Shown here in pieces: positions 1-64,000 of a DNA stretch of 64,000 nt. The notes under the pieces are model-generated. The model saw nothing but the letters and a program-made list of their open reading frames with translations, did not search any database and was not told the origin of the DNA. A program made the translations under genes and the position numbers. Source of the DNA: Maribacter spongiicola (GTDB lineage: Bacteria > Bacteroidota > Bacteroidia > Flavobacteriales > Flavobacteriaceae); the NCBI RefSeq assembly GCF_004364165.1, contig NZ_SOAY01000012.1:248001-312000 (forward strand), read 5' to 3'. Within the stretch, counting starts at the first letter, position 1; each line of letters begins with the position of its first letter.

Positions 1-1875
1 TTCTTATTTGAAAAGAATACAAAATCGATTTTATTTGGAACCATTGCCGCGCTAACATTCGTATCATTAGGAGTCTATAGTTACACTGCCGCACAACCTA
101 TTAATTATAGTAGTCACTACAGTAATCGCCAAAATAACAATAACGAACTATGGACGCTAAAAATAAAAGAAGTTCTAAAGCCCAATCAGTTTTCGACACG
201 CTATTTTGCCTCAGTAAAAAGTATTGGTAATAGGCAGGTAACGGGCACCATTCTTCTTACTATACCTATTGATTCAGTAAAACTAAACTTAGCTATCGAT
301 AATGAATTTGTAACTTATACCGAAGCAAAAGCTATTTCCCCGCCCTTAAATCCGCATCAATTTAATTATAAAAAATATCTGGAGAATTTAGGTGTATATC
401 ATAGTATGCGAATTAAGCATGATGGACTTGTTAAAATTAAAAGTTCGCAAACTACCCTTCTCGGTATCGCTGCCAGCGCTCGAAATCATATAATTAAAAA
501 GCTTGATCAAGAAAATTTTGGAGCAGACGAATTAAGTGTAATCCAGGCTTTATTATTAGGGCAGCGATCAGATATTTCTGAAGAAACGTATACCAATTAC
601 CAGAAAGCTGGTGCTGTGCATATTTTAGCAGTCTCTGGGCTACACATTGGTATTCTATTATTAGTTATTCAGTTTTTATTGAGTCCGCTGAAAAATATCC
701 CTAATGGTCGAACTCTTATTTTAATTCTATCGGTTCTCTCTTTATGGACATTTGCCTTTATTGCAGGGTTGTCAGCTAGTATTATTCGCGCTACGACAAT
801 GTTCACTTTTGTGGCATATGCCTTGTCTTTGAACCGACCTAGTAATACGTTTAATATACTTGCGCTTTCCATTTTATTTATTCTACTATTCATTAATCCA
901 AATTTGCTATTTCAAGTCGGATTTCAAATGAGCTATGCGGCTGTTTTTGCTATACTTTGGATTTTCCCCTTGCTCAAACAATTATGGTTTCCGAAGAATA
1001 AAGTGGTACGCTACTTTTGGCAATTGCTATGTGTTAGTATAGCCGCACAATTAGGCGTTCTACCTATTAGTCTATACTATTTTCATCAGTTTCCGGGATT
1101 GTTCTTTATTTCGAATTTAGTGATCGTACCTGCTTTAGGATTGATTCTTGGTATGGGAATTTTAGTGATTGCATTATCACTATTAAATTGGCTCCCGTCT
1201 CCGTTAGTATGGTTTTACAATGAAATTATTGGTTTAATGAATAGCTTAATAGCTTGGGTGGCAAAACAAGAAAATTTTATTTTCAGTGCGATTTCTTTTG
1301 ATTTTATTCAGCTATTGTTAAGTATTTTAGTTCTGATAATGGGCATAGAATTTTGCACAAAATTCAACTACAAACGAATAGTTTTCTTTTTATTAAGTAT
1401 TCTATGTTTTCAAGGTTATACAATTTACCAAGAGTATGAAGCTCAAAACAAGTCAGAAGTATTAGTGCTTCATCAAACGAGAAAGAGTCTCATTTTTAAC
1501 AGAAGCGGAGATAATTTATCCATCTTAACAAATTCAAATAACACTCCGAATTATTTAATTTCAGAATACAAAACTGCTGAACGTATAGATTCTGTTCGAT
1601 ATGATTCTTTAAAAAACAGTTATGCTTTTGAAGATGAATTGCTTTTAATTATTGATAGCACTGGAATATATCCGAAGTTTGCATCCCATAAAATTCTACT
1701 CACACAATCTCCGAAAATTAATCTAGACAGATTGCTTAATAGCATCAACCCAAAAGTGATTATCGCAGATGGCAGCAACTACAAAAGCTATATAGACCGT
1801 TGGAAAGCTACATGTATAAAAAATAAAATCCCTTTTCACTATACTGGCGAAAAGGGAGCTTATTATTTTGAGTAG
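1..1875 (+). CDS. comEC: ComEC/Rec2-family DNA-uptake channel protein, 5'-truncated by window edge
   Basis: The reading frame is open from base 1, so the N-terminus lies outside the window; the first ATG at 406 is internal. The first ~130 visible residues match the soluble N-terminal (DUF4131-like) domain after a membrane segment. The Competence domain follows, with the signature AVSGLHIGIL (about 630-660) and GLSASIIRA, and many hydrophobic segments. The C-terminus (about 1440-1875) is a short soluble domain without a recognisable full metallo-beta-lactamase motif. Family role: inner-membrane channel that takes single-stranded DNA into the cytoplasm during natural transformation. It converges on the transporter gene that ends 6 bp away. 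Confidence 0.9.
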   Translation, partial: FLFEKNTKSILFGTIAALTFVSLGVYSYTAAQPINYSSHYSNRQNNNNELWTLKIKEVLKPNQFSTRYFASVKSIGNRQVTGTILLTIPIDSVKLNLAIDNEFVTYTEAKAISPPLNPHQFNYKKYLENLGVYHSMRIKHDGLVKIKSSQTTLLGIAASARNHIIKKLDQENFGADELSVIQALLLGQRSDISEETYTNYQKAGAVHILAVSGLHIGILLLVIQFLLSPLKNIPNGRTLILILSVLSLWTFAFIAGLSASIIRATTMFTFVAYALSLNRPSNTFNILALSILFILLFINPNLLFQVGFQMSYAAVFAILWIFPLLKQLWFPKNKVVRYFWQLLCVSIAAQLGVLPISLYYFHQFPGLFFISNLVIVPALGLILGMGILVIALSLLNWLPSPLVWFYNEIIGLMNSLIAWVAKQENFIFSAISFDFIQLLLSILVLIMGIEFCTKFNYKRIVFFLLSILCFQGYTIYQEYEAQNKSEVLVLHQTRKSLIFNRSGDNLSILTNSNNTPNYLISEYKTAERIDSVRYDSLKNSYAFEDELLLIIDSTGIYPKFASHKILLTQSPKINLDRLLNSINPKVIIADGSNYKSYIDRWKATCIKNKIPFHYTGEKGAYYFE

Positions 1876-1881
1876 TATAAA

Positions 1882-3414
1882 TTAATGTACTTTACCCATT
1901 AATTTTTTAATTAACGGAGATGCTAAAAGAACTATAACACCTGCACCTAAAGCATATTTTGCAATAAGCATAAAGCCATCTGTATATACAGTTAAAGTTG
2001 CAAATCCGCTTACATCGCCATCCGTACTTTCGATAGCTAGTTGTTTACCAATAAAACCTACGATTTGAAATGCAAATGCAGATGATAAAAACCAAACTCC
2101 CATAATAAAGGCAATCAATCTCATTGGTGCTAAATCGGTCATTTTAGATAGACCTACTGGTGACATAAATAACTCACCGACCGACAATAAGAAATACATT
2201 AACAACAGATATGTAAAAGGAACAAATCCGCTTTCATTGGCGCTACCACCACTTAATGCTAAAACATAAAAACTAATACCTGCAAAAAGCAATCCTAATC
2301 CGAATTTATAGGGAGTTCTAGGATTCCAGTTTTTCTTGCTCAACCACGTCCACATCATTGAAATCGGAATAGCCAATATTATGATGAACATAGAATTCAA
2401 TGAATTGGTTTGTGCTGCAGACATAATACCATCCAAATCAATATTTCTAGCTGCAAACAAAGTAATTACACTACCAGACAATTCATGGAAACCCCAGAAA
2501 ATAGTCATGAAAAAAGTAAGTAACACCGCTACAAACAGTTCTTTTCTTTCTTTTACATTTGCTTTGAACATCTCGTAAGCCAAATATGCTAGAACGGCGA
2601 TACCGATACCGGTAAAAATGACATTCACGATATTTTGATCTGCAAACATACCATCTGTAGCAATCGCCTTATAGGATGATAATAACAATGCTATTAATGG
2701 CGCTGCCAATACAGCTAGTACAGGTACAAGAATACCTTGCTTTATACCAAGTACTTTTTTCTCTAGCACATGCTCATTTGGTGGTAATCCCCTATCGCCA
2801 AATACGTTGTTTTGAATACCTCTCCAAAAAACGATCAGACCGGTCAACATACCTATACCCGCAAGACCAAAACCATAGTGCCAGCCATAGGTAGCCGCTA
2901 GCCAACCACATAAAAGTGGAGCTACCCAACCACCAATATTAATACCCATATAGAAAATGGTAAAACCAGAATCTTTTTTAGGATCACCTTTTTCATACAA
3001 CGTACCTACAAACGTTGAGATATTTGGTTTAAAAAATCCGTTACCTACTATGATTAACGAAAGTGCCAAAAAGAACGCCATGTTGTCTTCAATTGCCAAA
3101 ACAAAGTGACCAATAGACATTAAAATTCCGCCTAAAAAAATGGAATTTCTCATTCCTAAAATCTTATCCGATAATTTTCCTCCAATAACTGTAGAGGCAT
3201 ATACTAATGATCCGTACGAGGAGTAAACAGCTGCTGTTGCATAATCTCTTTCTGCCAAGGCTTTGAAGATTACATCGATCATATATAGCGTCAGTAACGC
3301 TCGCATACCGTAGAAGCTAAAACGCTCCCATAACTCTGCAAAGAATAAGTAAAATAAACCCTGCGGGTGTCCAAAAACCTGCTTTTGGTCTGAAAATTCA
3401 GTACTTTCAGTCAT
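1882..3414 (-). CDS. POT/PTR-family proton-dependent oligopeptide transporter
   Basis: A 510-residue polytopic membrane protein. The N-terminus GLFYLFFAELWERFSFYGMR is the classic POT start, carrying the ExxERF-type motif used for proton coupling. GILMSIGHFVLA and FYMGINIGGWVAPLL match helices 3-5 of the family. It imports di- and tripeptides with protons across the inner membrane. It lies 16 bp downstream of the dipeptidyl-peptidase gene on the same strand, so the two are probably co-transcribed: the peptidase releases dipeptides and this protein takes them up. Confidence 0.93.
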   Translation of the reverse strand: MTESTEFSDQKQVFGHPQGLFYLFFAELWERFSFYGMRALLTLYMIDVIFKALAERDYATAAVYSSYGSLVYASTVIGGKLSDKILGMRNSIFLGGILMSIGHFVLAIEDNMAFFLALSLIIVGNGFFKPNISTFVGTLYEKGDPKKDSGFTIFYMGINIGGWVAPLLCGWLAATYGWHYGFGLAGIGMLTGLIVFWRGIQNNVFGDRGLPPNEHVLEKKVLGIKQGILVPVLAVLAAPLIALLLSSYKAIATDGMFADQNIVNVIFTGIGIAVLAYLAYEMFKANVKERKELFVAVLLTFFMTIFWGFHELSGSVITLFAARNIDLDGIMSAAQTNSLNSMFIIILAIPISMMWTWLSKKNWNPRTPYKFGLGLLFAGISFYVLALSGGSANESGFVPFTYLLLMYFLLSVGELFMSPVGLSKMTDLAPMRLIAFIMGVWFLSSAFAFQIVGFIGKQLAIESTDGDVSGFATLTVYTDGFMLIAKYALGAGVIVLLASPLIKKLMGKVH

Positions 3415-3430
3415 ATTGATGTTAGTTTGA

Positions 3431-5596
3431 TTAAAGTTTCTCTTTTATGAAGTTGGTCATTTTATTGTAGAGGTGAATTCTAGTGTTTCCACCATAAATT
3501 CCATGATTTTTGTCTGGATAGATTCCCCAATCGAATTGCTTATCTGCCTGTATTAATGCTTCGATCATTCGCATTGAGTTTTGCACATGTACATTATCAT
3601 CACCTGTACCATGAATCAATAAATAATCACCTTCTAACAATTGTGGATAATTGAATGGTGAGTTGTCATCATAACCACTTGGGTTTTCTTGTGGTGTTTG
3701 CATGTAACGTTCTGTATAAATAGTATCATAAAATGCCCACGATGTTACTGGTGCCACAGCAATTGCCATTTCAAAAGTATCATTACCCTTTAAAATACAA
3801 TTGGTTGACATAAAGCCACCATAGCTCCAACCCCATATACCGGTTCTATTTTCATCTATATACGGCAACTCACTTAATTTTTTAGCTGCAGCAATTTGGT
3901 CCTCTACCTCGTATTTTCCTAATTCTTTTTGAGTAACTTTTTTGAAATCCCTTCCTTTGAATCCGGTTCCACGACCATCTACACAAGCTACAATATACCC
4001 TTCATCGACTAACATTTGGTGCCAGTAATCATTAGCGCCCATCCAACTATTACTCACATTTTGCGAACCAGGACCACTATATTGATACATGAATAAAGGA
4101 TACTTTTTTGCAGGGTCAAAATCTTTTGGCTTGATCATATACATATTAAGGTCATTACCGTTAATAGCAATTGTAGAGAACTCTTTCGGACTCACAGCAT
4201 ACCCTTCTAATCTCTTCAATAATTGACTATTGTCTTTTATATCTTTTACCTTCTTACCATTTATAGCTTGATGCAAAGTATATACCTGAGGCATTTCTGC
4301 ACTTGAGAATGTATTGATGAAATATGTAAAATCAGTACTAAAAGAAGCATTGTTCGTTCCTTCAGTAACTGCTAAGCCCTTTTTATCATCACCACCGCTG
4401 CTAATATTATAAACCCCACGGTTTATAGAACCGTTCTCCGTAGACTGGTAGTATATTTTATCTTCATTTTGGTCGTAACCATAGTACTTGGTCACTTCCC
4501 AATCGCCTTTTGTAATCTGGTTCATTAAATCACCATCTTCCCCATAAAGGTAAATATGGTTCCAGCCATCTTTTTCGCTAGTCCAGATAAAGCTATCGTC
4601 CTCTAAAAATGTTAAGTTATCAGTAATATCAACATAGGCATCATCCTTCTCTTCCAACAAAACCGATACTTCTCCTTTTTTTGCATTTACCGCATACATG
4701 GTCAAATGATCTTGATGTCTGTTCAGAGTTTGGACACTCAACATATTTTTATTGTTCATCCATTTAATACGTGGTATGTAATACGCGTTATTTGTATTTA
4801 CGGTAGAAATCTCTCCACTTGCAACGTCTAAAAGATGCAACGTAACTATAGAGTTGTTCTCACCTGCTTTTGGGTATTTAAATACATGTGGTTGTTGATA
4901 TAACCCTGTACCGTAAACATCCATAGAAAACTCTGGAACATTGGTTTCATCGAAACGTAAAAAAGCTATTTTAGAACCATCGGCATTCCATTCGAAAGCA
5001 CGAACAAAAGCAAATTCTTCTTCATATACCCAGTCGGTAACGCCGTTGATAATTTTATTTGATACACCATCAGTAGTAACCTGCTTGGTTTCACCTGAAG
5101 CTATGTTAAAAATGTAAATGTTATTATTCTTCACATATGCCACTTTGCTGCCATCTGGTGACAATAACGGTTCTTGAATTTTATCTGCACTTATTTGAAC
5201 TACTTTTTTAGAAGCTATATCATATACATAATAAATGCCTAGTTTTGAACGTCTGAATATGGGTTCTATTTCTGTTGAAAGCAGCATCTTTTTTTCGTCT
5301 GAACTAAAATCATACGATGAGAAAGATTTAATATCAGCTAAATCTGCAGAAGAAACTACAGTACCAACTTTTTCTAACGTTTTATAATCGTATTTATCAA
5401 CCGTAGTAATTCGACTGATTCTATTGGTATTAAGAACTGTATATTGGGTGCCATTTTTCATAGATCTAAGGGCATCCATCCCTTCTGTTCTAAAAGCACC
5501 TTGATAAATTTCGGCAACTTCAATCTGTTTTTCCTGTGCCCAAGTAATTGCGGAGAGTGAAACTAAAACCAACGCAAATAAGTGTATTTTTCGCAT
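3431..5596 (-). CDS. Dipeptidyl peptidase IV-type S9 family serine peptidase
   Basis: A 721-residue exported peptidase with a signal peptide (LFALVLVSLSAITWAQ). Residues ~30-480 form the DPPIV_N beta-propeller; ~500-721 are the alpha/beta-hydrolase S9 domain. The triad is visible: Ser in GWSYGGF (about residue 590), Asp in GTGDDNVH (about 665) and His in DKNHGIYGG (about 698). The propeller glutamate pair that binds the substrate amino terminus fits VYEEEFAF. It should cleave Xaa-Pro or similar dipeptides in the periplasm. It is first in a two-gene operon with a POT transporter and divergent from the HMG-CoA reductase gene. Confidence 0.95.
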   Translation of the reverse strand: MRKIHLFALVLVSLSAITWAQEKQIEVAEIYQGAFRTEGMDALRSMKNGTQYTVLNTNRISRITTVDKYDYKTLEKVGTVVSSADLADIKSFSSYDFSSDEKKMLLSTEIEPIFRRSKLGIYYVYDIASKKVVQISADKIQEPLLSPDGSKVAYVKNNNIYIFNIASGETKQVTTDGVSNKIINGVTDWVYEEEFAFVRAFEWNADGSKIAFLRFDETNVPEFSMDVYGTGLYQQPHVFKYPKAGENNSIVTLHLLDVASGEISTVNTNNAYYIPRIKWMNNKNMLSVQTLNRHQDHLTMYAVNAKKGEVSVLLEEKDDAYVDITDNLTFLEDDSFIWTSEKDGWNHIYLYGEDGDLMNQITKGDWEVTKYYGYDQNEDKIYYQSTENGSINRGVYNISSGGDDKKGLAVTEGTNNASFSTDFTYFINTFSSAEMPQVYTLHQAINGKKVKDIKDNSQLLKRLEGYAVSPKEFSTIAINGNDLNMYMIKPKDFDPAKKYPLFMYQYSGPGSQNVSNSWMGANDYWHQMLVDEGYIVACVDGRGTGFKGRDFKKVTQKELGKYEVEDQIAAAKKLSELPYIDENRTGIWGWSYGGFMSTNCILKGNDTFEMAIAVAPVTSWAFYDTIYTERYMQTPQENPSGYDDNSPFNYPQLLEGDYLLIHGTGDDNVHVQNSMRMIEALIQADKQFDWGIYPDKNHGIYGGNTRIHLYNKMTNFIKEKL

Positions 5597-5807
5597 AAAT
5601 AATTGAATTTTGTTAAATCTCTCAAGTTTACCACAATTTCCTCAAAAAAACACGCTTTGCAGTGAAAAAGAAAGCGCTTTTAACTGTTTGCCTATGGAAA
5701 CTAGATTATTGCCAATATGCTTATCTTTACTACCGTAAAATTATGTGCTATTTTTCCAAATCGCGACTTTTACACAACATCGAATATTAGTAGAAAGTTA
5801 TACCTAA

Positions 5808-7124
5808 ATGACCAAGCCAATAAGTGGTTTCTCCAAACTTACGAAAGAAGAAAAAATAGAATGGGTCACCACAAACTATACCCAAAATGCCACGCAATCA
5901 AAGAAGATATTGCAAACGTACTGGAATGAAAATTCTAGTATTCAGCAATTACATGATGAGTTTATTGAAAATACACTCACGAATCTTTATATGCCTTTAG
6001 GCATTGCCCCTAACTTTTTAATTAACGAGACACTTTACGCCATACCTATGGCTATTGAAGAAAGCTCTGTTATTGCAGCTGCTAGTAAGGCTGCAAAATT
6101 CTGGTTGAATAAAGGCGGATTCAAAGCTAAAATCATAGGTACAGAAAAAGTTGGTCAAGTACATTTCATGTTTAAAGGTGAAGCAACAAAACTGAACTCC
6201 TTTTTTACCTATTTAAAGCCCATTTTACTTGCCGAAAGTGCTTCTTTGACCACTAGTATGGAAAAAAGAGGTGGTGGTATTTCTGATATTGTTCTAAAAG
6301 ATAAAACCAGTGAATTAGATCATTACTTTCAGTTACACGCTACTTTTCAAACGAAAGATGCTATGGGCGCTAATTTCATCAATAGCTGCTTAGAGCAATT
6401 TGCAACTACATTGAAAAAAGAAGCTGCAAATTATAAAGAATTCTCAGCCTTAGAGAAAGATGTAGAAGTAGTAATGAGCATACTTTCTAACTATGTACCC
6501 AATTGTACCGTTCGTGCCGAAGTAAGCTGCTCTGTTGAAGATTTAAATTTATCGGCAGAATTAACACCGCAACATACAGCAGAAAAAATAATTCAGGCTA
6601 TTAAAATCGCAAAAGTAGAACCGTACCGTGCGGTTACGCACAATAAGGGGATAATGAACGGTATAGATGCCATCGTTTTAGCTACTGGTAACGATTTTAG
6701 AGCAGTAGAAGCTGGCGTACATGCATATGCTTGTAAAAATGGTCAATACAGCAGCTTAACACATGCCGAAATTGAAAACGGAATTTTTAAATTCTGGATC
6801 GAACTGCCTTTGGCGCTAGGCACCGTTGGCGGACTCACGAACTTACACCCGTTGGTGAAACTGAATTTAGAGATACTTCAGCGACCATCGGCAGAAGAGC
6901 TTATGCAAATTGTCGCTGTTGCAGGTCTAGCACAGAACTTTGCCGCTGTTAGCTCTTTGGTTACTACCGGTATTCAAAAAGGACATATGAAAATGCACCT
7001 GCTTAATATATTAAATCAACTAGGGGCGAACGAGAATGAAAAAGCTACATTGGTAGAACATTTTAAAACTAACCCAGTTACTCATCATGGAGTGGAACTT
7101 CAATTGAATACTATAAGAAAGTAA
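5808..7124 (+). CDS. Hydroxymethylglutaryl-CoA reductase, class II type
   Basis: A 438-residue soluble protein matching class II (bacterial) HMG-CoA reductases: TKDAMGANFIN (substrate site), HNKGIMNGIDAIVLATGND (catalytic Lys and Asp) and a C-terminal GIQKGHMKMH with the catalytic His. It interconverts HMG-CoA and mevalonate. Class II enzymes were first known as degradative, but Flavobacteriia carry this type in the biosynthetic mevalonate route to isoprenoids, and the GHMP kinase 11 bp downstream supports that role. The ATG at 5808 fits the family N-terminus. Confidence 0.93.
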   Translation: MTKPISGFSKLTKEEKIEWVTTNYTQNATQSKKILQTYWNENSSIQQLHDEFIENTLTNLYMPLGIAPNFLINETLYAIPMAIEESSVIAAASKAAKFWLNKGGFKAKIIGTEKVGQVHFMFKGEATKLNSFFTYLKPILLAESASLTTSMEKRGGGISDIVLKDKTSELDHYFQLHATFQTKDAMGANFINSCLEQFATTLKKEAANYKEFSALEKDVEVVMSILSNYVPNCTVRAEVSCSVEDLNLSAELTPQHTAEKIIQAIKIAKVEPYRAVTHNKGIMNGIDAIVLATGNDFRAVEAGVHAYACKNGQYSSLTHAEIENGIFKFWIELPLALGTVGGLTNLHPLVKLNLEILQRPSAEELMQIVAVAGLAQNFAAVSSLVTTGIQKGHMKMHLLNILNQLGANENEKATLVEHFKTNPVTHHGVELQLNTIRK

Positions 7125-7135
7125 ACCGTTTACGT

Positions 7136-8047
7136 ATGACCAAGGAATTTTACAGTAACGGAAAATTATTGATTACCGGAGAATATGCTATTCTCGACGG
7201 TGCCAAAGGTTTAGCATTACCCACAAAATTCGGACAATCTTTAAGCCTACTTGGTTCAGATTCTGAAAATTTTGTCTGGAATAGTTTAGATGTGGATGAA
7301 AATATTTGGTTTAGCGCCGAATTTTCTAAGAAAGATTCTAAGACGGTTTATACTTCTGATCGGGATGTGGCTCATCGCCTATCTCACATTCTTTTGGAAG
7401 CTAAAAAGTTAAATCCCGATTTTTCACCTACTACAACCGACATCAATTCGGCAGAAGCAAAAGTTACTTTCCCAATAGATTGGGGCCTGGGCACTTCATC
7501 TACGTTAATTGCAAATATTGCAGCCTGGGCAGAGGTAAATCCGTATCAATTGCTAGAAGCTACTTTTGGCGGTAGTGGTTATGATATTGCATGCGCTACC
7601 CATAATACAGCAATCACTTACCAAAGAAATGGTTTTGAACCCCATGTAACCGAGGTAACGTTTAACCCTGACTTTACAGATCAGTTATTTTTTGTGTATC
7701 TCAATCAGAAAAAAAACAGCAGAGAAGCCATTGAAAGCTACAGGAATTTAGATTTTAATAAAGAGAAGCTGATTTTAAAAATCAATAGCATAACAGAGCG
7801 CATTTTAGCTTCTACTCACCTTAAGGATTTTGAACTTCTATTAAACGAACACGAGAGCGTTTTATCTAAGACACTTCAAATTGACACTATAAAAAATATA
7901 CTTTTCCCTGATTATAACGGTACTATTAAAAGCTTAGGTGCTTGGGGAGGAGATTTTGTTTTAGTAACCGGGACGGAAAAAGATATGTCTTACTTCAAGG
8001 AAAAAGGATACCATACTATTCTCCCCTACTCAAAAATGATACTATAA
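7136..8047 (+). CDS. GHMP-family kinase (mevalonate-pathway kinase)
   Basis: A 303-residue GHMP kinase. The N-terminus KLLITGEYAILDGAKGLALP is typical of mevalonate/phosphomevalonate kinases, and DWGLGTSSTLIAN is the glycine-rich ATP loop. GGSGYDIACA and the C-terminal SLGAWGGDFVLVT correspond to GHMP motifs 2-3. It most likely phosphorylates mevalonate or phosphomevalonate; the exact step is not decided by sequence alone. It is the second gene of an operon with HMG-CoA reductase and ends just before a strong terminator. Confidence 0.85.
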   Translation: MTKEFYSNGKLLITGEYAILDGAKGLALPTKFGQSLSLLGSDSENFVWNSLDVDENIWFSAEFSKKDSKTVYTSDRDVAHRLSHILLEAKKLNPDFSPTTTDINSAEAKVTFPIDWGLGTSSTLIANIAAWAEVNPYQLLEATFGGSGYDIACATHNTAITYQRNGFEPHVTEVTFNPDFTDQLFFVYLNQKKNSREAIESYRNLDFNKEKLILKINSITERILASTHLKDFELLLNEHESVLSKTLQIDTIKNILFPDYNGTIKSLGAWGGDFVLVTGTEKDMSYFKEKGYHTILPYSKMIL

Positions 8048-8080
8048 AAAAAGAGCATCCAATTTGGATGCTCTTTTTTT
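8046..8080. terminator. Bidirectional intrinsic terminator
   Basis: Perfect inverted repeat GAGCATCCAA (8053-8062) / TTGGATGCTC (8064-8073), flanked by an A run on the left and a T run on the right. It can end transcription of the mevalonate pair on the plus strand and of the PpiD/SurA operon arriving from the minus strand. Confidence 0.93.
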
Positions 8081-8100
8081 TATAAATCTTAAAGTATCTA

Positions 8101-10218
8101 CTAGTAAAAAGTAGCTCTTTTATCTTCAATTACAGAACCGTCTTTCAATGCATTGTAAACAGCTGTGTTCACACGGCTAGCAGCAGCAGTTTTTATAGCA
8201 TTTGAATAAACGCTATAGTTGTCTAATTTTGGAGCTTCTGTTTTCTTCACGATTTCAATTTTAAAAACACCAGTATTCCCTTGAATTAAACCTGAAGTTT
8301 GACCAGCAGCCATACCGTAAGCAGTACCCACTACAACTGGCTCACTACCTGCACCTGGTATAGTTGGTGACTTCACCGTAAGTGCAGATGCATTTGAAAC
8401 ACTTACAGCGTTATCAGATGCAATAGCACTCATTTCTTTACCCTTGTTCGCTGCTATAATTTGCTCTGCTTTACGTTCTTTTCTAATAATCGGTAAAACA
8501 AGTACAGAAGCATCTTCAGCACTCATAACACCTTCTGCATAAGTACCAGTTAACTGAACTACAGCATAACCGTTGTTGATGTTGAATCTCTTTACATCAC
8601 CTACTTCAGTATCACCATTAAAAGCCCACTGTACAATATTTCTTTGATTTGTTAACCCAGGTAGGTTTTCATCTAAAGCTTTGATTTTATTAACAGGACG
8701 AACTACGTATTCAGCTTTCTTGGCCAATGTTGAAAATGCACTTTCATCATCTGTAGTTTCCATTTCAAATTTAGTAGCATTTGTAAACAATGTGTTTATT
8801 GTTTCTTCCGACGCTACAATCTCCCTAGAAACAGTTGCAACCTGTACTACATCTTCTTTATCGTCAATTTTAATAACGTGGAATCCAAAATCAGTTTCTA
8901 CCAACCCAATGCTTCCTTCGTTATTATTGAATGCGAAATCATTGAATTTAGGTACCATAACTCCTCTTTGGAAGTATCCTAAATCTCCACCATTTGGTGC
9001 AGATGGTCCGTCAGAATTATCTCTTGCCAATTCTGAAAATACCACTCCAGATTTCTTAGCTTCTTTTAATAATTCTTTCGCTTTAGCTTCAGCTTCTTCC
9101 TTTGTTCTTGTTACTTCAGGATTTGCTCTTGTAGCACCTGTGTAAGCCAATAGAATATGACTTGCTTTCACAGAACCATTAGGTTTTCTAGCAATCATCT
9201 TAGAAATCTTGAATGAATCTCCATCCTTATAAGGACCGTAGATTTGACCCACACTTAAATTCATTAATGTATCTGCAACGCTAGAAGGTAAGTTTTTCTT
9301 TGCTTTGAAAATAGTATCGAACTTAGTATCTGAATACCTATCTAAAAATGCAGCAACATCTTTTGTATTTCTAAATCCTTTAATAGTATCGTTACGATCA
9401 GTTTGAGAATTGTACTCGATAGTATCATCTAACAACTTAGAAACTTCAGCTTGAATGGCTGCTTGATCAGCATCAGATGGTTTTTCTTGAAAATATACAT
9501 ATTGTAAATCTCTTGCAGGATCTTGCTTATATTCTTCTTTGTGCTTATTAACGTAATCAGAAATTTCGCTTTTAGTAACTGTAATAGTACTGTCTGCAAT
9601 GGAAGTATAAGGTACTCTTACGTACTTTATATCCATTTTTTCATTAGCCAATTTATAGTCTAACTCCCCTTCTTTCAAAGTAGCACCAACACCGGCCTTT
9701 ACCATATTAAAGTAAGTCTGCTCTTTTGCCAATTGAACTATTTCGTCTTCTGTCTGCAACCAAGCATCATATTGTGCAGGGTTGTTTACTTTCCAATCAG
9801 CAACAGTTTGCTTAAACAAATTTGCATCGAACTGACCATTCTGATCTTGAAATTGAGGATTCTGTGCGTAACCGGTAGTTCTTAAAAAATCAACAATTTG
9901 ATCTTGCTCGATACCGATACCTAAATCTTCGAATTGCTCACCTAAGATTGTCTTTCTTACTTTGTTCTCCCAAACCTGGTTTACAACTTGCATAGATGAT
10001 GCCGTTGGACCAACTCTGTTGGAAGCAACTTCTACTTCTTGTCTAAATTCATCAATAGAAATTTCTTCTCCATTAATTTCGGCCACAGACGAACCTACTT
10101 TTTCTCCTCCTAAATTACTACTGGTAAAAACCCCAGAAATAACAAATGCAAAAAGCGCCAAACCTATAATCAAGATCAACACTGTTGTACGTTTCCTAAT
10201 ATTTTCTAATACTGCCAT
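8101..10218 (-). CDS. PpiD/SurA-type periplasmic peptidyl-prolyl cis-trans isomerase
   Basis: A 705-residue protein with one N-terminal membrane anchor (about residues 11-32), a SurA_N-like chaperone region (~45-180) and a parvulin (rotamase) domain near residues 345-455, shown by VKASHILLAYTG, NGGDLGYFQRG and TDFGFHVIKI. A second degenerate PPIase-like segment follows. PpiD-type proteins help newly exported proteins fold at the periplasmic face of the inner membrane. It is last in the coaX-to-ppiD block, 110 bp beyond the CNNM/CorC gene, with a candidate promoter of its own. Confidence 0.9.
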   Translation of the reverse strand: MAVLENIRKRTTVLILIIGLALFAFVISGVFTSSNLGGEKVGSSVAEINGEEISIDEFRQEVEVASNRVGPTASSMQVVNQVWENKVRKTILGEQFEDLGIGIEQDQIVDFLRTTGYAQNPQFQDQNGQFDANLFKQTVADWKVNNPAQYDAWLQTEDEIVQLAKEQTYFNMVKAGVGATLKEGELDYKLANEKMDIKYVRVPYTSIADSTITVTKSEISDYVNKHKEEYKQDPARDLQYVYFQEKPSDADQAAIQAEVSKLLDDTIEYNSQTDRNDTIKGFRNTKDVAAFLDRYSDTKFDTIFKAKKNLPSSVADTLMNLSVGQIYGPYKDGDSFKISKMIARKPNGSVKASHILLAYTGATRANPEVTRTKEEAEAKAKELLKEAKKSGVVFSELARDNSDGPSAPNGGDLGYFQRGVMVPKFNDFAFNNNEGSIGLVETDFGFHVIKIDDKEDVVQVATVSREIVASEETINTLFTNATKFEMETTDDESAFSTLAKKAEYVVRPVNKIKALDENLPGLTNQRNIVQWAFNGDTEVGDVKRFNINNGYAVVQLTGTYAEGVMSAEDASVLVLPIIRKERKAEQIIAANKGKEMSAIASDNAVSVSNASALTVKSPTIPGAGSEPVVVGTAYGMAAGQTSGLIQGNTGVFKIEIVKKTEAPKLDNYSVYSNAIKTAAASRVNTAVYNALKDGSVIEDKRATFY

Positions 10219-10260
10219 TCTAATTAACGTTTAAAATAATCGTTTGTGGTTATTGGGAGG

Positions 10261-10268
10261 CAAAACTA
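10261..10268 (-). promoter_or_regulatory. Candidate Bacteroidota -7 element for the PpiD/SurA gene
   Basis: On the minus strand this reads TAGTTTTG, a full match to TAnnTTTG, about 43 bp upstream of the start codon at 10218. I see no clean TTG -33 element at the right distance, so this is only a candidate. Confidence 0.4.
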
Positions 10269-10328
10269 CCATTTTTAATTGAAATAATAAAAACTAAAAA
10301 GCCTCCTAATTTATTGATTGATGCACTG

Positions 10329-11615
10329 TTATTCTTCTTTTAATAGTTCTATAGAAACTAGATCAATTTTTGTGTTGGACACTTCTAACACCGTAAACTT
10401 ATAATCTTCTATAGTAAGCTCTACTTCTTTATCTGGAATTTCACCTAAGGTATGCACCAAAAGCCCTCCTAAGGTTTCAAATTCATCTGATACCGGAAGG
10501 TCTAACTTATAATTTTCGTTGATATAATCTACCTCTAAACGAGCTGAAAAAAGAAAATGACGATCATCAACTCGCTCTTCGCGCAAATCTGTTGTATCGT
10601 GTTCATCTTCAATTTCACCGAACAACTCTTCTACAATATCTTCTACCGTTACAAGACCAGATGTACCACCGTATTCATCTAAAACCACGGCAATACTTTT
10701 TCGTTTCTTCATTAAGGTGTTCAAAATATCTTGAATAAGCATTGTTTCGGGCACGAACTCAACTGGCAATAAAATACTTTTTAATGTTTTTGGCTTCTTA
10801 AACAACTCGTAAGAATGTATATAACCTATTACATTATCTACAGTATCATTATAAACCAAAATTTTTGAATACCCTGTTTCGGTAAATAATTTAGCTAGAT
10901 TCTTTGGTGTTTCGTGCATTTCAACAGCAACTACCTCTGTTCTTGGCACCATAACTTCTCTTGCTTTTACCGCTGCAAATTCTAGTGCATTTTGAAAAAT
11001 CTGTATTTCTGTATCTACATCATCTTCTTCCTTAATGGTTTCCATCTGTTCGGTAATATAATCGCCCAGTTCTAATTTACTAAATGCCAATTGGACTTCA
11101 TCACCAGAGGTACCGAATACATGTTTTAGTATTAAGTCAGAAATCCAAATAATGAAATCTGATATGAAAGAGAATAAAATATAAAATAAAAAGGCTGGTA
11201 TAGCCAATAACTTCAAAAGGTTATTCGCATAAATTTGAAAGAGAACTTTTGGCAAAAACTCTGCCGTTATCAATATTATAAAAGTAGAAATCAACGTCTG
11301 GGTCAACAAACTGAAATCGGTTATAAATAACTTTAAAATGGCGTTATCTGGAACGATACCGGTAAACCAATTCATAAGCACATCGCCCATAAAAAAACCG
11401 TAAATAACCAGAGCAATATTGTTACCTATAAGCATGGTAGCAATAAACTTAGATGGTTTTTTGGTTAATCTGGTAAGTACAGTTGCTAAAAATCCTTCTT
11501 GTTTTTTTTCAATTTCTATATGAATCTTGTTCGCAGAAATAAAGGCAATTTCCATTCCTGAGAAAAATGCTGAAAAAATCAAGGAAAGTATAATGATAAT
11601 ACCGGCTGTACCCAC
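10329..11615 (-). CDS. CNNM/CorC (hemolysin-family) membrane protein with CBS pair
   Basis: A 428-residue protein: DUF21/CNNM membrane domain (~1-180; FFSGMEIAFISANKI is the family signature), a CBS domain pair (~205-330; AREVMVPRTEVVAV and DEYGGTSGLVTVEDIVEE) and a C-terminal CorC_HlyC domain (~345-425). The family is linked to magnesium/cobalt efflux and tolerance. The start is a GTG (11613-11615) that shares one base with the TAG stop of the small upstream gene, suggesting coupled translation; no ATG exists before residue 21. Confidence 0.9.
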   Translation of the reverse strand: MGTAGIIIILSLIFSAFFSGMEIAFISANKIHIEIEKKQEGFLATVLTRLTKKPSKFIATMLIGNNIALVIYGFFMGDVLMNWFTGIVPDNAILKLFITDFSLLTQTLISTFIILITAEFLPKVLFQIYANNLLKLLAIPAFLFYILFSFISDFIIWISDLILKHVFGTSGDEVQLAFSKLELGDYITEQMETIKEEDDVDTEIQIFQNALEFAAVKAREVMVPRTEVVAVEMHETPKNLAKLFTETGYSKILVYNDTVDNVIGYIHSYELFKKPKTLKSILLPVEFVPETMLIQDILNTLMKKRKSIAVVLDEYGGTSGLVTVEDIVEELFGEIEDEHDTTDLREERVDDRHFLFSARLEVDYINENYKLDLPVSDEFETLGGLLVHTLGEIPDKEVELTIEDYKFTVLEVSNTKIDLVSIELLKEE

Positions 11616-11821
11616 TATTTGTTTTGATTATCCTGTTTACGTTGTTCGAATTTTTTCCTGTAATTTCTTCTAAACAAGAACATACCAATAGAAACTAAAG
11701 CAAAAAAAATGAAAAAATACGCCATAGTTCTATCGGTGTTCCAATCTGAAAAAATTCTATAAATTGAAAAACCGGCTACTATAACATATAAATACTCCGT
11801 ATACCTTAAAATACTAATCAT
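11615..11821 (-). CDS. Small conserved-looking membrane protein (68 aa)
   Basis: 68 residues with two hydrophobic segments (about 8-25 and 33-52) and a basic C-terminus (RRNYRKKFEQRKQ). No known function. The start overlaps the lptC stop by 8 bp and its stop overlaps the GTG of the CNNM gene by 1 bp. That tight packing supports a real gene in the envelope operon. Inference: inner-membrane partner of envelope biogenesis or of the CNNM protein. Confidence 0.75.
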   Translation of the reverse strand: MISILRYTEYLYVIVAGFSIYRIFSDWNTDRTMAYFFIFFALVSIGMFLFRRNYRKKFEQRKQDNQNK

Positions 11822-12425
11822 TTTCTTGTTCTTTATCTTCTTTAATTAACATCAGTCCGTACGTCTTATGCGCATTTAAAAACTTAAGGTCTTTCTGAAT
11901 ATCCATTCCCTCACCGTCCATTACCGTTCCATCATCAGGGTTGGTGAACGTAAATTTTTCTTGCGTAAATGCCCATTCATTACCACGATCATAATACAAT
12001 TGAGATGTTGCCAATTTCTTACCATCATCACCTTTAATAAGTACATTACCTCGCAAATCTACGATAGAAGTCTTAGAGTACAATACTCCGTAATCTGCCT
12101 CTATGGTAGTTTTCTCATTCTTCTCATTGAAAATTTCCACTAACAAGCCTTCTGGGAAGGTTTGATACGGAAATGTAAGTTGTTCAAAATCGTTTCTAAT
12201 AGGACCGGACAAAACTGCCAGCACCTTAGAAGAACCAACATCCTCAGATCCCAATTTTTCTGGAGATTCGGTATAGGTAAGTACAAAATCTTCAACTACA
12301 CCTCTAGGGTATACTTTTTTTGCAGCCTCATCACCTACTCTCTTGTAATCGTCTTGACAAGATAAAAAAAGCATTGCCATGGTACATACCACGGCAATGC
12401 CTTTAAAATTAAGAATCTGTTTCAT
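11814..12425 (-). CDS. lptC: LptC-like LPS-export lipoprotein
   Basis: 203 residues with a lipoprotein signal (TMAMLFLSCQDD, lipidated Cys near residue 23). The body shows the LptC/OstA-like beta-jellyroll pattern: YGVLYSKTSIVDLRGNVLIK, TSQLYYDRGNEWAFT and DGEGMDIQKDL. In Bacteroidota LptC is often annotated as a lipoprotein rather than a protein with a transmembrane helix. It would bridge the LptBFG ABC transporter and LptA for lipopolysaccharide transport. It sits 5 bp after the TPR gene. Confidence 0.82.
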   Translation of the reverse strand: MKQILNFKGIAVVCTMAMLFLSCQDDYKRVGDEAAKKVYPRGVVEDFVLTYTESPEKLGSEDVGSSKVLAVLSGPIRNDFEQLTFPYQTFPEGLLVEIFNEKNEKTTIEADYGVLYSKTSIVDLRGNVLIKGDDGKKLATSQLYYDRGNEWAFTQEKFTFTNPDDGTVMDGEGMDIQKDLKFLNAHKTYGLMLIKEDKEQEND

Positions 12426-12430
12426 TTTTT

Positions 12431-13804
12431 CTATAAAGAGGGTACTGTAACGCTACCACCAACCCAGCAAGGAAATGTAATAGTTTTACCAGCCATACCC
12501 GAACTAAAGATCATTTCTTTGGTTGGTGCTTTTGCACTATAGCTGTTTGCCGCCTGACTTGAAGAACCGCCTAAAGATGGATCAACTCTACCGGCTTTTC
12601 TGGCCATATCAGCAGCTTTCCAATACATTGCTCTTTTCTCGAAAGCCGATGTACCACAATCATTTGCACTAGTTGCATATAAGTTAGCAATCAATAAATA
12701 TGCACGACCATTAGATGGGTTAGCATCAATCGCTTTTTGTGCGTAGCTACGTGCAGATGACTTGCTACCTTTTCTTTTATTAATAACCGCTACTTTATAA
12801 GCAATCTTAGATTTTTTATCGTTATCAGTTTCTAAAGATAATGCTTTATCGAAATCTGCAAGAGCACCTTTGCTATCGCCATTTTTCATTTTCAACGTAC
12901 CACCGTAAACATAAGCATCAGCAGATGGATCTAATCTTAACTGAGCTTCAAATAATTTCTGGAACATTGGATCATCTGTACATTCTTTGTTGAACATAAG
13001 ACCAACAGCTCTTTTTACCCAAACAACATCATTCTGTTTCTCTTCAAAACTCTTTTCGTAAAGAGGAATTAAGTTGCTACAATCAGCTAAAGGACCTAAT
13101 TTAGAATCTATACTTCCTGCAATTTTACCATAAACCTCAGAATATGAATTGTAAGATTTTAAACGAGATTTTTCTTTAGAAGTTAATGTACCAGCTTCTT
13201 CTTTAGGTAAAAGCTTAGCAATTTTACCAGTAAGTTGTTCGTTTTCAACCTCAATTTTCTCTGTTACCGCATCGTATACATCAAAAACCTCTTGCAAATC
13301 TTTTCTACCAGCCTTATGCTCATCAACCAAACTAGAGAAGTAGATGTACAATGCTTTCGGGCTTGTAAAGTTTTCTTGATCTTTAGTAAATGCCTCACTT
13401 AACATGCTGTACATTTTAGCATCATCTGCCATTTTATTTTCGTACATCACCATAGCTTTATCAACCATAGTCTCACCAGGGGTAGTTTTAGATGCAAAAT
13501 GCTTTAATTTATTATCGTAAAGACCCATAAGATCATTAGCAAATTTCTCTTTATCAGCACCAGTCGCTTTTTCCACTTTATCCTTAAGTATACGCTCACC
13601 ATATACATAGATAGCATTATTTAGTTGCGGACAAGTTTCATAAACCATTTTCCATGGTTCATAAGCTGCGTCATAATTTTTAACTTTTGCATGTTCAGAA
13701 AATATGGACAAGTTTGTCATACATTCAGGGTTTTGCGCCTGTGCATTGCTCACTCCCATCATCCCAAGGAACATAATTGCCGTGAAGTAAAGTTTCGATT
13801 TCAT
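12431..13804 (-). CDS. Exported tetratricopeptide-repeat protein
   Basis: 457 residues with a signal peptide (FTAIMFLGMMGVSNAQAQ). TPR-like helices run through the protein, clearest at about 290-400 (DAYVYGGTLKMKNGDSKGAL and ARSYAQKAIDANPSNGRAYL). It is periplasmic or outer-membrane associated. The partner is unknown; its place between an outer-membrane protein and lptC in a conserved flavobacterial block suggests an envelope assembly scaffold (inference). Confidence 0.82.
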   Translation of the reverse strand: MKSKLYFTAIMFLGMMGVSNAQAQNPECMTNLSIFSEHAKVKNYDAAYEPWKMVYETCPQLNNAIYVYGERILKDKVEKATGADKEKFANDLMGLYDNKLKHFASKTTPGETMVDKAMVMYENKMADDAKMYSMLSEAFTKDQENFTSPKALYIYFSSLVDEHKAGRKDLQEVFDVYDAVTEKIEVENEQLTGKIAKLLPKEEAGTLTSKEKSRLKSYNSYSEVYGKIAGSIDSKLGPLADCSNLIPLYEKSFEEKQNDVVWVKRAVGLMFNKECTDDPMFQKLFEAQLRLDPSADAYVYGGTLKMKNGDSKGALADFDKALSLETDNDKKSKIAYKVAVINKRKGSKSSARSYAQKAIDANPSNGRAYLLIANLYATSANDCGTSAFEKRAMYWKAADMARKAGRVDPSLGGSSSQAANSYSAKAPTKEMIFSSGMAGKTITFPCWVGGSVTVPSL

Positions 13805-13843
13805 TTTTTCTATTTTTAAAATGGTTAATGTACTAAATTTTTA

Positions 13844-15130
13844 TTAATTGATTTTTCTTTTCTGGAACCAACGATCGTTTAATGATAGCCCTACATTAAT
13901 TTTAAAATAGCTCTCTTCGATCAAATTAGCACGAGTAGTTCCTTTTTTACCAAATTCAAAACCTAAGTTAAGATTTGAGAAACTTCTACCCAGTGGTAAG
14001 CCTAATCCAAAAGTTATGCCAAAGTTATTTATATCAACGTCATTCACCAACATACCAGTCTTATCTAGACGCAACCCTGCACGATAAGTGACTCGTTTTA
14101 AGTAACTTGAGAAAGAATCGTAATCTGGCGTAATAAATGCACCAAAAGCAAAAGAACTTGCATCTTCATAGGTAACACTTTCTGCACCTAAGAATGAATT
14201 CTCGAAAGAACTCATTTGCTGAAAACTATATTCAGCACCTATAAACCATTTATAATCTTCACCATACCCCAAACCTAATGTCGTCGTGGTAGGTATTTTC
14301 AATTCTGTGTTGCTTAAATTCTGAGCAGCTAAATTCACTTCTACCGCCTCTATTGTTACCCCGCTGGCTACTGAGAAAGAACCTATCTGTCTATCATTTT
14401 CAGAAACGAGATTACCTTGCGTATTTACACGGATAGATGAATGAAGTCTTTTATTACCTTTAATTAGCGGACTGTAGTTCAACGCATAATTGAAATCAAA
14501 ACCATTAACCCTAGAACTTCTTCTATCAAAAGTACCAAATTGAATATCTTCAACTTGTTGCAACCTTTCACTCTCTAAAGTACCGAAGTTGAAATTTACC
14601 GTTGCACCAATGCTTAAATCTTGAATAATTTCATACCCTATAGAATAGAAAGCTCTATTTAAACCGCCAGTACCATTATAAACATTGGTTAATGACCCAC
14701 TTGTATTGGTTCTTTCTTCAACGAAGTTATAACCAACGGACGAATATGGCATTATACCAAACCCCATACCTAACCCATTACCAACGCTAAAACCAAGTGC
14801 CAAATAATCTAAAGTCGTTACAGAGCTTTGTTGTTCTTCGGTAAAACTTTTTAGGGTAAACTGCTTGTTAGAAACACCGGCCGTATAGGTTACAAGACCT
14901 TCTTTATCCATCACCTCTAACCCGAGCTTGCCGTAAGCGGCAGGGTTTTTTAAGTTAATATGTATACTATCGGCATAAACGCCAATACCACCCATCATTT
15001 GATTTTCTACAGTACTTGTGCTTTTTATATCACCAATTCCGAAGAAAGAGTAAGGAGAAACGGTACCATCTTGAGCGTACATACCAACAGTGGTAATGTA
15101 TACAATTGCAATTACAATTTTTCTGATCAT
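13844..15130 (-). CDS. Outer-membrane beta-barrel protein of the coaX block
   Basis: 428 residues, signal peptide (IVIAIVYITTVGMYAQ), then many short amphipathic strands rich in G, S, F and Y typical of a barrel, e.g. GLGMGFGIMPYSSVGYNF. The N-terminal motif SPYSFFGIGDIKS is typical of this flavobacterial family downstream of coaX. The ATG follows the coaX stop directly (TAA|ATG), so translation is probably coupled. The transported substrate is unknown. Confidence 0.8.
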   Translation of the reverse strand: MIRKIVIAIVYITTVGMYAQDGTVSPYSFFGIGDIKSTSTVENQMMGGIGVYADSIHINLKNPAAYGKLGLEVMDKEGLVTYTAGVSNKQFTLKSFTEEQQSSVTTLDYLALGFSVGNGLGMGFGIMPYSSVGYNFVEERTNTSGSLTNVYNGTGGLNRAFYSIGYEIIQDLSIGATVNFNFGTLESERLQQVEDIQFGTFDRRSSRVNGFDFNYALNYSPLIKGNKRLHSSIRVNTQGNLVSENDRQIGSFSVASGVTIEAVEVNLAAQNLSNTELKIPTTTTLGLGYGEDYKWFIGAEYSFQQMSSFENSFLGAESVTYEDASSFAFGAFITPDYDSFSSYLKRVTYRAGLRLDKTGMLVNDVDINNFGITFGLGLPLGRSFSNLNLGFEFGKKGTTRANLIEESYFKINVGLSLNDRWFQKRKIN

Positions 15131-15859
15131 TTAGTGCTTGTTGTATTCCAGCAAATAATTAAGCCCTTTCAGGAGAAATTTGGAATCCGCAAATATGGTA
15201 TTTTTTAATCGTTTAGACAAAAATAGTGTGTCTCCACCAGTTAAAATAACTGTTAAATTTTTAAATCTTGCTTTGTAGAGATCAATGACACCGTCTATTT
15301 CAAGAGTTACACCATTTATTACACCGCTATGTAGACAGTTTTCCGTTGTATTACCAATATAGTCTAATAGTTCTTTTTTCTCGAGCAAAGGCAATTTTGC
15401 AGTCTGTTGATGCATGGCATTATAGCGCATTTGCACACCTGGAGATATGGCTCCGCCCAAATATTCATCAAAATCATTCAACATATCATACGTAACACAT
15501 GTACCTGCATCTATTATCAAATTATTTTTATGCGGATTAAAATAATACGCCGCTGTTGCAAGTGCAATACGATCAACCCCTAAAGTTTGAGGAGATGCAT
15601 ATGAGTTCTTAAATGGCACTTTTGAGGCGTTATTTAACTCATGTAAATCACAAAAAACGGCTACAACCTTCACTTGCTCCTTAGAAAGAGACCCTACACT
15701 AGAAACTATTGCAGATTGTATATTCGGGTATTCTTTGAAGATTTTCTTAACGACCTCAACAAACAAATCAGCAACAACAGTCTCTAAATGAATAATTTCC
15801 GTCTTTTTAAAGATTGCTAACTTAACGTTTGTATTACCTGCATCAATTATTAAATTCAT
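15131..15859 (-). CDS. coaX: Type III pantothenate kinase
   Basis: 242 residues with the CoaX signatures: DAGNTNVKLAIF (P-loop-like phosphate site), DRIALATAAYYF, DAGTCVTYDML (catalytic Asp) and GGAISPGVQMRYNAMH. It performs the first step of coenzyme A synthesis, ATP-dependent phosphorylation of pantothenate; type III enzymes usually need a monovalent cation and are not feedback-inhibited by CoA. First gene of the minus-strand block that runs to the PpiD/SurA gene. Confidence 0.95.
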   Translation of the reverse strand: MNLIIDAGNTNVKLAIFKKTEIIHLETVVADLFVEVVKKIFKEYPNIQSAIVSSVGSLSKEQVKVVAVFCDLHELNNASKVPFKNSYASPQTLGVDRIALATAAYYFNPHKNNLIIDAGTCVTYDMLNDFDEYLGGAISPGVQMRYNAMHQQTAKLPLLEKKELLDYIGNTTENCLHSGVINGVTLEIDGVIDLYKARFKNLTVILTGGDTLFLSKRLKNTIFADSKFLLKGLNYLLEYNKH

Positions 15860-15910
15860 GGTACAAAGATTAAAAATTAAAAAAACATTTTTCTTTTTTC
15901 ATGATTTTGT

Positions 15911-15940
15911 TTGTAAATCATAAAATTGAAATTATATTTG
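15911..15940 (+). promoter_or_regulatory. tRNA-Phe promoter
   Basis: TTG at 15911-15913 and TATATTTG at 15933-15940, spacer 19 bp: a full match to the Bacteroidota housekeeping consensus (TTG ... TAnnTTTG), placed 20 bp before the tRNA. Confidence 0.75.
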
Positions 15941-15959
15941 CAGCCGCTTACAGCGACAT

Positions 15960-16032
15960 GGTGCCTTAGCTCAGTTGGTAGAGCAATGGACTGAAAATCC
16001 ATGTGTCCCTGGTTCGATTCCTGGAGGCACCA
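15960..16032 (+). tRNA. tRNA-Phe (anticodon GAA)
   Basis: A 73-base cloverleaf: acceptor GGTGCCT (15960-15966) pairs with AGGCACC (16025-16031), discriminator A at 16032. The anticodon loop CTGAAAA gives anticodon GAA. The T loop is TTCGATT. The 3' CCA is not encoded. Confidence 0.97.
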
Positions 16033-16037
16033 CAATA

Positions 16038-16067
16038 AATCCTTACTTAACGGTAAGGATTTTTTTG
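16038..16067 (+). terminator. tRNA-Phe terminator
   Basis: Inverted repeat ATCCTTAC (16039-16046) / GTAAGGAT (16053-16060), followed by a T run. Confidence 0.9.
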
Positions 16068-16374
16068 TTTTAACACCCTCTTATTCTAATACAAAAATAT
16101 ATAGGTTAGCTTACAAATCATAGAATTGCTTTGTGCTTTTCGCCCATTCTTTGACAAAAAAAATCAGATATTTTAAAAACTCCTTGAAATAAAATAAGGT
16201 TTTAGAATTATTGTAATAGCGAACACGTCATTACACCAACATTTCAGTAAACACAATTAGCCCGACTTTAGCTTAGAGACACCAAAATATACCTAGCAAA
16301 TTATATAAAAATCAAATATAGCAAGCAGAAGCACAAATGAAGAAGTCTTGACTTACGCGACAACACTGCAGAGA
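16068..16374. other. Intergenic stretch, nothing recognised
   Basis: About 300 bp between the tRNA terminator and the end of the GH32 gene. I see no ORF, RNA gene or clear repeat. Confidence 0.6.
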
Positions 16375-17958
16375 CTAATCCCAAACACGTTCTACTTTAT
16401 GCTCTGTAAAGTCTTCTATAACTAACTCTTCTTCTGAATTATTCACAATCGTTATCGCCCTAAAAAATTCATTAGGGAAAATTTGATTGGTCATTACATA
16501 CTGACCGTCATTTATGAAAATTTCTAATGAAGAATGATCTAGTAGAAATACTATTTCAATTGGACCATCTGGTAAACTCGGAATTTTCATTTGCTGAACT
16601 CCCGGTGAAAATTTATCACTAAAATCAACATTGCCCGATTTTCTTCGATCTAGGGTAACCAACTTTTTAGTCCTATCAATATCAATACTTAGGCTATCTC
16701 CGTTTTTATTCCTAAAATAAATCTGAGCATTTGGAATAGACAAGGTAAATTTTATCTTGCTTTGGTTACCATACTTCAGCGGAATAATTCTTTTTCTAGT
16801 AGGTAGAATCTTTATTATACTTTCTGGGTATGCCAAAGCAACATGCTTTTCAAAACCTATTACCGGATAATTAAATAATGATACTTCATCACCAACCTTT
16901 CGCAACGTCAACGCTCTTGGTACTGTCATAGCACTACGCCATTTTTCAGTAGGCGTTTCACGGGCATAATCCCAATTACTCATCCAACCAATAAATATGC
17001 GTTCATTATTCGGTGTATCGTTATAGGTTACACCTGCATAATTATCTCTACCCAAATCTATCCATTTATGCTCTACTTGTTCTGTGGTAAATGTTGTGCC
17101 ATCAAAATCTCCTATAAAATATTGTGTACCACTACCTCCATTTGGTGCACCAGGGTTTATGCTAATTAACAACACCCATTTTACCTCATCGGTACCTTCT
17201 ATTTTTAAAGGAAACAAGTCTGGACATTCCCATACACCACCATGCGCACCGGTTTCTTTACCGAACTCACTTACTTTTTTCCACTCTTTTAAATTGGGTG
17301 AATTCCATATTTGCAAATGGTCTCCCGCTACCAGAAGCATTGTCCAAAGCTCAGCTTTATCATTCCAAAAAACTTTGGGATCTCTAAAATCTTTAATTCC
17401 CGTATTTTCAATTACAGGGTTGTTCTCAAACTTCGTCCAACTATCACCATTATCTAAACTATAGGCAATACCTTGTGTTTGAAAATCATTTTTTCCAGCT
17501 TGTTCACCTGCCATATCATGATAGGTGAAAATTGCCACCATTGCGGGATTATCTTTTGTACCATAGCCCGAAGTATTATTATGATCCACCACAGCGCTAC
17601 CTGAAAATATGAATCCGTTTTCATCAGGAAATAAAGCAACTGGTTTATGCTTCCAAACCATCATATCTTTACTAACCGCATGTCCCCAATGCATAGGTCC
17701 CCAAACCGTACTATCTGGATAATATTGGTAAAAAAGGTGATACACGCTATCTTTATAAACCAATCCGTTAGGGTCATTCATCCATTTTTCTTCTGGTGTA
17801 AAATGATATTGTGGTCTATATTTTTCTATATAATACCCCGTTGGAATCTCTTCTTCTTCGATCAACTCTTGCTTTACCTCTTGTTTACAACTGAAATTAA
17901 AAATAACACACAGTAATACAAATACTGCTAAACCTTTATTTTGCAAAGTTTTAACCAT
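16375..17958 (-). CDS. GH32 family fructan/sucrose hydrolase, lipoprotein
   Basis: 527 residues with a lipoprotein signal (VFVLLCVIFNFSC, Cys24). The five-blade propeller carries the GH32 triad: WMNDPNG (nucleophile Asp62), FRDPKV (transition-state Asp193) and GVWECPDLF (acid/base Glu244). A C-terminal beta-sandwich ends in LEIFINDGQYVMTN. It should hydrolyse fructose-containing glycans (levan, inulin or sucrose; linkage not predictable) at the cell surface or in the periplasm. No SusC/SusD pair is adjacent, so it is not in an obvious polysaccharide utilisation locus here. Confidence 0.92.
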   Translation of the reverse strand: MVKTLQNKGLAVFVLLCVIFNFSCKQEVKQELIEEEEIPTGYYIEKYRPQYHFTPEEKWMNDPNGLVYKDSVYHLFYQYYPDSTVWGPMHWGHAVSKDMMVWKHKPVALFPDENGFIFSGSAVVDHNNTSGYGTKDNPAMVAIFTYHDMAGEQAGKNDFQTQGIAYSLDNGDSWTKFENNPVIENTGIKDFRDPKVFWNDKAELWTMLLVAGDHLQIWNSPNLKEWKKVSEFGKETGAHGGVWECPDLFPLKIEGTDEVKWVLLISINPGAPNGGSGTQYFIGDFDGTTFTTEQVEHKWIDLGRDNYAGVTYNDTPNNERIFIGWMSNWDYARETPTEKWRSAMTVPRALTLRKVGDEVSLFNYPVIGFEKHVALAYPESIIKILPTRKRIIPLKYGNQSKIKFTLSIPNAQIYFRNKNGDSLSIDIDRTKKLVTLDRRKSGNVDFSDKFSPGVQQMKIPSLPDGPIEIVFLLDHSSLEIFINDGQYVMTNQIFPNEFFRAITIVNNSEEELVIEDFTEHKVERVWD

Positions 17959-18000
17959 AAATTCACTTTTATACCGGCACTTCTTAAATGCTAATTATAG

Positions 18001-18008
18001 TACCTTTG
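18001..18008 (+). promoter_or_regulatory. Candidate -7 element very close to the rhodanese start
   Basis: TACCTTTG, a full TAnnTTTG match, ends 5 bp before the ATG at 18014. If used, the transcript would be leaderless or nearly so. No clean TTG -33 box is seen. Confidence 0.45.
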
Positions 18009-18013
18009 TAGTA

Positions 18014-18520
18014 ATGAAAATACTAAATTATAAGTTATTACTCTGTGTTCTTGCCTTCCTTTCTTTTTCAAATTATAGCTCGGGACAAGACAAAATTTCA
18101 AAGGCACTAAACTCTTGGAACCAAGGAACGATACCTTATGCGTATTTTGATAATTTACCCGAAACAGATTCTATCGCATATTTAGATACTAGAGAAAAAG
18201 AAGAATTTGAAGTAAGTCACCTTAAAAATGCTATTTGGGTCGGCTATAAAAAGTTCGATGAGAAAAAGGTACTGAAAACGATTACTGACAAATCGCAGCC
18301 CATAATCGTTTACTGTTCTATCGGTGTAAGATCAGAAGATATTGGTGAGAAGCTAAAAGAATTGGGGTATACCAAAATTCTAAACTTACATGGTGGTATT
18401 TTTGAATGGAAAAATAAAGGTGGTACCGTTTTTAACGACAAAGAAATTGCAACCGATAGCGTTCATGCTTTTAGCAAACATTGGGGCAAGCTTTTACAAG
18501 AAGGTATTAAAGTATACTAG
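18014..18520 (+). CDS. Exported rhodanese-domain protein
   Basis: 168 residues with a signal peptide (LLLCVLAFLSFSNYSSG). One rhodanese domain (~50-150): YLDTREKEEFEVSHLKNA and the active-site loop VYCSIGVRSE with the catalytic Cys. It would move sulfur as a persulfide in the periplasm. It is followed by a heptamer repeat and then the TIGR04282 / PNP / TIGR04283 genes. Confidence 0.88.
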   Translation: MKILNYKLLLCVLAFLSFSNYSSGQDKISKALNSWNQGTIPYAYFDNLPETDSIAYLDTREKEEFEVSHLKNAIWVGYKKFDEKKVLKTITDKSQPIIVYCSIGVRSEDIGEKLKELGYTKILNLHGGIFEWKNKGGTVFNDKEIATDSVHAFSKHWGKLLQEGIKVY

Positions 18521-18568
18521 TTAGGAGTTAGGAGTTAGGAGTTAGGAGTTAGGAGTTAGGAGTTAGGA
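18520..18568 (+). repeat. Heptamer tandem repeat, 7 x GTTAGGA
   Basis: Seven perfect GTTAGGA units starting on the last base of the rhodanese stop codon, followed by AAAATTAAAA. Because 7 is not a multiple of 3, the embedded TAG appears in all three frames. Related blocks lie at 53181, 54595, 54657, 58980 and 62798. Confidence 0.97.
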
Positions 18569-18584
18569 AAATTAAAATATTACA

Positions 18585-19262
18585 TTGGCAATACTACAAA
18601 ACAACAAAGCAGTACGAGACGAAAAAGTCATAGATTTTACCCTCGCAAACTCAAACAATCTTTTACTTATTTTCACTAGAAACCCTGAAATAGGTAAAGG
18701 AAAAAGACGCTTAGCCGCTACTGTTGGCGACCAAGCTGCATTTGATATTTATAAATTTTTATTAGCCCATACCGTAGCGATTACCAAGAATTTATATGCA
18801 GAAAAAGAGGTGTATTATTCTGAAGAAATTTGGGAAAACGATATTTGGGACAATCAAAAATTTGGTAAAAAATTACAAATCGGCGAAGATTTAGGTGTTC
18901 GTATGGCAAATGCCTTTCAACAAGGGTTTCAAAATGAATATCAAAAAATCATTATCATTGGTAGTGACATGCTTGATCTTTCTCAAGAAGATTTAGAAGA
19001 AGCATTTAAATCTTTAGAGAAAAACGATTTTGTGGTTGGTCCCGCAAAAGATGGTGGATACTATTTACTTGGGATAAAGAAATTTTTACCAGCACTTTTT
19101 AAAAACAAAACATGGGGAACAGAAACCGTTTTAAAGGACACTTTAGCTGATCTTAAAAATGAAACTACTGCCCTTTTAGAAACAAGAAACGATGTAGATT
19201 ATTACGAGGATATAAAGGATATCGATGCCTTTTCACCCTTTTTAAAACATATAAAATTATGA
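18585..19262 (+). CDS. TIGR04282-type glycosyltransferase linked to arsenosugar synthesis (DUF2064)
   Basis: 225 residues; LLLIFTRNPEIGKGKRRLAA, GSDMLDLSQEDLEEAF and GPAKDGGYYLLG are the DUF2064/TIGR04282 nucleotide-sugar-transferase-like motifs. The family is named from genomic association with arsenosugar synthesis. The start is uncertain: a TTG at 18585 gives ~22 residues before the usual N-terminus, and there is no ATG in that stretch. The stop overlaps the next gene (ATGA). Confidence 0.85.
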   Translation: MAILQNNKAVRDEKVIDFTLANSNNLLLIFTRNPEIGKGKRRLAATVGDQAAFDIYKFLLAHTVAITKNLYAEKEVYYSEEIWENDIWDNQKFGKKLQIGEDLGVRMANAFQQGFQNEYQKIIIIGSDMLDLSQEDLEEAFKSLEKNDFVVGPAKDGGYYLLGIKKFLPALFKNKTWGTETVLKDTLADLKNETTALLETRNDVDYYEDIKDIDAFSPFLKHIKL

Positions 19263-20074
19263 TGAAAGATGAACTTTTAGAATCTGTAGCATACCTTAAA
19301 AATAAAGGTTTTGATAAACCTGAAATAGGTATTGTACTAGGTACAGGATTAGGCAAATTAGTTGATAGTGTTGAAGACCCTATTGAAGCTCATTACAATC
19401 ACATTCCATTTTTTCCATTGGCAACTGTAGAATTTCATAGTGGCAAGTTGGTATACGGTACCATTTCTGGTAAGAAAGTAGTTGTAATGCAAGGTCGTTT
19501 TCACTTATATGAAGGCTACGACTTTTTAGATATCACCTACCCTATTCGCGTTATGCACATGCTGGGTATTTCTAAATTATTTATTTCTAATGCTGCCGGT
19601 GCAGTAAACCTTGATTATAAAAAGGGAGATATGATGCTGATCGAAGATCATATTAACCTACAAGGTGGTTCTCCATTAGCATTTAAAGGTGTTAGTGATT
19701 TTGGCGAGCGTTTTGCAGACATGTCTGAGCCTTACGATTTAGATATGCGTAACAAACTGACCGCTATTGCAAAAGAACTTAACATATCATTGAAAAGCGG
19801 AGTGTATGCTTCTGTAGTCGGACCTCAACTAGAGACAAAGGCAGAATACAGAATGATTAAATTAATTGGTGCAGATGCTGTTGGTATGAGTACCGTACCA
19901 GAAGTTATCGTTGCCAATCATTTGTCATTACCTATTGTTGCTGTTTCTGTATTAACAGATGAATGTGACCCAGACAATTTAAAGCCTGTAGACATTAGCG
20001 AAATCATCGCTATTGCTGAAAAAACAGAGCCGAAAATGGTGCAATTATTTCAAGAATTAATCAAGCAATTGTAA
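19259..20074 (+). CDS. Purine-nucleoside phosphorylase
   Basis: 271 residues of the trimeric PNP type (PunA-like): IGIVLGTGLGKL, FHLYEGYDFLDITYPIRV, SNAAGAVNLDYKKGDMM, GPQLETKAEYRMI and GADAVGMSTVPEV, with the base-contacting Glu and the phosphate-site residues present. It cleaves purine (deoxy)nucleosides with phosphate. It overlaps the TIGR04282 gene by 4 bp (ATGA). Genes of this family recur beside arsenosugar genes, where release of adenine from an adenosyl-arsenical is plausible (inference). Confidence 0.92.
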   Translation: MMKDELLESVAYLKNKGFDKPEIGIVLGTGLGKLVDSVEDPIEAHYNHIPFFPLATVEFHSGKLVYGTISGKKVVVMQGRFHLYEGYDFLDITYPIRVMHMLGISKLFISNAAGAVNLDYKKGDMMLIEDHINLQGGSPLAFKGVSDFGERFADMSEPYDLDMRNKLTAIAKELNISLKSGVYASVVGPQLETKAEYRMIKLIGADAVGMSTVPEVIVANHLSLPIVAVSVLTDECDPDNLKPVDISEIIAIAEKTEPKMVQLFQELIKQL

Positions 20075-20118
20075 GGTTTAACAGTATTTGGCTACCATAA
20101 GTAAGCAAACAGTATTGT

Positions 20119-20820
20119 ATGAGTGCCCACCAGCCAACCATTAGTATTATTATACCGGTTTTGAATGAAGAAAAGTACATTAAAGATGTACTTTTCGCTA
20201 TTTCAAACAATGCAGGCTCTGACCGCATTAAAGAAATACTAGTGGTTGATGGCGGTAGCACAGACCATACTGCGGAAAATGCCATAAAATATGGCGCATC
20301 TGTTGTTAACAGTAAAAAAGGGCGTGCCGCACAAATGAACCATGGGGCAACAAAAGCTACTGGAGATATCCTTTATTTTTTACATGTAGATTCTTTACCT
20401 CCAAAAGATTTTGACATTGCTATTCTAAATGAAATTGACCAAGGTTTTGAGGTGGGTTGTTTTCAAATGCGTTTTAATAGCAACAGCCGCTTTTTGAAAT
20501 TTTTCGCATGGTGTACGCGCATAAATCATCAAATTTGTCGTGGCGGAGATCAGTCATTGTTTATCACCAACAAACTTTTTCACCAACTTAATGGCTTCAA
20601 TGAAAAATTTGTGATTTACGAAGACAATGAATTCATTCAACGAGTTTACAAAATAAAAACTTTTAAGATTATTTCTTCTGCCGTGACTACATCTGCCAGG
20701 CGATATGAAGAACGAGGTATGGTTAAATTACAGTATCATTTTGGCATGATTCATTTAAAATATTATCTAGGTTACAGTCCTTCAGAGCTTTACAAATACT
20801 ATCAAAAAAATTTACAATAA
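20119..20820 (+). CDS. TIGR04283-type GT2 glycosyltransferase linked to arsenosugar synthesis
   Basis: 233 residues, GT-A fold family 2: SIIIPVLNEEKYI, VVDGGSTDHTAE (nucleotide-sugar site), FLHVDSLPPKDF and NHQICRGGDQSLFITNKLF, as in TIGR04283. Forms a probable operon with the two upstream genes. The radical SAM protein ArsS and methyltransferase ArsM of the known pathway are not in this window. Confidence 0.87.
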   Translation: MSAHQPTISIIIPVLNEEKYIKDVLFAISNNAGSDRIKEILVVDGGSTDHTAENAIKYGASVVNSKKGRAAQMNHGATKATGDILYFLHVDSLPPKDFDIAILNEIDQGFEVGCFQMRFNSNSRFLKFFAWCTRINHQICRGGDQSLFITNKLFHQLNGFNEKFVIYEDNEFIQRVYKIKTFKIISSAVTTSARRYEERGMVKLQYHFGMIHLKYYLGYSPSELYKYYQKNLQ

Positions 20821-20866
20821 TAAATAAATCCATATCGTTTTATAGATCCAAACCTACTAAGACCAT

Positions 20867-22369
20867 ATGACCAATTACTTTAAATTATCAATTCTACTAT
20901 TAAGTTCTTTTTTAATAATTAGCTGTAGTTCATCTGACAATGATGACGATGTAATCATAACTAAAGAAGAGAATGAAATTACCGCTAATGCCATAATCGC
21001 CATTAGCTCCGAACTTGGAGAAAATTCACTGAAATTTGACAAAAAAGTAACAAACAGTAGTGATTCAAAAAGTTTTACTGTTTCAAATACTGGCGACGCC
21101 GACCTTGTCATTTCATCAATTACAGCGCCAATTGGATATAGCTTAGATTTGAACAGCGCAACTATTACGCCTAATTCTTCAAAAGACATAACAGTTTACT
21201 TCGAACCAACTGAAGTTTCAAGTTATGAAGGTCAAATTGTATTTGAAAGTAATGCCGCAAGCGGAAAAAATACTATAAACTGCTCTGGTGCCGGAGTAAA
21301 TGAGGTTTTTGAAGGGGCTATATTAACTACCCAACAAGAGGTGAACGATTTTGGAAATATTGGTTATACCGAAGTTACAGAAGGCATAATCATAGGCTCT
21401 GAAAGTGGTTCTAGCGAAACAGACATTGTAGATTTAACTCCATTAGTCACATTGACCAAAGTAGCGAATCTGCGTATTAGAAGAAATCCTTTATTATTAA
21501 ACTTAGATGGTTTAGAAAATGTCAATGTAACTGGTGTTCTTTCTATCTTACAAAATGATGGCTTACTAAATATTGATGCACTTTCTACTATCACAACCCT
21601 TTCATCTACTTTGCAAATTGGTTACAACAAGCTTTTAAAAAATATAGATGGTCTATCTAATATCACAACAGCTGCGGTGGTTTTTATAAATGGTAATGAT
21701 GCTTTAGAAAATATTGATGGTTTAATGAGTTTATCATCTATCGAAACTGATTTAAATGTAAGTCAAAACCCTTTTATAAATAATTTAAATGGGCTAGCTA
21801 GTTTGAGAACCGTTAATGGTAATGTTTCTATCGATTATAATTATAGATTAGATAATTACTGCGGTATTAAAGCTTTATTGATAAATGATGGTGTAGGCGG
21901 TTATTTTTACGATACCAAATTCAACAAATACAATCCTTATCCTAGTCAAATACTTAATAGTGAATGTCAAAAAGATATACCATTAGGTGTATACCATGGG
22001 TATTTATCTATTACTTCACAATCAGCTATGGATTTGTTCAATGAAATGGGCTTTGAGCAAGTTGATGGTGGGCTATATATTGATGGCAGAGAGAATCTTT
22101 TATTTGAAACACTTAAATTAGAAAATTTAAGAAGGGTTAATGGCAATTTAACTATAAGAAGAACTAATGAAACAAATTTAAACCAATTGCAAAATCTAAT
22201 CTACGTAGACGGTTATATCGATATTCGTGAAAATGCTTCGCTGTCAGAATTCTGCGGATTACTACCACTTATTAATAATGCGGCTGGGCTAACTGGCACA
22301 TTTACTTCTTCTGATAATGAATACAACCCAACGCAACAAGAATTAGAAGAAGGTACTTGTACTCAGTAA
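20867..22369 (+). CDS. Surface lipoprotein with ASH-like (choice-of-anchor D) domain and receptor-L-like repeats
   Basis: 500 residues. Lipoprotein signal (LLSSFLIISCSSSD). Residues ~50-140 form an ASH/choice-of-anchor-D immunoglobulin-like domain (KSFTVSNTGDADLVISSI). From ~150 on, leucine-rich 'receptor L-domain' style repeats recur (LDGLENVN, NIDGLSNI, NIDGLMSL, NLNGLASL), with a second set after ~370. No type IX secretion C-terminal domain. Likely a surface binding or adhesion protein; the ligand is unknown. Confidence 0.75.
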   Translation: MTNYFKLSILLLSSFLIISCSSSDNDDDVIITKEENEITANAIIAISSELGENSLKFDKKVTNSSDSKSFTVSNTGDADLVISSITAPIGYSLDLNSATITPNSSKDITVYFEPTEVSSYEGQIVFESNAASGKNTINCSGAGVNEVFEGAILTTQQEVNDFGNIGYTEVTEGIIIGSESGSSETDIVDLTPLVTLTKVANLRIRRNPLLLNLDGLENVNVTGVLSILQNDGLLNIDALSTITTLSSTLQIGYNKLLKNIDGLSNITTAAVVFINGNDALENIDGLMSLSSIETDLNVSQNPFINNLNGLASLRTVNGNVSIDYNYRLDNYCGIKALLINDGVGGYFYDTKFNKYNPYPSQILNSECQKDIPLGVYHGYLSITSQSAMDLFNEMGFEQVDGGLYIDGRENLLFETLKLENLRRVNGNLTIRRTNETNLNQLQNLIYVDGYIDIRENASLSEFCGLLPLINNAAGLTGTFTSSDNEYNPTQQELEEGTCTQ

Positions 22370-22385
22370 ACAATATCATTTTGAT

Positions 22386-22404
22386 GGGGAATAGGTTATT
22401 CCCC
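22386..22404. repeat. Short perfect hairpin after the lipoprotein gene
   Basis: GGGGAATA (22386-22393), loop GGT, TATTCCCC (22397-22404). No T run follows on the plus strand, so a terminator role is uncertain. Its right arm overlaps the amidase-like remnant. Confidence 0.7.
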
Positions 22405-22455
22405 TTCAAAATCTAATAACACGACTTCATTGATTTATTCTGCCAATACCTTGGC
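22396..22455 (-). pseudogene. Decayed duplicate of the 3' end of the amidase gene
   Basis: The minus strand here encodes LLDFEGE followed by a stop, the same C-terminus as the amidase gene at 24249. The two DNA segments share 21 identical bases at the stop end, then diverge over about 35 more; the Trp codon of the amidase is a stop (TAA) here. No upstream ORF remains. Best read as the stump of a duplicated or replaced amidase gene. Confidence 0.65.
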
Positions 22456-22589
22456 AGATATCTTTTTTATGTAAACTTTAATTTTCACTGATTAGACGAA
22501 TGGAGTTTTAAAATTACCCATTAACGGGTATTGTGGTACGACATTCGCCAATTTACATTTAGCACTGTTAATTTTAAAACCATACCAAA

Positions 22590-24161
22590 ATGAAAACTAA
22601 AGTATTACACCTCTTTTTATTACTATCATTTACATTTTTTATTATCAGTTGCAACAAGGACGAAACTAAAGAAACCGAAACTGAACAACAAGAACAACAA
22701 GAACAAGAAGAAATAGAAGAGCCCGAAGAGGAGGCAACGGAAGACCTTTCTGTTGTACTTGCGCAAGAACGCGAGTCTGTTTTAAATTCATTAACAAATA
22801 ATGAGCAAAAAGTATGGAAAATCAGTGAAGCAGTTTTGACCAATAATTCCGGCACATTTGATATTTCGAATAATTTTAACGTTACCGATGATGAACTTGT
22901 GTTCACCAACGAAGTTTTTGTCAGTTCAAAAACAGACTTTAACGGTACATTAGAATGGAGACCGGGAAACTTTATAGAAACAGAAGCTACAACACTAGAA
23001 GAGACCATGGTAGATTATTATGAATCTCCTTTTAAATCTGCTTTTGACTTTGTTGGCGAAAGCAGTTCAGATTTAGAAAGCCCAGGTTTTACATTTACCT
23101 ACATAGATGAAAGTAATATAACGGGAACTGTTTTAGGCGAAGGAACATCAACCATCGCAATTACACTTACCCCTAAAACAGCTAATGATTATGCGCAAGT
23201 ACCGACAGAAGCACTTTCATTTTCCCCTGCTTTTTCATACCCTTCTAATGCCGTTAGTGGCTTCTCCCCGGGGATGATAGGCTCTAACAGTAGTAACAGT
23301 ATTTTTATCGTGACTAGAGAAGGTCAAATGATAGGTACGGAATTTGTTAATCCAGAGCGAATTACCAGATTTGATAACGAAACTGGCGAACTAACGGATA
23401 AATTATTTTTTCAGTCAGATTTTGTATCAAAACAACTTCATATCATAGACAATAAACTAAAGGTAGTCGGTGGTCAATATATAAACACCTATGACCTAGA
23501 TTTACAGACAGACCCTACCAGTGCTTCATATGATGGACAAATTATATTATCTAGACATGGTTCTGCCGTAATTGACGATGAAATTTTTATTGTTGGTGGA
23601 TCCCTTGGCGATACACAAAATATTGGTGATGAAATTTATAAATGGGATGATTTAAATTCATCACTTACAACTGAAACCATAATGCCAGAAGCTAGAAGTG
23701 GAGCCCGTGCAGAAACCGTACAAAACAAACTATATGTTTTTGGTGGTACAGAAGAGGCCTTTGGTCAAATTGCCAAAAACTCCATTTATATCTATGATTT
23801 TGAATCAGGGGAAATTACCACTGAAACCATGCCTTCAGCATTACACTTTACTTATACCGGAAAATATGAAAACCTAATTATCGTAAGCGGTCAAATAAAA
23901 TCATTTACCGATGATGCCGATGGCGATGGTAATCCTGATGGTTTTTTAACGCAATATGATAATGAACCCTATATAGGCGTTTATAACACGTTAAATAACG
24001 AGTTCACTGAATTGACTACCAATTTAACCAGCCCTGAAAATGAAGCTATTCATTCTATGGCCGTGATCAATGGAAAAATATATATTCTTTACGGACAACA
24101 AGAAGAAGTGGCTGAAGGAGAATTTCAAAATTGGGATGTTTTAGTAGCAGATTTAAATTAA
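22590..24161 (+). CDS. Kelch-repeat lipoprotein
   Basis: 523 residues. Lipoprotein signal (LLLSFTFFIISCNKD) followed by an acidic Q/E-rich linker (residues ~25-55). Residues ~200-520 contain Kelch-like propeller blades, e.g. DEIFIVGGSLGD, NKLYVFGGTEEA and NGKIYILYGQQEE. Likely surface-exposed; ligand unknown. A large antisense ORF over the 5' end is a shadow. It ends before a terminator shared with the convergent amidase gene. Confidence 0.78.
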   Translation: MKTKVLHLFLLLSFTFFIISCNKDETKETETEQQEQQEQEEIEEPEEEATEDLSVVLAQERESVLNSLTNNEQKVWKISEAVLTNNSGTFDISNNFNVTDDELVFTNEVFVSSKTDFNGTLEWRPGNFIETEATTLEETMVDYYESPFKSAFDFVGESSSDLESPGFTFTYIDESNITGTVLGEGTSTIAITLTPKTANDYAQVPTEALSFSPAFSYPSNAVSGFSPGMIGSNSSNSIFIVTREGQMIGTEFVNPERITRFDNETGELTDKLFFQSDFVSKQLHIIDNKLKVVGGQYINTYDLDLQTDPTSASYDGQIILSRHGSAVIDDEIFIVGGSLGDTQNIGDEIYKWDDLNSSLTTETIMPEARSGARAETVQNKLYVFGGTEEAFGQIAKNSIYIYDFESGEITTETMPSALHFTYTGKYENLIIVSGQIKSFTDDADGDGNPDGFLTQYDNEPYIGVYNTLNNEFTELTTNLTSPENEAIHSMAVINGKIYILYGQQEEVAEGEFQNWDVLVADLN

Positions 24162-24187
24162 TCACCCTGTATTGCAATTGAAAATTT

Positions 24188-24225
24188 AAACCATTATCGT
24201 TAATTATAACGGTAATGGTTTTCTT
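24188..24225. terminator. Terminator between convergent genes
   Basis: AAACCATTATCGTTA (24188-24202), loop ATTA, TAACGGTAATGGTTT (24207-24221); 15-bp stem with one T-G pair, then a T-rich stretch. Confidence 0.85.
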
Positions 24226-24248
24226 TATTCCGAAATTTAAAATCAAAA

Positions 24249-25283
24249 TTATTCCCCTTCAAAATCTAACAACACACCTTCACTGATCCATTTGGCGAGT
24301 GCCTGGCGATTGTCTGGATCTAAAATTCTAATCTGATCTTTTTTATTTCTAATATTTCCAATCTCAATGTATGCCATTGCAGGGTGCGTTTTCTTTACTA
24401 AATACAGCGATGTTCTATCTTCAAAAGTACCTGAATAGGTTCTATTAGGCTGGTATTTTTTATACTTAGCCCCGAAAGTCTTATGAATGCTTTCCGCTAG
24501 TTTTTCCCCGTTTTTACTTTTCTCGTGATGATAAAAGAAGACATCTATGTTTTGATTTTCGCTTCTACTATCTACATGCGTAACAATTAATCGCTGGTAT
24601 TTTCCTCTATTTTCTTTATAGAGACCATTGACGATATCTACACGTTGTTTTAATCTTGCCAATTGGTTTAGCGGTATTGTTTTATTCAAATAAGCCACTT
24701 CATCATGGTCGATTTCAAGAACGAAATCATCTCTAATTCCGTCATTTTCATCTTGTATAATGATATAAACTTCTGCACCATGAGCCAATAGCTCTTTAGC
24801 TAGCCGTAAAGTAATATCATAGGCATATTCATCTTCTGCTATCGCCTTACCTGCATAAACGCCCATCGCTCCCGGATCAGGACCACCATGACCTGAAACT
24901 AAATAATAAACATTGCCTTCTAACCGTTCGCTTTTAGCAATAACCGTTTTATGCTTCTCTCCAAAAATGTCATAAGAATCACTTTCTAGCTCTTTAATTT
25001 CTTTTGACTGCAGTTGTAAAGAATCTACAATTGCCACAGTATCTAATTTTATTCTTGGAAGCACATAAATTCTACCGGCAACGAGATGCACACTATCGCG
25101 TAAATCATGATGATTTAGGGCTACAAACTCATCATAAGCTTCATACGGATTAACACCTTGCTTTCTTAACAGAGATAAAATTCCGTCGCCGGGTTCTGCC
25201 ACAACCGTTTTCAACGAATCTTGCGCAACGCAAAAAACGCTAAAAACCAATAAAAATATAACTGTAAAACTGTTGTGTTTCAT
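24249..25283 (-). CDS. N-acetylmuramoyl-L-alanine amidase (Amidase_3) with LysM-like N-terminus
   Basis: 344 residues with signal peptide (FLLVFSVFCVAQ). Residues ~25-75 resemble a LysM domain (PGDGILSLLRKQGVNPYEAY ... GRIYVLP). The Amidase_3 zinc domain follows: VSGHGGPDPGAMG with the zinc-binding His, a second conserved acidic site, and MAYIEIGNIRN with the catalytic Glu. It should cut the peptide from glycan chains in cell-wall remodelling or daughter-cell separation. A stump of the same C-terminus lies at 22396-22455. Confidence 0.87.
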   Translation of the reverse strand: MKHNSFTVIFLLVFSVFCVAQDSLKTVVAEPGDGILSLLRKQGVNPYEAYDEFVALNHHDLRDSVHLVAGRIYVLPRIKLDTVAIVDSLQLQSKEIKELESDSYDIFGEKHKTVIAKSERLEGNVYYLVSGHGGPDPGAMGVYAGKAIAEDEYAYDITLRLAKELLAHGAEVYIIIQDENDGIRDDFVLEIDHDEVAYLNKTIPLNQLARLKQRVDIVNGLYKENRGKYQRLIVTHVDSRSENQNIDVFFYHHEKSKNGEKLAESIHKTFGAKYKKYQPNRTYSGTFEDRTSLYLVKKTHPAMAYIEIGNIRNKKDQIRILDPDNRQALAKWISEGVLLDFEGE

Positions 25284-25349
25284 GCTATTATTAAACGCAA
25301 GGTCTATGCCATACTTTATTTATGACTATCTATTGAAGCACAAAGATTG

Positions 25350-26615
25350 CTAAAAATATTGACCAATACCAAAGACAATTCCGTTGTCACCGTTTTTTGT
25401 GATTCCGTAGCCGTAATCTATCCTAAAAATCGCATTGAAGATTCGTTTATGCATAAATCGGAGTCCGACACCCGGGTAAATTCTAAGATTCTCATTCTTT
25501 AATAAATCATCAAATCCGCCTGCGGGATTTCTCCATGTGCCTCCATCTATAAAGACATTTCCTTGAAGTACAAACTTATTTTTATCTATTAAAGTCTGTC
25601 GGTATTCTGTATTTAAAACAACCATACCTGTACCTCTATCAATGGTATTACCGACCCCTCTAATATTTAAGTTATTATCTACGGTAAATGGTGCGAACGG
25701 ACTATCAACATTACTTGCCAAACCCAAACGCAGTCTGTTTGCCCAGTTACCTCGATCGCCTATTCTTTTGAAATACGTAAAATCATTGAACCCGATTAAG
25801 AATTCAGGTAAATTGGTATTGGTACTACCCACATATTGCAGATTCAACTGACTTCTGAATCCTTCTAAATAGTGATAGAAATAATCTAAACCGTTATAAT
25901 CATAAATAAACTTGAACAAATACTTATCTACATTTAGGTTCAATGGCACGCCTGCACTTGTAGCGCCTTCAACATATTCATAATCTTCAGTAAAAAAACT
26001 AAAGCCCAGTTCCATCCTATTTTTGAAATTGAATTCATACAACCCCAAGAGTTCAAAGCCGGTATTGCTGTACTTATAATCTGCCGTATCATCTTGAAAA
26101 AAAACAGGTTCTAGTGTGGTAAAATCATTATAATTCACAGCAAGCCCAAGCTTATTAGAGAATAGATATGGTGCTCGTACACTTAACCCAAACGAACTAT
26201 AATTATCATATTGATAAAAAGCACCCAAAGTTATGTTTCGACCAAAAGAATTAAACTCTTGCAACCCAATTCTAAATGCAAAATCATCATTTGAGGAGCT
26301 AAATAGATTAGCAAACGGAATTAACGTAAAGTTTTCTTCAATTACATACGCAACCTCGCAAGTTTGATTTGCTAAATTTTCAACCTTGTAATAGGCATGA
26401 GAAATAGAGGGTAATCTTTTTAGACGGAGTATGTCTCGATCCATTAGAACAGAATCTAAGACCAAACCTTTTTTTATATCTACAAGATTTTTAATGAAAG
26501 ATACTTTGGTACGCTTTGCACCCTCAAACTTCAATTCTACCACCTTAACATCTTGCCCTATCATGAAGTAAAAGGCAAACAATAGTATATAAAAAAGAAG
26601 TGTTTTTATTTTCAT
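25350..26615 (-). CDS. Omp85/BamA-superfamily outer-membrane protein with one POTRA domain
   Basis: 421 residues with signal peptide (FYILLFAFYFMIGQ). Residues ~22-100 form a single POTRA-like domain (VKVVELKFEGAKRTKVSFIK). The rest is a barrel with Omp85 features: LNIRGVGNTIDRGTGMVV in the right place for the conserved loop, and a C-terminal FGIGQYF. Much shorter than BamA and with one POTRA only, so more like a small two-partner-secretion or patatin-associated Omp85. The client is unknown. Confidence 0.82.
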   Translation of the reverse strand: MKIKTLLFYILLFAFYFMIGQDVKVVELKFEGAKRTKVSFIKNLVDIKKGLVLDSVLMDRDILRLKRLPSISHAYYKVENLANQTCEVAYVIEENFTLIPFANLFSSSNDDFAFRIGLQEFNSFGRNITLGAFYQYDNYSSFGLSVRAPYLFSNKLGLAVNYNDFTTLEPVFFQDDTADYKYSNTGFELLGLYEFNFKNRMELGFSFFTEDYEYVEGATSAGVPLNLNVDKYLFKFIYDYNGLDYFYHYLEGFRSQLNLQYVGSTNTNLPEFLIGFNDFTYFKRIGDRGNWANRLRLGLASNVDSPFAPFTVDNNLNIRGVGNTIDRGTGMVVLNTEYRQTLIDKNKFVLQGNVFIDGGTWRNPAGGFDDLLKNENLRIYPGVGLRFMHKRIFNAIFRIDYGYGITKNGDNGIVFGIGQYF

Positions 26616-26724
26616 ATTTTTTCAAAGACTCCTACTATAACCCAAATGAATCTTTCATCAAGATTTTCAATATAGAACAAAATAATCGCGTAATCAATTA
26701 TAGTTCAAAAGCATACCTATAAAT

Positions 26725-26766
26725 ACCAAAAAAGAGCCTAGTTGTTTTATCAACTAAAGGCTCTTT
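26725..26766 (-). terminator. Terminator of the barrel-protein / DUF547 pair
   Basis: AAAGAGCCT (26731-26739) plus AGTTG (26740-26744) pair with CAACT (26751-26755) and AGGCTCTTT (26758-26766). On the minus strand the hairpin is followed by a T run. Confidence 0.88.
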
Positions 26767-26787
26767 AAAGGAACACTCAAACTAATA

Positions 26788-27663
26788 TTAAAATATACCG
26801 CGCAATCCTAAATTGAAGGTTTGCCCTAGCCCTGTATTATTACCTCGAACAAAATTGGTATACAGCACTTCTAAATTCAATGCATTTGTTAGTTGGTATT
26901 TTGCACCACCGCCTAAGGCCGTAAAATCTTGTGTAAAGTTGTTCCCCAAATCTAAACGCTGAGAATGCTGTGCCAATGCCAAAATGGTGAATTTGCTGGA
27001 TGGAAAATAGCTAAGAAATAAACCCGGACTAAGATTTAAGCTATTATTAGCGAAGCTTTCCTCTTTATCACCAAAACTTAGCTCTGAGTTGATCTCACTA
27101 AAAAGCTGCCATTTATCACCTGGAAAAGTATAGTCATAAAAGAATCTATTTTGCCAGATGTATCCCTTTTGATCCAAAAATACTCCGTTCTCCGTTTCAT
27201 TATCCACCAACGGAATAAAGAATGAACTCTGAATAGAAAAATTACTAACAGAAGCAATAGGCACAAACTTTACCGATGGCGCTATCGATGTTAGACCTGA
27301 TCTGGCGGTGTTGTTTTCCCCATCGAATTTAAATACGTCTAAGGCACTTCTATCTCCAACTACGTTTGACCTGAATTCCAGAATGGCACCTACATTCCAT
27401 CTTTTGTTAGTACCAACACCGGTATACCCTTCAATGGTAGACGTAAAAAATGTTTGTCTTGGCTCTTTACCTTCCGTAAATGTACTTTCAGTTTGCGTAT
27501 ATAGATTATTGAACCATTTGATATCGTACTGCCCTTTGCCTACTAATTTCGAAGGTGTGTACTGCTGTATATTACTTTTCTGTTGCAAACTATCTTGACT
27601 GTACCCTTTAAAAAAGGCACAAATAGCCACTGTAAGAAATAAATTTCTAGTTATAATACTCAT
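26788..27663 (-). CDS. Outer-membrane beta-barrel protein, function unknown
   Basis: 291 residues with signal peptide (LFLTVAICAFFKGYSQ) and alternating strands through the C-terminus (FNLGLRGIF). The overall pattern (steady rounds of GVGTNKRWNVGAILEFRS-like strands) resembles the porin-like 'transporter' families of Bacteroidota. Lies 24 bp downstream of the DUF547 gene, so probably co-transcribed. Confidence 0.7.
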   Translation of the reverse strand: MSIITRNLFLTVAICAFFKGYSQDSLQQKSNIQQYTPSKLVGKGQYDIKWFNNLYTQTESTFTEGKEPRQTFFTSTIEGYTGVGTNKRWNVGAILEFRSNVVGDRSALDVFKFDGENNTARSGLTSIAPSVKFVPIASVSNFSIQSSFFIPLVDNETENGVFLDQKGYIWQNRFFYDYTFPGDKWQLFSEINSELSFGDKEESFANNSLNLSPGLFLSYFPSSKFTILALAQHSQRLDLGNNFTQDFTALGGGAKYQLTNALNLEVLYTNFVRGNNTGLGQTFNLGLRGIF

Positions 27664-27687
27664 AATAAGTTTTTTAGGTTTTGTTAA

Positions 27688-28404
27688 TTATTTAGCTTCG
27701 TTCAAAGACCAGTCGTAAGGGTAATAAGAAACCTTTGCATTTTCTGGTAATTGCTCTTTTCTATAGGTATTGATAAAATCCACTGTACTTCCTTTTTGTT
27801 CAAAATCTCCTTTGTACCACTCGAACAATTGTGAAATCTGAGCTTTATTCTTATTCACTCTAATAAAATTAGGATTGTTCAATGCTAAAACTGTCTGCTT
27901 CTGTAACTGACTTTCTAGAGTAGCTGGCTTATATGCCGTATTTATAATTGGTGGACAGCCCAAACCTGCACATACCAATACAAAATGGAATCTTGCCTCT
28001 GTCGGAAACTGTGCTCTTAGCAAATCATTCTCTATTCCGTTTAAGGTTGTTGATTTTCCACCAATCTCATGTTTTGTTTTATCGAAAAATCCAGATACAT
28101 CTAAAGGCGATTTTAATGGATAATTCTTAACAATGCCATCTATAACAAGTAGATTATAAGCATTGACCCAAAAAGCTTGGTAGGTAGCAGCGTCAGATTT
28201 AGATACTGCAATACTTTTCGCTGATGCCAATACCGCATTCAACGCTTCAGGATTCTTTTTTATCGCTGCATATTTCACTTTACCGTCAACTACATTGGTT
28301 TTAAAAAAGCTATCGCTCTTACTAAAAAAGGTGGCTACATCTTGTGCAGATATGTTAGTTACTATTAAAAGAAAAAATAGTGTCTGTAGTAAAGTTCTTT
28401 TCAT
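27688..28404 (-). CDS. DUF547 domain protein, exported
   Basis: 238 residues with signal peptide (LLQTLFFLLIVTNISAQ). The DUF547 signatures are present: AFWVNAYNLLVIDGIV, GGKSTTLNGIEND and the cysteine motif VCAGLGCPPI. Function is not established for the family; the invariant Cys and His suggest an enzyme fold. Periplasmic; operon with the barrel gene downstream. Confidence 0.88.
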   Translation of the reverse strand: MKRTLLQTLFFLLIVTNISAQDVATFFSKSDSFFKTNVVDGKVKYAAIKKNPEALNAVLASAKSIAVSKSDAATYQAFWVNAYNLLVIDGIVKNYPLKSPLDVSGFFDKTKHEIGGKSTTLNGIENDLLRAQFPTEARFHFVLVCAGLGCPPIINTAYKPATLESQLQKQTVLALNNPNFIRVNKNKAQISQLFEWYKGDFEQKGSTVDFINTYRKEQLPENAKVSYYPYDWSLNEAK

Positions 28405-28680
28405 GATATTCGAAATTTAAATTCGCTTTTGAGTTTGTTTAGGTCGTGGCTTTTTTCAAAAACATACACTTCCTAAAAAAATAATTTATTTTATTTAAAA
28501 TTTTTAAGCCAATTAATCACTGATTTACTGCATGTTACAAATCCGTTTTAAGAAGATTAAAACGCAAACTACGTTTAAAAGTATCACAGAAGTATAACAA
28601 GTTTATAATCTTTCTAAATAAAAAGTAGGCTGTTAAGTTCTTACCTTTAATACCGACACAACCATCAACAAAAGCATTTT

Positions 28681-30027
28681 ATGGATCATATTGTAATTAT
28701 TGGTAATGGCATATCCGGAGTCACCTTAGCTAGACATATACGAAAGCTATCAGACAAAAAAATCACCATTATTTCTGCAGAAAGTGATTATTTCTTCTCC
28801 CGTACCGCATTAATGTATATTTATATGGGTCACATGAAATTTGAACATACACAGCCTTACGAAAATTGGTTTTGGAAGAAAAATAGGATCGACCTCGTAA
28901 ACGGATTTGTAGAAAAAGTGGAAACAGATGCAAAAAAGCTAATCTTAAAAGGTGGTTCTTCTATTTCATATGATAAGCTAATTATAGCAACGGGTTCAAA
29001 ACCCAATAAATTTGGTTGGCCCGGGCAAGATTTAGACGGTGTACAAGGGTTGTACTCTAAGCAAGATCTTGAAATGCTTGAGGTAAATGCCCCTAATAAT
29101 AAGGTATGCAACCGTGCGGTTATCGTAGGCGGCGGACTCATTGGTATTGAGATGGCAGAAATGTTACGCTCTCGTGATATACCGGTAACATTCTTGGTTC
29201 GTGAAAAAAGTTTTTGGAACGGAGTACTACCCGCCGGAGAATCTGCTATGGTAAACGAACATATTTTAGAACACCATATAGACCTACGACTAGATACCAA
29301 CCTAGATAAAATTCTTGCCGATGAAAATGGGCGTGCAAAAGCAGTAGTTACTGACAAAGGTGAAACTATTGCATGTAATGTCGTTGGTTTGACCGCAGGT
29401 GTTACGCCTAACATTGATTTTCTAAAAGACTCAGGTATCGAACTTGGTAGAGGTGTTAAGGTAAACCGACTATTAGAGACCAATGTAAAAGATGTATATG
29501 CCATTGGCGATTGCGCAGAGCAGCATGAAGGTATTGGTAGTAGAAGACCTATAGAGGCAGTTTGGTACACGGGCAGAATGATGGGCGAAGCATTGGCACA
29601 AACCATTTGCGGTAATGAAAGGGAATACAACCCGGGACATTGGTTCAACTCCGCTAAATTTTTAGATGTGGAATACCAAACCTACGGATGGGTTTTTAGC
29701 GAACGAAATAAAAAAGATACCGAACAACATTTTCATTGGCGCCACCCAGAAGAGAAGGTATGTATTACAGTAGCCTTTGATAAAGATAGCCACAAATTTT
29801 TAGGCATCAACACCTTTGGGATTCGAATGCGACATGAGATTTTTGATCAATGGCTGACCGAAAATAAAGATATGGATCATGTCATGACCTATTTAAAAGA
29901 TGCCAATTTTGATCCTGAGTTCTACAAGCTCTATGAAGATGAAATTGTCGCTAAATACAATGCTGATTTCAATAAGAACATCAGCCTGAAGAAAAAAAGC
30001 TGGAAACGTATTTTCAGTATAGCCTAA
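28681..30027 (+). CDS. NAD(P)/FAD-dependent oxidoreductase
   Basis: 448 residues. Two Rossmann motifs: IVIIGNGISGVTLARHIR (FAD) and AVIVGGGLIGIEMAEML (NAD(P)H), and the second FAD motif DVYAIGDCAE. Resembles rubredoxin reductase / nitrite reductase FAD subunits up to ~310, with a longer C-terminal extension (~320-448). The next gene, 28 bp on, is a membrane polyferredoxin, so the pair may pass electrons from NAD(P)H to membrane iron-sulfur clusters (inference). Confidence 0.88.
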   Translation: MDHIVIIGNGISGVTLARHIRKLSDKKITIISAESDYFFSRTALMYIYMGHMKFEHTQPYENWFWKKNRIDLVNGFVEKVETDAKKLILKGGSSISYDKLIIATGSKPNKFGWPGQDLDGVQGLYSKQDLEMLEVNAPNNKVCNRAVIVGGGLIGIEMAEMLRSRDIPVTFLVREKSFWNGVLPAGESAMVNEHILEHHIDLRLDTNLDKILADENGRAKAVVTDKGETIACNVVGLTAGVTPNIDFLKDSGIELGRGVKVNRLLETNVKDVYAIGDCAEQHEGIGSRRPIEAVWYTGRMMGEALAQTICGNEREYNPGHWFNSAKFLDVEYQTYGWVFSERNKKDTEQHFHWRHPEEKVCITVAFDKDSHKFLGINTFGIRMRHEIFDQWLTENKDMDHVMTYLKDANFDPEFYKLYEDEIVAKYNADFNKNISLKKKSWKRIFSIA

Positions 30028-30055
30028 CTAAATAACAACACAAACAACACCTACT

Positions 30056-31639
30056 ATGGGTAATTTTGACAGAAGTATGTCACTTGCGGGAGAACCGCCT
30101 AAAGCTTTAAACACAGGTCAAAAACTGGCAGTGCTAACAGGAATGATCGGTATGGGCATTCTTATTTTACAATTGTTCAATTTAAAATTGGGTAATACCG
30201 CACTATGGTTAACGGTTTCTATTGTTGCCATTTTTGCGGGAATCATCTGGTTTTCTCAAGCTGCTTATGCACACAAGCACAAGGGAATTAAAAATGATGG
30301 TATTTGGTTTAAATCTATTTCTAGCCGTGGTGTACTTGCATGGATGGCAGGTATTGCCTTAACCGGTTTTTACATTGTACTCTATTTTTATCCAGAGTAT
30401 TTAGGTCTGGTAAAAGATGGCGATAATACGGGCTTAATTGCCTTATTCGACCCATTAAGCAAAGGGCTAAGCGGAAACCCTGCCAGCCAGTGGTTTGTTT
30501 ACGGTACTATGTATACTGTTGCTATTTTGGCTTTTGGCGCAAAATTCATTTGGAAATATCGCCATAATAAATACGAGCAATTAAGAACGGTCAGTGTCAT
30601 GTTCTTCCAAACCGCATTCGCTTTTTTCATTCCTGAAATTATGGCGCGCTTAAATGGCGACTTACCCTACTATGACCTTAAAAACATGTGGCCATTAAAT
30701 TATTACAACTTTGAACGTTACCGTATTAATGGCTTTATAGATTCTGGTAGTGTAGGTATGACGATGTTGTTTTTTGGTATCATTTCTATCTTTGTCATCT
30801 CTCCTTTTTTAACCTATAAATACGGTAAACGCTGGTATTGCTCTTGGGTTTGTGGTTGTGGTGGCTTGGCTGAAACTGCCGGCGATTCTTTTCGTCAGCT
30901 TAGTGATAAATCTAAATTTGCTTGGAAAGTTGAGCGTTGGGTAGTACACAGTGTTGTAGTATTCGTAACCTTAATGACTACAGCAGTAATTTACTCGTAT
31001 TTAGGAAATGACACAAGCAAATACTGGTTAACAAAAACAATGTTCATCTCAGGAGTTGCTGTTATTTTGACTGCAATATTCGCCTGGGTAATGATCTACA
31101 AAAGAGAAGAACTGGCGAAAGATGCCAAATATGGCGCTATTGGCTATTTTACCATTATCGCTGTATTAATAGGTATGCACTTTTTTAGTGATTCAGCAAA
31201 CATATTCATCTTCAAAGCAGAAACATTACGTACAACGTACAGCTTTTTAATTGGTAGTATTTTCTCTGGAGTTATAGGAACAGGATTCTACCCTATTTTA
31301 GGTAATCGTGTTTGGTGTAGATTCGGGTGCCCAATGGCAGCGATGTTAGGTTTTCAACAACGCATGTTCTCTAAATTTAGAATTACGACCAATGGTGGTC
31401 AATGTATTTCTTGTGGTAACTGCTCTACCTATTGTGAAATGGGTATCGATGTACGTGCTTATGCTCAAAAAGGTGAAAACATTGTACGTTCTAGTTGTGT
31501 AGGCTGTGGTATTTGTTCTGCGGTTTGCCCAAGGGGAGTTTTAAAATTAGAAAACGGACCAGAAAAAGGACGTATCAATTCTCAAGATGTTTTATTAGGC
31601 AACGATGTTGATTTAATGGATTTAGTGAATAATAAATAG
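30056..31639 (+). CDS. Membrane 4Fe-4S polyferredoxin (NapH/CcoG-like)
   Basis: 527 residues with about eight transmembrane segments. Cysteine motifs: CSWVCGCGG (about residue 262), CRFGCPMA (about 423) as in NapH-type proteins, then two 4Fe-4S ferredoxin motifs CISCGNCSTYC and CVGCGICSAVCPRG (about 445-495). It likely carries electrons across or along the inner membrane. Partnered with the FAD oxidoreductase upstream; no terminal reductase or oxidase is next to it. Confidence 0.88.
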   Translation: MGNFDRSMSLAGEPPKALNTGQKLAVLTGMIGMGILILQLFNLKLGNTALWLTVSIVAIFAGIIWFSQAAYAHKHKGIKNDGIWFKSISSRGVLAWMAGIALTGFYIVLYFYPEYLGLVKDGDNTGLIALFDPLSKGLSGNPASQWFVYGTMYTVAILAFGAKFIWKYRHNKYEQLRTVSVMFFQTAFAFFIPEIMARLNGDLPYYDLKNMWPLNYYNFERYRINGFIDSGSVGMTMLFFGIISIFVISPFLTYKYGKRWYCSWVCGCGGLAETAGDSFRQLSDKSKFAWKVERWVVHSVVVFVTLMTTAVIYSYLGNDTSKYWLTKTMFISGVAVILTAIFAWVMIYKREELAKDAKYGAIGYFTIIAVLIGMHFFSDSANIFIFKAETLRTTYSFLIGSIFSGVIGTGFYPILGNRVWCRFGCPMAAMLGFQQRMFSKFRITTNGGQCISCGNCSTYCEMGIDVRAYAQKGENIVRSSCVGCGICSAVCPRGVLKLENGPEKGRINSQDVLLGNDVDLMDLVNNK

Positions 31640-31790
31640 ATTTATCTTATAATAATGCCATGCCTTAAAGCGCGGTGCAAGTTTTAATCTTGCTTACCAA
31701 TACTTTACAATCTTAAAAAGGTCTTGAAAGACTAGTTTTCACTAATCTTTCATGATCTTTACAACCTATGAACACCAACTCGAATATTTA

Positions 31791-34193
31791 ATGAATCGGT
31801 TTTTATTCTTACTTCTTCTATCTCTTTCCGTTTATTCGCAAACGGAACTTAATTATCCTGAGGTTGTTTATGGCAAAGAAAACATCAGTGCCAGTTGGGT
31901 TAGCCACCCAGATATAAAAGGTGGTGAAGACACAGCGGTTTTGTTTCGTAATACATTTAATGTTGCCGATGGAAAGGCAGATTTTATCATCAATATTTCT
32001 GCAGACAACCACTACTTTCTTTATGTAAACGATGAGTTTATTACCCACGGACCGCAATTGAGCGATATCCAGCATTATAAATATGAAACCTTAAACTTAA
32101 AAGATTACCTGAATCCGGGCAAGAACGTTATCGCCGTTAAGGTCATCAATTTTGGGAAAAGAAGGTTTTTGGGCATGCAATCTATATTTACCAGTTTAAT
32201 GGTCAACGGTGTTACAGATAATGCTAAAATTATTAATACTAGCGGTTTTGATGATAAATGGCTAAGCACCATTGATCAATCTTACAAAGCGAATGAAGTT
32301 GTTTGGAGAGGTGATGGAGAAAAGGCAATCGTTGGCGGCTTTTATGCCAACAACCCTACCGATATTGTTGACATGAACCACTACCCTACTCATTGGGAAA
32401 CTTTAGATTTTGATGATCAAGATTGGAAAAAAGTTGAGTTCTTCGAGAATGCCAGTAGTATGGGCGGATCTATTGCTTATTTATTAGAACCTCGTAATTT
32501 ACCTTTGCTTTCATGGGATGAGGAAAGAATTGCAAGTATTGTTCGTTCTTCTACGCCACTTACCACAGAATTCCCGGTGTTGGGTACTTTGACACTAGCC
32601 CCGAACACAACAACTACTTTTCTATTAGATCAACAATACGTTACTAACGGATTCCCAGAATTAGTCTTCAGCAAAGGAAAATCATCAATAATTACTATTA
32701 AGTATGCTGAGAACCTTTTCGGTGCCAACAATGAAAAAGGAGATCGAAACAACTTAGAGAATAAAAAGCTATTAGGCTACTACGACGAAATTATTTCTAA
32801 CGGAAAAAATGTACAGAAATTCATTCCGAATTGGATGCGTACGTTTCGGTTTATTGAGTTTAAAATTGAAACTAAAGACCAAGAACTTGTGCTGGAAAAT
32901 TTCGTAAACCATAGATCAAGAACAACTATTCCTTCAATTGCAAAATTCTCTTCAGATGACGATATGTACAATGACATTTTCGAAATTTGTAAGCGTACTA
33001 TTGATATTTGTACACAAGATTACTTTTTAAGTGATGCCTATTACGAAACCATGCAATATGTAGGCGACACTAAAATACAAGGCTTAATTTGGGAAGCTTT
33101 AAGCGGTAATGCCGAACATACCAAAAATGCGATTCGCCAATTTGATCATTCTAGAGATTCTGACGGTAATATTTTAGGTGCTTACCCACTGAGATCTACT
33201 TTTATATACCCGACCTATTCTTTAGTGTGGGTAGATATGATTGCCGATCAGTACAACACCTCTGGCGATAAAGAATTTATACACACCTATAAAGATGGTA
33301 TTATTAATACCCTTGCCGGATTTGAAAAAAACATGAACGACCTTAATTTGGTCAACAAAACACCATACCGTTATTTTATAGATTGGTATACCGGACCGAA
33401 TAACGGAAGCGGAACGGCTACTAAAAATGACGGACTCAACTCTGCCGTGGTTAGTTTACATTATTTGCATGCGCTACAAAACGCTTCTCGCCTTTTCAGT
33501 GAAATTGGAGATAAGCAAACCGCTAGCGTTTATAAAAACCGTGCTAACGAAATTATTACATCGGTATACGAATTGTGTTATGATGCCGATAGAAGTCTTT
33601 TTGCCGAAAGACCAGACAAAACCATTTACGATCAACATACCAATATCATGGCGATATTGACCGATGCTATACCAGAAAATGAGCAGCGCGCACTTTTAGA
33701 TAAAATTCTTAACGAAGAAGATTTATTACAAGCCACTTACTATTACCGTTTTTATCTTTTTGAAGCGATAAAAAAAGTAGGCGCTCCTGAATTATTCGAT
33801 GTTGCCCAAAAACCTTGGGAGCAAATGATCAATGAGAACATGACCACCACTTTAGAGCGTTTTGAAAGTGTAGAGAAACCAACAAGATCAGAGGTACACC
33901 CGTGGAGTGCATCGCCTGCATATTTTTATTTTAATTATTTGGCAGGCATCCAATCTGTAAAGAATGATTTTGAAGAGGTAGAAATTGCTCCGGCATTCGG
34001 CAAACTAAATGAAATAGCAGGTTTGCTTCCTACATCAAAAGGGAATATTGAATTTAAACTGAAAAGAAACAAGCATAAATTATCCGCTGAAATAACCCTT
34101 CCTACAACCATAAAAGGAAAGGTAATTTGGCAAGGATCTGTGGTTGAACTAAAACCTGGAAAGAATACATATACCCTAAAAAGCGCTAAATAA
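31791..34193 (+). CDS. GH78-like alpha-L-rhamnosidase family protein, exported
   Basis: 800 residues. The ATG at 31791 is chosen over 31752 because it places the signal peptide (FLFLLLLSLSVYSQ) at the N-terminus. Domain order resembles GH78: N-terminal beta-sandwiches (~25-380, with HYFLYVNDEFITHGPQ), an (alpha/alpha)6 catalytic domain (~395-710; DYFLSDAYYETMQYVGDTK and SEVHPWSASPAYFYF) and a C-terminal sandwich. Likely removes terminal rhamnose or a related sugar in the periplasm. The catalytic motif differs from textbook rhamnosidases, so the exact sugar is open. Confidence 0.78.
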   Translation: MNRFLFLLLLSLSVYSQTELNYPEVVYGKENISASWVSHPDIKGGEDTAVLFRNTFNVADGKADFIINISADNHYFLYVNDEFITHGPQLSDIQHYKYETLNLKDYLNPGKNVIAVKVINFGKRRFLGMQSIFTSLMVNGVTDNAKIINTSGFDDKWLSTIDQSYKANEVVWRGDGEKAIVGGFYANNPTDIVDMNHYPTHWETLDFDDQDWKKVEFFENASSMGGSIAYLLEPRNLPLLSWDEERIASIVRSSTPLTTEFPVLGTLTLAPNTTTTFLLDQQYVTNGFPELVFSKGKSSIITIKYAENLFGANNEKGDRNNLENKKLLGYYDEIISNGKNVQKFIPNWMRTFRFIEFKIETKDQELVLENFVNHRSRTTIPSIAKFSSDDDMYNDIFEICKRTIDICTQDYFLSDAYYETMQYVGDTKIQGLIWEALSGNAEHTKNAIRQFDHSRDSDGNILGAYPLRSTFIYPTYSLVWVDMIADQYNTSGDKEFIHTYKDGIINTLAGFEKNMNDLNLVNKTPYRYFIDWYTGPNNGSGTATKNDGLNSAVVSLHYLHALQNASRLFSEIGDKQTASVYKNRANEIITSVYELCYDADRSLFAERPDKTIYDQHTNIMAILTDAIPENEQRALLDKILNEEDLLQATYYYRFYLFEAIKKVGAPELFDVAQKPWEQMINENMTTTLERFESVEKPTRSEVHPWSASPAYFYFNYLAGIQSVKNDFEEVEIAPAFGKLNEIAGLLPTSKGNIEFKLKRNKHKLSAEITLPTTIKGKVIWQGSVVELKPGKNTYTLKSAK

Positions 34194-34248
34194 CATAGCA
34201 TTTTCGGTGTCTGTTTCGATACAGCAATAAACTTGAAATATTAAAAAA

Positions 34249-34740
34249 ATGAAGCTATTTAAACTCTTTTACGCCGCACTTATTTGCTTAGGATTGTTAG
34301 CTTTTATAAATCCTGAAGACAAACGCTATGAACGTACCTATTACGATGACGGAACCTTAGAAAGTGAAGGCTGGATTCGCTATAGTACAAAAACGGATTA
34401 TTGGACTTTCTACCACCCAAACGGTTACAAATCTGAGCAAGGTTTTTACGCATATGGCAAGAAAGAGAAATATTGGTTCTTTTTTAGCGAAGACCGTATT
34501 AGAACCAAAGAGGGAAAATTCGTAGAAAATAAAGAAATAGGTTGGTGGTTGTTTTATGACAAAAAGGGTCGCGTAAACCACAAATGCCAGTTAACAAAAG
34601 GAATTAAAGACGGATATTGCCTAAAATACAAGGACACAAAATTGATATCTGCAGAGAAATATAGCAAGGGCGAAAAAGTAAAAGAATGGACATCTTTTCG
34701 CGCTTTCACCAGTGAAAATAGTTTATCAGATTTAAAATAA
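34249..34740 (+). CDS. YwqK-family (MORN-like repeat) exported protein
   Basis: 163 residues. Signal peptide (LFYAALICLGLLAFIN) and MORN-variant repeats (YYDDGTLESEGWIRYSTK, FYHPNGYKSEQG, LFYDKKGRVNHKC) as in proteins annotated 'YwqK family antitoxin'. The antitoxin name comes from one Bacillus locus and may not apply. The stop overlaps the next ATG (TAATG), so it is translationally coupled to a GT2 gene. A second protein of the same family lies in the cassette at 37573. Confidence 0.8.
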   Translation: MKLFKLFYAALICLGLLAFINPEDKRYERTYYDDGTLESEGWIRYSTKTDYWTFYHPNGYKSEQGFYAYGKKEKYWFFFSEDRIRTKEGKFVENKEIGWWLFYDKKGRVNHKCQLTKGIKDGYCLKYKDTKLISAEKYSKGEKVKEWTSFRAFTSENSLSDLK

Positions 34741-35429
34741 TGACAGACATTAAAGTAATTATACCAGCTTTTAACGAAGCAGATTCCATTGCACATGTCA
34801 TCAACGAAATACCAAAATCGGTATCTGAGGTAATCGTTGTGAACAATAATTCTACAGACGATACCGTAAAAAATGCAGAAGCTGCAGGGGCTACAGTACT
34901 TACCGAGACTAGAAAAGGATATGGTTATGCCTGCCTTAAAGGTTTAGATTATGTGGCATCGACATCTAAAAAACCCGACATAATCGTATTTATTGACGGA
35001 GACTATTCTGATTACCCAGAGGAACTGGATAAGATAGTTGCCCCTATTTTAGAAAATGACATTGATTTTGTGGTCGGTGCCAGAACAAAAAGCTTGCGAG
35101 AAGAAGGTTCGATGACGCCGCAACAGATTTTTGGCAACTGGCTGGCGACTTTTTTAATGCGATTGTTTTTTGGCGCAAAATTTACAGATTTAGGTCCATT
35201 CAGAGCTATTAAATACGAAAAGCTCAAAGAATTGAACATGGAAGACAAAACTTATGGATGGACGGTTGAAATGCAACTAAAAGTTCTTAAGAAAAAAATG
35301 ACATATACCGAAGTACCAGTGCGTTACAAACGAAGAATTGGCATCTCAAAAGTATCAGGAACCGTAAAAGGTAGTATATTTGCAGGCATAAAAATTTTGG
35401 GGTGGATCTTCAAATACAGCATTAAATAA
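34740..35429 (+). CDS. GT2 glycosyltransferase, DPM1/polyprenyl-phosphate type
   Basis: 229 residues: VIIPAFNEADSIAHVI, VVNNNSTDDTVKNA, FIDGDYSDYPEEL (metal-binding DxD-like) and VEMQLKVLKKK. Resembles dolichyl/undecaprenyl-phosphate mannose or glucose synthases without a C-terminal membrane domain. Overlaps the YwqK gene by one base and sits 1 bp before the next GT2, so the three are probably one operon for cell-surface glycan assembly. Confidence 0.88.
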   Translation: MTDIKVIIPAFNEADSIAHVINEIPKSVSEVIVVNNNSTDDTVKNAEAAGATVLTETRKGYGYACLKGLDYVASTSKKPDIIVFIDGDYSDYPEELDKIVAPILENDIDFVVGARTKSLREEGSMTPQQIFGNWLATFLMRLFFGAKFTDLGPFRAIKYEKLKELNMEDKTYGWTVEMQLKVLKKKMTYTEVPVRYKRRIGISKVSGTVKGSIFAGIKILGWIFKYSIK

Positions 35430-35430
35430 T

Positions 35431-36915
35431 ATGGAACTAGCTTTAGCTTATTTTATCATCGTAATTTATAGTATTTCATTACTATTAATTTTCTTTTATA
35501 GCTTAGCCCAATTAAACCTGTTAATCAACTACTTATCTAATAAAAGACAAGATCAGACAGCTCAGAAATTTAATTTACTAGACCCTAAAGAAATTCCGTT
35601 CGTAACCATTCAACTTCCTGTATTTAACGAGGAGTATGTAATGGATCGTTTATTGGAAAACATCGCAAAAATAGAATACCCTAAAAGTAAATTAGAGATT
35701 CAGGTTTTAGATGACTCAACAGATGACACCGTAAGTACTACAGCTACCACTGTTGCAAAATTGCAAGAGACCGGTTTAGATATTCAACATATTACAAGAA
35801 CAGATCGCTCTGGTTTTAAAGCCGGTGCTTTAAAAGAAGGACTAAAAGTAGCAAAAGGTGAGTTCATAGCTATTTTTGATGCCGATTTTTTACCGGCTTC
35901 AGATTGGTTGAAGAAAACTGTTATCTATTTTAAAGATGAGGAAATTGGTGTGGTACAAACCCGTTGGGGTCACTTGAACCGCGATTATTCTACACTAACA
36001 AAAATACAGGCTTTTGCCTTAGATGCGCACTTTACCCTAGAGCAAGTTGGACGTAACAGCAAAGGGCATTTTATCAACTTTAACGGAACCGCGGGTATTT
36101 GGCGTAAAGAGTGTATTATCGATGCCGGTAACTGGGAAGGTGATACGCTTACCGAAGATTTAGATCTAAGCTACCGCGCACAGTTAAAAAACTGGAAATT
36201 CAAGTATTTAGAAAACGTAGAGACTCCTGCTGAGTTACCTGTAGTTATAAGTGCCGCACGTTCGCAACAGTTTCGTTGGAACAAAGGTGGTGCCGAGAAC
36301 TTTAGAAAAACTGTATGGAGCGTTATAACTGCAAAAAATATTTCTTTTAAAACAAAGTTTCACGGGGTAATGCACCTATTGAACAGCTCTATGTTCTTGT
36401 GCGTGTTCTTGGTAGCCATATTAAGTATACCATCGCTATATATAAAGAATACCTATGGTCATTTAGACTGGGTTTTCTCTCTATTAAGTCTGTTCACCGT
36501 AAGCACGATTATATTATTTGTTTGCTATTGGTTTACGTATAAGAGTATACAGGGTAGCGGCTTTAACAACTTTGTAGATTACATACGTATCTTCTTCACC
36601 TTTTTTTCTGTGGCATTAGGTTTCTCTTTACACAATACCATTGCCGTTTTAGAAGGACATATGGGCAAACGAAGTGAATTTGTACGTACTCCAAAATTCA
36701 ACATTAGCACCTTAAAGCAAAGTTGGAAGGGTAATAAGTACCTGGCTAAAAAATTATCGCCTAACATGATTTTGGAATTTGCCTTAATGGTCTACTTCAT
36801 GTTTGGTATGTACAGCGCAATACCATTAAATGATTTCGGACTGTTTCCGTTTCACTTTATGTTATTCTTGGGCTTTGGGTTTGTATTCTTTAAATCATTG
36901 ACCTCAAGAGCTTAA
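35431..36915 (+). CDS. Membrane GT2, cellulose-synthase-like glycosyltransferase
   Basis: 494 residues. One N-terminal and about four C-terminal transmembrane segments flank a GT2 domain with processive-enzyme motifs: VLDDSTDDT (D), AIFDADFLP (DxD), TEDLDLSYRA (TED) and QQFRWNKGG (Q/RxxRW). The D, D, D, QxxRW set is that of cellulose/glucomannan synthase-like enzymes that extrude a beta-glycan or transfer to a lipid. No BcsB/BcsC partner nearby. Confidence 0.88.
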   Translation: MELALAYFIIVIYSISLLLIFFYSLAQLNLLINYLSNKRQDQTAQKFNLLDPKEIPFVTIQLPVFNEEYVMDRLLENIAKIEYPKSKLEIQVLDDSTDDTVSTTATTVAKLQETGLDIQHITRTDRSGFKAGALKEGLKVAKGEFIAIFDADFLPASDWLKKTVIYFKDEEIGVVQTRWGHLNRDYSTLTKIQAFALDAHFTLEQVGRNSKGHFINFNGTAGIWRKECIIDAGNWEGDTLTEDLDLSYRAQLKNWKFKYLENVETPAELPVVISAARSQQFRWNKGGAENFRKTVWSVITAKNISFKTKFHGVMHLLNSSMFLCVFLVAILSIPSLYIKNTYGHLDWVFSLLSLFTVSTIILFVCYWFTYKSIQGSGFNNFVDYIRIFFTFFSVALGFSLHNTIAVLEGHMGKRSEFVRTPKFNISTLKQSWKGNKYLAKKLSPNMILEFALMVYFMFGMYSAIPLNDFGLFPFHFMLFLGFGFVFFKSLTSRA

Positions 36916-36936
36916 AACAGCTTTAAATAAGATATT

Positions 36937-36969
36937 AAAAAGGGATTGCCATTGGCTATCCCTTTTTTG
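36937..36969 (+). terminator. Terminator of the GT operon
   Basis: AAAAGGGAT (36938-36946) and GCC/GGC inner pairs against ATCCCTTTT (36958-36966), then a T run. Confidence 0.88.
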
Positions 36970-37047
36970 TTTTAATTCATCTCATTTGTTTAACTTTCAC
37001 ATAAAATAGGAATAAGATTACTATTAATCATATTCGCTTTAAAATAG

Positions 37048-37073
37048 GTATAAAGTAACTTGTTACTTTATAC
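37048..37073. repeat. 26-bp near-perfect palindrome (12-2-12)
   Basis: Left arm GTATAAAGTAAC, centre TT, right arm GTTACTTTATAC, all 12 arm pairs perfect. Candidate operator or cruciform. Confidence 0.85.
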
Positions 37074-37197
37074 AATTGTTAACATCAATTTCCGATTCCG
37101 CCAGGACAAATTTTCCCTAGTTGTATGAATAAAGGTCTAAGGAATACGTTCTTTTTTTGAGAACAAGGTAAGGCTCGACCTTGGAGAGGTTTAGCTT

Positions 37198-37262
37198 CAA
37201 GTAGTTTAGCTTACAGCGTTGAGAGTGCACTCTCAAAACGTTGTCACGTTAAAAACTACTTG
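37198..37262. repeat. Nested hairpin with 18-bp inner palindrome
   Basis: Outer arms CAAGTAGTTT (37198-37207) and AAACTACTTG (37253-37262); inner perfect palindrome TTGAGAGTGCACTCTCAA (37219-37236), flanked by CGTT/AACG. Would make a long stable RNA or DNA hairpin. Confidence 0.8.
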
Positions 37263-37483
37263 ATGAATCTCGGTGAAATTTTTGACAAAGTCAATTTTAT
37301 CGTGATTTATAACAAAAAAAAGAACGTGTTTATTAGTTCCCTACGGCGACGTTTCTTGCCATTTACAAAAAACATAGCCTTGGGTTCTTTCTCGGGAAAA
37401 TATTGTATTTGATATGTTCGTAATCGAAAACTGGACACTTTTATTTTTAACTTTATAAAAAGTTAGTGAAAAATAAAACCGAT

Positions 37484-37557
37484 GCTAACACGCTATATAA
37501 TTATTGGTCCAAAACCTATTAGCCTGAATAAGGACCACTAACCATATAGCCAACGTT
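37484..37557 (+). repeat. attC-like site 1 (short form)
   Basis: Starts GCTAAC and ends AACG|TT. The arms GCTATAT...TTGGTCC (37492-37510) and GGACCA...ATATAGC (37532-37550) pair in 16 of 19 positions, with unpaired bases typical of attC. The boundary bases match sites 2 and 3 (TAACACnnTATATAATT ... CATATA-nn-AACGTT). Confidence 0.75.
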
Positions 37558-37572
37558 ACCAACTATTTGAAA

Positions 37573-38354
37573 ATGAACCTCAAAATGAATATTAAACCGA
37601 AACTAATTTATACTTTGCTAGCGCTTATAGTCTTTTCTTGTCAGGAAAAAGAAAAAATAATGTCCTCGTACAGTTTAAATAAAGCAGATGGATTATATAA
37701 ACTCAAAGAAGAGCCATTTACAGGAAAAGTTTTAGACACTACAAATTCAGGTAGAGTGATTCTCACGTTTAATTGCATAAAAGGAAAATTAAATGGAAAG
37801 TATCTTGAATATTACGCAGAGAATGGCAACTTGAAACAGAAAAGCACTTATGAAAATGGAAATAAAACTGGGCCATATTTGAATTTAAAGAAAAATGGAG
37901 ATACCATAACCTATGGTAACTTTTTGAATTATAAAAAAATGGTGTTTGGAAAGAATTTTACAGTAATGGTAATTTACAATCTGCAGGATTATATCAAAAT
38001 AATTTGCAAAATGGCGAATGGAAATATTATTACTACAGTAGTAAAATTAAAGCTATTGGAAAGTACAAAAATGGTGATAAATCAAGATTGGGAACAACAA
38101 ATATACCAATAAGTGGCAGATACGGAAAATGGCTTTTTTATTCAGAAGAAACTGGAAAAATTGAACAAAAATGTGAATTTGAAAATGGAATGAGGTCTGG
38201 ACAATTAATTGCCTACCATCCGAATGGACAAATAGAAGCAAAAGGAACTTTCAAAAATGATGAATTTGATGGTATTTTTGAGACTTTTGATGAATCTGGA
38301 AAGCTGAAATCTAAAGAGGTTTGGGAAAATGGAAAAAAAATAAGTTCTGAATAA
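37573..38354 (+). pseudogene. Frameshifted YwqK/MORN-like lipoprotein gene in cassette A
   Basis: Lipoprotein signal (LIYTLLALIVFSC) then MORN-variant repeats: LEYYAENGNLKQKSTYENG in the first frame, EFYSNGNLQSAGLYQNN and IAYHPNGQIEAKGTFKN in another. The shift is in an A7 run (37933-37939); with one more A the product would read on as a single ~260-residue protein. ATG at 37573 chosen (a TTG at 37567 is possible). Either a real inactivation, a phase-variable slip, or a sequencing error. Same family as the protein at 34249. Confidence 0.8.
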
Positions 38355-38359
38355 AAACA

Positions 38360-38493
38360 GTTGGTAACACCGTATATAATTTATTGCTAGTTATAGCCTA
38401 CTTACGAAAATCCTCGCGGATTTTCTATTCGGTTTGTATTTGCTAAATTAGGTGCTTAAACCACGCAACAAACCATATACAACAACGTTGTAA
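38360..38493 (+). repeat. attC-like site 2
   Basis: Starts GTTGGTAAC (38360-38368), ends AACG|TTGTAA (38484-38493). Outer arms GTATATAATTTATTGC and GCAACAAACCATATAC pair in 13 of 16 positions; an inner hairpin GAAAATCC-TCGC-GGATTTTC is perfect. The starting GTTGGTAA is the exact complement of TTACCAAC that begins the same cassette at 37556. Confidence 0.82.
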
Positions 38494-38498
38494 AACAT

Positions 38499-38978
38499 AT
38501 GAAAAAAATAATACTACTTCTTATTTTAGCAGTTGGACTTTTAAGTTTTAATAGACCTAATAAAAATATAACTACTGAAAAACTCACTGAAGATCAATTA
38601 AATTTTATCAAAGAAAATTATAAATGGGATTCGGAAGAATTCCTATTTGTGAATTTCAGACAACCGGAAAGTAGTTGTCACTATGATAATTATCAAAATT
38701 TGAAAAATTCTTCGAAATGGTGGACTGAATTTTATTCAAAAATGGAACTACAAAACGTTAGGAACATTTTTGTATACTCTGATAAATTGAGAGCAAAAAA
38801 AGTTATTGATTCAAAGAATCATTTTGCAGATATTAATAATTTTTTCTTGAATCAAATCTTTTCTAATGACAAAACTTGTTATGGTATACTAATTATAAAT
38901 AAAAAGGGAGAGTATCAAAAAAAGGCTGGTGAGTATATGCAAAAAGATATTGTCTATTTAATATCTCAATTTGATTAA
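38499..38978 (+). CDS. Hypothetical exported protein of cassette B
   Basis: 159 residues. N-terminal signal peptide (IILLLILAVGLLSF). The rest is soluble; CHYDNYQNLK and NDKTCYGILIINKKGEY give two Cys and a final beta-strand pattern loosely like a thioredoxin fold, but I do not recognise a family. It fills a cassette between attC-like sites 2 and 3; ATG is 11 bp after the crossover point. Function unknown. Confidence 0.72.
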   Translation: MKKIILLLILAVGLLSFNRPNKNITTEKLTEDQLNFIKENYKWDSEEFLFVNFRQPESSCHYDNYQNLKNSSKWWTEFYSKMELQNVRNIFVYSDKLRAKKVIDSKNHFADINNFFLNQIFSNDKTCYGILIINKKGEYQKKAGEYMQKDIVYLISQFD

Positions 38979-38984
38979 ATACGT

Positions 38985-39117
38985 GTTACAACACAGTATA
39001 TAATTAATGGCTAGTTTTAGCTTACTTACGAAAATCCTCGCGGATTTTCTATCTGATGTTTATTTGCTAAATTAGGTGCTTGAACACGCCACTAATCATA
39101 TACATAAACGTTAGCCA
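38985..39117 (+). repeat. attC-like site 3
   Basis: Starts GTTACAAC (38985-38992), ends AACG|TTAGCCAC. Outer arms GTATATAATTAATGGC and GCCACTAATCATATAC pair in 14 of 16 positions; the inner hairpin GAAAATCC-TCGC-GGATTTTC is identical to site 2. TTACAAC is the complement of GTTGTAA, which spans the crossover at the start of cassette B (38487). Confidence 0.82.
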
Positions 39118-39246
39118 CAAACTGGTACGATATATAAACACCGTTTACAGAGTTATAGAAACATCGTTTACACTTTTTAAGTTGCATTTGAAACCAAAAT
39201 TTAGATGCTATGCCTTGGAAACAATAAACGATTATGGAACAAAAAA

Positions 39247-39483
39247 ATGAATTCATCCATGAATGGCGAACTGGAAAATAAACCATTACAGAATTATGAC
39301 AGAATTCAAGAATACCTAATTAAGAACAATCTAAAACTTACTAAAACAATTGATGCCAACGATGTAGAATACCAAATTATTGAAGTCATAAACCCGGCAA
39401 ATAAAACATTTCGAATATGGATGGAAATTGATACATCAATATTGACAAAAAATAAAATTCAATATCAAAAGGAAATCGATTAG
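39247..39483 (+). CDS. Small hypothetical protein after the last attC-like site
   Basis: 79 residues from the ATG at 39247, soluble, with YDRIQEYLIKNNLKLTK and FRIWMEID. No family recognised. The upstream ATG at 39234 opens a different frame through an A7 run and stops after 15 codons, so the true start, or a small frameshift, is uncertain. Probable content of a third cassette whose downstream attC is missing. Confidence 0.5.
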   Translation: MNSSMNGELENKPLQNYDRIQEYLIKNNLKLTKTIDANDVEYQIIEVINPANKTFRIWMEIDTSILTKNKIQYQKEID

Positions 39484-39486
39484 TGA

Positions 39487-39717
39487 ATGAAAAATAAGAA
39501 TCGCATTATTACACTCTGGCTTATTGGAAATATCTTCCTTTTAGTCAGATTCTTAATCGACCCATATCTAATTTTATGCGAACCTTGTATGTCTGGTTAC
39601 ACCTGCCCACCTTGCCGCACAGCGTTTGCCAACAATATTTGGATTTATTTCTTCATCTTTAATCTGTTGGTTGCCCTATTATTTTTAATTAGTAAGAAAA
39701 AATCAAAACCTAAATAA
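39487..39717 (+). CDS. Small Cys-rich two-helix membrane protein
   Basis: 76 residues: hydrophobic helices at about 9-28 and 49-68, and between them a cysteine cluster CEPCMSGYTCPPC. Starts 3 bp after the previous small gene. Function unknown; typical of accessory cassette genes. Confidence 0.62.
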   Translation: MKNKNRIITLWLIGNIFLLVRFLIDPYLILCEPCMSGYTCPPCRTAFANNIWIYFFIFNLLVALLFLISKKKSKPK

Positions 39718-39724
39718 TATTAAT

Positions 39725-39750
39725 AATTTTGGAATAATCATTCCAAAATT
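39725..39750. promoter_or_regulatory. TetR operator 1
   Basis: Perfect inverted repeat AATTTTGGAAT (39725-39735), spacer AATC, ATTCCAAAATT (39740-39750), lying over the -33 region of the TetR promoter. A related site lies before the downstream SDR gene. Confidence 0.8.
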
Positions 39751-39761
39751 ACATATCTTTG
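39729..39761 (+). promoter_or_regulatory. Promoter of the TetR gene
   Basis: TTG at 39729-39731 inside the operator and TATCTTTG at 39754-39761, spacer 22 bp. The -7 element ends 4 bp before the GTG start, so the mRNA may be leaderless. Confidence 0.65.
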
Positions 39762-39765
39762 CTTC

Positions 39766-40317
39766 GTGAATAAGAAAGAAGCCATATTATCATCTGCTCT
39801 TAAATTGCTTACCGAAAAAGGGGTACACAACACACCCATGTCTGCAATTGCGAAAGCTGCCGGCACTGGCATGGGAACTATTTATAATTACTTCCCAAAT
39901 AAAGATATTCTTATAAATGAAATTTACATCAGCATCAAGAATAAAGAGAAAGAAATCTTTCTGGAATTCGATGTCGATCAACCTATAAAAACTCAATTTG
40001 AGACTTATTTTACCGCTATAATGGACTTTTTTATTGAAAATTCAGAGAGTTTTAAGTTTATGGAGCAGTTACAGGCTTCGCCCATAATTACGGAAGAAAT
40101 ACGAACGGAGGGTGCAAAAGCCATTACACCGGTAAAAGAGTTATTAATAAAAGGTAAGCAAGAACGTATTATCAAAGCTATTGAAGTTGATGAGTTATTG
40201 ATGTTTATTGGTGGTGCCGTGTTATCGTATTTAAGATGGTATTTTAATCAGACAGAAATAAAAAAAACATCCCTTAAAAATCAAATACAATTGGTTTGGG
40301 ACGGAATTAAAGCATAA
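39766..40317 (+). CDS. TetR/AcrR-family transcriptional regulator
   Basis: 183 residues. N-terminal HTH (~1-50): ILSSALKLLTEKGVHNTPMS and GMGTIYNYFPNKDILINEIY are textbook TetR helix 1-4 motifs. The GTG start gives the standard family N-terminus. A palindrome covers its own promoter and a close relative lies before the SDR gene, so it likely represses itself and the SDR gene; the inducer is unknown. Confidence 0.92.
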   Translation: MNKKEAILSSALKLLTEKGVHNTPMSAIAKAAGTGMGTIYNYFPNKDILINEIYISIKNKEKEIFLEFDVDQPIKTQFETYFTAIMDFFIENSESFKFMEQLQASPIITEEIRTEGAKAITPVKELLIKGKQERIIKAIEVDELLMFIGGAVLSYLRWYFNQTEIKKTSLKNQIQLVWDGIKA

Positions 40318-40333
40318 AAAATTTACTCAATAA

Positions 40334-40355
40334 TTGGAATGAACATTCACTCCAA
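40334..40355. promoter_or_regulatory. TetR operator 2, before the SDR gene
   Basis: Imperfect palindrome TTGGAATGAAC (40334-40344) / ATTCACTCCAA (40345-40355), 18 of 22 positions symmetric, sharing TTGGAAT with operator 1. An in-frame ATG at 40339 lies inside it and is unlikely to be the start. Confidence 0.72.
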
Positions 40356-40368
40356 TAAAATTACAATT

Positions 40369-41229
40369 ATGAAAAAAAACGTATTAATTACAGGAACATC
40401 AACAGGCGTAGGTTTTGAAAGCGCCATCTTATTTGCTAAAAATAATTTTAAAGTATACGCTAGTATGCGTAATCTTAAAAAAGCTGTTGAATTAGAGAAA
40501 CGAATTGCAGAAGAAAACCTAGATATTGAGATTCTTTCTTTAGATGTAACAAAAATTGATTCTATTAATGCCGCTGTTAAGACTATTATTGAAAAAGATG
40601 GTAAAATAGATGTGCTTTATAATAATGCCGGTGCCGGTTTTGCAAAAACAACTGAACAAAGCACAGAGGCTGAGATTAGATGGGTTACCGATGTCAACTA
40701 TTTAGGTGTAGTTTTCTGTACACAAGCGGTATTACCTTATATGAGAAAGCAAAAATCTGGTCAGATCATATCTATTACTTCCGTTGGTGGTTTGGTTGGT
40801 CAGCCTTTTAACGAACTGTATTGTGGTGCAAAATTTGCCGTTGAAGGTTTTATGGAAGGTCTTGCTACTTATGTAGGCGGCGCCTTTAATATTAAATTTA
40901 CCTGTATTGAACCTGGCGGAATTTCAACTGAATTTATGACTTCTGCTATTGGTAAAACCGCTGTCGATGGTGAGTTCGCAACTGGTGAATACCTTCCGAT
41001 TTTTGAAAGATATATGGCCGGGAATCAAAAAAGGGCACAAGAAAGTAAAGAACAAGTTTACCAGACTGGTTTAGAAGTAGCCACAGTTGCCTTAGAAGTA
41101 GCACAAAATGAACAGCCACCATTGCGTATTCGTACTTCTAAATGGGCAGAAGACTTTTGTAACTTAAAAACAAAAGCAGATCCAGATGGCACTAAACTGG
41201 TGCAACAAATTAGCAAGACTTTTTTATAA
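40369..41229 (+). CDS. Short-chain dehydrogenase/reductase
   Basis: 286 residues, classical SDR: LITGTSTGVGFESA (TGxxxGxG cofactor loop), LYNNAGAGF (NNAG), ISITSVGGL (Ser) and YCGAKFAVEG (YxxxK). The ATG at 40369 is preferred over 40339, which lies in the operator. Substrate unknown; expression probably controlled by the adjacent TetR protein. Confidence 0.92.
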   Translation: MKKNVLITGTSTGVGFESAILFAKNNFKVYASMRNLKKAVELEKRIAEENLDIEILSLDVTKIDSINAAVKTIIEKDGKIDVLYNNAGAGFAKTTEQSTEAEIRWVTDVNYLGVVFCTQAVLPYMRKQKSGQIISITSVGGLVGQPFNELYCGAKFAVEGFMEGLATYVGGAFNIKFTCIEPGGISTEFMTSAIGKTAVDGEFATGEYLPIFERYMAGNQKRAQESKEQVYQTGLEVATVALEVAQNEQPPLRIRTSKWAEDFCNLKTKADPDGTKLVQQISKTFL

Positions 41230-41394
41230 TAGAATATCAAAACATGTCTGATTTATAGTATTACAAAATTTGAAGTGCTATTCACTAGTAATAATATAAA
41301 TCAGTCTCTTTTCTGATAGATAAGTTGCTACAATAAACGCCAAGAGGTTCAAAGTGCTTAACTTTAAGGTACTAACCACAAGAAGGCAGTTACA

Positions 41395-42456
41395 ATGAAA
41401 GATTATTTTAAGATTTTAGCGATACCAGTAATGCTATTCGTTTTTACAGCGTGCAAAGACATAAAATCGACAGCTACTACTGACGAAGTAACCATTTCGG
41501 TAAAAAAAGATCATTTTCTTTCTGGCGGATTGGCTGAACCCATATCCATTGTAAGCAGAGAACTTTCTGATGGCTCTACTGCCGATTGTTTTAAAATTGT
41601 GGTGACCTCAACCCCTACGGATCACGAAATGGGGCCTTGGTGTCCTGATAATATTTCTGATGATGCATCTGCCGGTGGTATTTGGTTAGAAGACGGAAAA
41701 GTATATGATGTAGATGGCACTTTTGTAAAGAACCTAAGTACCTTTTATGATGATGAAACTTGGATGATGTACGACAACGAAACTGGTGCGATTACTAAAA
41801 CAAGTTCAAAACAAGAATGTGAAGATGCCGCAAACCCTAATGTTGGCGAAGAATATGAGAATTTTTGTGTAGAATGTTTACCATCATATTTGGGTGAAAT
41901 AACGCACACCTATTACATACCTGTTACTCCTAAAAAAGCGGCTAAACCATATGCTTTTTCTAACGGACCAGGTGGCGGACCACCTCCTGGAGGCGGACCA
42001 GATGACGGACATGAAAGACCGGGACCACCACCAAATGGCGGACCTGAGGGTCCTGATAGACCTGATGGCGGCTCTACTATGCCATCGGACAGAGGCTTGG
42101 CTTTTAACGGTGTTATTTTTAACGCTCCGGCACCTGTAGATAACATTCTAGGTGCATATACTATTGCTCCTTTTGATGATGCAGGCGGACATATAAATTT
42201 AAACGCTGGCTACCATTACCATGCTGCAACAGGAGTTTCTAAAAAAATTGAACAGTCAGACAATCACGCCGCTATGATCGGTTATGCTTTCGATGGATAC
42301 GGAATCTTCGGAAACACTAATGCAGAAGGAAAATCATATGAAGATTTAGATGAATCTCGTGGTCATTACGATGAAGTTAGAGGATACCATTATCATGTAG
42401 ATAAAGCCGGAAACAATAACTTTATTGACGGCTTACGTGGTGAATATGCCTTATAA
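41395..42456 (+). CDS. YHYH-domain lipoprotein
   Basis: 353 residues. Lipoprotein signal (IPVMLFVFTAC). A Gly/Pro/Asp-rich linker (~185-225, repeated GGPPPGGGP-like units) precedes the YHYH domain: LNAGYHYHAATG and RGYHYHVDKAG, plus FDGYGIFGN. YHYH proteins are thought to bind metal or be secreted hydrolases, but the function is not settled. The 3' end overlaps the next gene by 11 bp. Confidence 0.85.
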   Translation: MKDYFKILAIPVMLFVFTACKDIKSTATTDEVTISVKKDHFLSGGLAEPISIVSRELSDGSTADCFKIVVTSTPTDHEMGPWCPDNISDDASAGGIWLEDGKVYDVDGTFVKNLSTFYDDETWMMYDNETGAITKTSSKQECEDAANPNVGEEYENFCVECLPSYLGEITHTYYIPVTPKKAAKPYAFSNGPGGGPPPGGGPDDGHERPGPPPNGGPEGPDRPDGGSTMPSDRGLAFNGVIFNAPAPVDNILGAYTIAPFDDAGGHINLNAGYHYHAATGVSKKIEQSDNHAAMIGYAFDGYGIFGNTNAEGKSYEDLDESRGHYDEVRGYHYHVDKAGNNNFIDGLRGEYAL

Positions 42457-43060
42457 AAATACTGCACTAAAATTTTTACTTTTCAGTTTGCTATGGATCA
42501 GTACTACTGCACTTGCCCATAGCCCTGATTTTTCTAGTATTATCATCTCTAAAACAGAAAACGGACAAATTGTTTTACAAATAACCAGTTCTTTAACGGC
42601 ATTTCAACAAGAAGTAAATTATGTAAACGGAGAAGGAGCCTATACATCTCCCGAAGAATTTCAAGACCTCGTACTTCAGCTATTCAAGTCTAGATTCTCT
42701 TTAATTCTTAACAACAATAACACCCTTGAGTTTAAGAATCTAAAAGTGCTTTTAGGTCATGAAACCAAAATAATTGCTGAAATAAGTAATCTTCCTGAAG
42801 AAGTAGACCACATCTATTTAAAGAATGTATTATTCAAAGATCTACACAATAGCCAATCTGTTGCTATCTTTTTATTGAATGGATTTCCAAAAGAAAAATT
42901 CACTTTACAACGCAATAACAAACACGAACTAAACATTATTTTAGAAGATGAAAATTGGTTTGTGCCAACAGCTAAAAGTGACCATACACCCTTGAAATAT
43001 TTATCTTATCTTATTACTTTAATAATTGGCGGTCTGCTTCTCTTTTTATCTAAAAAATAA
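42446..43060 (+). CDS. Exported protein with C-terminal anchor, YHYH operon
   Basis: 204 residues from the ATG at 42446 (a TTG at 42425 is also in frame). Signal peptide (FLLFSLLWISTTALAHSPDF), a soluble beta-rich domain and one C-terminal transmembrane helix (YLSYLITLIIGGLLLFLS). Layout resembles the periplasmic N-terminal part of HupE/UreJ-like proteins, but the polytopic part is missing. Translationally coupled to the YHYH gene; metal-related role is inference. Confidence 0.72.
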   Translation: MPYKNTALKFLLFSLLWISTTALAHSPDFSSIIISKTENGQIVLQITSSLTAFQQEVNYVNGEGAYTSPEEFQDLVLQLFKSRFSLILNNNNTLEFKNLKVLLGHETKIIAEISNLPEEVDHIYLKNVLFKDLHNSQSVAIFLLNGFPKEKFTLQRNNKHELNIILEDENWFVPTAKSDHTPLKYLSYLITLIIGGLLLFLSKK

Positions 43061-43071
43061 AAATATTAATA

Positions 43072-43287
43072 ATGAAAAAACCAAACACAGCAATCTATAT
43101 TGCTTTAGCCATCGTTGTAGTAGGGCTAGTCTTTCAATTTATGGAAATGGGAGTTTTTGGAGAAGACCCCATGCCTAAAGTCACCCAATTCAATCAGCTA
43201 TTTTTCTGGACCGGAATCGCTGTTTGGGCTCTTGGATATATGCAGCAAGAAGCTGTAAAAAAGAAGGATAGCGAAAATGACCTATGA
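43072..43287 (+). CDS. Small two-helix membrane protein, YHYH operon
   Basis: 71 residues with two hydrophobic helices (about 7-24 and 43-57) and a charged C-terminus. 11 bp after the previous gene. No family recognised; probable membrane partner of the YHYH operon products. Confidence 0.65.
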   Translation: MKKPNTAIYIALAIVVVGLVFQFMEMGVFGEDPMPKVTQFNQLFFWTGIAVWALGYMQQEAVKKKDSENDL

Positions 43288-43381
43288 ACTAAACAACAAT
43301 CTAAATGGTCTGCTTGTTATGAACTACCACTGTAAAACAAACAAACCTTTCGCTATCCTCTTCTTAAAAATTTATTCTCGT

Positions 43382-43798
43382 TTACTTAAATAAACGAATA
43401 GAAGATTCTTTCAAATTTAACTTTGCCGGTTGCGGAAACTCAGCATGAACTATTAATACATTTTCATGATGCTGCTCTAGTTCACTCAATACCTTTCTGT
43501 TCAACAATAAAATAGTTGAATGACCGTAGTGATCTAATTTATCTAGAATAGTTTTTCCGTTAAACTCACATACCCAATGGGTTTCAGACATATTCTCTTC
43601 GTAAAACAATTCTAAAGTTGGTACTTGGTAATAATCATGCTCACCAATACCTTCTAAATCAAAAACTAAACGAAGCAATCCGCCTTCTAACGTTGCACCT
43701 TCATTAGAAATTCCTAATTCTTCAAAAGATAATTTTCCTGAAGTTGGTTCATTAAATTTTACTTTTATCTCTCCTTGATTTATTTCTACTTTGCTCAT
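43382..43798 (-). CDS. Hypothetical soluble protein (138 aa)
   Basis: 138 residues, cytosolic, beta-rich (VEINQGEIKVKFNEPTSGKL). ATG and codon use look normal. I do not recognise the family, and the neighbours give no clear role. Confidence 0.65.
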   Translation of the reverse strand: MSKVEINQGEIKVKFNEPTSGKLSFEELGISNEGATLEGGLLRLVFDLEGIGEHDYYQVPTLELFYEENMSETHWVCEFNGKTILDKLDHYGHSTILLLNRKVLSELEQHHENVLIVHAEFPQPAKLNLKESSIRLFK

Positions 43799-43897
43799 CT
43801 ACGTTTGTTTTTATGATACCAACAAAGCTAGATTACACCGCTAATGTATACTATGATATTTATCAGGGTTGAAAAAAAATATGCTTAAAAACAAGTT

Positions 43898-44569
43898 TTA
43901 CCTACAACGATACAAAGTGGTTACAATTAAGCCGTTTTCATCAGTAACAGACAGCAACACGCGCTCTTCAAGCACATTAAAACTAAATGGTGCCAACAAA
44001 AGATTGATACCACTCTGCTTTTTTAAACGAGTGCCTTGACCTGAGATAATATCTTTATTAGGCGTAAAATTACCTTTAGGTAGATGTTCTGTAACGATTA
44101 CATATTTGTAGCTAGCTAACTTAGCCACCACTTGCTTTACCTCATCATTAGAGATATGCTGCAATACTTGTCTAATAATAGCACAATCTGCATTAGGCAG
44201 TGCGTCTTTGGCGATATCTAAACATTGAAATTCTAAATTTGAAGCTTGAAATTTCTCGCTGTTGCGCTCCATCAGTTCTGGAACAATATCTACAGCTATA
44301 TAGTTCTTGGTGTACTGCACCAATTCTTTACCTACATTAAAATCTCCGCATCCTAAATCACATATTGAAATAGGGTTTTCGAAGGATGTTAAAAAAGCAA
44401 TTAATGTATCGATATAAGGTTTTACAATTTCTGGCTTATGAGATCCTTCACCCGAGTAAAAATCTGAAGTACCACTACCCCACAGATTCTTTTCATAGAC
44501 CTGCTGCATGGCATCTTTGGTAGGCCATGGTTTTTTATTTCGTTTCGATTTATTTTCTTTTTTATCCAC
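43898..44569 (-). CDS. Class I SAM-dependent methyltransferase
   Basis: 223 residues from a GTG at 44569. Motif I is ISICDLGCGDFNVGK; IRQVLQHISNDEV and VTEHLPKG are later Rossmann-fold MTase motifs. The longer ATG start at 44605 is rejected because its first codons are the 3' arm and T run of the upstream terminator; GGAG lies 5 bp before the GTG. Substrate unknown. Confidence 0.82.
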   Translation of the reverse strand: MDKKENKSKRNKKPWPTKDAMQQVYEKNLWGSGTSDFYSGEGSHKPEIVKPYIDTLIAFLTSFENPISICDLGCGDFNVGKELVQYTKNYIAVDIVPELMERNSEKFQASNLEFQCLDIAKDALPNADCAIIRQVLQHISNDEVKQVVAKLASYKYVIVTEHLPKGNFTPNKDIISGQGTRLKKQSGINLLLAPFSFNVLEERVLLSVTDENGLIVTTLYRCR

Positions 44570-44582
44570 CGGGACTCCTATT

Positions 44583-44620
44583 AAAAAAAAACACGCCATA
44601 AACATTCGTTTATGGCGTGT
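44583..44620 (-). terminator. Terminator of the DUF885 gene
   Basis: ACACGCCATAAAC (44591-44603), loop ATTC, GTTTATGGCGTGT (44608-44620), perfect 13-bp stem. On the minus strand an 8-9 T run follows. Confidence 0.93.
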
Positions 44621-44649
44621 TAATATACTTTAAAATAGATGAATTCTTA

Positions 44650-46452
44650 TTATTTCTGGGTTGCTATCCAAGCTTTTACCCTGCGCTCTAATAAATTTAA
44701 AGGCAAAGCACCGCCACCAAGAATAGTATCATGAAAGCCCTTAATATCAAATTTATCGCCTAACTCGGTCTCCGCCATTTTACGCAATTCTTGAATTTTA
44801 AGCATTCCTATTTTATAAGAAGTTGCTTGACCTGGCATTACCATATAACGCTGAACCTCTGCTACAATAGCACCTTGAGAAATAGAAGAATTCTCTGTGA
44901 AATATTTGATTGCATCGGCTTCTGTCCATCCTTTTGCATGTAAACCTGTATCTACTACCAAACGAATAGCTCTCCAAATTTCATTTACCAAACGACCAAA
45001 ATCGTAATACGGATTCTGGTATCCGCCCATTTCTTTTGCCAATGCTTCTGAGTATAAGCCCCAACCTTCGCTGTAGACACTGAAACCTGCTTGAGTTCTA
45101 AACTTAGGTACCGCCTCTAATTCTTGTGCTATAGAAATTTGCATGTGGTGCCCTGGGTTACCTTCATGATACGCAACACCTTCCATCGTAGTTTTCGGCA
45201 TCGCATTCATATCAGATAAATGTACATAATACGTACCTTTTCTAGAACCGTCGGGCGTACCAGCTGAATAGTGCTGTGGCGCACCATCTTGCTCACGAAA
45301 TGCCTCAACCCTTTTTACCTGCAACTTTGCTTTTGGCAAAATACCAAAGTAGTCTGGTAACTTCTTCGTTAAATCATCTAAGTACTTTGTCGACTCATCT
45401 AAATAACCCTGTCTACCTTCGTCTGTATTCGGAAAAAAGAATTGTGGGTCTGTATTTACAAATTTGAAAAAAGCATTTAAATCGCCGTCAAAGCCTACCT
45501 TTTCTTTAATCGCCATCATTTCCCCCTTAATTCTAGCTACTTCTTGGAGTCCGATTTCATGGATCTCATCTGCCGTCATTCCGGTTGTTGTAAAGACCTT
45601 TAATCTGTAGTTATAAAAGTCTTTTCCGTTCTCATGACGGCTTACTCCCGTTGGGGTTTCTTCGGCATTATCTATTTCAGTTTCTAGCCAAGCTAAAAGC
45701 TTTTCATACGATGGTTTAAAATAATCATTAAGTACCTGTTCAGATTGCTCTTTAAGTGAAGTTGCTTCTTCTGCCGTTATCTCTTCTGATGCAAAAAGGG
45801 CATCAATTTTAGCATTCATATCATTTAATAGCGGAGTACCATCGCTTAATGATTTGGTTTGAGCGATAACCGTAGTAAATGAAAATTTTGGAGGAAGATT
45901 ACCTGCCGTAGCTTGTTCTTTTGCTCTTACCACCAATTGATCAATACCTCTAGATGCCTCTTTTACTCTAGAGATATAGGCGTTCATATCTGACAGACTA
46001 TCGACCTTATGAAAATTGATTAAATAACTTGGCAAACGCGTATGCATACCGCGCATTTGGTCAAAAACGTAATCTAAATTCTCAAACTTGGCACCTTCTT
46101 TTAATGTTTCGTATTGATAAACCCATAAATCGTAAGACGTTTTATCGGCGTCGTTTAGCTTATCGTAATCGAATTTCTCTTTCAATTCGTTGGTAGCTTC
46201 TGTGTACCACGCCAACTCTTTTTCTTCAGCTGCCTTACTTAAATCGTCAATTTTATCATATTGGTCTTTTCGACCTTGAGCGGTCAACCCTAACGGACTC
46301 ATTTGTAACTGCTCTTCGTACTTATCATCGAACCATTTGTTCAATGCTACCGTTTGATCTACCTCAACCTTTGGTTCTTCTTTACAAGAAGAGAGTAGCA
46401 GAAAAGCTATAGAAAAGCTAGTTGCAATGCTCGTAGAAATAATTTTTTTCAT
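44650..46452 (-). CDS. DUF885-family lipoprotein (putative metallo-peptidase)
   Basis: 600 residues. Lipoprotein signal (ATSFSIAFLLLSSC). DUF885 features near residues 420-480: MEGVAYHEGNPGHHMQISIA, containing HExxxxH-like zinc ligands, and SEGWGLYSEALAKEMGGYQN with the second acidic motif. The family is believed to hold gluzincin-like peptidases. Exported; substrate unknown. Confidence 0.88.
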   Translation of the reverse strand: MKKIISTSIATSFSIAFLLLSSCKEEPKVEVDQTVALNKWFDDKYEEQLQMSPLGLTAQGRKDQYDKIDDLSKAAEEKELAWYTEATNELKEKFDYDKLNDADKTSYDLWVYQYETLKEGAKFENLDYVFDQMRGMHTRLPSYLINFHKVDSLSDMNAYISRVKEASRGIDQLVVRAKEQATAGNLPPKFSFTTVIAQTKSLSDGTPLLNDMNAKIDALFASEEITAEEATSLKEQSEQVLNDYFKPSYEKLLAWLETEIDNAEETPTGVSRHENGKDFYNYRLKVFTTTGMTADEIHEIGLQEVARIKGEMMAIKEKVGFDGDLNAFFKFVNTDPQFFFPNTDEGRQGYLDESTKYLDDLTKKLPDYFGILPKAKLQVKRVEAFREQDGAPQHYSAGTPDGSRKGTYYVHLSDMNAMPKTTMEGVAYHEGNPGHHMQISIAQELEAVPKFRTQAGFSVYSEGWGLYSEALAKEMGGYQNPYYDFGRLVNEIWRAIRLVVDTGLHAKGWTEADAIKYFTENSSISQGAIVAEVQRYMVMPGQATSYKIGMLKIQELRKMAETELGDKFDIKGFHDTILGGGALPLNLLERRVKAWIATQK

Positions 46453-46770
46453 GATAATTGATTTTAGATTTAGTTTGTTATAATTCTGCTGTTATAACCT
46501 ACTGTTGAACAGCAGCTGGGGAAGGATTTAAAGATAATCAATTTGCCTTGAATTTAGACTTTATATTAAATCACCATCTACACAACCCATCTCTAAAAAT
46601 CAGTTATTGAAATTTTTACCTCGTTTTAATAATAACACATCATTCATCTTAATAAAAAATCACTACCGTAACCTGAAAACATAAAATTGGTTTGCGTACA
46701 AATTTCCCTATTCATGGTTTTATCTAGACAGTTATACCCAGATATTGGTAGTGATTATATGTTATTGCAA
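46453..46770. other. Intergenic stretch, mostly featureless
   Basis: About 320 bp upstream of the DUF885 start and downstream of the LysE-family gene. I see one 10-bp inverted repeat AATCACTACC (46658-46667) / GGTAGTGATT (46747-46756) with a 79-bp loop; nothing else. Confidence 0.5.
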
Positions 46771-47394
46771 CTACGTAAATGCTATTTTCAAACCCATTAA
46801 AATAAATACTACAGCACCAATCTTATTCAACCAAATACCTGCATTGGGGTTATTCTTTATTTTCAAAGAAAACCCACTTGCGAATAACGCTATTAGAATA
46901 CACCATGCAATACCGATCAAGGCATAAGTAAAACCCAAAAGCAAATATGGCACAGGATTGTTAATTTGTGTAGGAGTGATAAACTGCGGAAAGAATGCTA
47001 TAAAGAATAATGCAACTTTCGGATTTAATGTATTTGTCAAAAAACCAGATAAAAAATCTTTTTTTGAATTTTGAATACCATTAATTTCTTCTTGTATTTG
47101 AAATGATCCGCCCCTTTTTCTTAAAGAAGTGATCCCTAGAAACAATAGATAGAAAGCACCTGAATACTTAATGATCAAAAAGGCATAAGGTGAACTTGCC
47201 AGTACTACAGATAGACCCAATGCAGCGAGTAACGTATGCGTTATTACCCCTGTATTTATGCCTAATGAAGCATACACTCCCGATTTTCTACCTTGACCAA
47301 TTGACTTGTTTAATATAAAAATGGTATCTAAACCAGGTGTCATGACGAATAATAATGCCGTAATCATGAATGTGATAAAATTTTCTATACCCAT
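46771..47394 (-). CDS. LysE-family amino-acid exporter
   Basis: 207 residues from the ATG at 47394 (47418 gives 8 extra charged residues and is less likely). About six transmembrane helices; TPGLDTIFILNKSIGQGRKS and the helix-4 region NPKVALFFIAFFPQFI match the LysE/RhtB translocators. Divergent from a LysR-type regulator, the usual control arrangement for this family. Confidence 0.88.
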   Translation of the reverse strand: MGIENFITFMITALLFVMTPGLDTIFILNKSIGQGRKSGVYASLGINTGVITHTLLAALGLSVVLASSPYAFLIIKYSGAFYLLFLGITSLRKRGGSFQIQEEINGIQNSKKDFLSGFLTNTLNPKVALFFIAFFPQFITPTQINNPVPYLLLGFTYALIGIAWCILIALFASGFSLKIKNNPNAGIWLNKIGAVVFILMGLKIAFT

Positions 47395-47471
47395 AGTTTT
47401 ATATTTTTTTAAAACCAAAGGACAAAGGAAAGATTTTACAACCTCTCAAAAAATACATATTTTTGATCAAC

Positions 47472-47490
47472 TAATGCAAAAAACGCATTA
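47472..47490. promoter_or_regulatory. Candidate LysR-type operator
   Basis: TAATGC (47472-47477) N7 GCATTA (47485-47490), an inverted repeat of LysR form in the divergent lysE-lysR promoter region, 3 bp before the lysR ATG. Confidence 0.6.
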
Positions 47491-47493
47491 ATT

Positions 47494-48384
47494 ATGACCA
47501 TACAACAAATCAAGTATTTTCTAACTCTTGCTAACGAACTTCATTTCTGGAAGACTGCCGAGAAGATTTTTATTTCTCAATCGACATTAACTAGGCAAAT
47601 AAAATCGCTAGAAGATGAGCTGAATGTTCAATTATTTGAACGAGATAAAAGGAATGTAAAATTGACCGATGCCGGTAAGTTTCTACAAGAAAAATGGGCA
47701 ACTACCATAAATGAGCTTGACCATATACATAAACAGGCGAAAAAAATAGACCAGGGCACCTCTGGGTTCTTGTCAATATCTTACCCAGGATCGATCGCAT
47801 TTAGCTATTTACCCCCTTTTTTAGAAAAATTGAACACTACGCTGCCCGATTTAAAATTAGAACTGACCGAGCCTACCGATGAAAATCACGAGAAATTGTT
47901 ATTAGATTACGAAACTGATATCGCTTTTAATAGAGATGAAATAAAGAATACGCATATTGCCTCTCATAAACTATTTTCCGAATCCATTTGCATTGTAGTA
48001 CCCACCAACCATTGGCTAACCGAAAAAAATCTTGGTAATTTTAATGACCTGAAAGATGAAAAATTTATTATTTCGGGACTCCACAGAAGTACCTACTTTC
48101 CGTCTCTTTTAAGAGATTTATTTAACAAGAACGGATTCGAACCTAAAACCGTTATAGAATCTGATTTTGGCGGAATGATTTTAAATCTCGTTGCCCAAGA
48201 GCTTGGTATTTCGATTTTACCGTACTCTTACACTTTCTCAAAAGCACAAAATGTGCGGTTTATTAAACTAAATGAAGAAATTGATCTGTTTATAAACTGG
48301 AGAAAAAGTGACCCTAATAGAACTACACAGAAAGTAATCGAACTTGCAAAAAATATTAATTACCAGAATCAACTATTAAATTAA
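47494..48384 (+). CDS. LysR-family transcriptional regulator
   Basis: 296 residues: winged HTH (~1-60: IQQIKYFLTLANELHFWKTA and STLTRQIKSLEDELNVQLFE) and a substrate-binding domain with two lobes. Divergent from the LysE-type exporter, which it probably activates in response to an amino acid. Overlaps the convergent DUF983 gene by 4 bp. Confidence 0.92.
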   Translation: MTIQQIKYFLTLANELHFWKTAEKIFISQSTLTRQIKSLEDELNVQLFERDKRNVKLTDAGKFLQEKWATTINELDHIHKQAKKIDQGTSGFLSISYPGSIAFSYLPPFLEKLNTTLPDLKLELTEPTDENHEKLLLDYETDIAFNRDEIKNTHIASHKLFSESICIVVPTNHWLTEKNLGNFNDLKDEKFIISGLHRSTYFPSLLRDLFNKNGFEPKTVIESDFGGMILNLVAQELGISILPYSYTFSKAQNVRFIKLNEEIDLFINWRKSDPNRTTQKVIELAKNINYQNQLLN

Positions 48385-48731
48385 TTCTTGTAGAAAATAT
48401 AAATCCATATTGACCGAGACAGTCTAAAGTTTAAGGTGCTCAACAAAATTGCTACACATGCTATTATAGCATACACCCTAACAGGTGATAAATCTACAAA
48501 GTGCCAGAAGAGTACTAAGCTTATGATCATTTGCGCCACCGATAATGCATAACTAACGAACATAGCACCAAAAAAGAAACCTGTCTCTTTTTCGAACTTG
48601 AAATCGCATTCGGTGCACCTTGGGTTCATTTTAGGCATTTTAAACAAAAATATATTTCCGCCCTCGCTAAAAACGTCTCCTTTTCTGCACTTAGGACACT
48701 TGCACTTTAATACATCTACAACTTTGCTCAT
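48381..48731 (-). CDS. DUF983 domain membrane protein with zinc-ribbon motif
   Basis: 116 residues. Two Cys pairs (CKCPKCRKGDVF and NPRCTECDFKFEKETGFFFG) form a zinc ribbon, then two transmembrane helices. The FFFGAMFVSYAL block is the DUF983 signature. Function unknown. Confidence 0.88.
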   Translation of the reverse strand: MSKVVDVLKCKCPKCRKGDVFSEGGNIFLFKMPKMNPRCTECDFKFEKETGFFFGAMFVSYALSVAQMIISLVLFWHFVDLSPVRVYAIIACVAILLSTLNFRLSRSIWIYIFYKN

Positions 48732-48822
48732 AACTACGATTATAATACTGCAAAATTAAGACACAAAGTTTCCTGTTCAGTTATATTATAAGCTCCATTA
48801 TTTGTACTTTTAAGACATTTTT

Positions 48823-49698
48823 ATGAAAATACCCGCTTTAAATATTCAACAATTCTTAGACAAAAAGCCTCTAGACAGCTTGTATGTCAACTCTTTTGCT
48901 ACTCATATTGTACTTAACCAAAATTTGATTAATAGACCACACAGCCATAATTTCTACTTGTGCGTTCTATTTACCAAAGGCATCGGCACCCATGAAATTG
49001 ATTTTAACAGCTACACCATTGAACCTGGTATGGTTTTTTTCTTAAAACCGGGTCAAACACATTTCTGGAAGTTCGATACACAGCCCGAAGGTTACATTTT
49101 CTTTCATTCAAAAGAGTTTTATGAACTAAAGTATTTAGACCATACCTTGAGCTCTTTTCCGTTTTACTATTCAAATCAGAATCCGCCATTTCTACAACTA
49201 TCCGAAGAAAAACTAGTGGATATCTCAATTCATTTTACCGAGCTTTTCAAAGAATACCGAGAAAACAATATGCTTCGTGAAGCTAAAATCACCAATCTTA
49301 TCAATTACATTTATATAGAACTGACTCGGGTTTATACCGCAGATGTCACCATAGAAAAATTGGGATCGACTAGTTATGCTCAGATACTAGAGCAACTAGA
49401 AACGTTAATCAACATTCATTTTTACAGTCAAAAGCTACCTAAATTTTACGCGTCGCAACTAAATATCACTACAAAACACCTGAACAGAGTGGTGCAAAAA
49501 ACTATTAACAAAACCACTAGCCAATTAATCTCTGAACGCATATTACTTGAAGCAAAAAGATTAATTGTACATTCTAGCGATAATTTAGCTGGTATTGCAA
49601 ATACACTTGAGTTTTCTGATTATGCTTATTTTTCAAAATTTTTTAAATCTAAAATAGGAATGACACCAATGGAATTTAGAAAAATGTATTTTCACTAA
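48823..49698 (+). CDS. AraC-family transcriptional regulator
   Basis: 291 residues: N-terminal cupin sensor (~30-110, RPHSHNFYLCVLFTKG and PGMVFFLKPGQTHFWKF) and C-terminal two-HTH domain (LPKFYASQLNITTKHLNRVV and GIANTLEFSDYAYFSKFFKS). The cupin suggests a small-molecule sensor. The next gene, 30 bp downstream, encodes a SnoaL-like protein and may be its target. Confidence 0.92.
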   Translation: MKIPALNIQQFLDKKPLDSLYVNSFATHIVLNQNLINRPHSHNFYLCVLFTKGIGTHEIDFNSYTIEPGMVFFLKPGQTHFWKFDTQPEGYIFFHSKEFYELKYLDHTLSSFPFYYSNQNPPFLQLSEEKLVDISIHFTELFKEYRENNMLREAKITNLINYIYIELTRVYTADVTIEKLGSTSYAQILEQLETLINIHFYSQKLPKFYASQLNITTKHLNRVVQKTINKTTSQLISERILLEAKRLIVHSSDNLAGIANTLEFSDYAYFSKFFKSKIGMTPMEFRKMYFH

Positions 49699-49727
49699 AT
49701 CAATAATTACTAAAATTGGGTATTATC

Positions 49728-50105
49728 ATGAACCTAGAAAAAAACAAAGAAAATGCCATTGCTTTTTACAAAACAGCTTATTTAGGGCAACCAAAACTGG
49801 CTATAGAGAAATATGTAGGTAACGAATATATTCAGCACAACCCAGCAGTGGCGAACGGTATACAAGGGTTCATCGATTACTTTGAACGTATGCAAAAAGA
49901 ATACCCACAGAAATCTATTGAATTTGTGCGCAGTATTGCAGAAGGCGACCTTGTTGCCTTACACACGCACCAAACATGGCCTGGCAACGACCAATATATT
50001 ACTATGGATTTTTTTAGGTTTGATGACAACGGTAAAATTTGCGAACACTGGGATTCTATTCAGCAAATTCCCGGAAAGTCCGAAAACTCTAATACCATGT
50101 ATTAA
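49728..50105 (+). CDS. SnoaL/NTF2-like protein
   Basis: 125 residues from the ATG at 49728 (a TTG at 49716 is in frame). KYVGNEYIQHNPAVANGIQG and VALHTHQTWPGNDQYITMDF with the EHWD motif are the SnoaL-like 'polyketide cyclase' family. Often an isomerase or a small-molecule binder; role unknown. Probably expressed with the AraC gene and the ureohydrolase that follows after 27 bp. Confidence 0.82.
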   Translation: MNLEKNKENAIAFYKTAYLGQPKLAIEKYVGNEYIQHNPAVANGIQGFIDYFERMQKEYPQKSIEFVRSIAEGDLVALHTHQTWPGNDQYITMDFFRFDDNGKICEHWDSIQQIPGKSENSNTMY

Positions 50106-50132
50106 TTTTAATATCAACTAAAAGCAACACTC

Positions 50133-50915
50133 ATGCAAAACATCAAAATTCAAGGTATAAACTGGGACGCCAAGTCCTCTTTTCAACAAGGTCCGGCGAA
50201 GGCTCCTAACTTAATCAGAAAAGCACTGTACAGCGATTCGATGAACCTATGTACCGAATTCGGGGTATCAATTGAAAACGATGCGGTAACCGATAAAGGT
50301 GATTTCAACATAAATGAGTATTTTGACATTACTGATATTACGAGAAAGAATATTGAATCTGGTGCTAAACTACTTTCATTAGGTGGTGATCATTCGGTTA
50401 CCTTCCCCATTATAAAAGCCTTACATGAGCATTACCCAAAACTAGATATTCTACATATCGATGCCCATGCAGATCTGTATCATGATTATGAAGGCGACCC
50501 TTATTCTCACGCATGCCCTTTTGCACGTATTATGGAAAACGGTTTCGCCGTAAAATTGGTTCAAGTTGGGATAAGAACTCTGAATCCGCATCAGGCTGCA
50601 CAAGCAAAAAAGTATAATGTAGACGTTCATGAAATGCGGAACCTTGACCTAAATAACATTCCGAAATTTGAGAACCCGTTGTATATTTCTTTAGATATGG
50701 ACGGCTTTGACCCTGCCTTTGCACCGGGAGTTTCTCATCTTGAGCCAGGCGGACTCACATCGCGTCAAGTTTTAGATTTAATTCATAGTATTGATACCGA
50801 AGTAGTAGGTGCGGATATCGTTGAATATAACCCTGATCGCGATTTTCATGACATGACCGCTTATTTGGCGGCAAAAATGATGAAAGAACTTATCGGTAAA
50901 ATGATGGAACGTTAA
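50133..50915 (+). CDS. Ureohydrolase (agmatinase/arginase family)
   Basis: 260 residues. Binuclear manganese site motifs: LGGDHSVTFPI, HIDAHADLYHDYEG and SLDMDGFDPAFAPGVSH. It hydrolyses agmatine, arginine or a related guanidino compound to release urea; length and motifs favour agmatinase-like, but the substrate is not certain. It lies 1.6 kb before the arginine operon, so arginine breakdown and synthesis genes are neighbours. Confidence 0.88.
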   Translation: MQNIKIQGINWDAKSSFQQGPAKAPNLIRKALYSDSMNLCTEFGVSIENDAVTDKGDFNINEYFDITDITRKNIESGAKLLSLGGDHSVTFPIIKALHEHYPKLDILHIDAHADLYHDYEGDPYSHACPFARIMENGFAVKLVQVGIRTLNPHQAAQAKKYNVDVHEMRNLDLNNIPKFENPLYISLDMDGFDPAFAPGVSHLEPGGLTSRQVLDLIHSIDTEVVGADIVEYNPDRDFHDMTAYLAAKMMKELIGKMMER

Positions 50916-50969
50916 ATCATATTTCAATAAAAACCATTAAATTGACCTTTTACTAAACTCAAAACCCTA

Positions 50970-52313
50970 ATGCCGTTTTCCTTTAAAAATTTTATGAAAC
51001 TCCACAGGGTTTCCTTGATATTGGCGGTATTGAGTGTTGTATTCTATTACACCTTTGCATATCACTTGCAGCGAACAGATTTCATAAAGCTGCTAACACT
51101 CTTTGTTGCACTTTTCTTTTTCTGTTTTAAACTTATACAGTTCGAAAAACTCAACTTTAGATTTCTACTTGGTATAGGAATCATTTTTAGACTCATTTTT
51201 CTATGTGCAGAACCTAATCTTTCTCAAGATTTTTATCGTTTTATTTGGGACGGTCATTTGGTATCTAGTGGTGCCAACCCCTATTTACACACCCCAGACC
51301 AATTAATGGAAAACATGGTATCTATGATACCGAATGCCAACACTCTTTATGAAGGTATGGGCAGTTTAAGTGCACGCCACTATAGTAATTACCCACCTTT
51401 AAATCAGCTGTTATTCGCCCTAGCAGCGCTTATCGGCGGCAAAAGTATGTTCGGCTCGTTAGTAGTTATGAGGGCGATAATTATTCTTGCCGATATTGGT
51501 ATATTTTATTTCGGCAGAAAACTGCTAAAAAACCTAAACAGATCTCCGCATTTAATATTCTGGTACTTTTTAAATCCGCTTGTAATTGTAGAGCTTACCG
51601 GTAATCTTCATTTCGAAGGGGTTATGCTATTTTTCTTCATCCTATCCATGTTTCTATTATCTATTGATAAATGGAAAACTGCAGGTGTGATTATGGCATG
51701 CTCGATTTCAATAAAACTGGTACCGCTATTATTCTTACCACTTTTCTTTAAGTACTTAGGATGGAAAAAAAGTATCATTTTCTATGCTATCATCGGCATA
51801 ACGTCTATTTTTCTTTTTCTACCATTTAATACTCCCGAGTTTATTGATAACTATTCCAAAACCTTAAAGCTTTGGTTCTCAAATTTTGAATTCAATGCTA
51901 GCATCTATAATATCGCTAAAAAAACTGCCATACATTTTGATGCAAAACCGTGGGAGTTCATTAAAGAATATGGCAAAATTACACCGCTACTAACCATAGT
52001 CACTGTAAGTCTATTTACATTTTTACCAAAAAGATATGACTTAAACAGAGTGCTTTGGTCTATGATGTGGGTTTTGACTATTTATTACTTTATGTCTACT
52101 ACCGTGCACCCTTGGTATGGCATATTTCTAGTTCTGCTTTCTGTTTTTACTACGTATAGATATGCTATCATTTGGTCTGCAGCCATTATATTGAGCTACT
52201 TCGCTTATTCTCAGGCAGATTTTAAAGAAAACCTATGGCTTCTTGCCATTGAATATATTGCAGTGTACGGTTTCATTATTTACGAAATTGTTGCACATAA
52301 TAACAAAAAGTGA
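50970..52313 (+). CDS. Polytopic membrane glycosyltransferase (GT87/mannosyltransferase-like)
   Basis: 447 residues with about ten transmembrane helices. An early loop with conserved acidic/aromatic residues (FYRFIWDGHLVSSGANPYLH) is typical of GT-C polyprenyl-phosphate sugar transferases of the GT87/DUF2029 type. Likely transfers a lipid-linked mannose or arabinose-like sugar outside the membrane. The start could instead be the ATG at 50994. Confidence 0.75.
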   Translation: MPFSFKNFMKLHRVSLILAVLSVVFYYTFAYHLQRTDFIKLLTLFVALFFFCFKLIQFEKLNFRFLLGIGIIFRLIFLCAEPNLSQDFYRFIWDGHLVSSGANPYLHTPDQLMENMVSMIPNANTLYEGMGSLSARHYSNYPPLNQLLFALAALIGGKSMFGSLVVMRAIIILADIGIFYFGRKLLKNLNRSPHLIFWYFLNPLVIVELTGNLHFEGVMLFFFILSMFLLSIDKWKTAGVIMACSISIKLVPLLFLPLFFKYLGWKKSIIFYAIIGITSIFLFLPFNTPEFIDNYSKTLKLWFSNFEFNASIYNIAKKTAIHFDAKPWEFIKEYGKITPLLTIVTVSLFTFLPKRYDLNRVLWSMMWVLTIYYFMSTTVHPWYGIFLVLLSVFTTYRYAIIWSAAIILSYFAYSQADFKENLWLLAIEYIAVYGFIIYEIVAHNNKK

Positions 52314-52335
52314 GGTTTTTGTAAAAATTATACTC

Positions 52336-52362
52336 TTGGGGATGTCAAATAAATATAATTTG
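52336..52362 (+). promoter_or_regulatory. Candidate promoter of the arg/pro leader and operon
   Basis: TTG at 52336-52338 and a TATAATTTG near-match to TAnnTTTG at 52354-52362; spacing is a little short (15 bp). Transcription would start near 52370, just before the leader ATG at 52378. Confidence 0.45.
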
Positions 52363-52377
52363 TACATTTACCCTATA

Positions 52378-52464
52378 ATGAACGAAGAAATCTACTTTTT
52401 ATATAGTACCGTGAGCCCAGTTGCTCTTGCGCGTCCGTTCACATCTCGCCGTCGTCGCCCGTAA
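52378..52464 (+). CDS. Arg/Pro-rich leader peptide of the arginine/proline operon
   Basis: A 28-codon ORF, too short for ordinary calling. Arg at residue 19 and four in a row at 24-27 (CGC CGT CGT CGC), Pro at 14, 20 and 28; the final RRRRP sits directly before the stop. It opens about 70 bp upstream of the first gene of an operon that makes both arginine and proline. This is the arrangement of attenuation leader peptides (trp, his, leu). A T7 run lies at 52521-52527; I cannot confirm a terminator hairpin by eye. Confidence 0.7.
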   Translation: MNEEIYFLYSTVSPVALARPFTSRRRRP

Positions 52465-52549
52465 GGGTAAGATATAATTATGGAATTAGGTGAGTCCATT
52501 TCCGCACAGCAAATCAAAACTTTTTTTACACTTTTAAATCTATCTGGCA

Positions 52550-53179
52550 ATGAACTTAATTGTTGCTAACGAATCACATTTTAAATACGCTCAGGATATC
52601 TGCGATACCATAGCTGAATCTGCTAAAGTTCGTGGAACCGGTATTGCAAAACGTACCCCTGAATATATTCAAAGAAAACTATCTAACGGCAATGCTATTT
52701 TAGCTTTGGACGGAGATAAATTTGCAGGCTTCTGCTACATTGAAGTTTGGGGGCACGAGAAATTTGTTGCCAACTCCGGACTCATAGTTCACCCAGATTA
52801 CAGAGGTCAGGGACTTGCGAAAAGCATAAAAGCCAAGATTTTTGAACTTAGTAGACAGAAATTTCCAGATGCTAAAATATTTGGAATTACCACAGGCTTA
52901 GCTGTTATGAAAATTAACTACGAGCTTGGTTACAAACCTGTTACGTTTTCAGAACTAACCGATGATCCAGAATTTTGGAAAGGTTGTCAAACTTGTAAGA
53001 ACTTCGACATTCTTACTAGAACAGAGCAAAAAATGTGCTTATGCACAGGCATGCTATACGATGGCAACAATAAGAAAAAAACTGAGGAAATTAAACCGGT
53101 AAATAGCAAAGCTTTTACAAGATTAAAAAGCATTAAAGAGAGTTTGTTTCTTAAAAAGAAAGAAGAAAATAAAAGTTAG
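52550..53179 (+). CDS. GNAT acetyltransferase heading the arg operon (candidate N-acetylglutamate synthase)
   Basis: 209 residues. GNAT fold: GIAKRTPEYIQRKLSNG, LIVHPDYRGQGLAKSIK (acetyl-CoA loop RGQGLA) and MKINYELGYKP. A C-terminal cysteine cluster CQTCKN...CLC suggests a zinc site or redox switch. No ArgA or ArgJ is seen in the window, so this is a candidate for the N-acylglutamate synthase step (inference from position). Confidence 0.82.
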   Translation: MNLIVANESHFKYAQDICDTIAESAKVRGTGIAKRTPEYIQRKLSNGNAILALDGDKFAGFCYIEVWGHEKFVANSGLIVHPDYRGQGLAKSIKAKIFELSRQKFPDAKIFGITTGLAVMKINYELGYKPVTFSELTDDPEFWKGCQTCKNFDILTRTEQKMCLCTGMLYDGNNKKKTEEIKPVNSKAFTRLKSIKESLFLKKKEENKS

Positions 53180-53180
53180 C

Positions 53181-53257
53181 GTATAGAGTATAGAGTATAG
53201 AGTATAGAGTATAGAGTATAGAGTATAGAGTATAGAGTATAGAGTATAGAGTATAGA
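53181..53257 (+). repeat. Heptamer tandem repeat, 11 x GTATAGA
   Basis: Eleven perfect GTATAGA units starting 1 bp after the GNAT stop codon, followed by AAAATTAAAAAAAA. Same period and same tail as the GTTAGGA blocks. TAG falls in all three frames. A 68-bp pyrimidine-rich stretch (53291-53358) follows before argG. Confidence 0.97.
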
Positions 53258-53404
53258 AAATTAAAAAAAATGAACTGGACAATGAAGGTTTTCAACATTC
53301 TTATCTCTTCTTTTTTCTAACATCTCTTCTCTAATTTCTATTATCTCTTTTCTTTCAAACTAAAACAATAATTACCCGTCATCACGGGATTTGAACATAT
53401 TACA

Positions 53405-54592
53405 ATGAAAAAATTAGTACTAGCATACAGTGGCGGATTAGATACCTCTTACTGTGCAAAACATTTATCAAAAGACAAAGGATTCGAAGTTCATGCCGTA
53501 AGTGTAAATACTGGCGGATTCTCATCTGACGAAATAAAAGAAATCGAGAAGAAAGCGATTGAGTTAGGTGCAACTTCGTATACTTCTATTGATGCCGTAC
53601 AGACATTTTATGACAAAGTAGTAAAATACCTAATATTCGGTAATGTACTAAAAAATAACACCTACCCGCTTTCGGTGAGCGCCGAACGTATTGTACAGGC
53701 AATCGAGATTGTTAACTACGCCAAAAAAGTAGGCGCTGGTTTCATCGCTCACGGTAGCACCGGTGCAGGTAACGATCAAGTACGTTTCGATATGATTTTT
53801 CAAATCATTGCACCAGAAATTGAAATCATCACCCCTATTAGAGATAATAAACTAGCAAGGGAGGAAGAGATTGCATACCTGAAAGAAAACGGAGTAGATT
53901 ACCCTTGGGAGAAAGCAAAATACTCTGTAAATAGAGGTCTTTGGGGAACATCGGTTGGTGGTGAAGAAACTTTGACTTCTGAAAAAGCATTGCCAGACAG
54001 TGCTTACCCAAGCCAGTTACAAGAAAAGAACCCAACCGATGTAAAACTTACTTTCGAAAAAGGTGAGTTGGTTGCTATCGACGGTAAAAAAGATAACCCA
54101 GTTGCAAATATTGAAAAGTTAGAGGCATTAGCTTCTAAGTATGCTATTGGCAGAGATATTCATGTTGGTGACACTATAATTGGTACTAAAGGTAGGGTTG
54201 GTTTTGAGGCTCCTGCATCATTAATTATTATAAAAGCACACCATTTGCTAGAAAAGCATACGCTTACAAAATGGCAGCAATATCAAAAAGAACAACAAGG
54301 TAATTTCTACGGAATGTTATTGCATGAGGGTAATTACCTAGATCCTGTAATGAGAAATATAGAAACTTTCTTGACAGACACACAAAAAATGGTTTCTGGT
54401 GATGTTTTCGTTGGCTTGTATCCTTTTCAGTTCAGGTTGCATGGCATTTCATCTAAACATGATTTAATGACCGATGCTTTCGGTAAATATGGTGAAGTAA
54501 ACAAAGGTTGGACGGCAGATGATGCGAAAGGATTTATTAAAATTCTATCAAATCCAGGAAAAATATATAACCATGTGAATGGTGATAATTAG
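53405..54592 (+). CDS. argG: Argininosuccinate synthase
   Basis: 395 residues; LVLAYSGGLDTSYCAKHL is the PP-loop ATPase motif, HGSTGAGNDQVRFDM the citrulline-aspartate site and ARE...DYPWEKAKYSVNRGLWG further family signatures. It condenses citrulline and aspartate with ATP to argininosuccinate. Confidence 0.96.
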   Translation: MKKLVLAYSGGLDTSYCAKHLSKDKGFEVHAVSVNTGGFSSDEIKEIEKKAIELGATSYTSIDAVQTFYDKVVKYLIFGNVLKNNTYPLSVSAERIVQAIEIVNYAKKVGAGFIAHGSTGAGNDQVRFDMIFQIIAPEIEIITPIRDNKLAREEEIAYLKENGVDYPWEKAKYSVNRGLWGTSVGGEETLTSEKALPDSAYPSQLQEKNPTDVKLTFEKGELVAIDGKKDNPVANIEKLEALASKYAIGRDIHVGDTIIGTKGRVGFEAPASLIIIKAHHLLEKHTLTKWQQYQKEQQGNFYGMLLHEGNYLDPVMRNIETFLTDTQKMVSGDVFVGLYPFQFRLHGISSKHDLMTDAFGKYGEVNKGWTADDAKGFIKILSNPGKIYNHVNGDN

Positions 54593-54594
54593 GG

Positions 54595-54650
54595 GTTAGG
54601 AATTAGGAGTTAGGAGTTAGGAGTTAGGAGTTAGGAGTTAGGAGTTAGGA
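54595..54650 (+). repeat. Heptamer tandem repeat, 8 units of GTTAGGA type
   Basis: GTTAGGA, ATTAGGA, then six perfect GTTAGGA units, starting 3 bp after the argG stop. Followed by AAAATG and the second repeat type. Confidence 0.97.
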
Positions 54651-54656
54651 AAATGT

Positions 54657-54783
54657 AGTATTAAGTAATGAGTACAAAGTATTAAGTAAAAAAGTTCAAG
54701 GCAAGCCTCTGAGCATTTAAATTTAGATTATTGAGTAAACCAAGTACTTCGTACTTATTACTTAATACTTCGTACTAATTACG
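54657..54783. repeat. Heptamer-period inverted repeat between argG and argC
   Basis: Left block (54657-54691) has 7-bp units AGTATTA, AGTAATG, AGTACAA, AGTATTA, AGTAAAA; right block (54745-54783) has TACTTCG, TACTTAT, TACTTAA, TACTTCG, TACTAAT. The two are roughly inverted and can pair across a ~55-bp middle. Confidence 0.85.
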
Positions 54784-54796
54784 AAAAAATAAAATT

Positions 54797-55771
54797 ATGA
54801 TTAAAGCAGGTATTATTGGTGGTTCTGGTTATACGGGCGGGGAGCTTATTCGAATTCTATTGAATCATCCGGCAACGGAAATAGATTTTGTTTTCAGTAC
54901 TACTAGAGCTGGCAAAAAGGTAACTACGGCGCATCCTGATTTACTAGGTACTACAGACCTTGAATTTACAGGTGATGTGAACCTAGATGTGAATGTGGTT
55001 TTTCTATGCTTAGGTCATGGTAATTCTACCGAATTTTTAAAAGAACATCATTTTTCTGAAGATACTGTTATCATTGATTTAAGCAATGACTTTAGATTAC
55101 ATGCCGATGCTGATTTTGATGGAAAACAGTTTGTATATGGATTACCAGAATTGAACAAAAGTGACATAGAAAATGCCCATTATATTGCCAACCCAGGTTG
55201 TTTTGCAACGGCTATTCAATTAGCACTGTTACCGCTGGCCAAGGCAAATCTATTAAAGAACGAAGTACATATTAATGCCGTAACCGGCAGTACAGGGGCA
55301 GGCGTTAGTCCGTCGCCTACTTCGCATTTTTCATGGAGAAATAATAATGTAAGCTGGTACAAGCCTTTTACCCATCAACATTTAGGTGAAATTAACGAGA
55401 GCCTACATTCACTTCAAGAAAATACGGGCAACTTATTTTTTATGCCGAATAGGGGGAATTTCACCCGCGGAATTTTAGCTACATCATATACCAAATTTGA
55501 TGGCAGCTTAGCCGATGCTAAGAAAATCTATCAGGAATTTTATAAGGATGCTGTTTTTACCCAAATTTCCGAAGAGCCTATTAATTTAAAGCAAGTAGTG
55601 AATACCAATCAGTGTCACATTCATCTACACAAACATGAAGATGTATTGCTGATTACTTCTGCCATTGATAATTTGTTGAAAGGAGCATCTGGACAAGCGG
55701 TACAGAACATGAATTTAATATTCGGATTAGAAGAAAATCTAGGTTTGAACCTAAAGGCAGGTGTCTTTTAG
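54797..55771 (+). CDS. argC: N-acetyl-gamma-glutamyl-phosphate reductase
   Basis: 324 residues: GIIGGSGYTGGELIRILLNH (NADPH Rossmann), VIDLSNDFRLH and the catalytic Cys in NPGCFATAIQLALLP. Reduces N-acyl-glutamyl phosphate to the semialdehyde, the third step of the pathway. Confidence 0.96.
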   Translation: MIKAGIIGGSGYTGGELIRILLNHPATEIDFVFSTTRAGKKVTTAHPDLLGTTDLEFTGDVNLDVNVVFLCLGHGNSTEFLKEHHFSEDTVIIDLSNDFRLHADADFDGKQFVYGLPELNKSDIENAHYIANPGCFATAIQLALLPLAKANLLKNEVHINAVTGSTGAGVSPSPTSHFSWRNNNVSWYKPFTHQHLGEINESLHSLQENTGNLFFMPNRGNFTRGILATSYTKFDGSLADAKKIYQEFYKDAVFTQISEEPINLKQVVNTNQCHIHLHKHEDVLLITSAIDNLLKGASGQAVQNMNLIFGLEENLGLNLKAGVF

Positions 55772-55820
55772 ATATAAAAATAAAAAGTGCTATGCATTTA
55801 GTACAAGTAAAAAATAAAAC

Positions 55821-56615
55821 ATGAAAATAGCAATCATAGGCGCAGGTAATTTAGGACTTTCCATTGCAAACGGAATTCTGAACAGTAACGGTGCCACCAC
55901 CATGTACCTTACTAAACGAGACACAAAATCTATTATCGATTTTGAGAAACACAATAAGGTGACTGTAACCAATGATAATCGTTTGGCTATACAAAATTCA
56001 GACATTCTAATATTTGCCGTCCAACCCGTTCATTTTGCCGCAATTCTAGAAGATGTAAAAGATTTACTTACTGAAAACCATGTTATTATTTCAACAATAA
56101 CCGGTTTTGGAATCGACAAAATAGAAGCGGTTATCGGCAAAGACAATTATATTGTTAGAAGCATGCCCAATACCGCTATTTCTGTTGGTAAATCTATGAC
56201 CTGTATCTGCAGTAATGAAAAAGGTAAAAAACGTATCGACCTAACAAAAGCTATCTTCAACAGAATGGGTCATTGTATGGAGATACCTGAGAATCAAATG
56301 CAAGCAGCAACCGTTATTTGCGCCAGTGGTATTGCCTTTTGGATGCGTTTAATTCGCGCTACAACACAAGGTGCCATTCAGTTAGGTTTTGATGCTCAAG
56401 AGGCGCAAGAATTAGCTATGCACACGTGCAACGGTGCAGCGAACTTACTTATTGAATCGGGCAATCATCCAGAACAAGAGATTGATCGAGTAACGACACC
56501 AATGGGATGCACTATTACGGGTCTAAACGAAATGGAACACCAAGGTTTAAGCTCATCATTAATACGTGGTATTATTGCCTCATACGATAAGATTACCGAA
56601 TTTAAAACGAAATAA
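55821..56615 (+). CDS. proC: Pyrroline-5-carboxylate reductase
   Basis: 264 residues: IAIIGAGNLGLSIANGIL (NAD(P)H Rossmann), IVRSMPNTAISVGKSMT and the C-terminal TPMGCTITGLNEMEHQGL. Last step of proline synthesis. In this operon it sits between argC and argD, so proline and arginine genes are mixed. Confidence 0.94.
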   Translation: MKIAIIGAGNLGLSIANGILNSNGATTMYLTKRDTKSIIDFEKHNKVTVTNDNRLAIQNSDILIFAVQPVHFAAILEDVKDLLTENHVIISTITGFGIDKIEAVIGKDNYIVRSMPNTAISVGKSMTCICSNEKGKKRIDLTKAIFNRMGHCMEIPENQMQAATVICASGIAFWMRLIRATTQGAIQLGFDAQEAQELAMHTCNGAANLLIESGNHPEQEIDRVTTPMGCTITGLNEMEHQGLSSSLIRGIIASYDKITEFKTK

Positions 56616-56662
56616 AATACCAGTGTACAATTAGTTCTTATAGAACTTGAATCTTTTGAATT

Positions 56663-57787
56663 ATGAAATTATTCGACGTTTACCCACTATATAATGTTAC
56701 ACCTGTTTCTGCAAAAGGTATTGTGGTTACGGATGACAAAGGTCAAGATTACTTAGATTTTTATGGCGGTCATGCCGTAATATCAATTGGTCATACGCAC
56801 CCACATTATGTAAAGCGCTTGAAAGATCAATTAGATAAAATCGGATTTTATAGCAATGCAGTTCAAAATCCGCTTCAAGAAGAGCTTGCTGAAAAACTAG
56901 GGGTTATTTCTGGTTGCGAGGCGTATAATCTGTTTATGTGTAACTCAGGCGCCGAAGCCAATGAAAATGCACTTAAAATGGCATCATTCGCCACCGGAAA
57001 ATCGAAAATAATTGCCTTCAACAACGGATTTCATGGTCGCACCTCTGCTGCTGTAGCGGCAACCGACAATCCGTCTATAAACGCAGAAATAAATCAACAA
57101 CATGAGGTCGTTTTTCTTGACCTGAACGATGCAAAGGGTTTTGAAAGGGAAATTTCTAAAAATGTATGTGCTGTAATCATAGAATCTATTCAAGGCGTTG
57201 GTGGATTAGATGAACCCAACACAGAATTTTTACATAAAGTAGCAGCATTATGTAAAGAAAATGATGCTTTATTGATTGCCGATGAAGTACAATGCGGATT
57301 TGGTAGAAGTGGTAAATTCTTTGGATTTCAACATCATAACATACAACCTGACATTATCAGTATTGCAAAAGGTATGGGTAACGGCTTCCCCGTTGGTGGT
57401 GTTCTTATTCATGAAGATATTAAAGCAAAATACGGAATGTTAGGTACCACTTTTGGCGGTAACCATTTAGCTTGCGTAGCCACATTGGCTGTTTTAGAAG
57501 TCATTGAGAAAGAGAACCTAATGGCAAATGCCGAAGAGCTGGGTATGTATTTCAATGAAAAGGCAAAAGAAATTCCGCAAGTAAAAAGAGTAAAAGGTAG
57601 GGGATTGATGTTGGGTCTAGAGTTCGATTTTCAGGTAGCTGATTTACGCAAAAAACTTATTTATGACCACCACCTTTTTACCGGAGGCGCAAAAGACAAA
57701 ACGGTACTTAGAATTTTACCGGCATTGAATATCACCAAACAAGATTTAGACGTGTTTTTCACAGCTCTTAAGACTGCTTTATCATGA
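56663..57787 (+). CDS. argD: N-acyl-ornithine aminotransferase
   Basis: 374 residues, class III PLP aminotransferase: FMCNSGAEANENALKMA, HGRTSAAVAATDN, LLIADEVQCGFGRSG and the PLP lysine in ISIAKGMGNGFPVGG. It makes N-acyl-ornithine from the semialdehyde. The stop overlaps proA by 4 bp (ATGA). Confidence 0.94.
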   Translation: MKLFDVYPLYNVTPVSAKGIVVTDDKGQDYLDFYGGHAVISIGHTHPHYVKRLKDQLDKIGFYSNAVQNPLQEELAEKLGVISGCEAYNLFMCNSGAEANENALKMASFATGKSKIIAFNNGFHGRTSAAVAATDNPSINAEINQQHEVVFLDLNDAKGFEREISKNVCAVIIESIQGVGGLDEPNTEFLHKVAALCKENDALLIADEVQCGFGRSGKFFGFQHHNIQPDIISIAKGMGNGFPVGGVLIHEDIKAKYGMLGTTFGGNHLACVATLAVLEVIEKENLMANAEELGMYFNEKAKEIPQVKRVKGRGLMLGLEFDFQVADLRKKLIYDHHLFTGGAKDKTVLRILPALNITKQDLDVFFTALKTALS

Positions 57788-58980
57788 TAAAAACGCTCGA
57801 CTTAGCAAAAAGAAATGCCGTATTAAAACGGATGGCAGAATTGGTTCTACAAGAAGAATCAATTTTAATGTCTGCCAATGAAAAAGATTTAAACTCTTTC
57901 GAATCTGATGATATCGCAATGATCGACCGCTTAAAGGTGGATAAAGATAAGGTTAGAGAAATGGTTTCTTCCTTGAAAAAATTAGCTGTATTAGCCGATC
58001 CGTTACATGTAGAACGTTTTCAATTTACCCATGATAACGGGCTAGAAATCAGCAATAAAACGGCTCCCTTCGGTACTATTATGATTATCTATGAATCTAG
58101 GCCAGATGTCACTATTGAAGCTGCCGGTATTGCTTTTAAATCTGGAAACAAAATTTTATTAAAGGGAGGCAAAGAATCATTGAACTCCAATTTGGTTTTA
58201 GTCAATTTATGGCATAAAGCTTTAGAGTCCTGTGACTGTTCTGAAGATTGGATTACCTATCTCAATTATTCGCGAGAAGAAACCCAACAGTTTCTTGAAA
58301 ATCCGACTCAAAAACTAGATTTAATTGTTCCGCGTGGTGGTGAAAAATTGATTGCTTTTGTAAAGCAACATGCGCAATGCCCTGTAATTGTAAGTGGTCG
58401 TGGAAACAACTTTGTATATGTTTCGCATGAAGCAAATCTGCAAATGGCTTTAGATATCATTGTCAATGCAAAGACCACAAAAATATCGGCGTGTAATGCT
58501 GTTGACAAAGTAATTATCTCAAGAGATTTACCACGTAAAATGGAGTTTCTAAATCATTTGATCAAAACCCTTAAAAAACACAATGTAGAAATTTTAACCG
58601 ATGCAAAACTAGCCGGATTAGAAGGCACTTCTCAGATGGAAGATGAATCTGTTTGGTTTGAAGAGTTTCTAGATTATAAAATTGTCATCGGGCAAGTGCC
58701 AGATGTTGAAGAGGCCATACAGCACATTAACACCTATGGTGGTGGTCACTCAGCTGCCATCATTACCAAAGACGAAGAAGAAGCTGAAATTTTTATGCAG
58801 TCCGTTGATACTGCGGCTGTGTATCATAACGCATCTACCCGTTTTACCGATGGTGGGCAATTTGGACTTGGTGGTGAATTAGCTATCAGTACCGATAAAT
58901 TACACCAGCGAGGCCCTATTGGGCTGCAACACCTCGTGACCAATAAGTGGTATGTAAAAGGGAATGGACAGATTAGATAG
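57784..58980 (+). CDS. proA: Glutamate-5-semialdehyde dehydrogenase
   Basis: 398 residues: MIIYESRPDVTIEAAGIAFK, KISACNAVDKV with the catalytic Cys, and ASTRFTDGGQFGLGGE. Reduces gamma-glutamyl phosphate to glutamate semialdehyde for proline. Overlaps argD by 4 bp; its TAG stop runs straight into a heptamer array. Confidence 0.95.
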   Translation: MIKTLDLAKRNAVLKRMAELVLQEESILMSANEKDLNSFESDDIAMIDRLKVDKDKVREMVSSLKKLAVLADPLHVERFQFTHDNGLEISNKTAPFGTIMIIYESRPDVTIEAAGIAFKSGNKILLKGGKESLNSNLVLVNLWHKALESCDCSEDWITYLNYSREETQQFLENPTQKLDLIVPRGGEKLIAFVKQHAQCPVIVSGRGNNFVYVSHEANLQMALDIIVNAKTTKISACNAVDKVIISRDLPRKMEFLNHLIKTLKKHNVEILTDAKLAGLEGTSQMEDESVWFEEFLDYKIVIGQVPDVEEAIQHINTYGGGHSAAIITKDEEEAEIFMQSVDTAAVYHNASTRFTDGGQFGLGGELAISTDKLHQRGPIGLQHLVTNKWYVKGNGQIR

Positions 58981-59049
58981 TTAGGAATTAGGAGTTAGGA
59001 GTTAGGAGTTAGGAGTTAGGAGTTAGGAGTTAGGAGTTAGGAGTTAGGA
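58980..59049 (+). repeat. Heptamer tandem repeat, 10 units of GTTAGGA type
   Basis: GTTAGGA, ATTAGGA, then eight perfect GTTAGGA units, the first base being the last base of the proA stop codon. Followed by AAAAATAAAA. TAG falls in all frames. Confidence 0.97.
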
Positions 59050-59084
59050 AAAATAAAAGCTTGACCTGACAAAATTGAATTAGA

Positions 59085-59852
59085 ATGCTGAAAAAGAGAA
59101 TTTTATTAAAATTAGGATCTAATACTTTAACGAAGGATACCGACCACATCTCTCGTGGTAAAATTGAAGATATTGGTAGGCAAATAGCAGCCTTAAAAGA
59201 TCAATATGAATTCATTATCGTGAGTTCTGGTGCTATTGCCGCAGCGAAACAATTTGTAAAACTGGAGCATAATGGTGAAGAAATCAATGTAAAACAAGCA
59301 TTGGCATCTATTGGTCAGCCACACTTAATGCGTATTTTTCAAGAGAATTTTAGAGAATTAGGCCTTTTTACATCACAGTGTTTACTATCGTATTCCGACT
59401 TTGAAAAAGAGCAAACTAGAGTGAATATTAAAAACACGATAAACGTTCTGGTCGCTAACAATTTCATTCCTATTATCAATGAAAATGATACTGTGGCCAC
59501 CGATGAAATTAAGTTTGGTGACAATGATAAATTAGCAGGTTTAACCGCGTCTCTTTTATCCGCAGATATACTAATAATAGCCACAAATACGGACGGTATC
59601 TATACCAAAGCATCGCTATCGTCGGCAAAACCTACCACTATCGAACAGGTGACCGACCTTAGTGAATTACAAAAAGAAATTGGGGAATCTAAATCGAGCC
59701 ATGGCACCGGCGGAATGCAGTCTAAGATAGATGCTGCAACTATCGCACAAAAAGCAGGGATTGAAACTTGGATCACCAATGGCTTAACCGATAATTTCAT
59801 TACCGACGCCATGAATAACAAAAGTACTTTTACAAAAATTAAAGCATCATGA
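59085..59852 (+). CDS. proB: Glutamate 5-kinase, short form without PUA domain
   Basis: 255 residues of the amino-acid-kinase fold: ILLKLGSNTLTKDTDHISRG, VSSGAIAAAKQFV, NENDTVATDEIKFGDND and GTGGMQSKIDAA. Phosphorylates glutamate, first step of proline synthesis. It lacks the C-terminal PUA domain of the E. coli enzyme (about 110 residues). Overlaps the next gene by 4 bp. Confidence 0.94.
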   Translation: MLKKRILLKLGSNTLTKDTDHISRGKIEDIGRQIAALKDQYEFIIVSSGAIAAAKQFVKLEHNGEEINVKQALASIGQPHLMRIFQENFRELGLFTSQCLLSYSDFEKEQTRVNIKNTINVLVANNFIPIINENDTVATDEIKFGDNDKLAGLTASLLSADILIIATNTDGIYTKASLSSAKPTTIEQVTDLSELQKEIGESKSSHGTGGMQSKIDAATIAQKAGIETWITNGLTDNFITDAMNNKSTFTKIKAS

Positions 59853-60790
59853 ATTACCTTTCCATAAACGATATCGACTCTTTATCTACCTGGGTAAAAG
59901 AAGCTATTGCATTAAAAAAACAACCTAAAAAATTTAAAACTTTAGGTAACGATAAAACCATAGGGCTCCTATTTTTCAACAACTCGCTTCGTACGCGTTT
60001 AAGCACTCAAAAAGCGGCCATGAATTTAGGTATGGAAGTTATTGTCATGAACTTTGGCAGTGAAGGTTGGGCTTTAGAATATGTCGATGGCACTATTATG
60101 GATCAAGGCACCTCTGAGCATATAAAAGAAGCTGCACAGGTAATTTCTCAGTATTGCGATATCATAGCCATACGTGCATTTGCAGGCTTGGTTGACAAAG
60201 AATTAGATGAAGCAGAAGAAGTTTTAAACGGATTTAAAACCTATGCTTCTGTACCTATCGTAAATATGGAGAGCTCAGTTGGGCACCCCTTACAGGCACT
60301 AACCGATGCCATTACTTTAGAAGAACATAATTTTAAGAATAACCCAAAAGTAGTTTTGTCATGGGCGCCACACCCAAGGGCTTTACCGCACGCGGTTGCC
60401 AATTCATTTATACAGATGATGCAAAAGCAGAATGCTGAATTTGTAATTACGCATCCTGAGGGTTATGAGCTAGATCCTAACATTACTAAAGATTCTAAAA
60501 TTGAATACAATCAAGAAAAGGCTTTAGAAAATGCCGATTTTGTGTATGTGAAAAACTGGAGTAGCTATACCGATTATGGTCAAATAAAATCACAAGATCC
60601 TAATTGGCAAATGACCCTTAAGAAATTAGGAAAAGCTAAGTTTATGCACTGCCTTCCTGTACGTAGAAATGTTGTAGTTGCCGACGAAGTTTTAGATAGT
60701 GAGCAATCTTTGGTTATTGAACAAGCGAATAACAGAACGTATGCCGCTCAATTGGTTCTAAAGAAAATACTGGAAAGCAATGAAAATTAG
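59849..60790 (+). CDS. argF': N-acyl-ornithine carbamoyltransferase (acetyl or succinyl)
   Basis: 313 residues. NNSLRTRLSTQKAAMNLG replaces the STRTR carbamoyl-phosphate site of ordinary ornithine carbamoyltransferase, as in the N-acetyl/N-succinyl-ornithine enzymes of Bacteroidota and Xanthomonas. ESSVGHPLQALTDAIT and HCLPVRRNVVVADEVLD complete the family. It makes N-acyl-citrulline; which acyl group is not decided here. Confidence 0.9.
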   Translation: MNYLSINDIDSLSTWVKEAIALKKQPKKFKTLGNDKTIGLLFFNNSLRTRLSTQKAAMNLGMEVIVMNFGSEGWALEYVDGTIMDQGTSEHIKEAAQVISQYCDIIAIRAFAGLVDKELDEAEEVLNGFKTYASVPIVNMESSVGHPLQALTDAITLEEHNFKNNPKVVLSWAPHPRALPHAVANSFIQMMQKQNAEFVITHPEGYELDPNITKDSKIEYNQEKALENADFVYVKNWSSYTDYGQIKSQDPNWQMTLKKLGKAKFMHCLPVRRNVVVADEVLDSEQSLVIEQANNRTYAAQLVLKKILESNEN

Positions 60791-60962
60791 TAAATGGATT
60801 TATATTGGTATCGCACTTTTTGCACTCATTTTATTTGTGGCAAATATGGTCGATATCGACCATAGCACCGCACATTGGAAAACCTATATGGGACCCGTTA
60901 GTAACATAATTCTTATTGTTGCCATGGTTCTCATGTTCAAATTTTCTGAAAATGAAAAATAA
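60780..60962 (+). CDS. Small two-helix membrane protein inside the arg operon
   Basis: 60 residues with two hydrophobic helices (about 5-23 and 40-54) joined by a short polar loop (DIDHSTAHWK). Overlaps argF' by 11 bp and argB by 11 bp, so it is tightly packed into the operon. No family recognised. Confidence 0.65.
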   Translation: MKISKWIYIGIALFALILFVANMVDIDHSTAHWKTYMGPVSNIILIVAMVLMFKFSENEK

Positions 60963-61731
60963 ACTAAGCGTAGTAAAAATTGGCGGTAATGTCATTGAAG
61001 ATGAAAAGGCTCTAGCTATTTTTCTTACTGCATTTGCCAAACTAGAAGGATTAAAAATATTAGTTCATGGTGGTGGTAAATTAGCTACTCAACTCGCAAC
61101 TAAGTTAGGTATTGAATCTAAAATGATAGACGGTAGGCGTATTACCGATGCTGAAACTGTCGATATTATTACCATGGTTTATGGCGGCTTGGCAAACAAG
61201 AAAATCGTTGCCCAGCTTCAAGCAAAAAATATAAATGCAATTGGTTTAAGTGGTGCCGATGGTGATAGCATACAGGCACACAAAAGACCTGTAAAAGAAA
61301 TTGATTACGGATTCGTAGGTGATATTGATGGTGTAAATTCTGATTTAATTAGCAATCTTTTATCCATCAACCTTACTCCTATTTTTTGTGCATTATCGCA
61401 CGATGGCGCAGGGCAATTACTGAATACGAATGCAGATACCATTGCTTCTGAAATTGCAATTGGTATGGCATCAACCTATGAAACTACTCTTTATTACTGC
61501 TTTGAAAAAAAGGGTGTTTTACTAGATATTTCCGATGATAATAGTGTTGTAAAAAATATCAATACAGACACATATAAAGAGCTATTATCAGAAGGGGTAA
61601 TAGCTGACGGCATGTTGCCTAAACTCCATAATTGCTTTCATGCCTTGAACAATACTGTTGAAAAAGTATGTTTGGGAGATGTAACTATGTTAGGTAAAAA
61701 CACCGAACTGTTCACTACGTTAACCTTATAA
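60952..61731 (+). CDS. argB: N-acyl-glutamate kinase
   Basis: 259 residues from the ATG at 60952; a start at 60916 would add 12 residues unlike the family. LSVVKIGGNVIEDEKAL, LVHGGGKLATQL and LNTNADTIASEIAIGM are amino-acid-kinase motifs. Phosphorylates N-acetyl- (or N-succinyl-) glutamate, the second step of the arginine pathway. Confidence 0.93.
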   Translation: MKNKLSVVKIGGNVIEDEKALAIFLTAFAKLEGLKILVHGGGKLATQLATKLGIESKMIDGRRITDAETVDIITMVYGGLANKKIVAQLQAKNINAIGLSGADGDSIQAHKRPVKEIDYGFVGDIDGVNSDLISNLLSINLTPIFCALSHDGAGQLLNTNADTIASEIAIGMASTYETTLYYCFEKKGVLLDISDDNSVVKNINTDTYKELLSEGVIADGMLPKLHNCFHALNNTVEKVCLGDVTMLGKNTELFTTLTL

Positions 61732-61732
61732 T

Positions 61733-62797
61733 ATGAATCAAACAGAACTTACAGAAAGTGCCATGGATTTATTAAAAGAACTGATTTCAATAGAATCATT
61801 TTCTAAGGAAGAAGACAAAACTGCAGATGCAATACAAGTGTGGCTGGCAAAATATAACATACCTACAGAAAGGGATCTGAACAATGTTATAGCGAAAAAT
61901 AAATTTTGGGACGATAGTAAACCAACCCTTCTTTTAAACTCGCATCACGATACTGTAAAGCCAAATACTGCCTATACAAAAGACCCTTTTTTGCCGCACA
62001 TAGAAGATGGTAAATTATTTGGGCTAGGGAGTAATGACGCAGGTGGACCTTTAGTTTCCCTTCTTGCAACTTTCGTGAATTATTACAATGATGAAAACCT
62101 CAACCATAATATTTTAATGGTCGCTTCTGCCGAAGAAGAAAATGCAGGTGAGAATAGCTTACGCGGATTGCTTCCTAAATTACCGCATATTGATGTAGCC
62201 ATAGTTGGCGAACCTACATTAATGCAACTTGCTATCGCCGAAAAAGGATTAGTTGTTTTTGATGCTGTAGTTAAGGGTACTCCCTCGCACGCAGCGCATC
62301 CTAATGAAGATAATTCCATTTACAATTCTATTAAAGTTTTAGAATGGTTTAAGAATTACAAGTTCAAAAAGTCATCTGAAGCTTTAGGAGATGTAAAAAT
62401 GACCGTTACACAAATTAGTGCTGGATCGCAACATAATGTGGTACCAGCACAGGTTGATATGGTAGTTGATGTCCGGGTGAACGATGCCTATAGCAACAAA
62501 GAAATTGCAGATTTACTGAAGAAGGATGCGCCATGCAAATTAAAGGAGCGATCTTTACGCCTGAATTCGTCGAAAATAGACAAAGACCATGAGTTAGTGA
62601 AATCTGGGATAGCATTAGGCAGAACGACTTACGGCTCTCCTACCCTTTCTGATCAAGCAGCGTTAAGTTGTCAGTCATTGAAACTAGGACCTGGAGACAG
62701 CACACGTTCGCACTCAGCAAATGAATTTATCTATGTTCATGAAATTGAAGAAGGTATAGATTTGTATATTAAAATAGTAAAAGGATTTATAAAATAG
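61733..62797 (+). CDS. argE: M20 metallo-hydrolase, ArgE-type deacylase
   Basis: 354 residues. M20 zinc motifs: LNSHHDTVKPN, FGLGSNDAGGP (metal Asp), ASAEEENAGENSL (catalytic Glu pair) and IVGEPTLMQL. Position after argB fits the N-acyl-citrulline/ornithine deacylase that follows an N-acyl-ornithine carbamoyltransferase. One base after the argB stop. Confidence 0.88.
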   Translation: MNQTELTESAMDLLKELISIESFSKEEDKTADAIQVWLAKYNIPTERDLNNVIAKNKFWDDSKPTLLLNSHHDTVKPNTAYTKDPFLPHIEDGKLFGLGSNDAGGPLVSLLATFVNYYNDENLNHNILMVASAEEENAGENSLRGLLPKLPHIDVAIVGEPTLMQLAIAEKGLVVFDAVVKGTPSHAAHPNEDNSIYNSIKVLEWFKNYKFKKSSEALGDVKMTVTQISAGSQHNVVPAQVDMVVDVRVNDAYSNKEIADLLKKDAPCKLKERSLRLNSSKIDKDHELVKSGIALGRTTYGSPTLSDQAALSCQSLKLGPGDSTRSHSANEFIYVHEIEEGIDLYIKIVKGFIK

Positions 62798-62865
62798 AAT
62801 TAAGTATTAAGTACAAAGTATTAAGACCTCTATACTTTATACTTAATACTAATTACTTAATACTG
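62798..62865. repeat. Heptamer-period inverted repeat between argE and argH
   Basis: AGTATTA, AGTACAA, AGTATTA units on the left and TATACTT, AATACTA, ATTACTT, AATACTG on the right; same family as 54657-54783. Confidence 0.85.
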
Positions 62866-62870
62866 AAAAA

Positions 62871-64000
62871 ATGAAACTCTGGGATAAAGGATTTAGCACT
62901 GATAAAAAAATTGATCATTTTACCGTTGGTAACGATAGGGAATTGGATTTGGTTTTAGCCAAGTACGACGTAATCGCATCTAAAGCTCATGCTAAAATGC
63001 TAGGTGAAATTGGTTTGCTAACGCCCAAAGAAACTCAAGAGCTTGTTAATGAGTTAAACCATATTGCGGCGCGAATAGAGAAAGGGACATTTTCTATAGA
63101 AAAATCTTTTGAAGACATGCATTCTAAAATAGAATACATGCTAACCCTTAGTTTAGGTGATACTGGTAAAAAAATACATACGGCAAGGTCAAGAAATGAT
63201 CAAGTTTTAGTGGCTATGCACCTGTATTTAAAAGATGAATTGTCAGAAATTAAGTCAATGACAAAGTCGCTTTTTAACCTTCTACTGGTAAAAGCTCAAG
63301 AGCATAAAGATGTTCTATTACCCGGGTATACGCACTTACAAATTGCTATGCCATCTTCATTCGGACTTTGGTTTTCTGCCTATGCAGAAAGTTTAATAGA
63401 TGACCTTTATTTTATTGATGCAGCTTATAAAGTAGCGGATCAAAACCCTTTAGGTAGTGCTGCTGGTTACGGAAGTTCTTTTGCTATAGATCGTAGTTTC
63501 ACTACTGAAGAAATGGGTTTTACAACTATGAAGTATAATGTAGTGGCTGCACAAATGAGTAGAGGAAAAGCGGAGAAAGCGACGGCCTTTGGCATTGCCA
63601 ATATTGCCGCTACCCTATCTAAAATGGCTATGGATATTTGTTTGTATATGAGCCAAAACTTCAATTTCATCTCTTTTCCAGATGAACTGACCACAGGTTC
63701 TAGCATCATGCCACATAAAAAGAATCCCGATGTTTTTGAATTGGTTCGTGGTAAGTGTAATAAGTTACAGTCCATACCAAATCAACTTACTTTAATTATC
63801 AATAATCTGCCAAGTGGTTATCATAGAGATTTACAGTTGGTAAAAGAAATCATCATTCCTGCTATACAAGATATGAAGGCTTGTCTAGAAATTTTGACAT
63901 TCAGCCTTAAAGAAATTAGGGTTAATGAAAATATTTTGGACGACCCAAAATATGACTATTTATTTAGTGTAGATACCTTGAATGAATTGGTACAAAACGG
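62871..64000 (+). CDS. argH: Argininosuccinate lyase, 3'-truncated by window edge
   Basis: 376 codons are visible from the ATG at 62871 and the frame is open to the window end, so the C-terminus is missing. TARSRNDQVLVAMHLYLK, the H-bond site PGYTHLQIAMPSS and the fumarase-superfamily signature GSSIMPHKKNPD identify it. Splits argininosuccinate to arginine and fumarate, the final step of the operon's pathway. Confidence 0.96.
   Translation, partial: MKLWDKGFSTDKKIDHFTVGNDRELDLVLAKYDVIASKAHAKMLGEIGLLTPKETQELVNELNHIAARIEKGTFSIEKSFEDMHSKIEYMLTLSLGDTGKKIHTARSRNDQVLVAMHLYLKDELSEIKSMTKSLFNLLLVKAQEHKDVLLPGYTHLQIAMPSSFGLWFSAYAESLIDDLYFIDAAYKVADQNPLGSAAGYGSSFAIDRSFTTEEMGFTTMKYNVVAAQMSRGKAEKATAFGIANIAATLSKMAMDICLYMSQNFNFISFPDELTTGSSIMPHKKNPDVFELVRGKCNKLQSIPNQLTLIINNLPSGYHRDLQLVKEIIIPAIQDMKACLEILTFSLKEIRVNENILDDPKYDYLFSVDTLNELVQN

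Follow-up and report, generated by a model that had tools for sequence, protein, structure and literature searches.

A probable ribosome-mediated arginine attenuator upstream of the arginine/proline operon of Maribacter spongiicola, with relatives across Flavobacteriaceae

Bacterial arginine synthesis is the textbook case of control by a repressor. In the trp, his and leu attenuators a short ORF carrying codons for the regulated amino acid is located directly before the biosynthesis operon, together with hairpins in the leader, and the same arrangement is found in the leader described here; it differs from them in that the amino acid is arginine, that no intrinsic terminator or antiterminator was found, and that one hairpin (hp1) overlaps the Arg codons and is followed by a separate hairpin (hp2). 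Arrest peptides are also known, TnaC stalling termination with tryptophan and the fungal arginine attenuator peptide (AAP) with arginine. The present leaders resemble TnaC in the Arg-Pro-stop end, but 21 of 117 leaders do not end so. With the AAP (also treated in PMC13183943) they would share arginine as the signal. The Arg-codon leaders found in print control other genes (PMC6386406, PMC13009471). The orf34/speF leader of Salmonella has consecutive Arg codons (positions 12–13), as here, and ribosome pausing at low arginine combined with Rho, but it controls ornithine decarboxylase in gamma-proteobacteria and no arginine synthesis (PMC6386406). Arg codons in a leader peptide, through which arginine is sensed, are likewise a feature of rbfL in S. 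aureus, but stalling there hides the ribosome binding site of a biofilm regulator, so that its translation is repressed (PMC13009471). The carA gene of P. aeruginosa, which feeds arginine synthesis, is reportedly also preceded by a leader peptide, but the attenuation there is ascribed to pyrimidines, with arginine acting at the transcriptional level (PMC4997734). For Flavobacterium psychrophilum, a member of the same family, leader-peptide attenuation has been proposed before amino-acid operons, and section 19 of that paper counts pheA and hisG among the conserved 5' elements and names no arginine element (PMC9723704). We recognised no published report of the present element, a weak absence with most subscription papers and supplements out of reach, and the architecture with hp1 over the Arg codons and hp2 behind it was, with the same weakness, not found described in the literature searched.

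The DNA analysed, referred to as the window, is a stretch of 64,000 nucleotides of Maribacter spongiicola (contig NZ_SOAY01000012.1, positions 248,001 to 312,000, forward strand). The genome of this organism gave no match to the ArgR profile PF01316, which is found in 139 of 395 Bacteroidota genomes and in one of 199 Flavobacteriaceae genomes, there with a borderline 26.9 bits (G174). This near-absence is context and no proof of replacement, because the family is without ArgR with or without the leader. Leader-peptide attenuation is plausible in this organism because the same genome has, before hisG, a leader with His codons, MKNRTTHHHFHIHAQAR* (asterisk, stop; L282:1337-1390), and a strong hairpin (L282:1420-1455) of 13 bp and -18.2 kcal/mol with a T-rich 3' end. 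Judged from its sequence it is apparently a classical attenuator, and the arginine leader is unlike it with respect to this hairpin.

The operon starts with a GNAT acyltransferase gene (Table 1). By family and gene neighbourhood the product is probably the counterpart of BT3761 and a likely N-succinylglutamate synthase, and would probably be the first arginine enzyme. In the GapMind paper BT3761 of B. thetaiotaomicron is given as probably the N-succinylglutamate synthase, the enzyme with which the pathway begins in Bacteroidetes (PMC7311316). Of the genes that follow, argG, argC, proC, proA, proB and argB reach their NCBIfam cut-offs, and argD, the carbamoyltransferase and the ArgE/DapE-type deacylase match below theirs; the matches to both arg and pro genes bear out the combined arginine-proline cluster that the first-pass annotation had proposed. 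An argH-like frame, its identity read from the sequence by eye, runs past the window end. From strand and spacing the genes of the cluster are predicted to be co-transcribed. A TAGAGTA tandem array (window 53177-53257, 11.6 copies, 98% matches) extends from the end of the GNAT gene into the gap before argG, and a second, pyrimidine-rich repeat is located at 53303-53353. Two genes upstream of the operon, on the same strand, there is an arginase-family gene (PF00491, window 50133-50915).

Table 1. Features of the leader and the arginine/proline operon, in window coordinates.
Feature	Position	Strand	Basis
Putative promoter -7-like box TACATTTA (TAnnTTTG type)	52363..52370	+	alignment of 81 upstream regions
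Leader ORF, 28 codons, MNEEIYFLYSTVSPVALARPFTSRRRRP*	52378..52464	+	translation, conservation in relatives
hp0, hairpin inside the ORF, GAGC/GCTC	52413..52426	+	region scoring, 117 sequences
Four Arg codons CGC CGT CGT CGC (residues 24-27)	52447..52458	+	Arg-rich end in 117/117 members
hp1, GCCC-GTAA-GGGT, with the 5' arm within the final Arg and Pro codons and the stop in the loop	52457..52468	+	family alignments, hairpin scoring
hp2, stem GGAATT/ATTTCC (one mismatch), bulged A, inner GG/CC, pentaloop TGAGT	52482..52503	+	covariation, 91-117 sequences
First operon gene, GNAT acyltransferase	52550..53179	+	gene calls, domain search, cited paper
argG, argC, proC, argD, proA, proB, N-acyl-ornithine carbamoyltransferase, argB, ArgE/DapE-type deacylase	53405..62797	+	profile search

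The leader ORF translates with Arg at residues 19 and 24–27 and Pro at 14, 20 and 28, and its stop is separated by 85 nt from the GNAT start at 52550. The first-pass annotation had described a 28-codon ORF 85 bp before the first operon gene, with five Arg and three Pro at these residues and a run of seven T at 52521-52527, and it was right in each point. It had further described a repeat of GTGAG-CCCA at 52411 and a second GTGAG at 52491; the first is present and the second lies at 52490-52494, one base earlier, but the two do not constitute a repeat, since the second is part of the conserved loop of hp2 and the first, on inspection of the alignment by eye, shows no conservation. None of the 865 short ORFs of the window (15–45 aa, both strands) has at least four Arg in the last six residues. 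In this count every ORF begins at its most upstream start, so that the leader has 57 codons and is itself outside the 865. The leader is more than chance, because no short ORF of the window matches it and because its core is kept in 80 of 80 relatives.

The TACATTTA box ends 7 nt before the ATG of the leader ORF. It is of the TAnnTTTG type, the consensus of promoter -7-like boxes, and if the putative promoter acts as such, the leader ORF would be nearly leaderless. A TAnnTTT[GA] box is present upstream in 68 of 117 family members as a raw count, with 7 nt as the commonest distance to an in-frame start (24/68). A second possible ORF, from the ATG at 52480 (MELGESISAQ...), has similar frames in many relatives, and was taken as hp2 sequence and not as a gene because locus L072 has an extra base between ATG and loop with hp2 kept, and because many relatives have TTG at that place.

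In a search with the GNAT protein the best 80 of 569 relatives were kept. Each of them carries a short ORF that ends ...RP*, its stop 84–95 nt before the GNAT gene, as well as both motifs CCGTA[AG]GGGT and AGGTGnGTCC; in 75 of these 80 the hp2 stem follows the first motif at a distance of 13 or 14 nt. In alignments of the close relatives the TAnnTTTG-like box directly before the ATG is conserved and the Arg codons swap CGC for CGT, and gaps within the ORF, by eye, are mostly multiples of three. A covariance model, R1, built on 52 core sequences, matches 120 of 199 Flavobacteriaceae genomes (198 genera) at 122 places and gives no match in the other 79. In the fetched stretches a GNAT gene is found downstream at 117 of the 122, and these constitute the family in the counts below, the remaining five (L172, L237, L244, L249 and L276) being left out. 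L172 and L249 have an intact core with no GNAT gene in the stretch fetched, and in L018, which is the same place as L172, argG is found further downstream; L237, L244 and L276 are taken as chance matches. In the approximately 900 nt downstream of the intact core of L249 there is no GNAT match, and another frame is seen there by eye. The GNAT gene is itself absent from 8 of 27 genomes examined. R1 misses some members, as L152 and L147 display the same layout by eye in genomes with no R1 match, and the L147 element was later matched by a second model, R2 (genome G174).

Across Bacteroidota R1 matches 20 of 395 genomes, of which 15 are Flavobacteriaceae with GNAT downstream and five belong to other families with no arg genes within the flanks covered. 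R2 matches 31 of 296 genomes across the order, 22 in Flavobacteriaceae and 9 in other families; the latter give 10 weak places with no arg gene within the 1.3–1.4 kb fetched. Because the R1 and R2 matches elsewhere come without arg genes nearby, the element is, on these searches, confined to Flavobacteriaceae in the genome sets drawn. Conservation of the ORF frame and of the Arg run in relatives had been proposed as a check on the first reading, and both are kept across the family.

An open Arg-rich frame is found in all 117 leaders, with 2–7 Arg in the last 16 residues and a mean of 4.3 against 1.2 in the other frames, a contrast that is biased since, of the frames that stay open over 17 codons or more, the one with most Arg was chosen. 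The choice also required, where available, a stop at -40 to +40 relative to the hp2 loop; in that range 97 of the 117 leaders have it at -30 to -25. Over the last 12 positions the Arg codons are CGC 250, CGT 187, CGA 12, AGG 12, AGA 8 and CGG 1, so that CGC and CGT make up 437 of 470, compared with 36 of 110 in 13 genes of the window (AGA 46, CGT 25, AGG 14, CGC 11, CGA 9, CGG 5). The bias persists when the last Arg codon is left out (330 of 364, last 14 positions). That only the RNA is conserved, with the ORF a by-product of GC-rich CGN repeats, would agree with the hp1 core CGCCCGTA[AG]GGGT being nearly fixed as nucleotides in close relatives; it is nevertheless very improbable, as Arg survives changes among CGC, CGT, AGG and CGA and in the presence of different hp1 sequences, and all 117 leaders have a long frame whose stop keeps close to one position. 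Equally hard to credit is an action of the peptide itself, its Arg-rich end binding hp2 or another RNA. Binding of RNA hairpins by short Arg-rich peptides has precedents elsewhere, and hp2 is a bulged hairpin adjoining the ORF, but the Arg residues drift both in number (2 to 7 in the last 16 residues) and in spacing.

The 5' arm of hp1 contains an Arg codon in all 117 leaders, compared with 84 of 234 other frames, and at least one further Arg codon is located within 30 nt upstream in all 117. The position of hp1 is fixed, with its centre at -27.5 (sd 1.4) from the hp2 loop in the 117 sequences. Taken alone the hairpin beats shuffled sequences moderately (mean score 12.6 against 10.4, median p 0.2), and its stem is mostly invariant, with thin covariation (2 double changes in a 91-row alignment). 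Other stems occur at the same place, GCGCAC/GUGCGC in L271 and a different one in L241. The last Pro codon is spelled by the CCC of the hp1 arm, and becomes Thr in L215 and L271, where the arm has CAC, and Leu in L241; the other Pro residues in the last 16 are variable, and 16 of 117 leaders have none. Sensing of proline was therefore rejected: the last Pro is a product of hp1, even though proline genes share the operon. The signal would be arginine, not proline, and the suggestion that one peptide would sense both end products fails in its proline part.

Arg-Pro is located near the end in 112 of the 117 leaders (further from it in L219 and L236), and 96 end exactly Arg-Pro-stop. An alternative reading of this end is that free arginine would arrest the nascent ...RRRP peptide at Pro-stop, the stalled ribosome then shutting the operon. 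The stop codon lying in the hp1 loop in the window and close relatives would suit such an arrest, as would the likeness to TnaC, which also ends Arg-Pro. We consider it unlikely: 20 leaders read past this point (e.g. RRPLGV*, RRTFVRA*) and one more, L235, ends RRPA*, which is not what a conserved arrest end would give, the Pro follows the hp1 sequence, and across the family there is little conservation of the residues that precede the Arg run.

The downstream hairpin, hp2, covaries strongly. Its outer stem has at least 5 pairs in 112 of the 117 sequences, whereas 1000 shuffles of the 3' arms gave on average 50 such sequences and never more than 63, the count taking the best bulge of 0–3 nt in sequences and shuffles alike and being independent of the R1 fit. 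In the 91-row alignment, which consists of 90 family loci chosen by hand and the window, fitted to R1 in a way that favours the hp2 signal, 8 of 12 pairs change on both sides in 100 cells, compared with 4.1 and 17.5 in shuffles and with at most 5 pairs and 21 cells in slid structures. When all columns of the 91 rows are ranked by corrected mutual information, with no structure given, the six top pairs are all hp2 pairs and an hp1 pair is ninth. The inner pairs and the pentaloop are nearly invariant; with UGNG fixed by the anchoring pattern, the loop is UGAGU in 81, UGUGU in 24, UGCGU in 9 and something else in three of the 117, and UGNGY holds in 116. As a motif of other operons hp2 was rejected, its loop pattern having one other match in the genome, by eye inside apparent protein-coding sequence. 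A nearly invariant interior in a covarying stem is as expected for a hairpin that binds a ligand or a protein, and hp2 could thus be the sensor, to which a regulator protein or arginine itself would bind, the ORF having a secondary role in timing. This reading appears improbable, as it does not explain why the ORF is Arg-rich and conserved in frame or why Arg codons lie within hp1.

A third hairpin, hp0, is indicated by the scoring of its region in the 117 sequences (13.4 against 10.6 in shuffles, p<=0.05 in 26%), compared with an upstream control region (10.2 against 10.6, and 3%); relatives have different stems at a similar place. The predicted stability of all three hairpins is low (-4.4 to -6.1 kcal/mol), and single-sequence folding was uninformative, the window RNA being no better than its shuffles (z +1.38). 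A scan of the leader gave no intrinsic terminator, although the scan is insensitive and also misses the his leader hairpin. In the 115 sequences left when two with the GNAT gene more than 130 nt from the loop are removed, the U fraction after hp2 is 0.32 against 0.37 beyond, and the longest U run after hp2 is at most 3 nt in 97. Within the 80-column core, which excludes hp0 and the rest of the ORF, no competing helix covaries. Pairing of the hp1 arm with the hp2 loop was also rejected; the variable loop base can pair with its partner base in 39 of 91 rows, with no covariation. In model folds of the 115 sequences, leaving out the 5' arm of hp1 gives a mean hp2 probability of 0.63 versus 0.66 and an openness of the GNAT start of 0.465 versus 0.468; as modelled, the removal changes neither, and so offers no route by which a stall would be relayed. 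Rfam models matched nothing in the window at gathering score other than a tRNA at 15960, so that no T-box or other element is recognised, and a permissive scan of 52300-52600 gave three matches far below their gathering scores.

The attenuation reading of the first-pass annotation consequently stands as to a conserved Arg-codon ORF before an arginine operon, and is unsupported as to proline sensing and as to the terminator/antiterminator switch of the trp/his type, for which neither a terminator nor, in the core, a covarying alternative pairing was found. The mutually exclusive hairpins that it had suggested looking for by folding were not seen: hp1 and hp2 do not overlap, and the absence of alternative structures that would speak against it is in part what was observed. 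The leader appears to work like ribosome-mediated attenuation, but with no terminator/antiterminator pair as far as tested.

We regard the leader as quite likely a cis-acting, ribosome-mediated arginine attenuator, through which the arginine/proline operon would be controlled by sensing of arginine. Its parts, namely the ORF, the Arg codons, hp1 over them, hp2, hp0, their conservation and the place before the first arginine gene, are observed, and from these we infer the sensing, the direction of control and the off-step. The ribosome would start on the leader ORF near the 5' end of the RNA, and hp0 may pause RNA polymerase and let the ribosome catch up. When charged Arg-tRNA for CGC and CGT is scarce, the ribosome should stall in the Arg run. 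Because hp1 takes its 5' arm from the last Arg codons, a ribosome on them and hp1 are mutually exclusive; a stalled ribosome would thus keep hp1 from forming and the operon would be expressed. When arginine is plentiful the ribosome would clear the run and leave, hp1 would form beside hp2, and the operon would cease to be transcribed or expressed, with no intrinsic terminator involved. The likeliest off-step would be either termination by Rho on the RNA left untranslated or the action of a factor that binds hp2, and these are favoured because no intrinsic terminator was found and the hp1 arm had no effect in silico. A wider proposal, that a family-wide attenuator took over from ArgR, with hp1 gated by the ribosome and hp2 binding a protein or ligand and with no terminator/antiterminator switch, is offered tentatively and is rather doubtful as a whole. 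Most sampled genera of Flavobacteriaceae, in which ArgR is nearly absent, carry the RNA and peptide leader instead, and the attenuator gives a directly testable answer to how arginine is sensed in this family. As a strongly conserved hairpin hp2 is a candidate for the binding of a partner, and further small ORFs that have escaped annotation in Bacteroidota may be found by looking for this layout.

A different leader was observed in one genus, g127, probably Flavobacterium. Four of its GNAT-like loci (L154, L155, L158 and L159) are without it, and nine GNAT loci (L141-L146, L148, L150 and L151) have a conserved leader ORF that begins about 310–350 nt upstream, e.g. MNKTSSHLTSLSRTNRPSTSPEVRMLSL*. 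A TACTTTTG box is located 4–5 nt before the ATG of the MN... start, and a hairpin seen by eye contains the final Arg codon of this ORF together with its stop.
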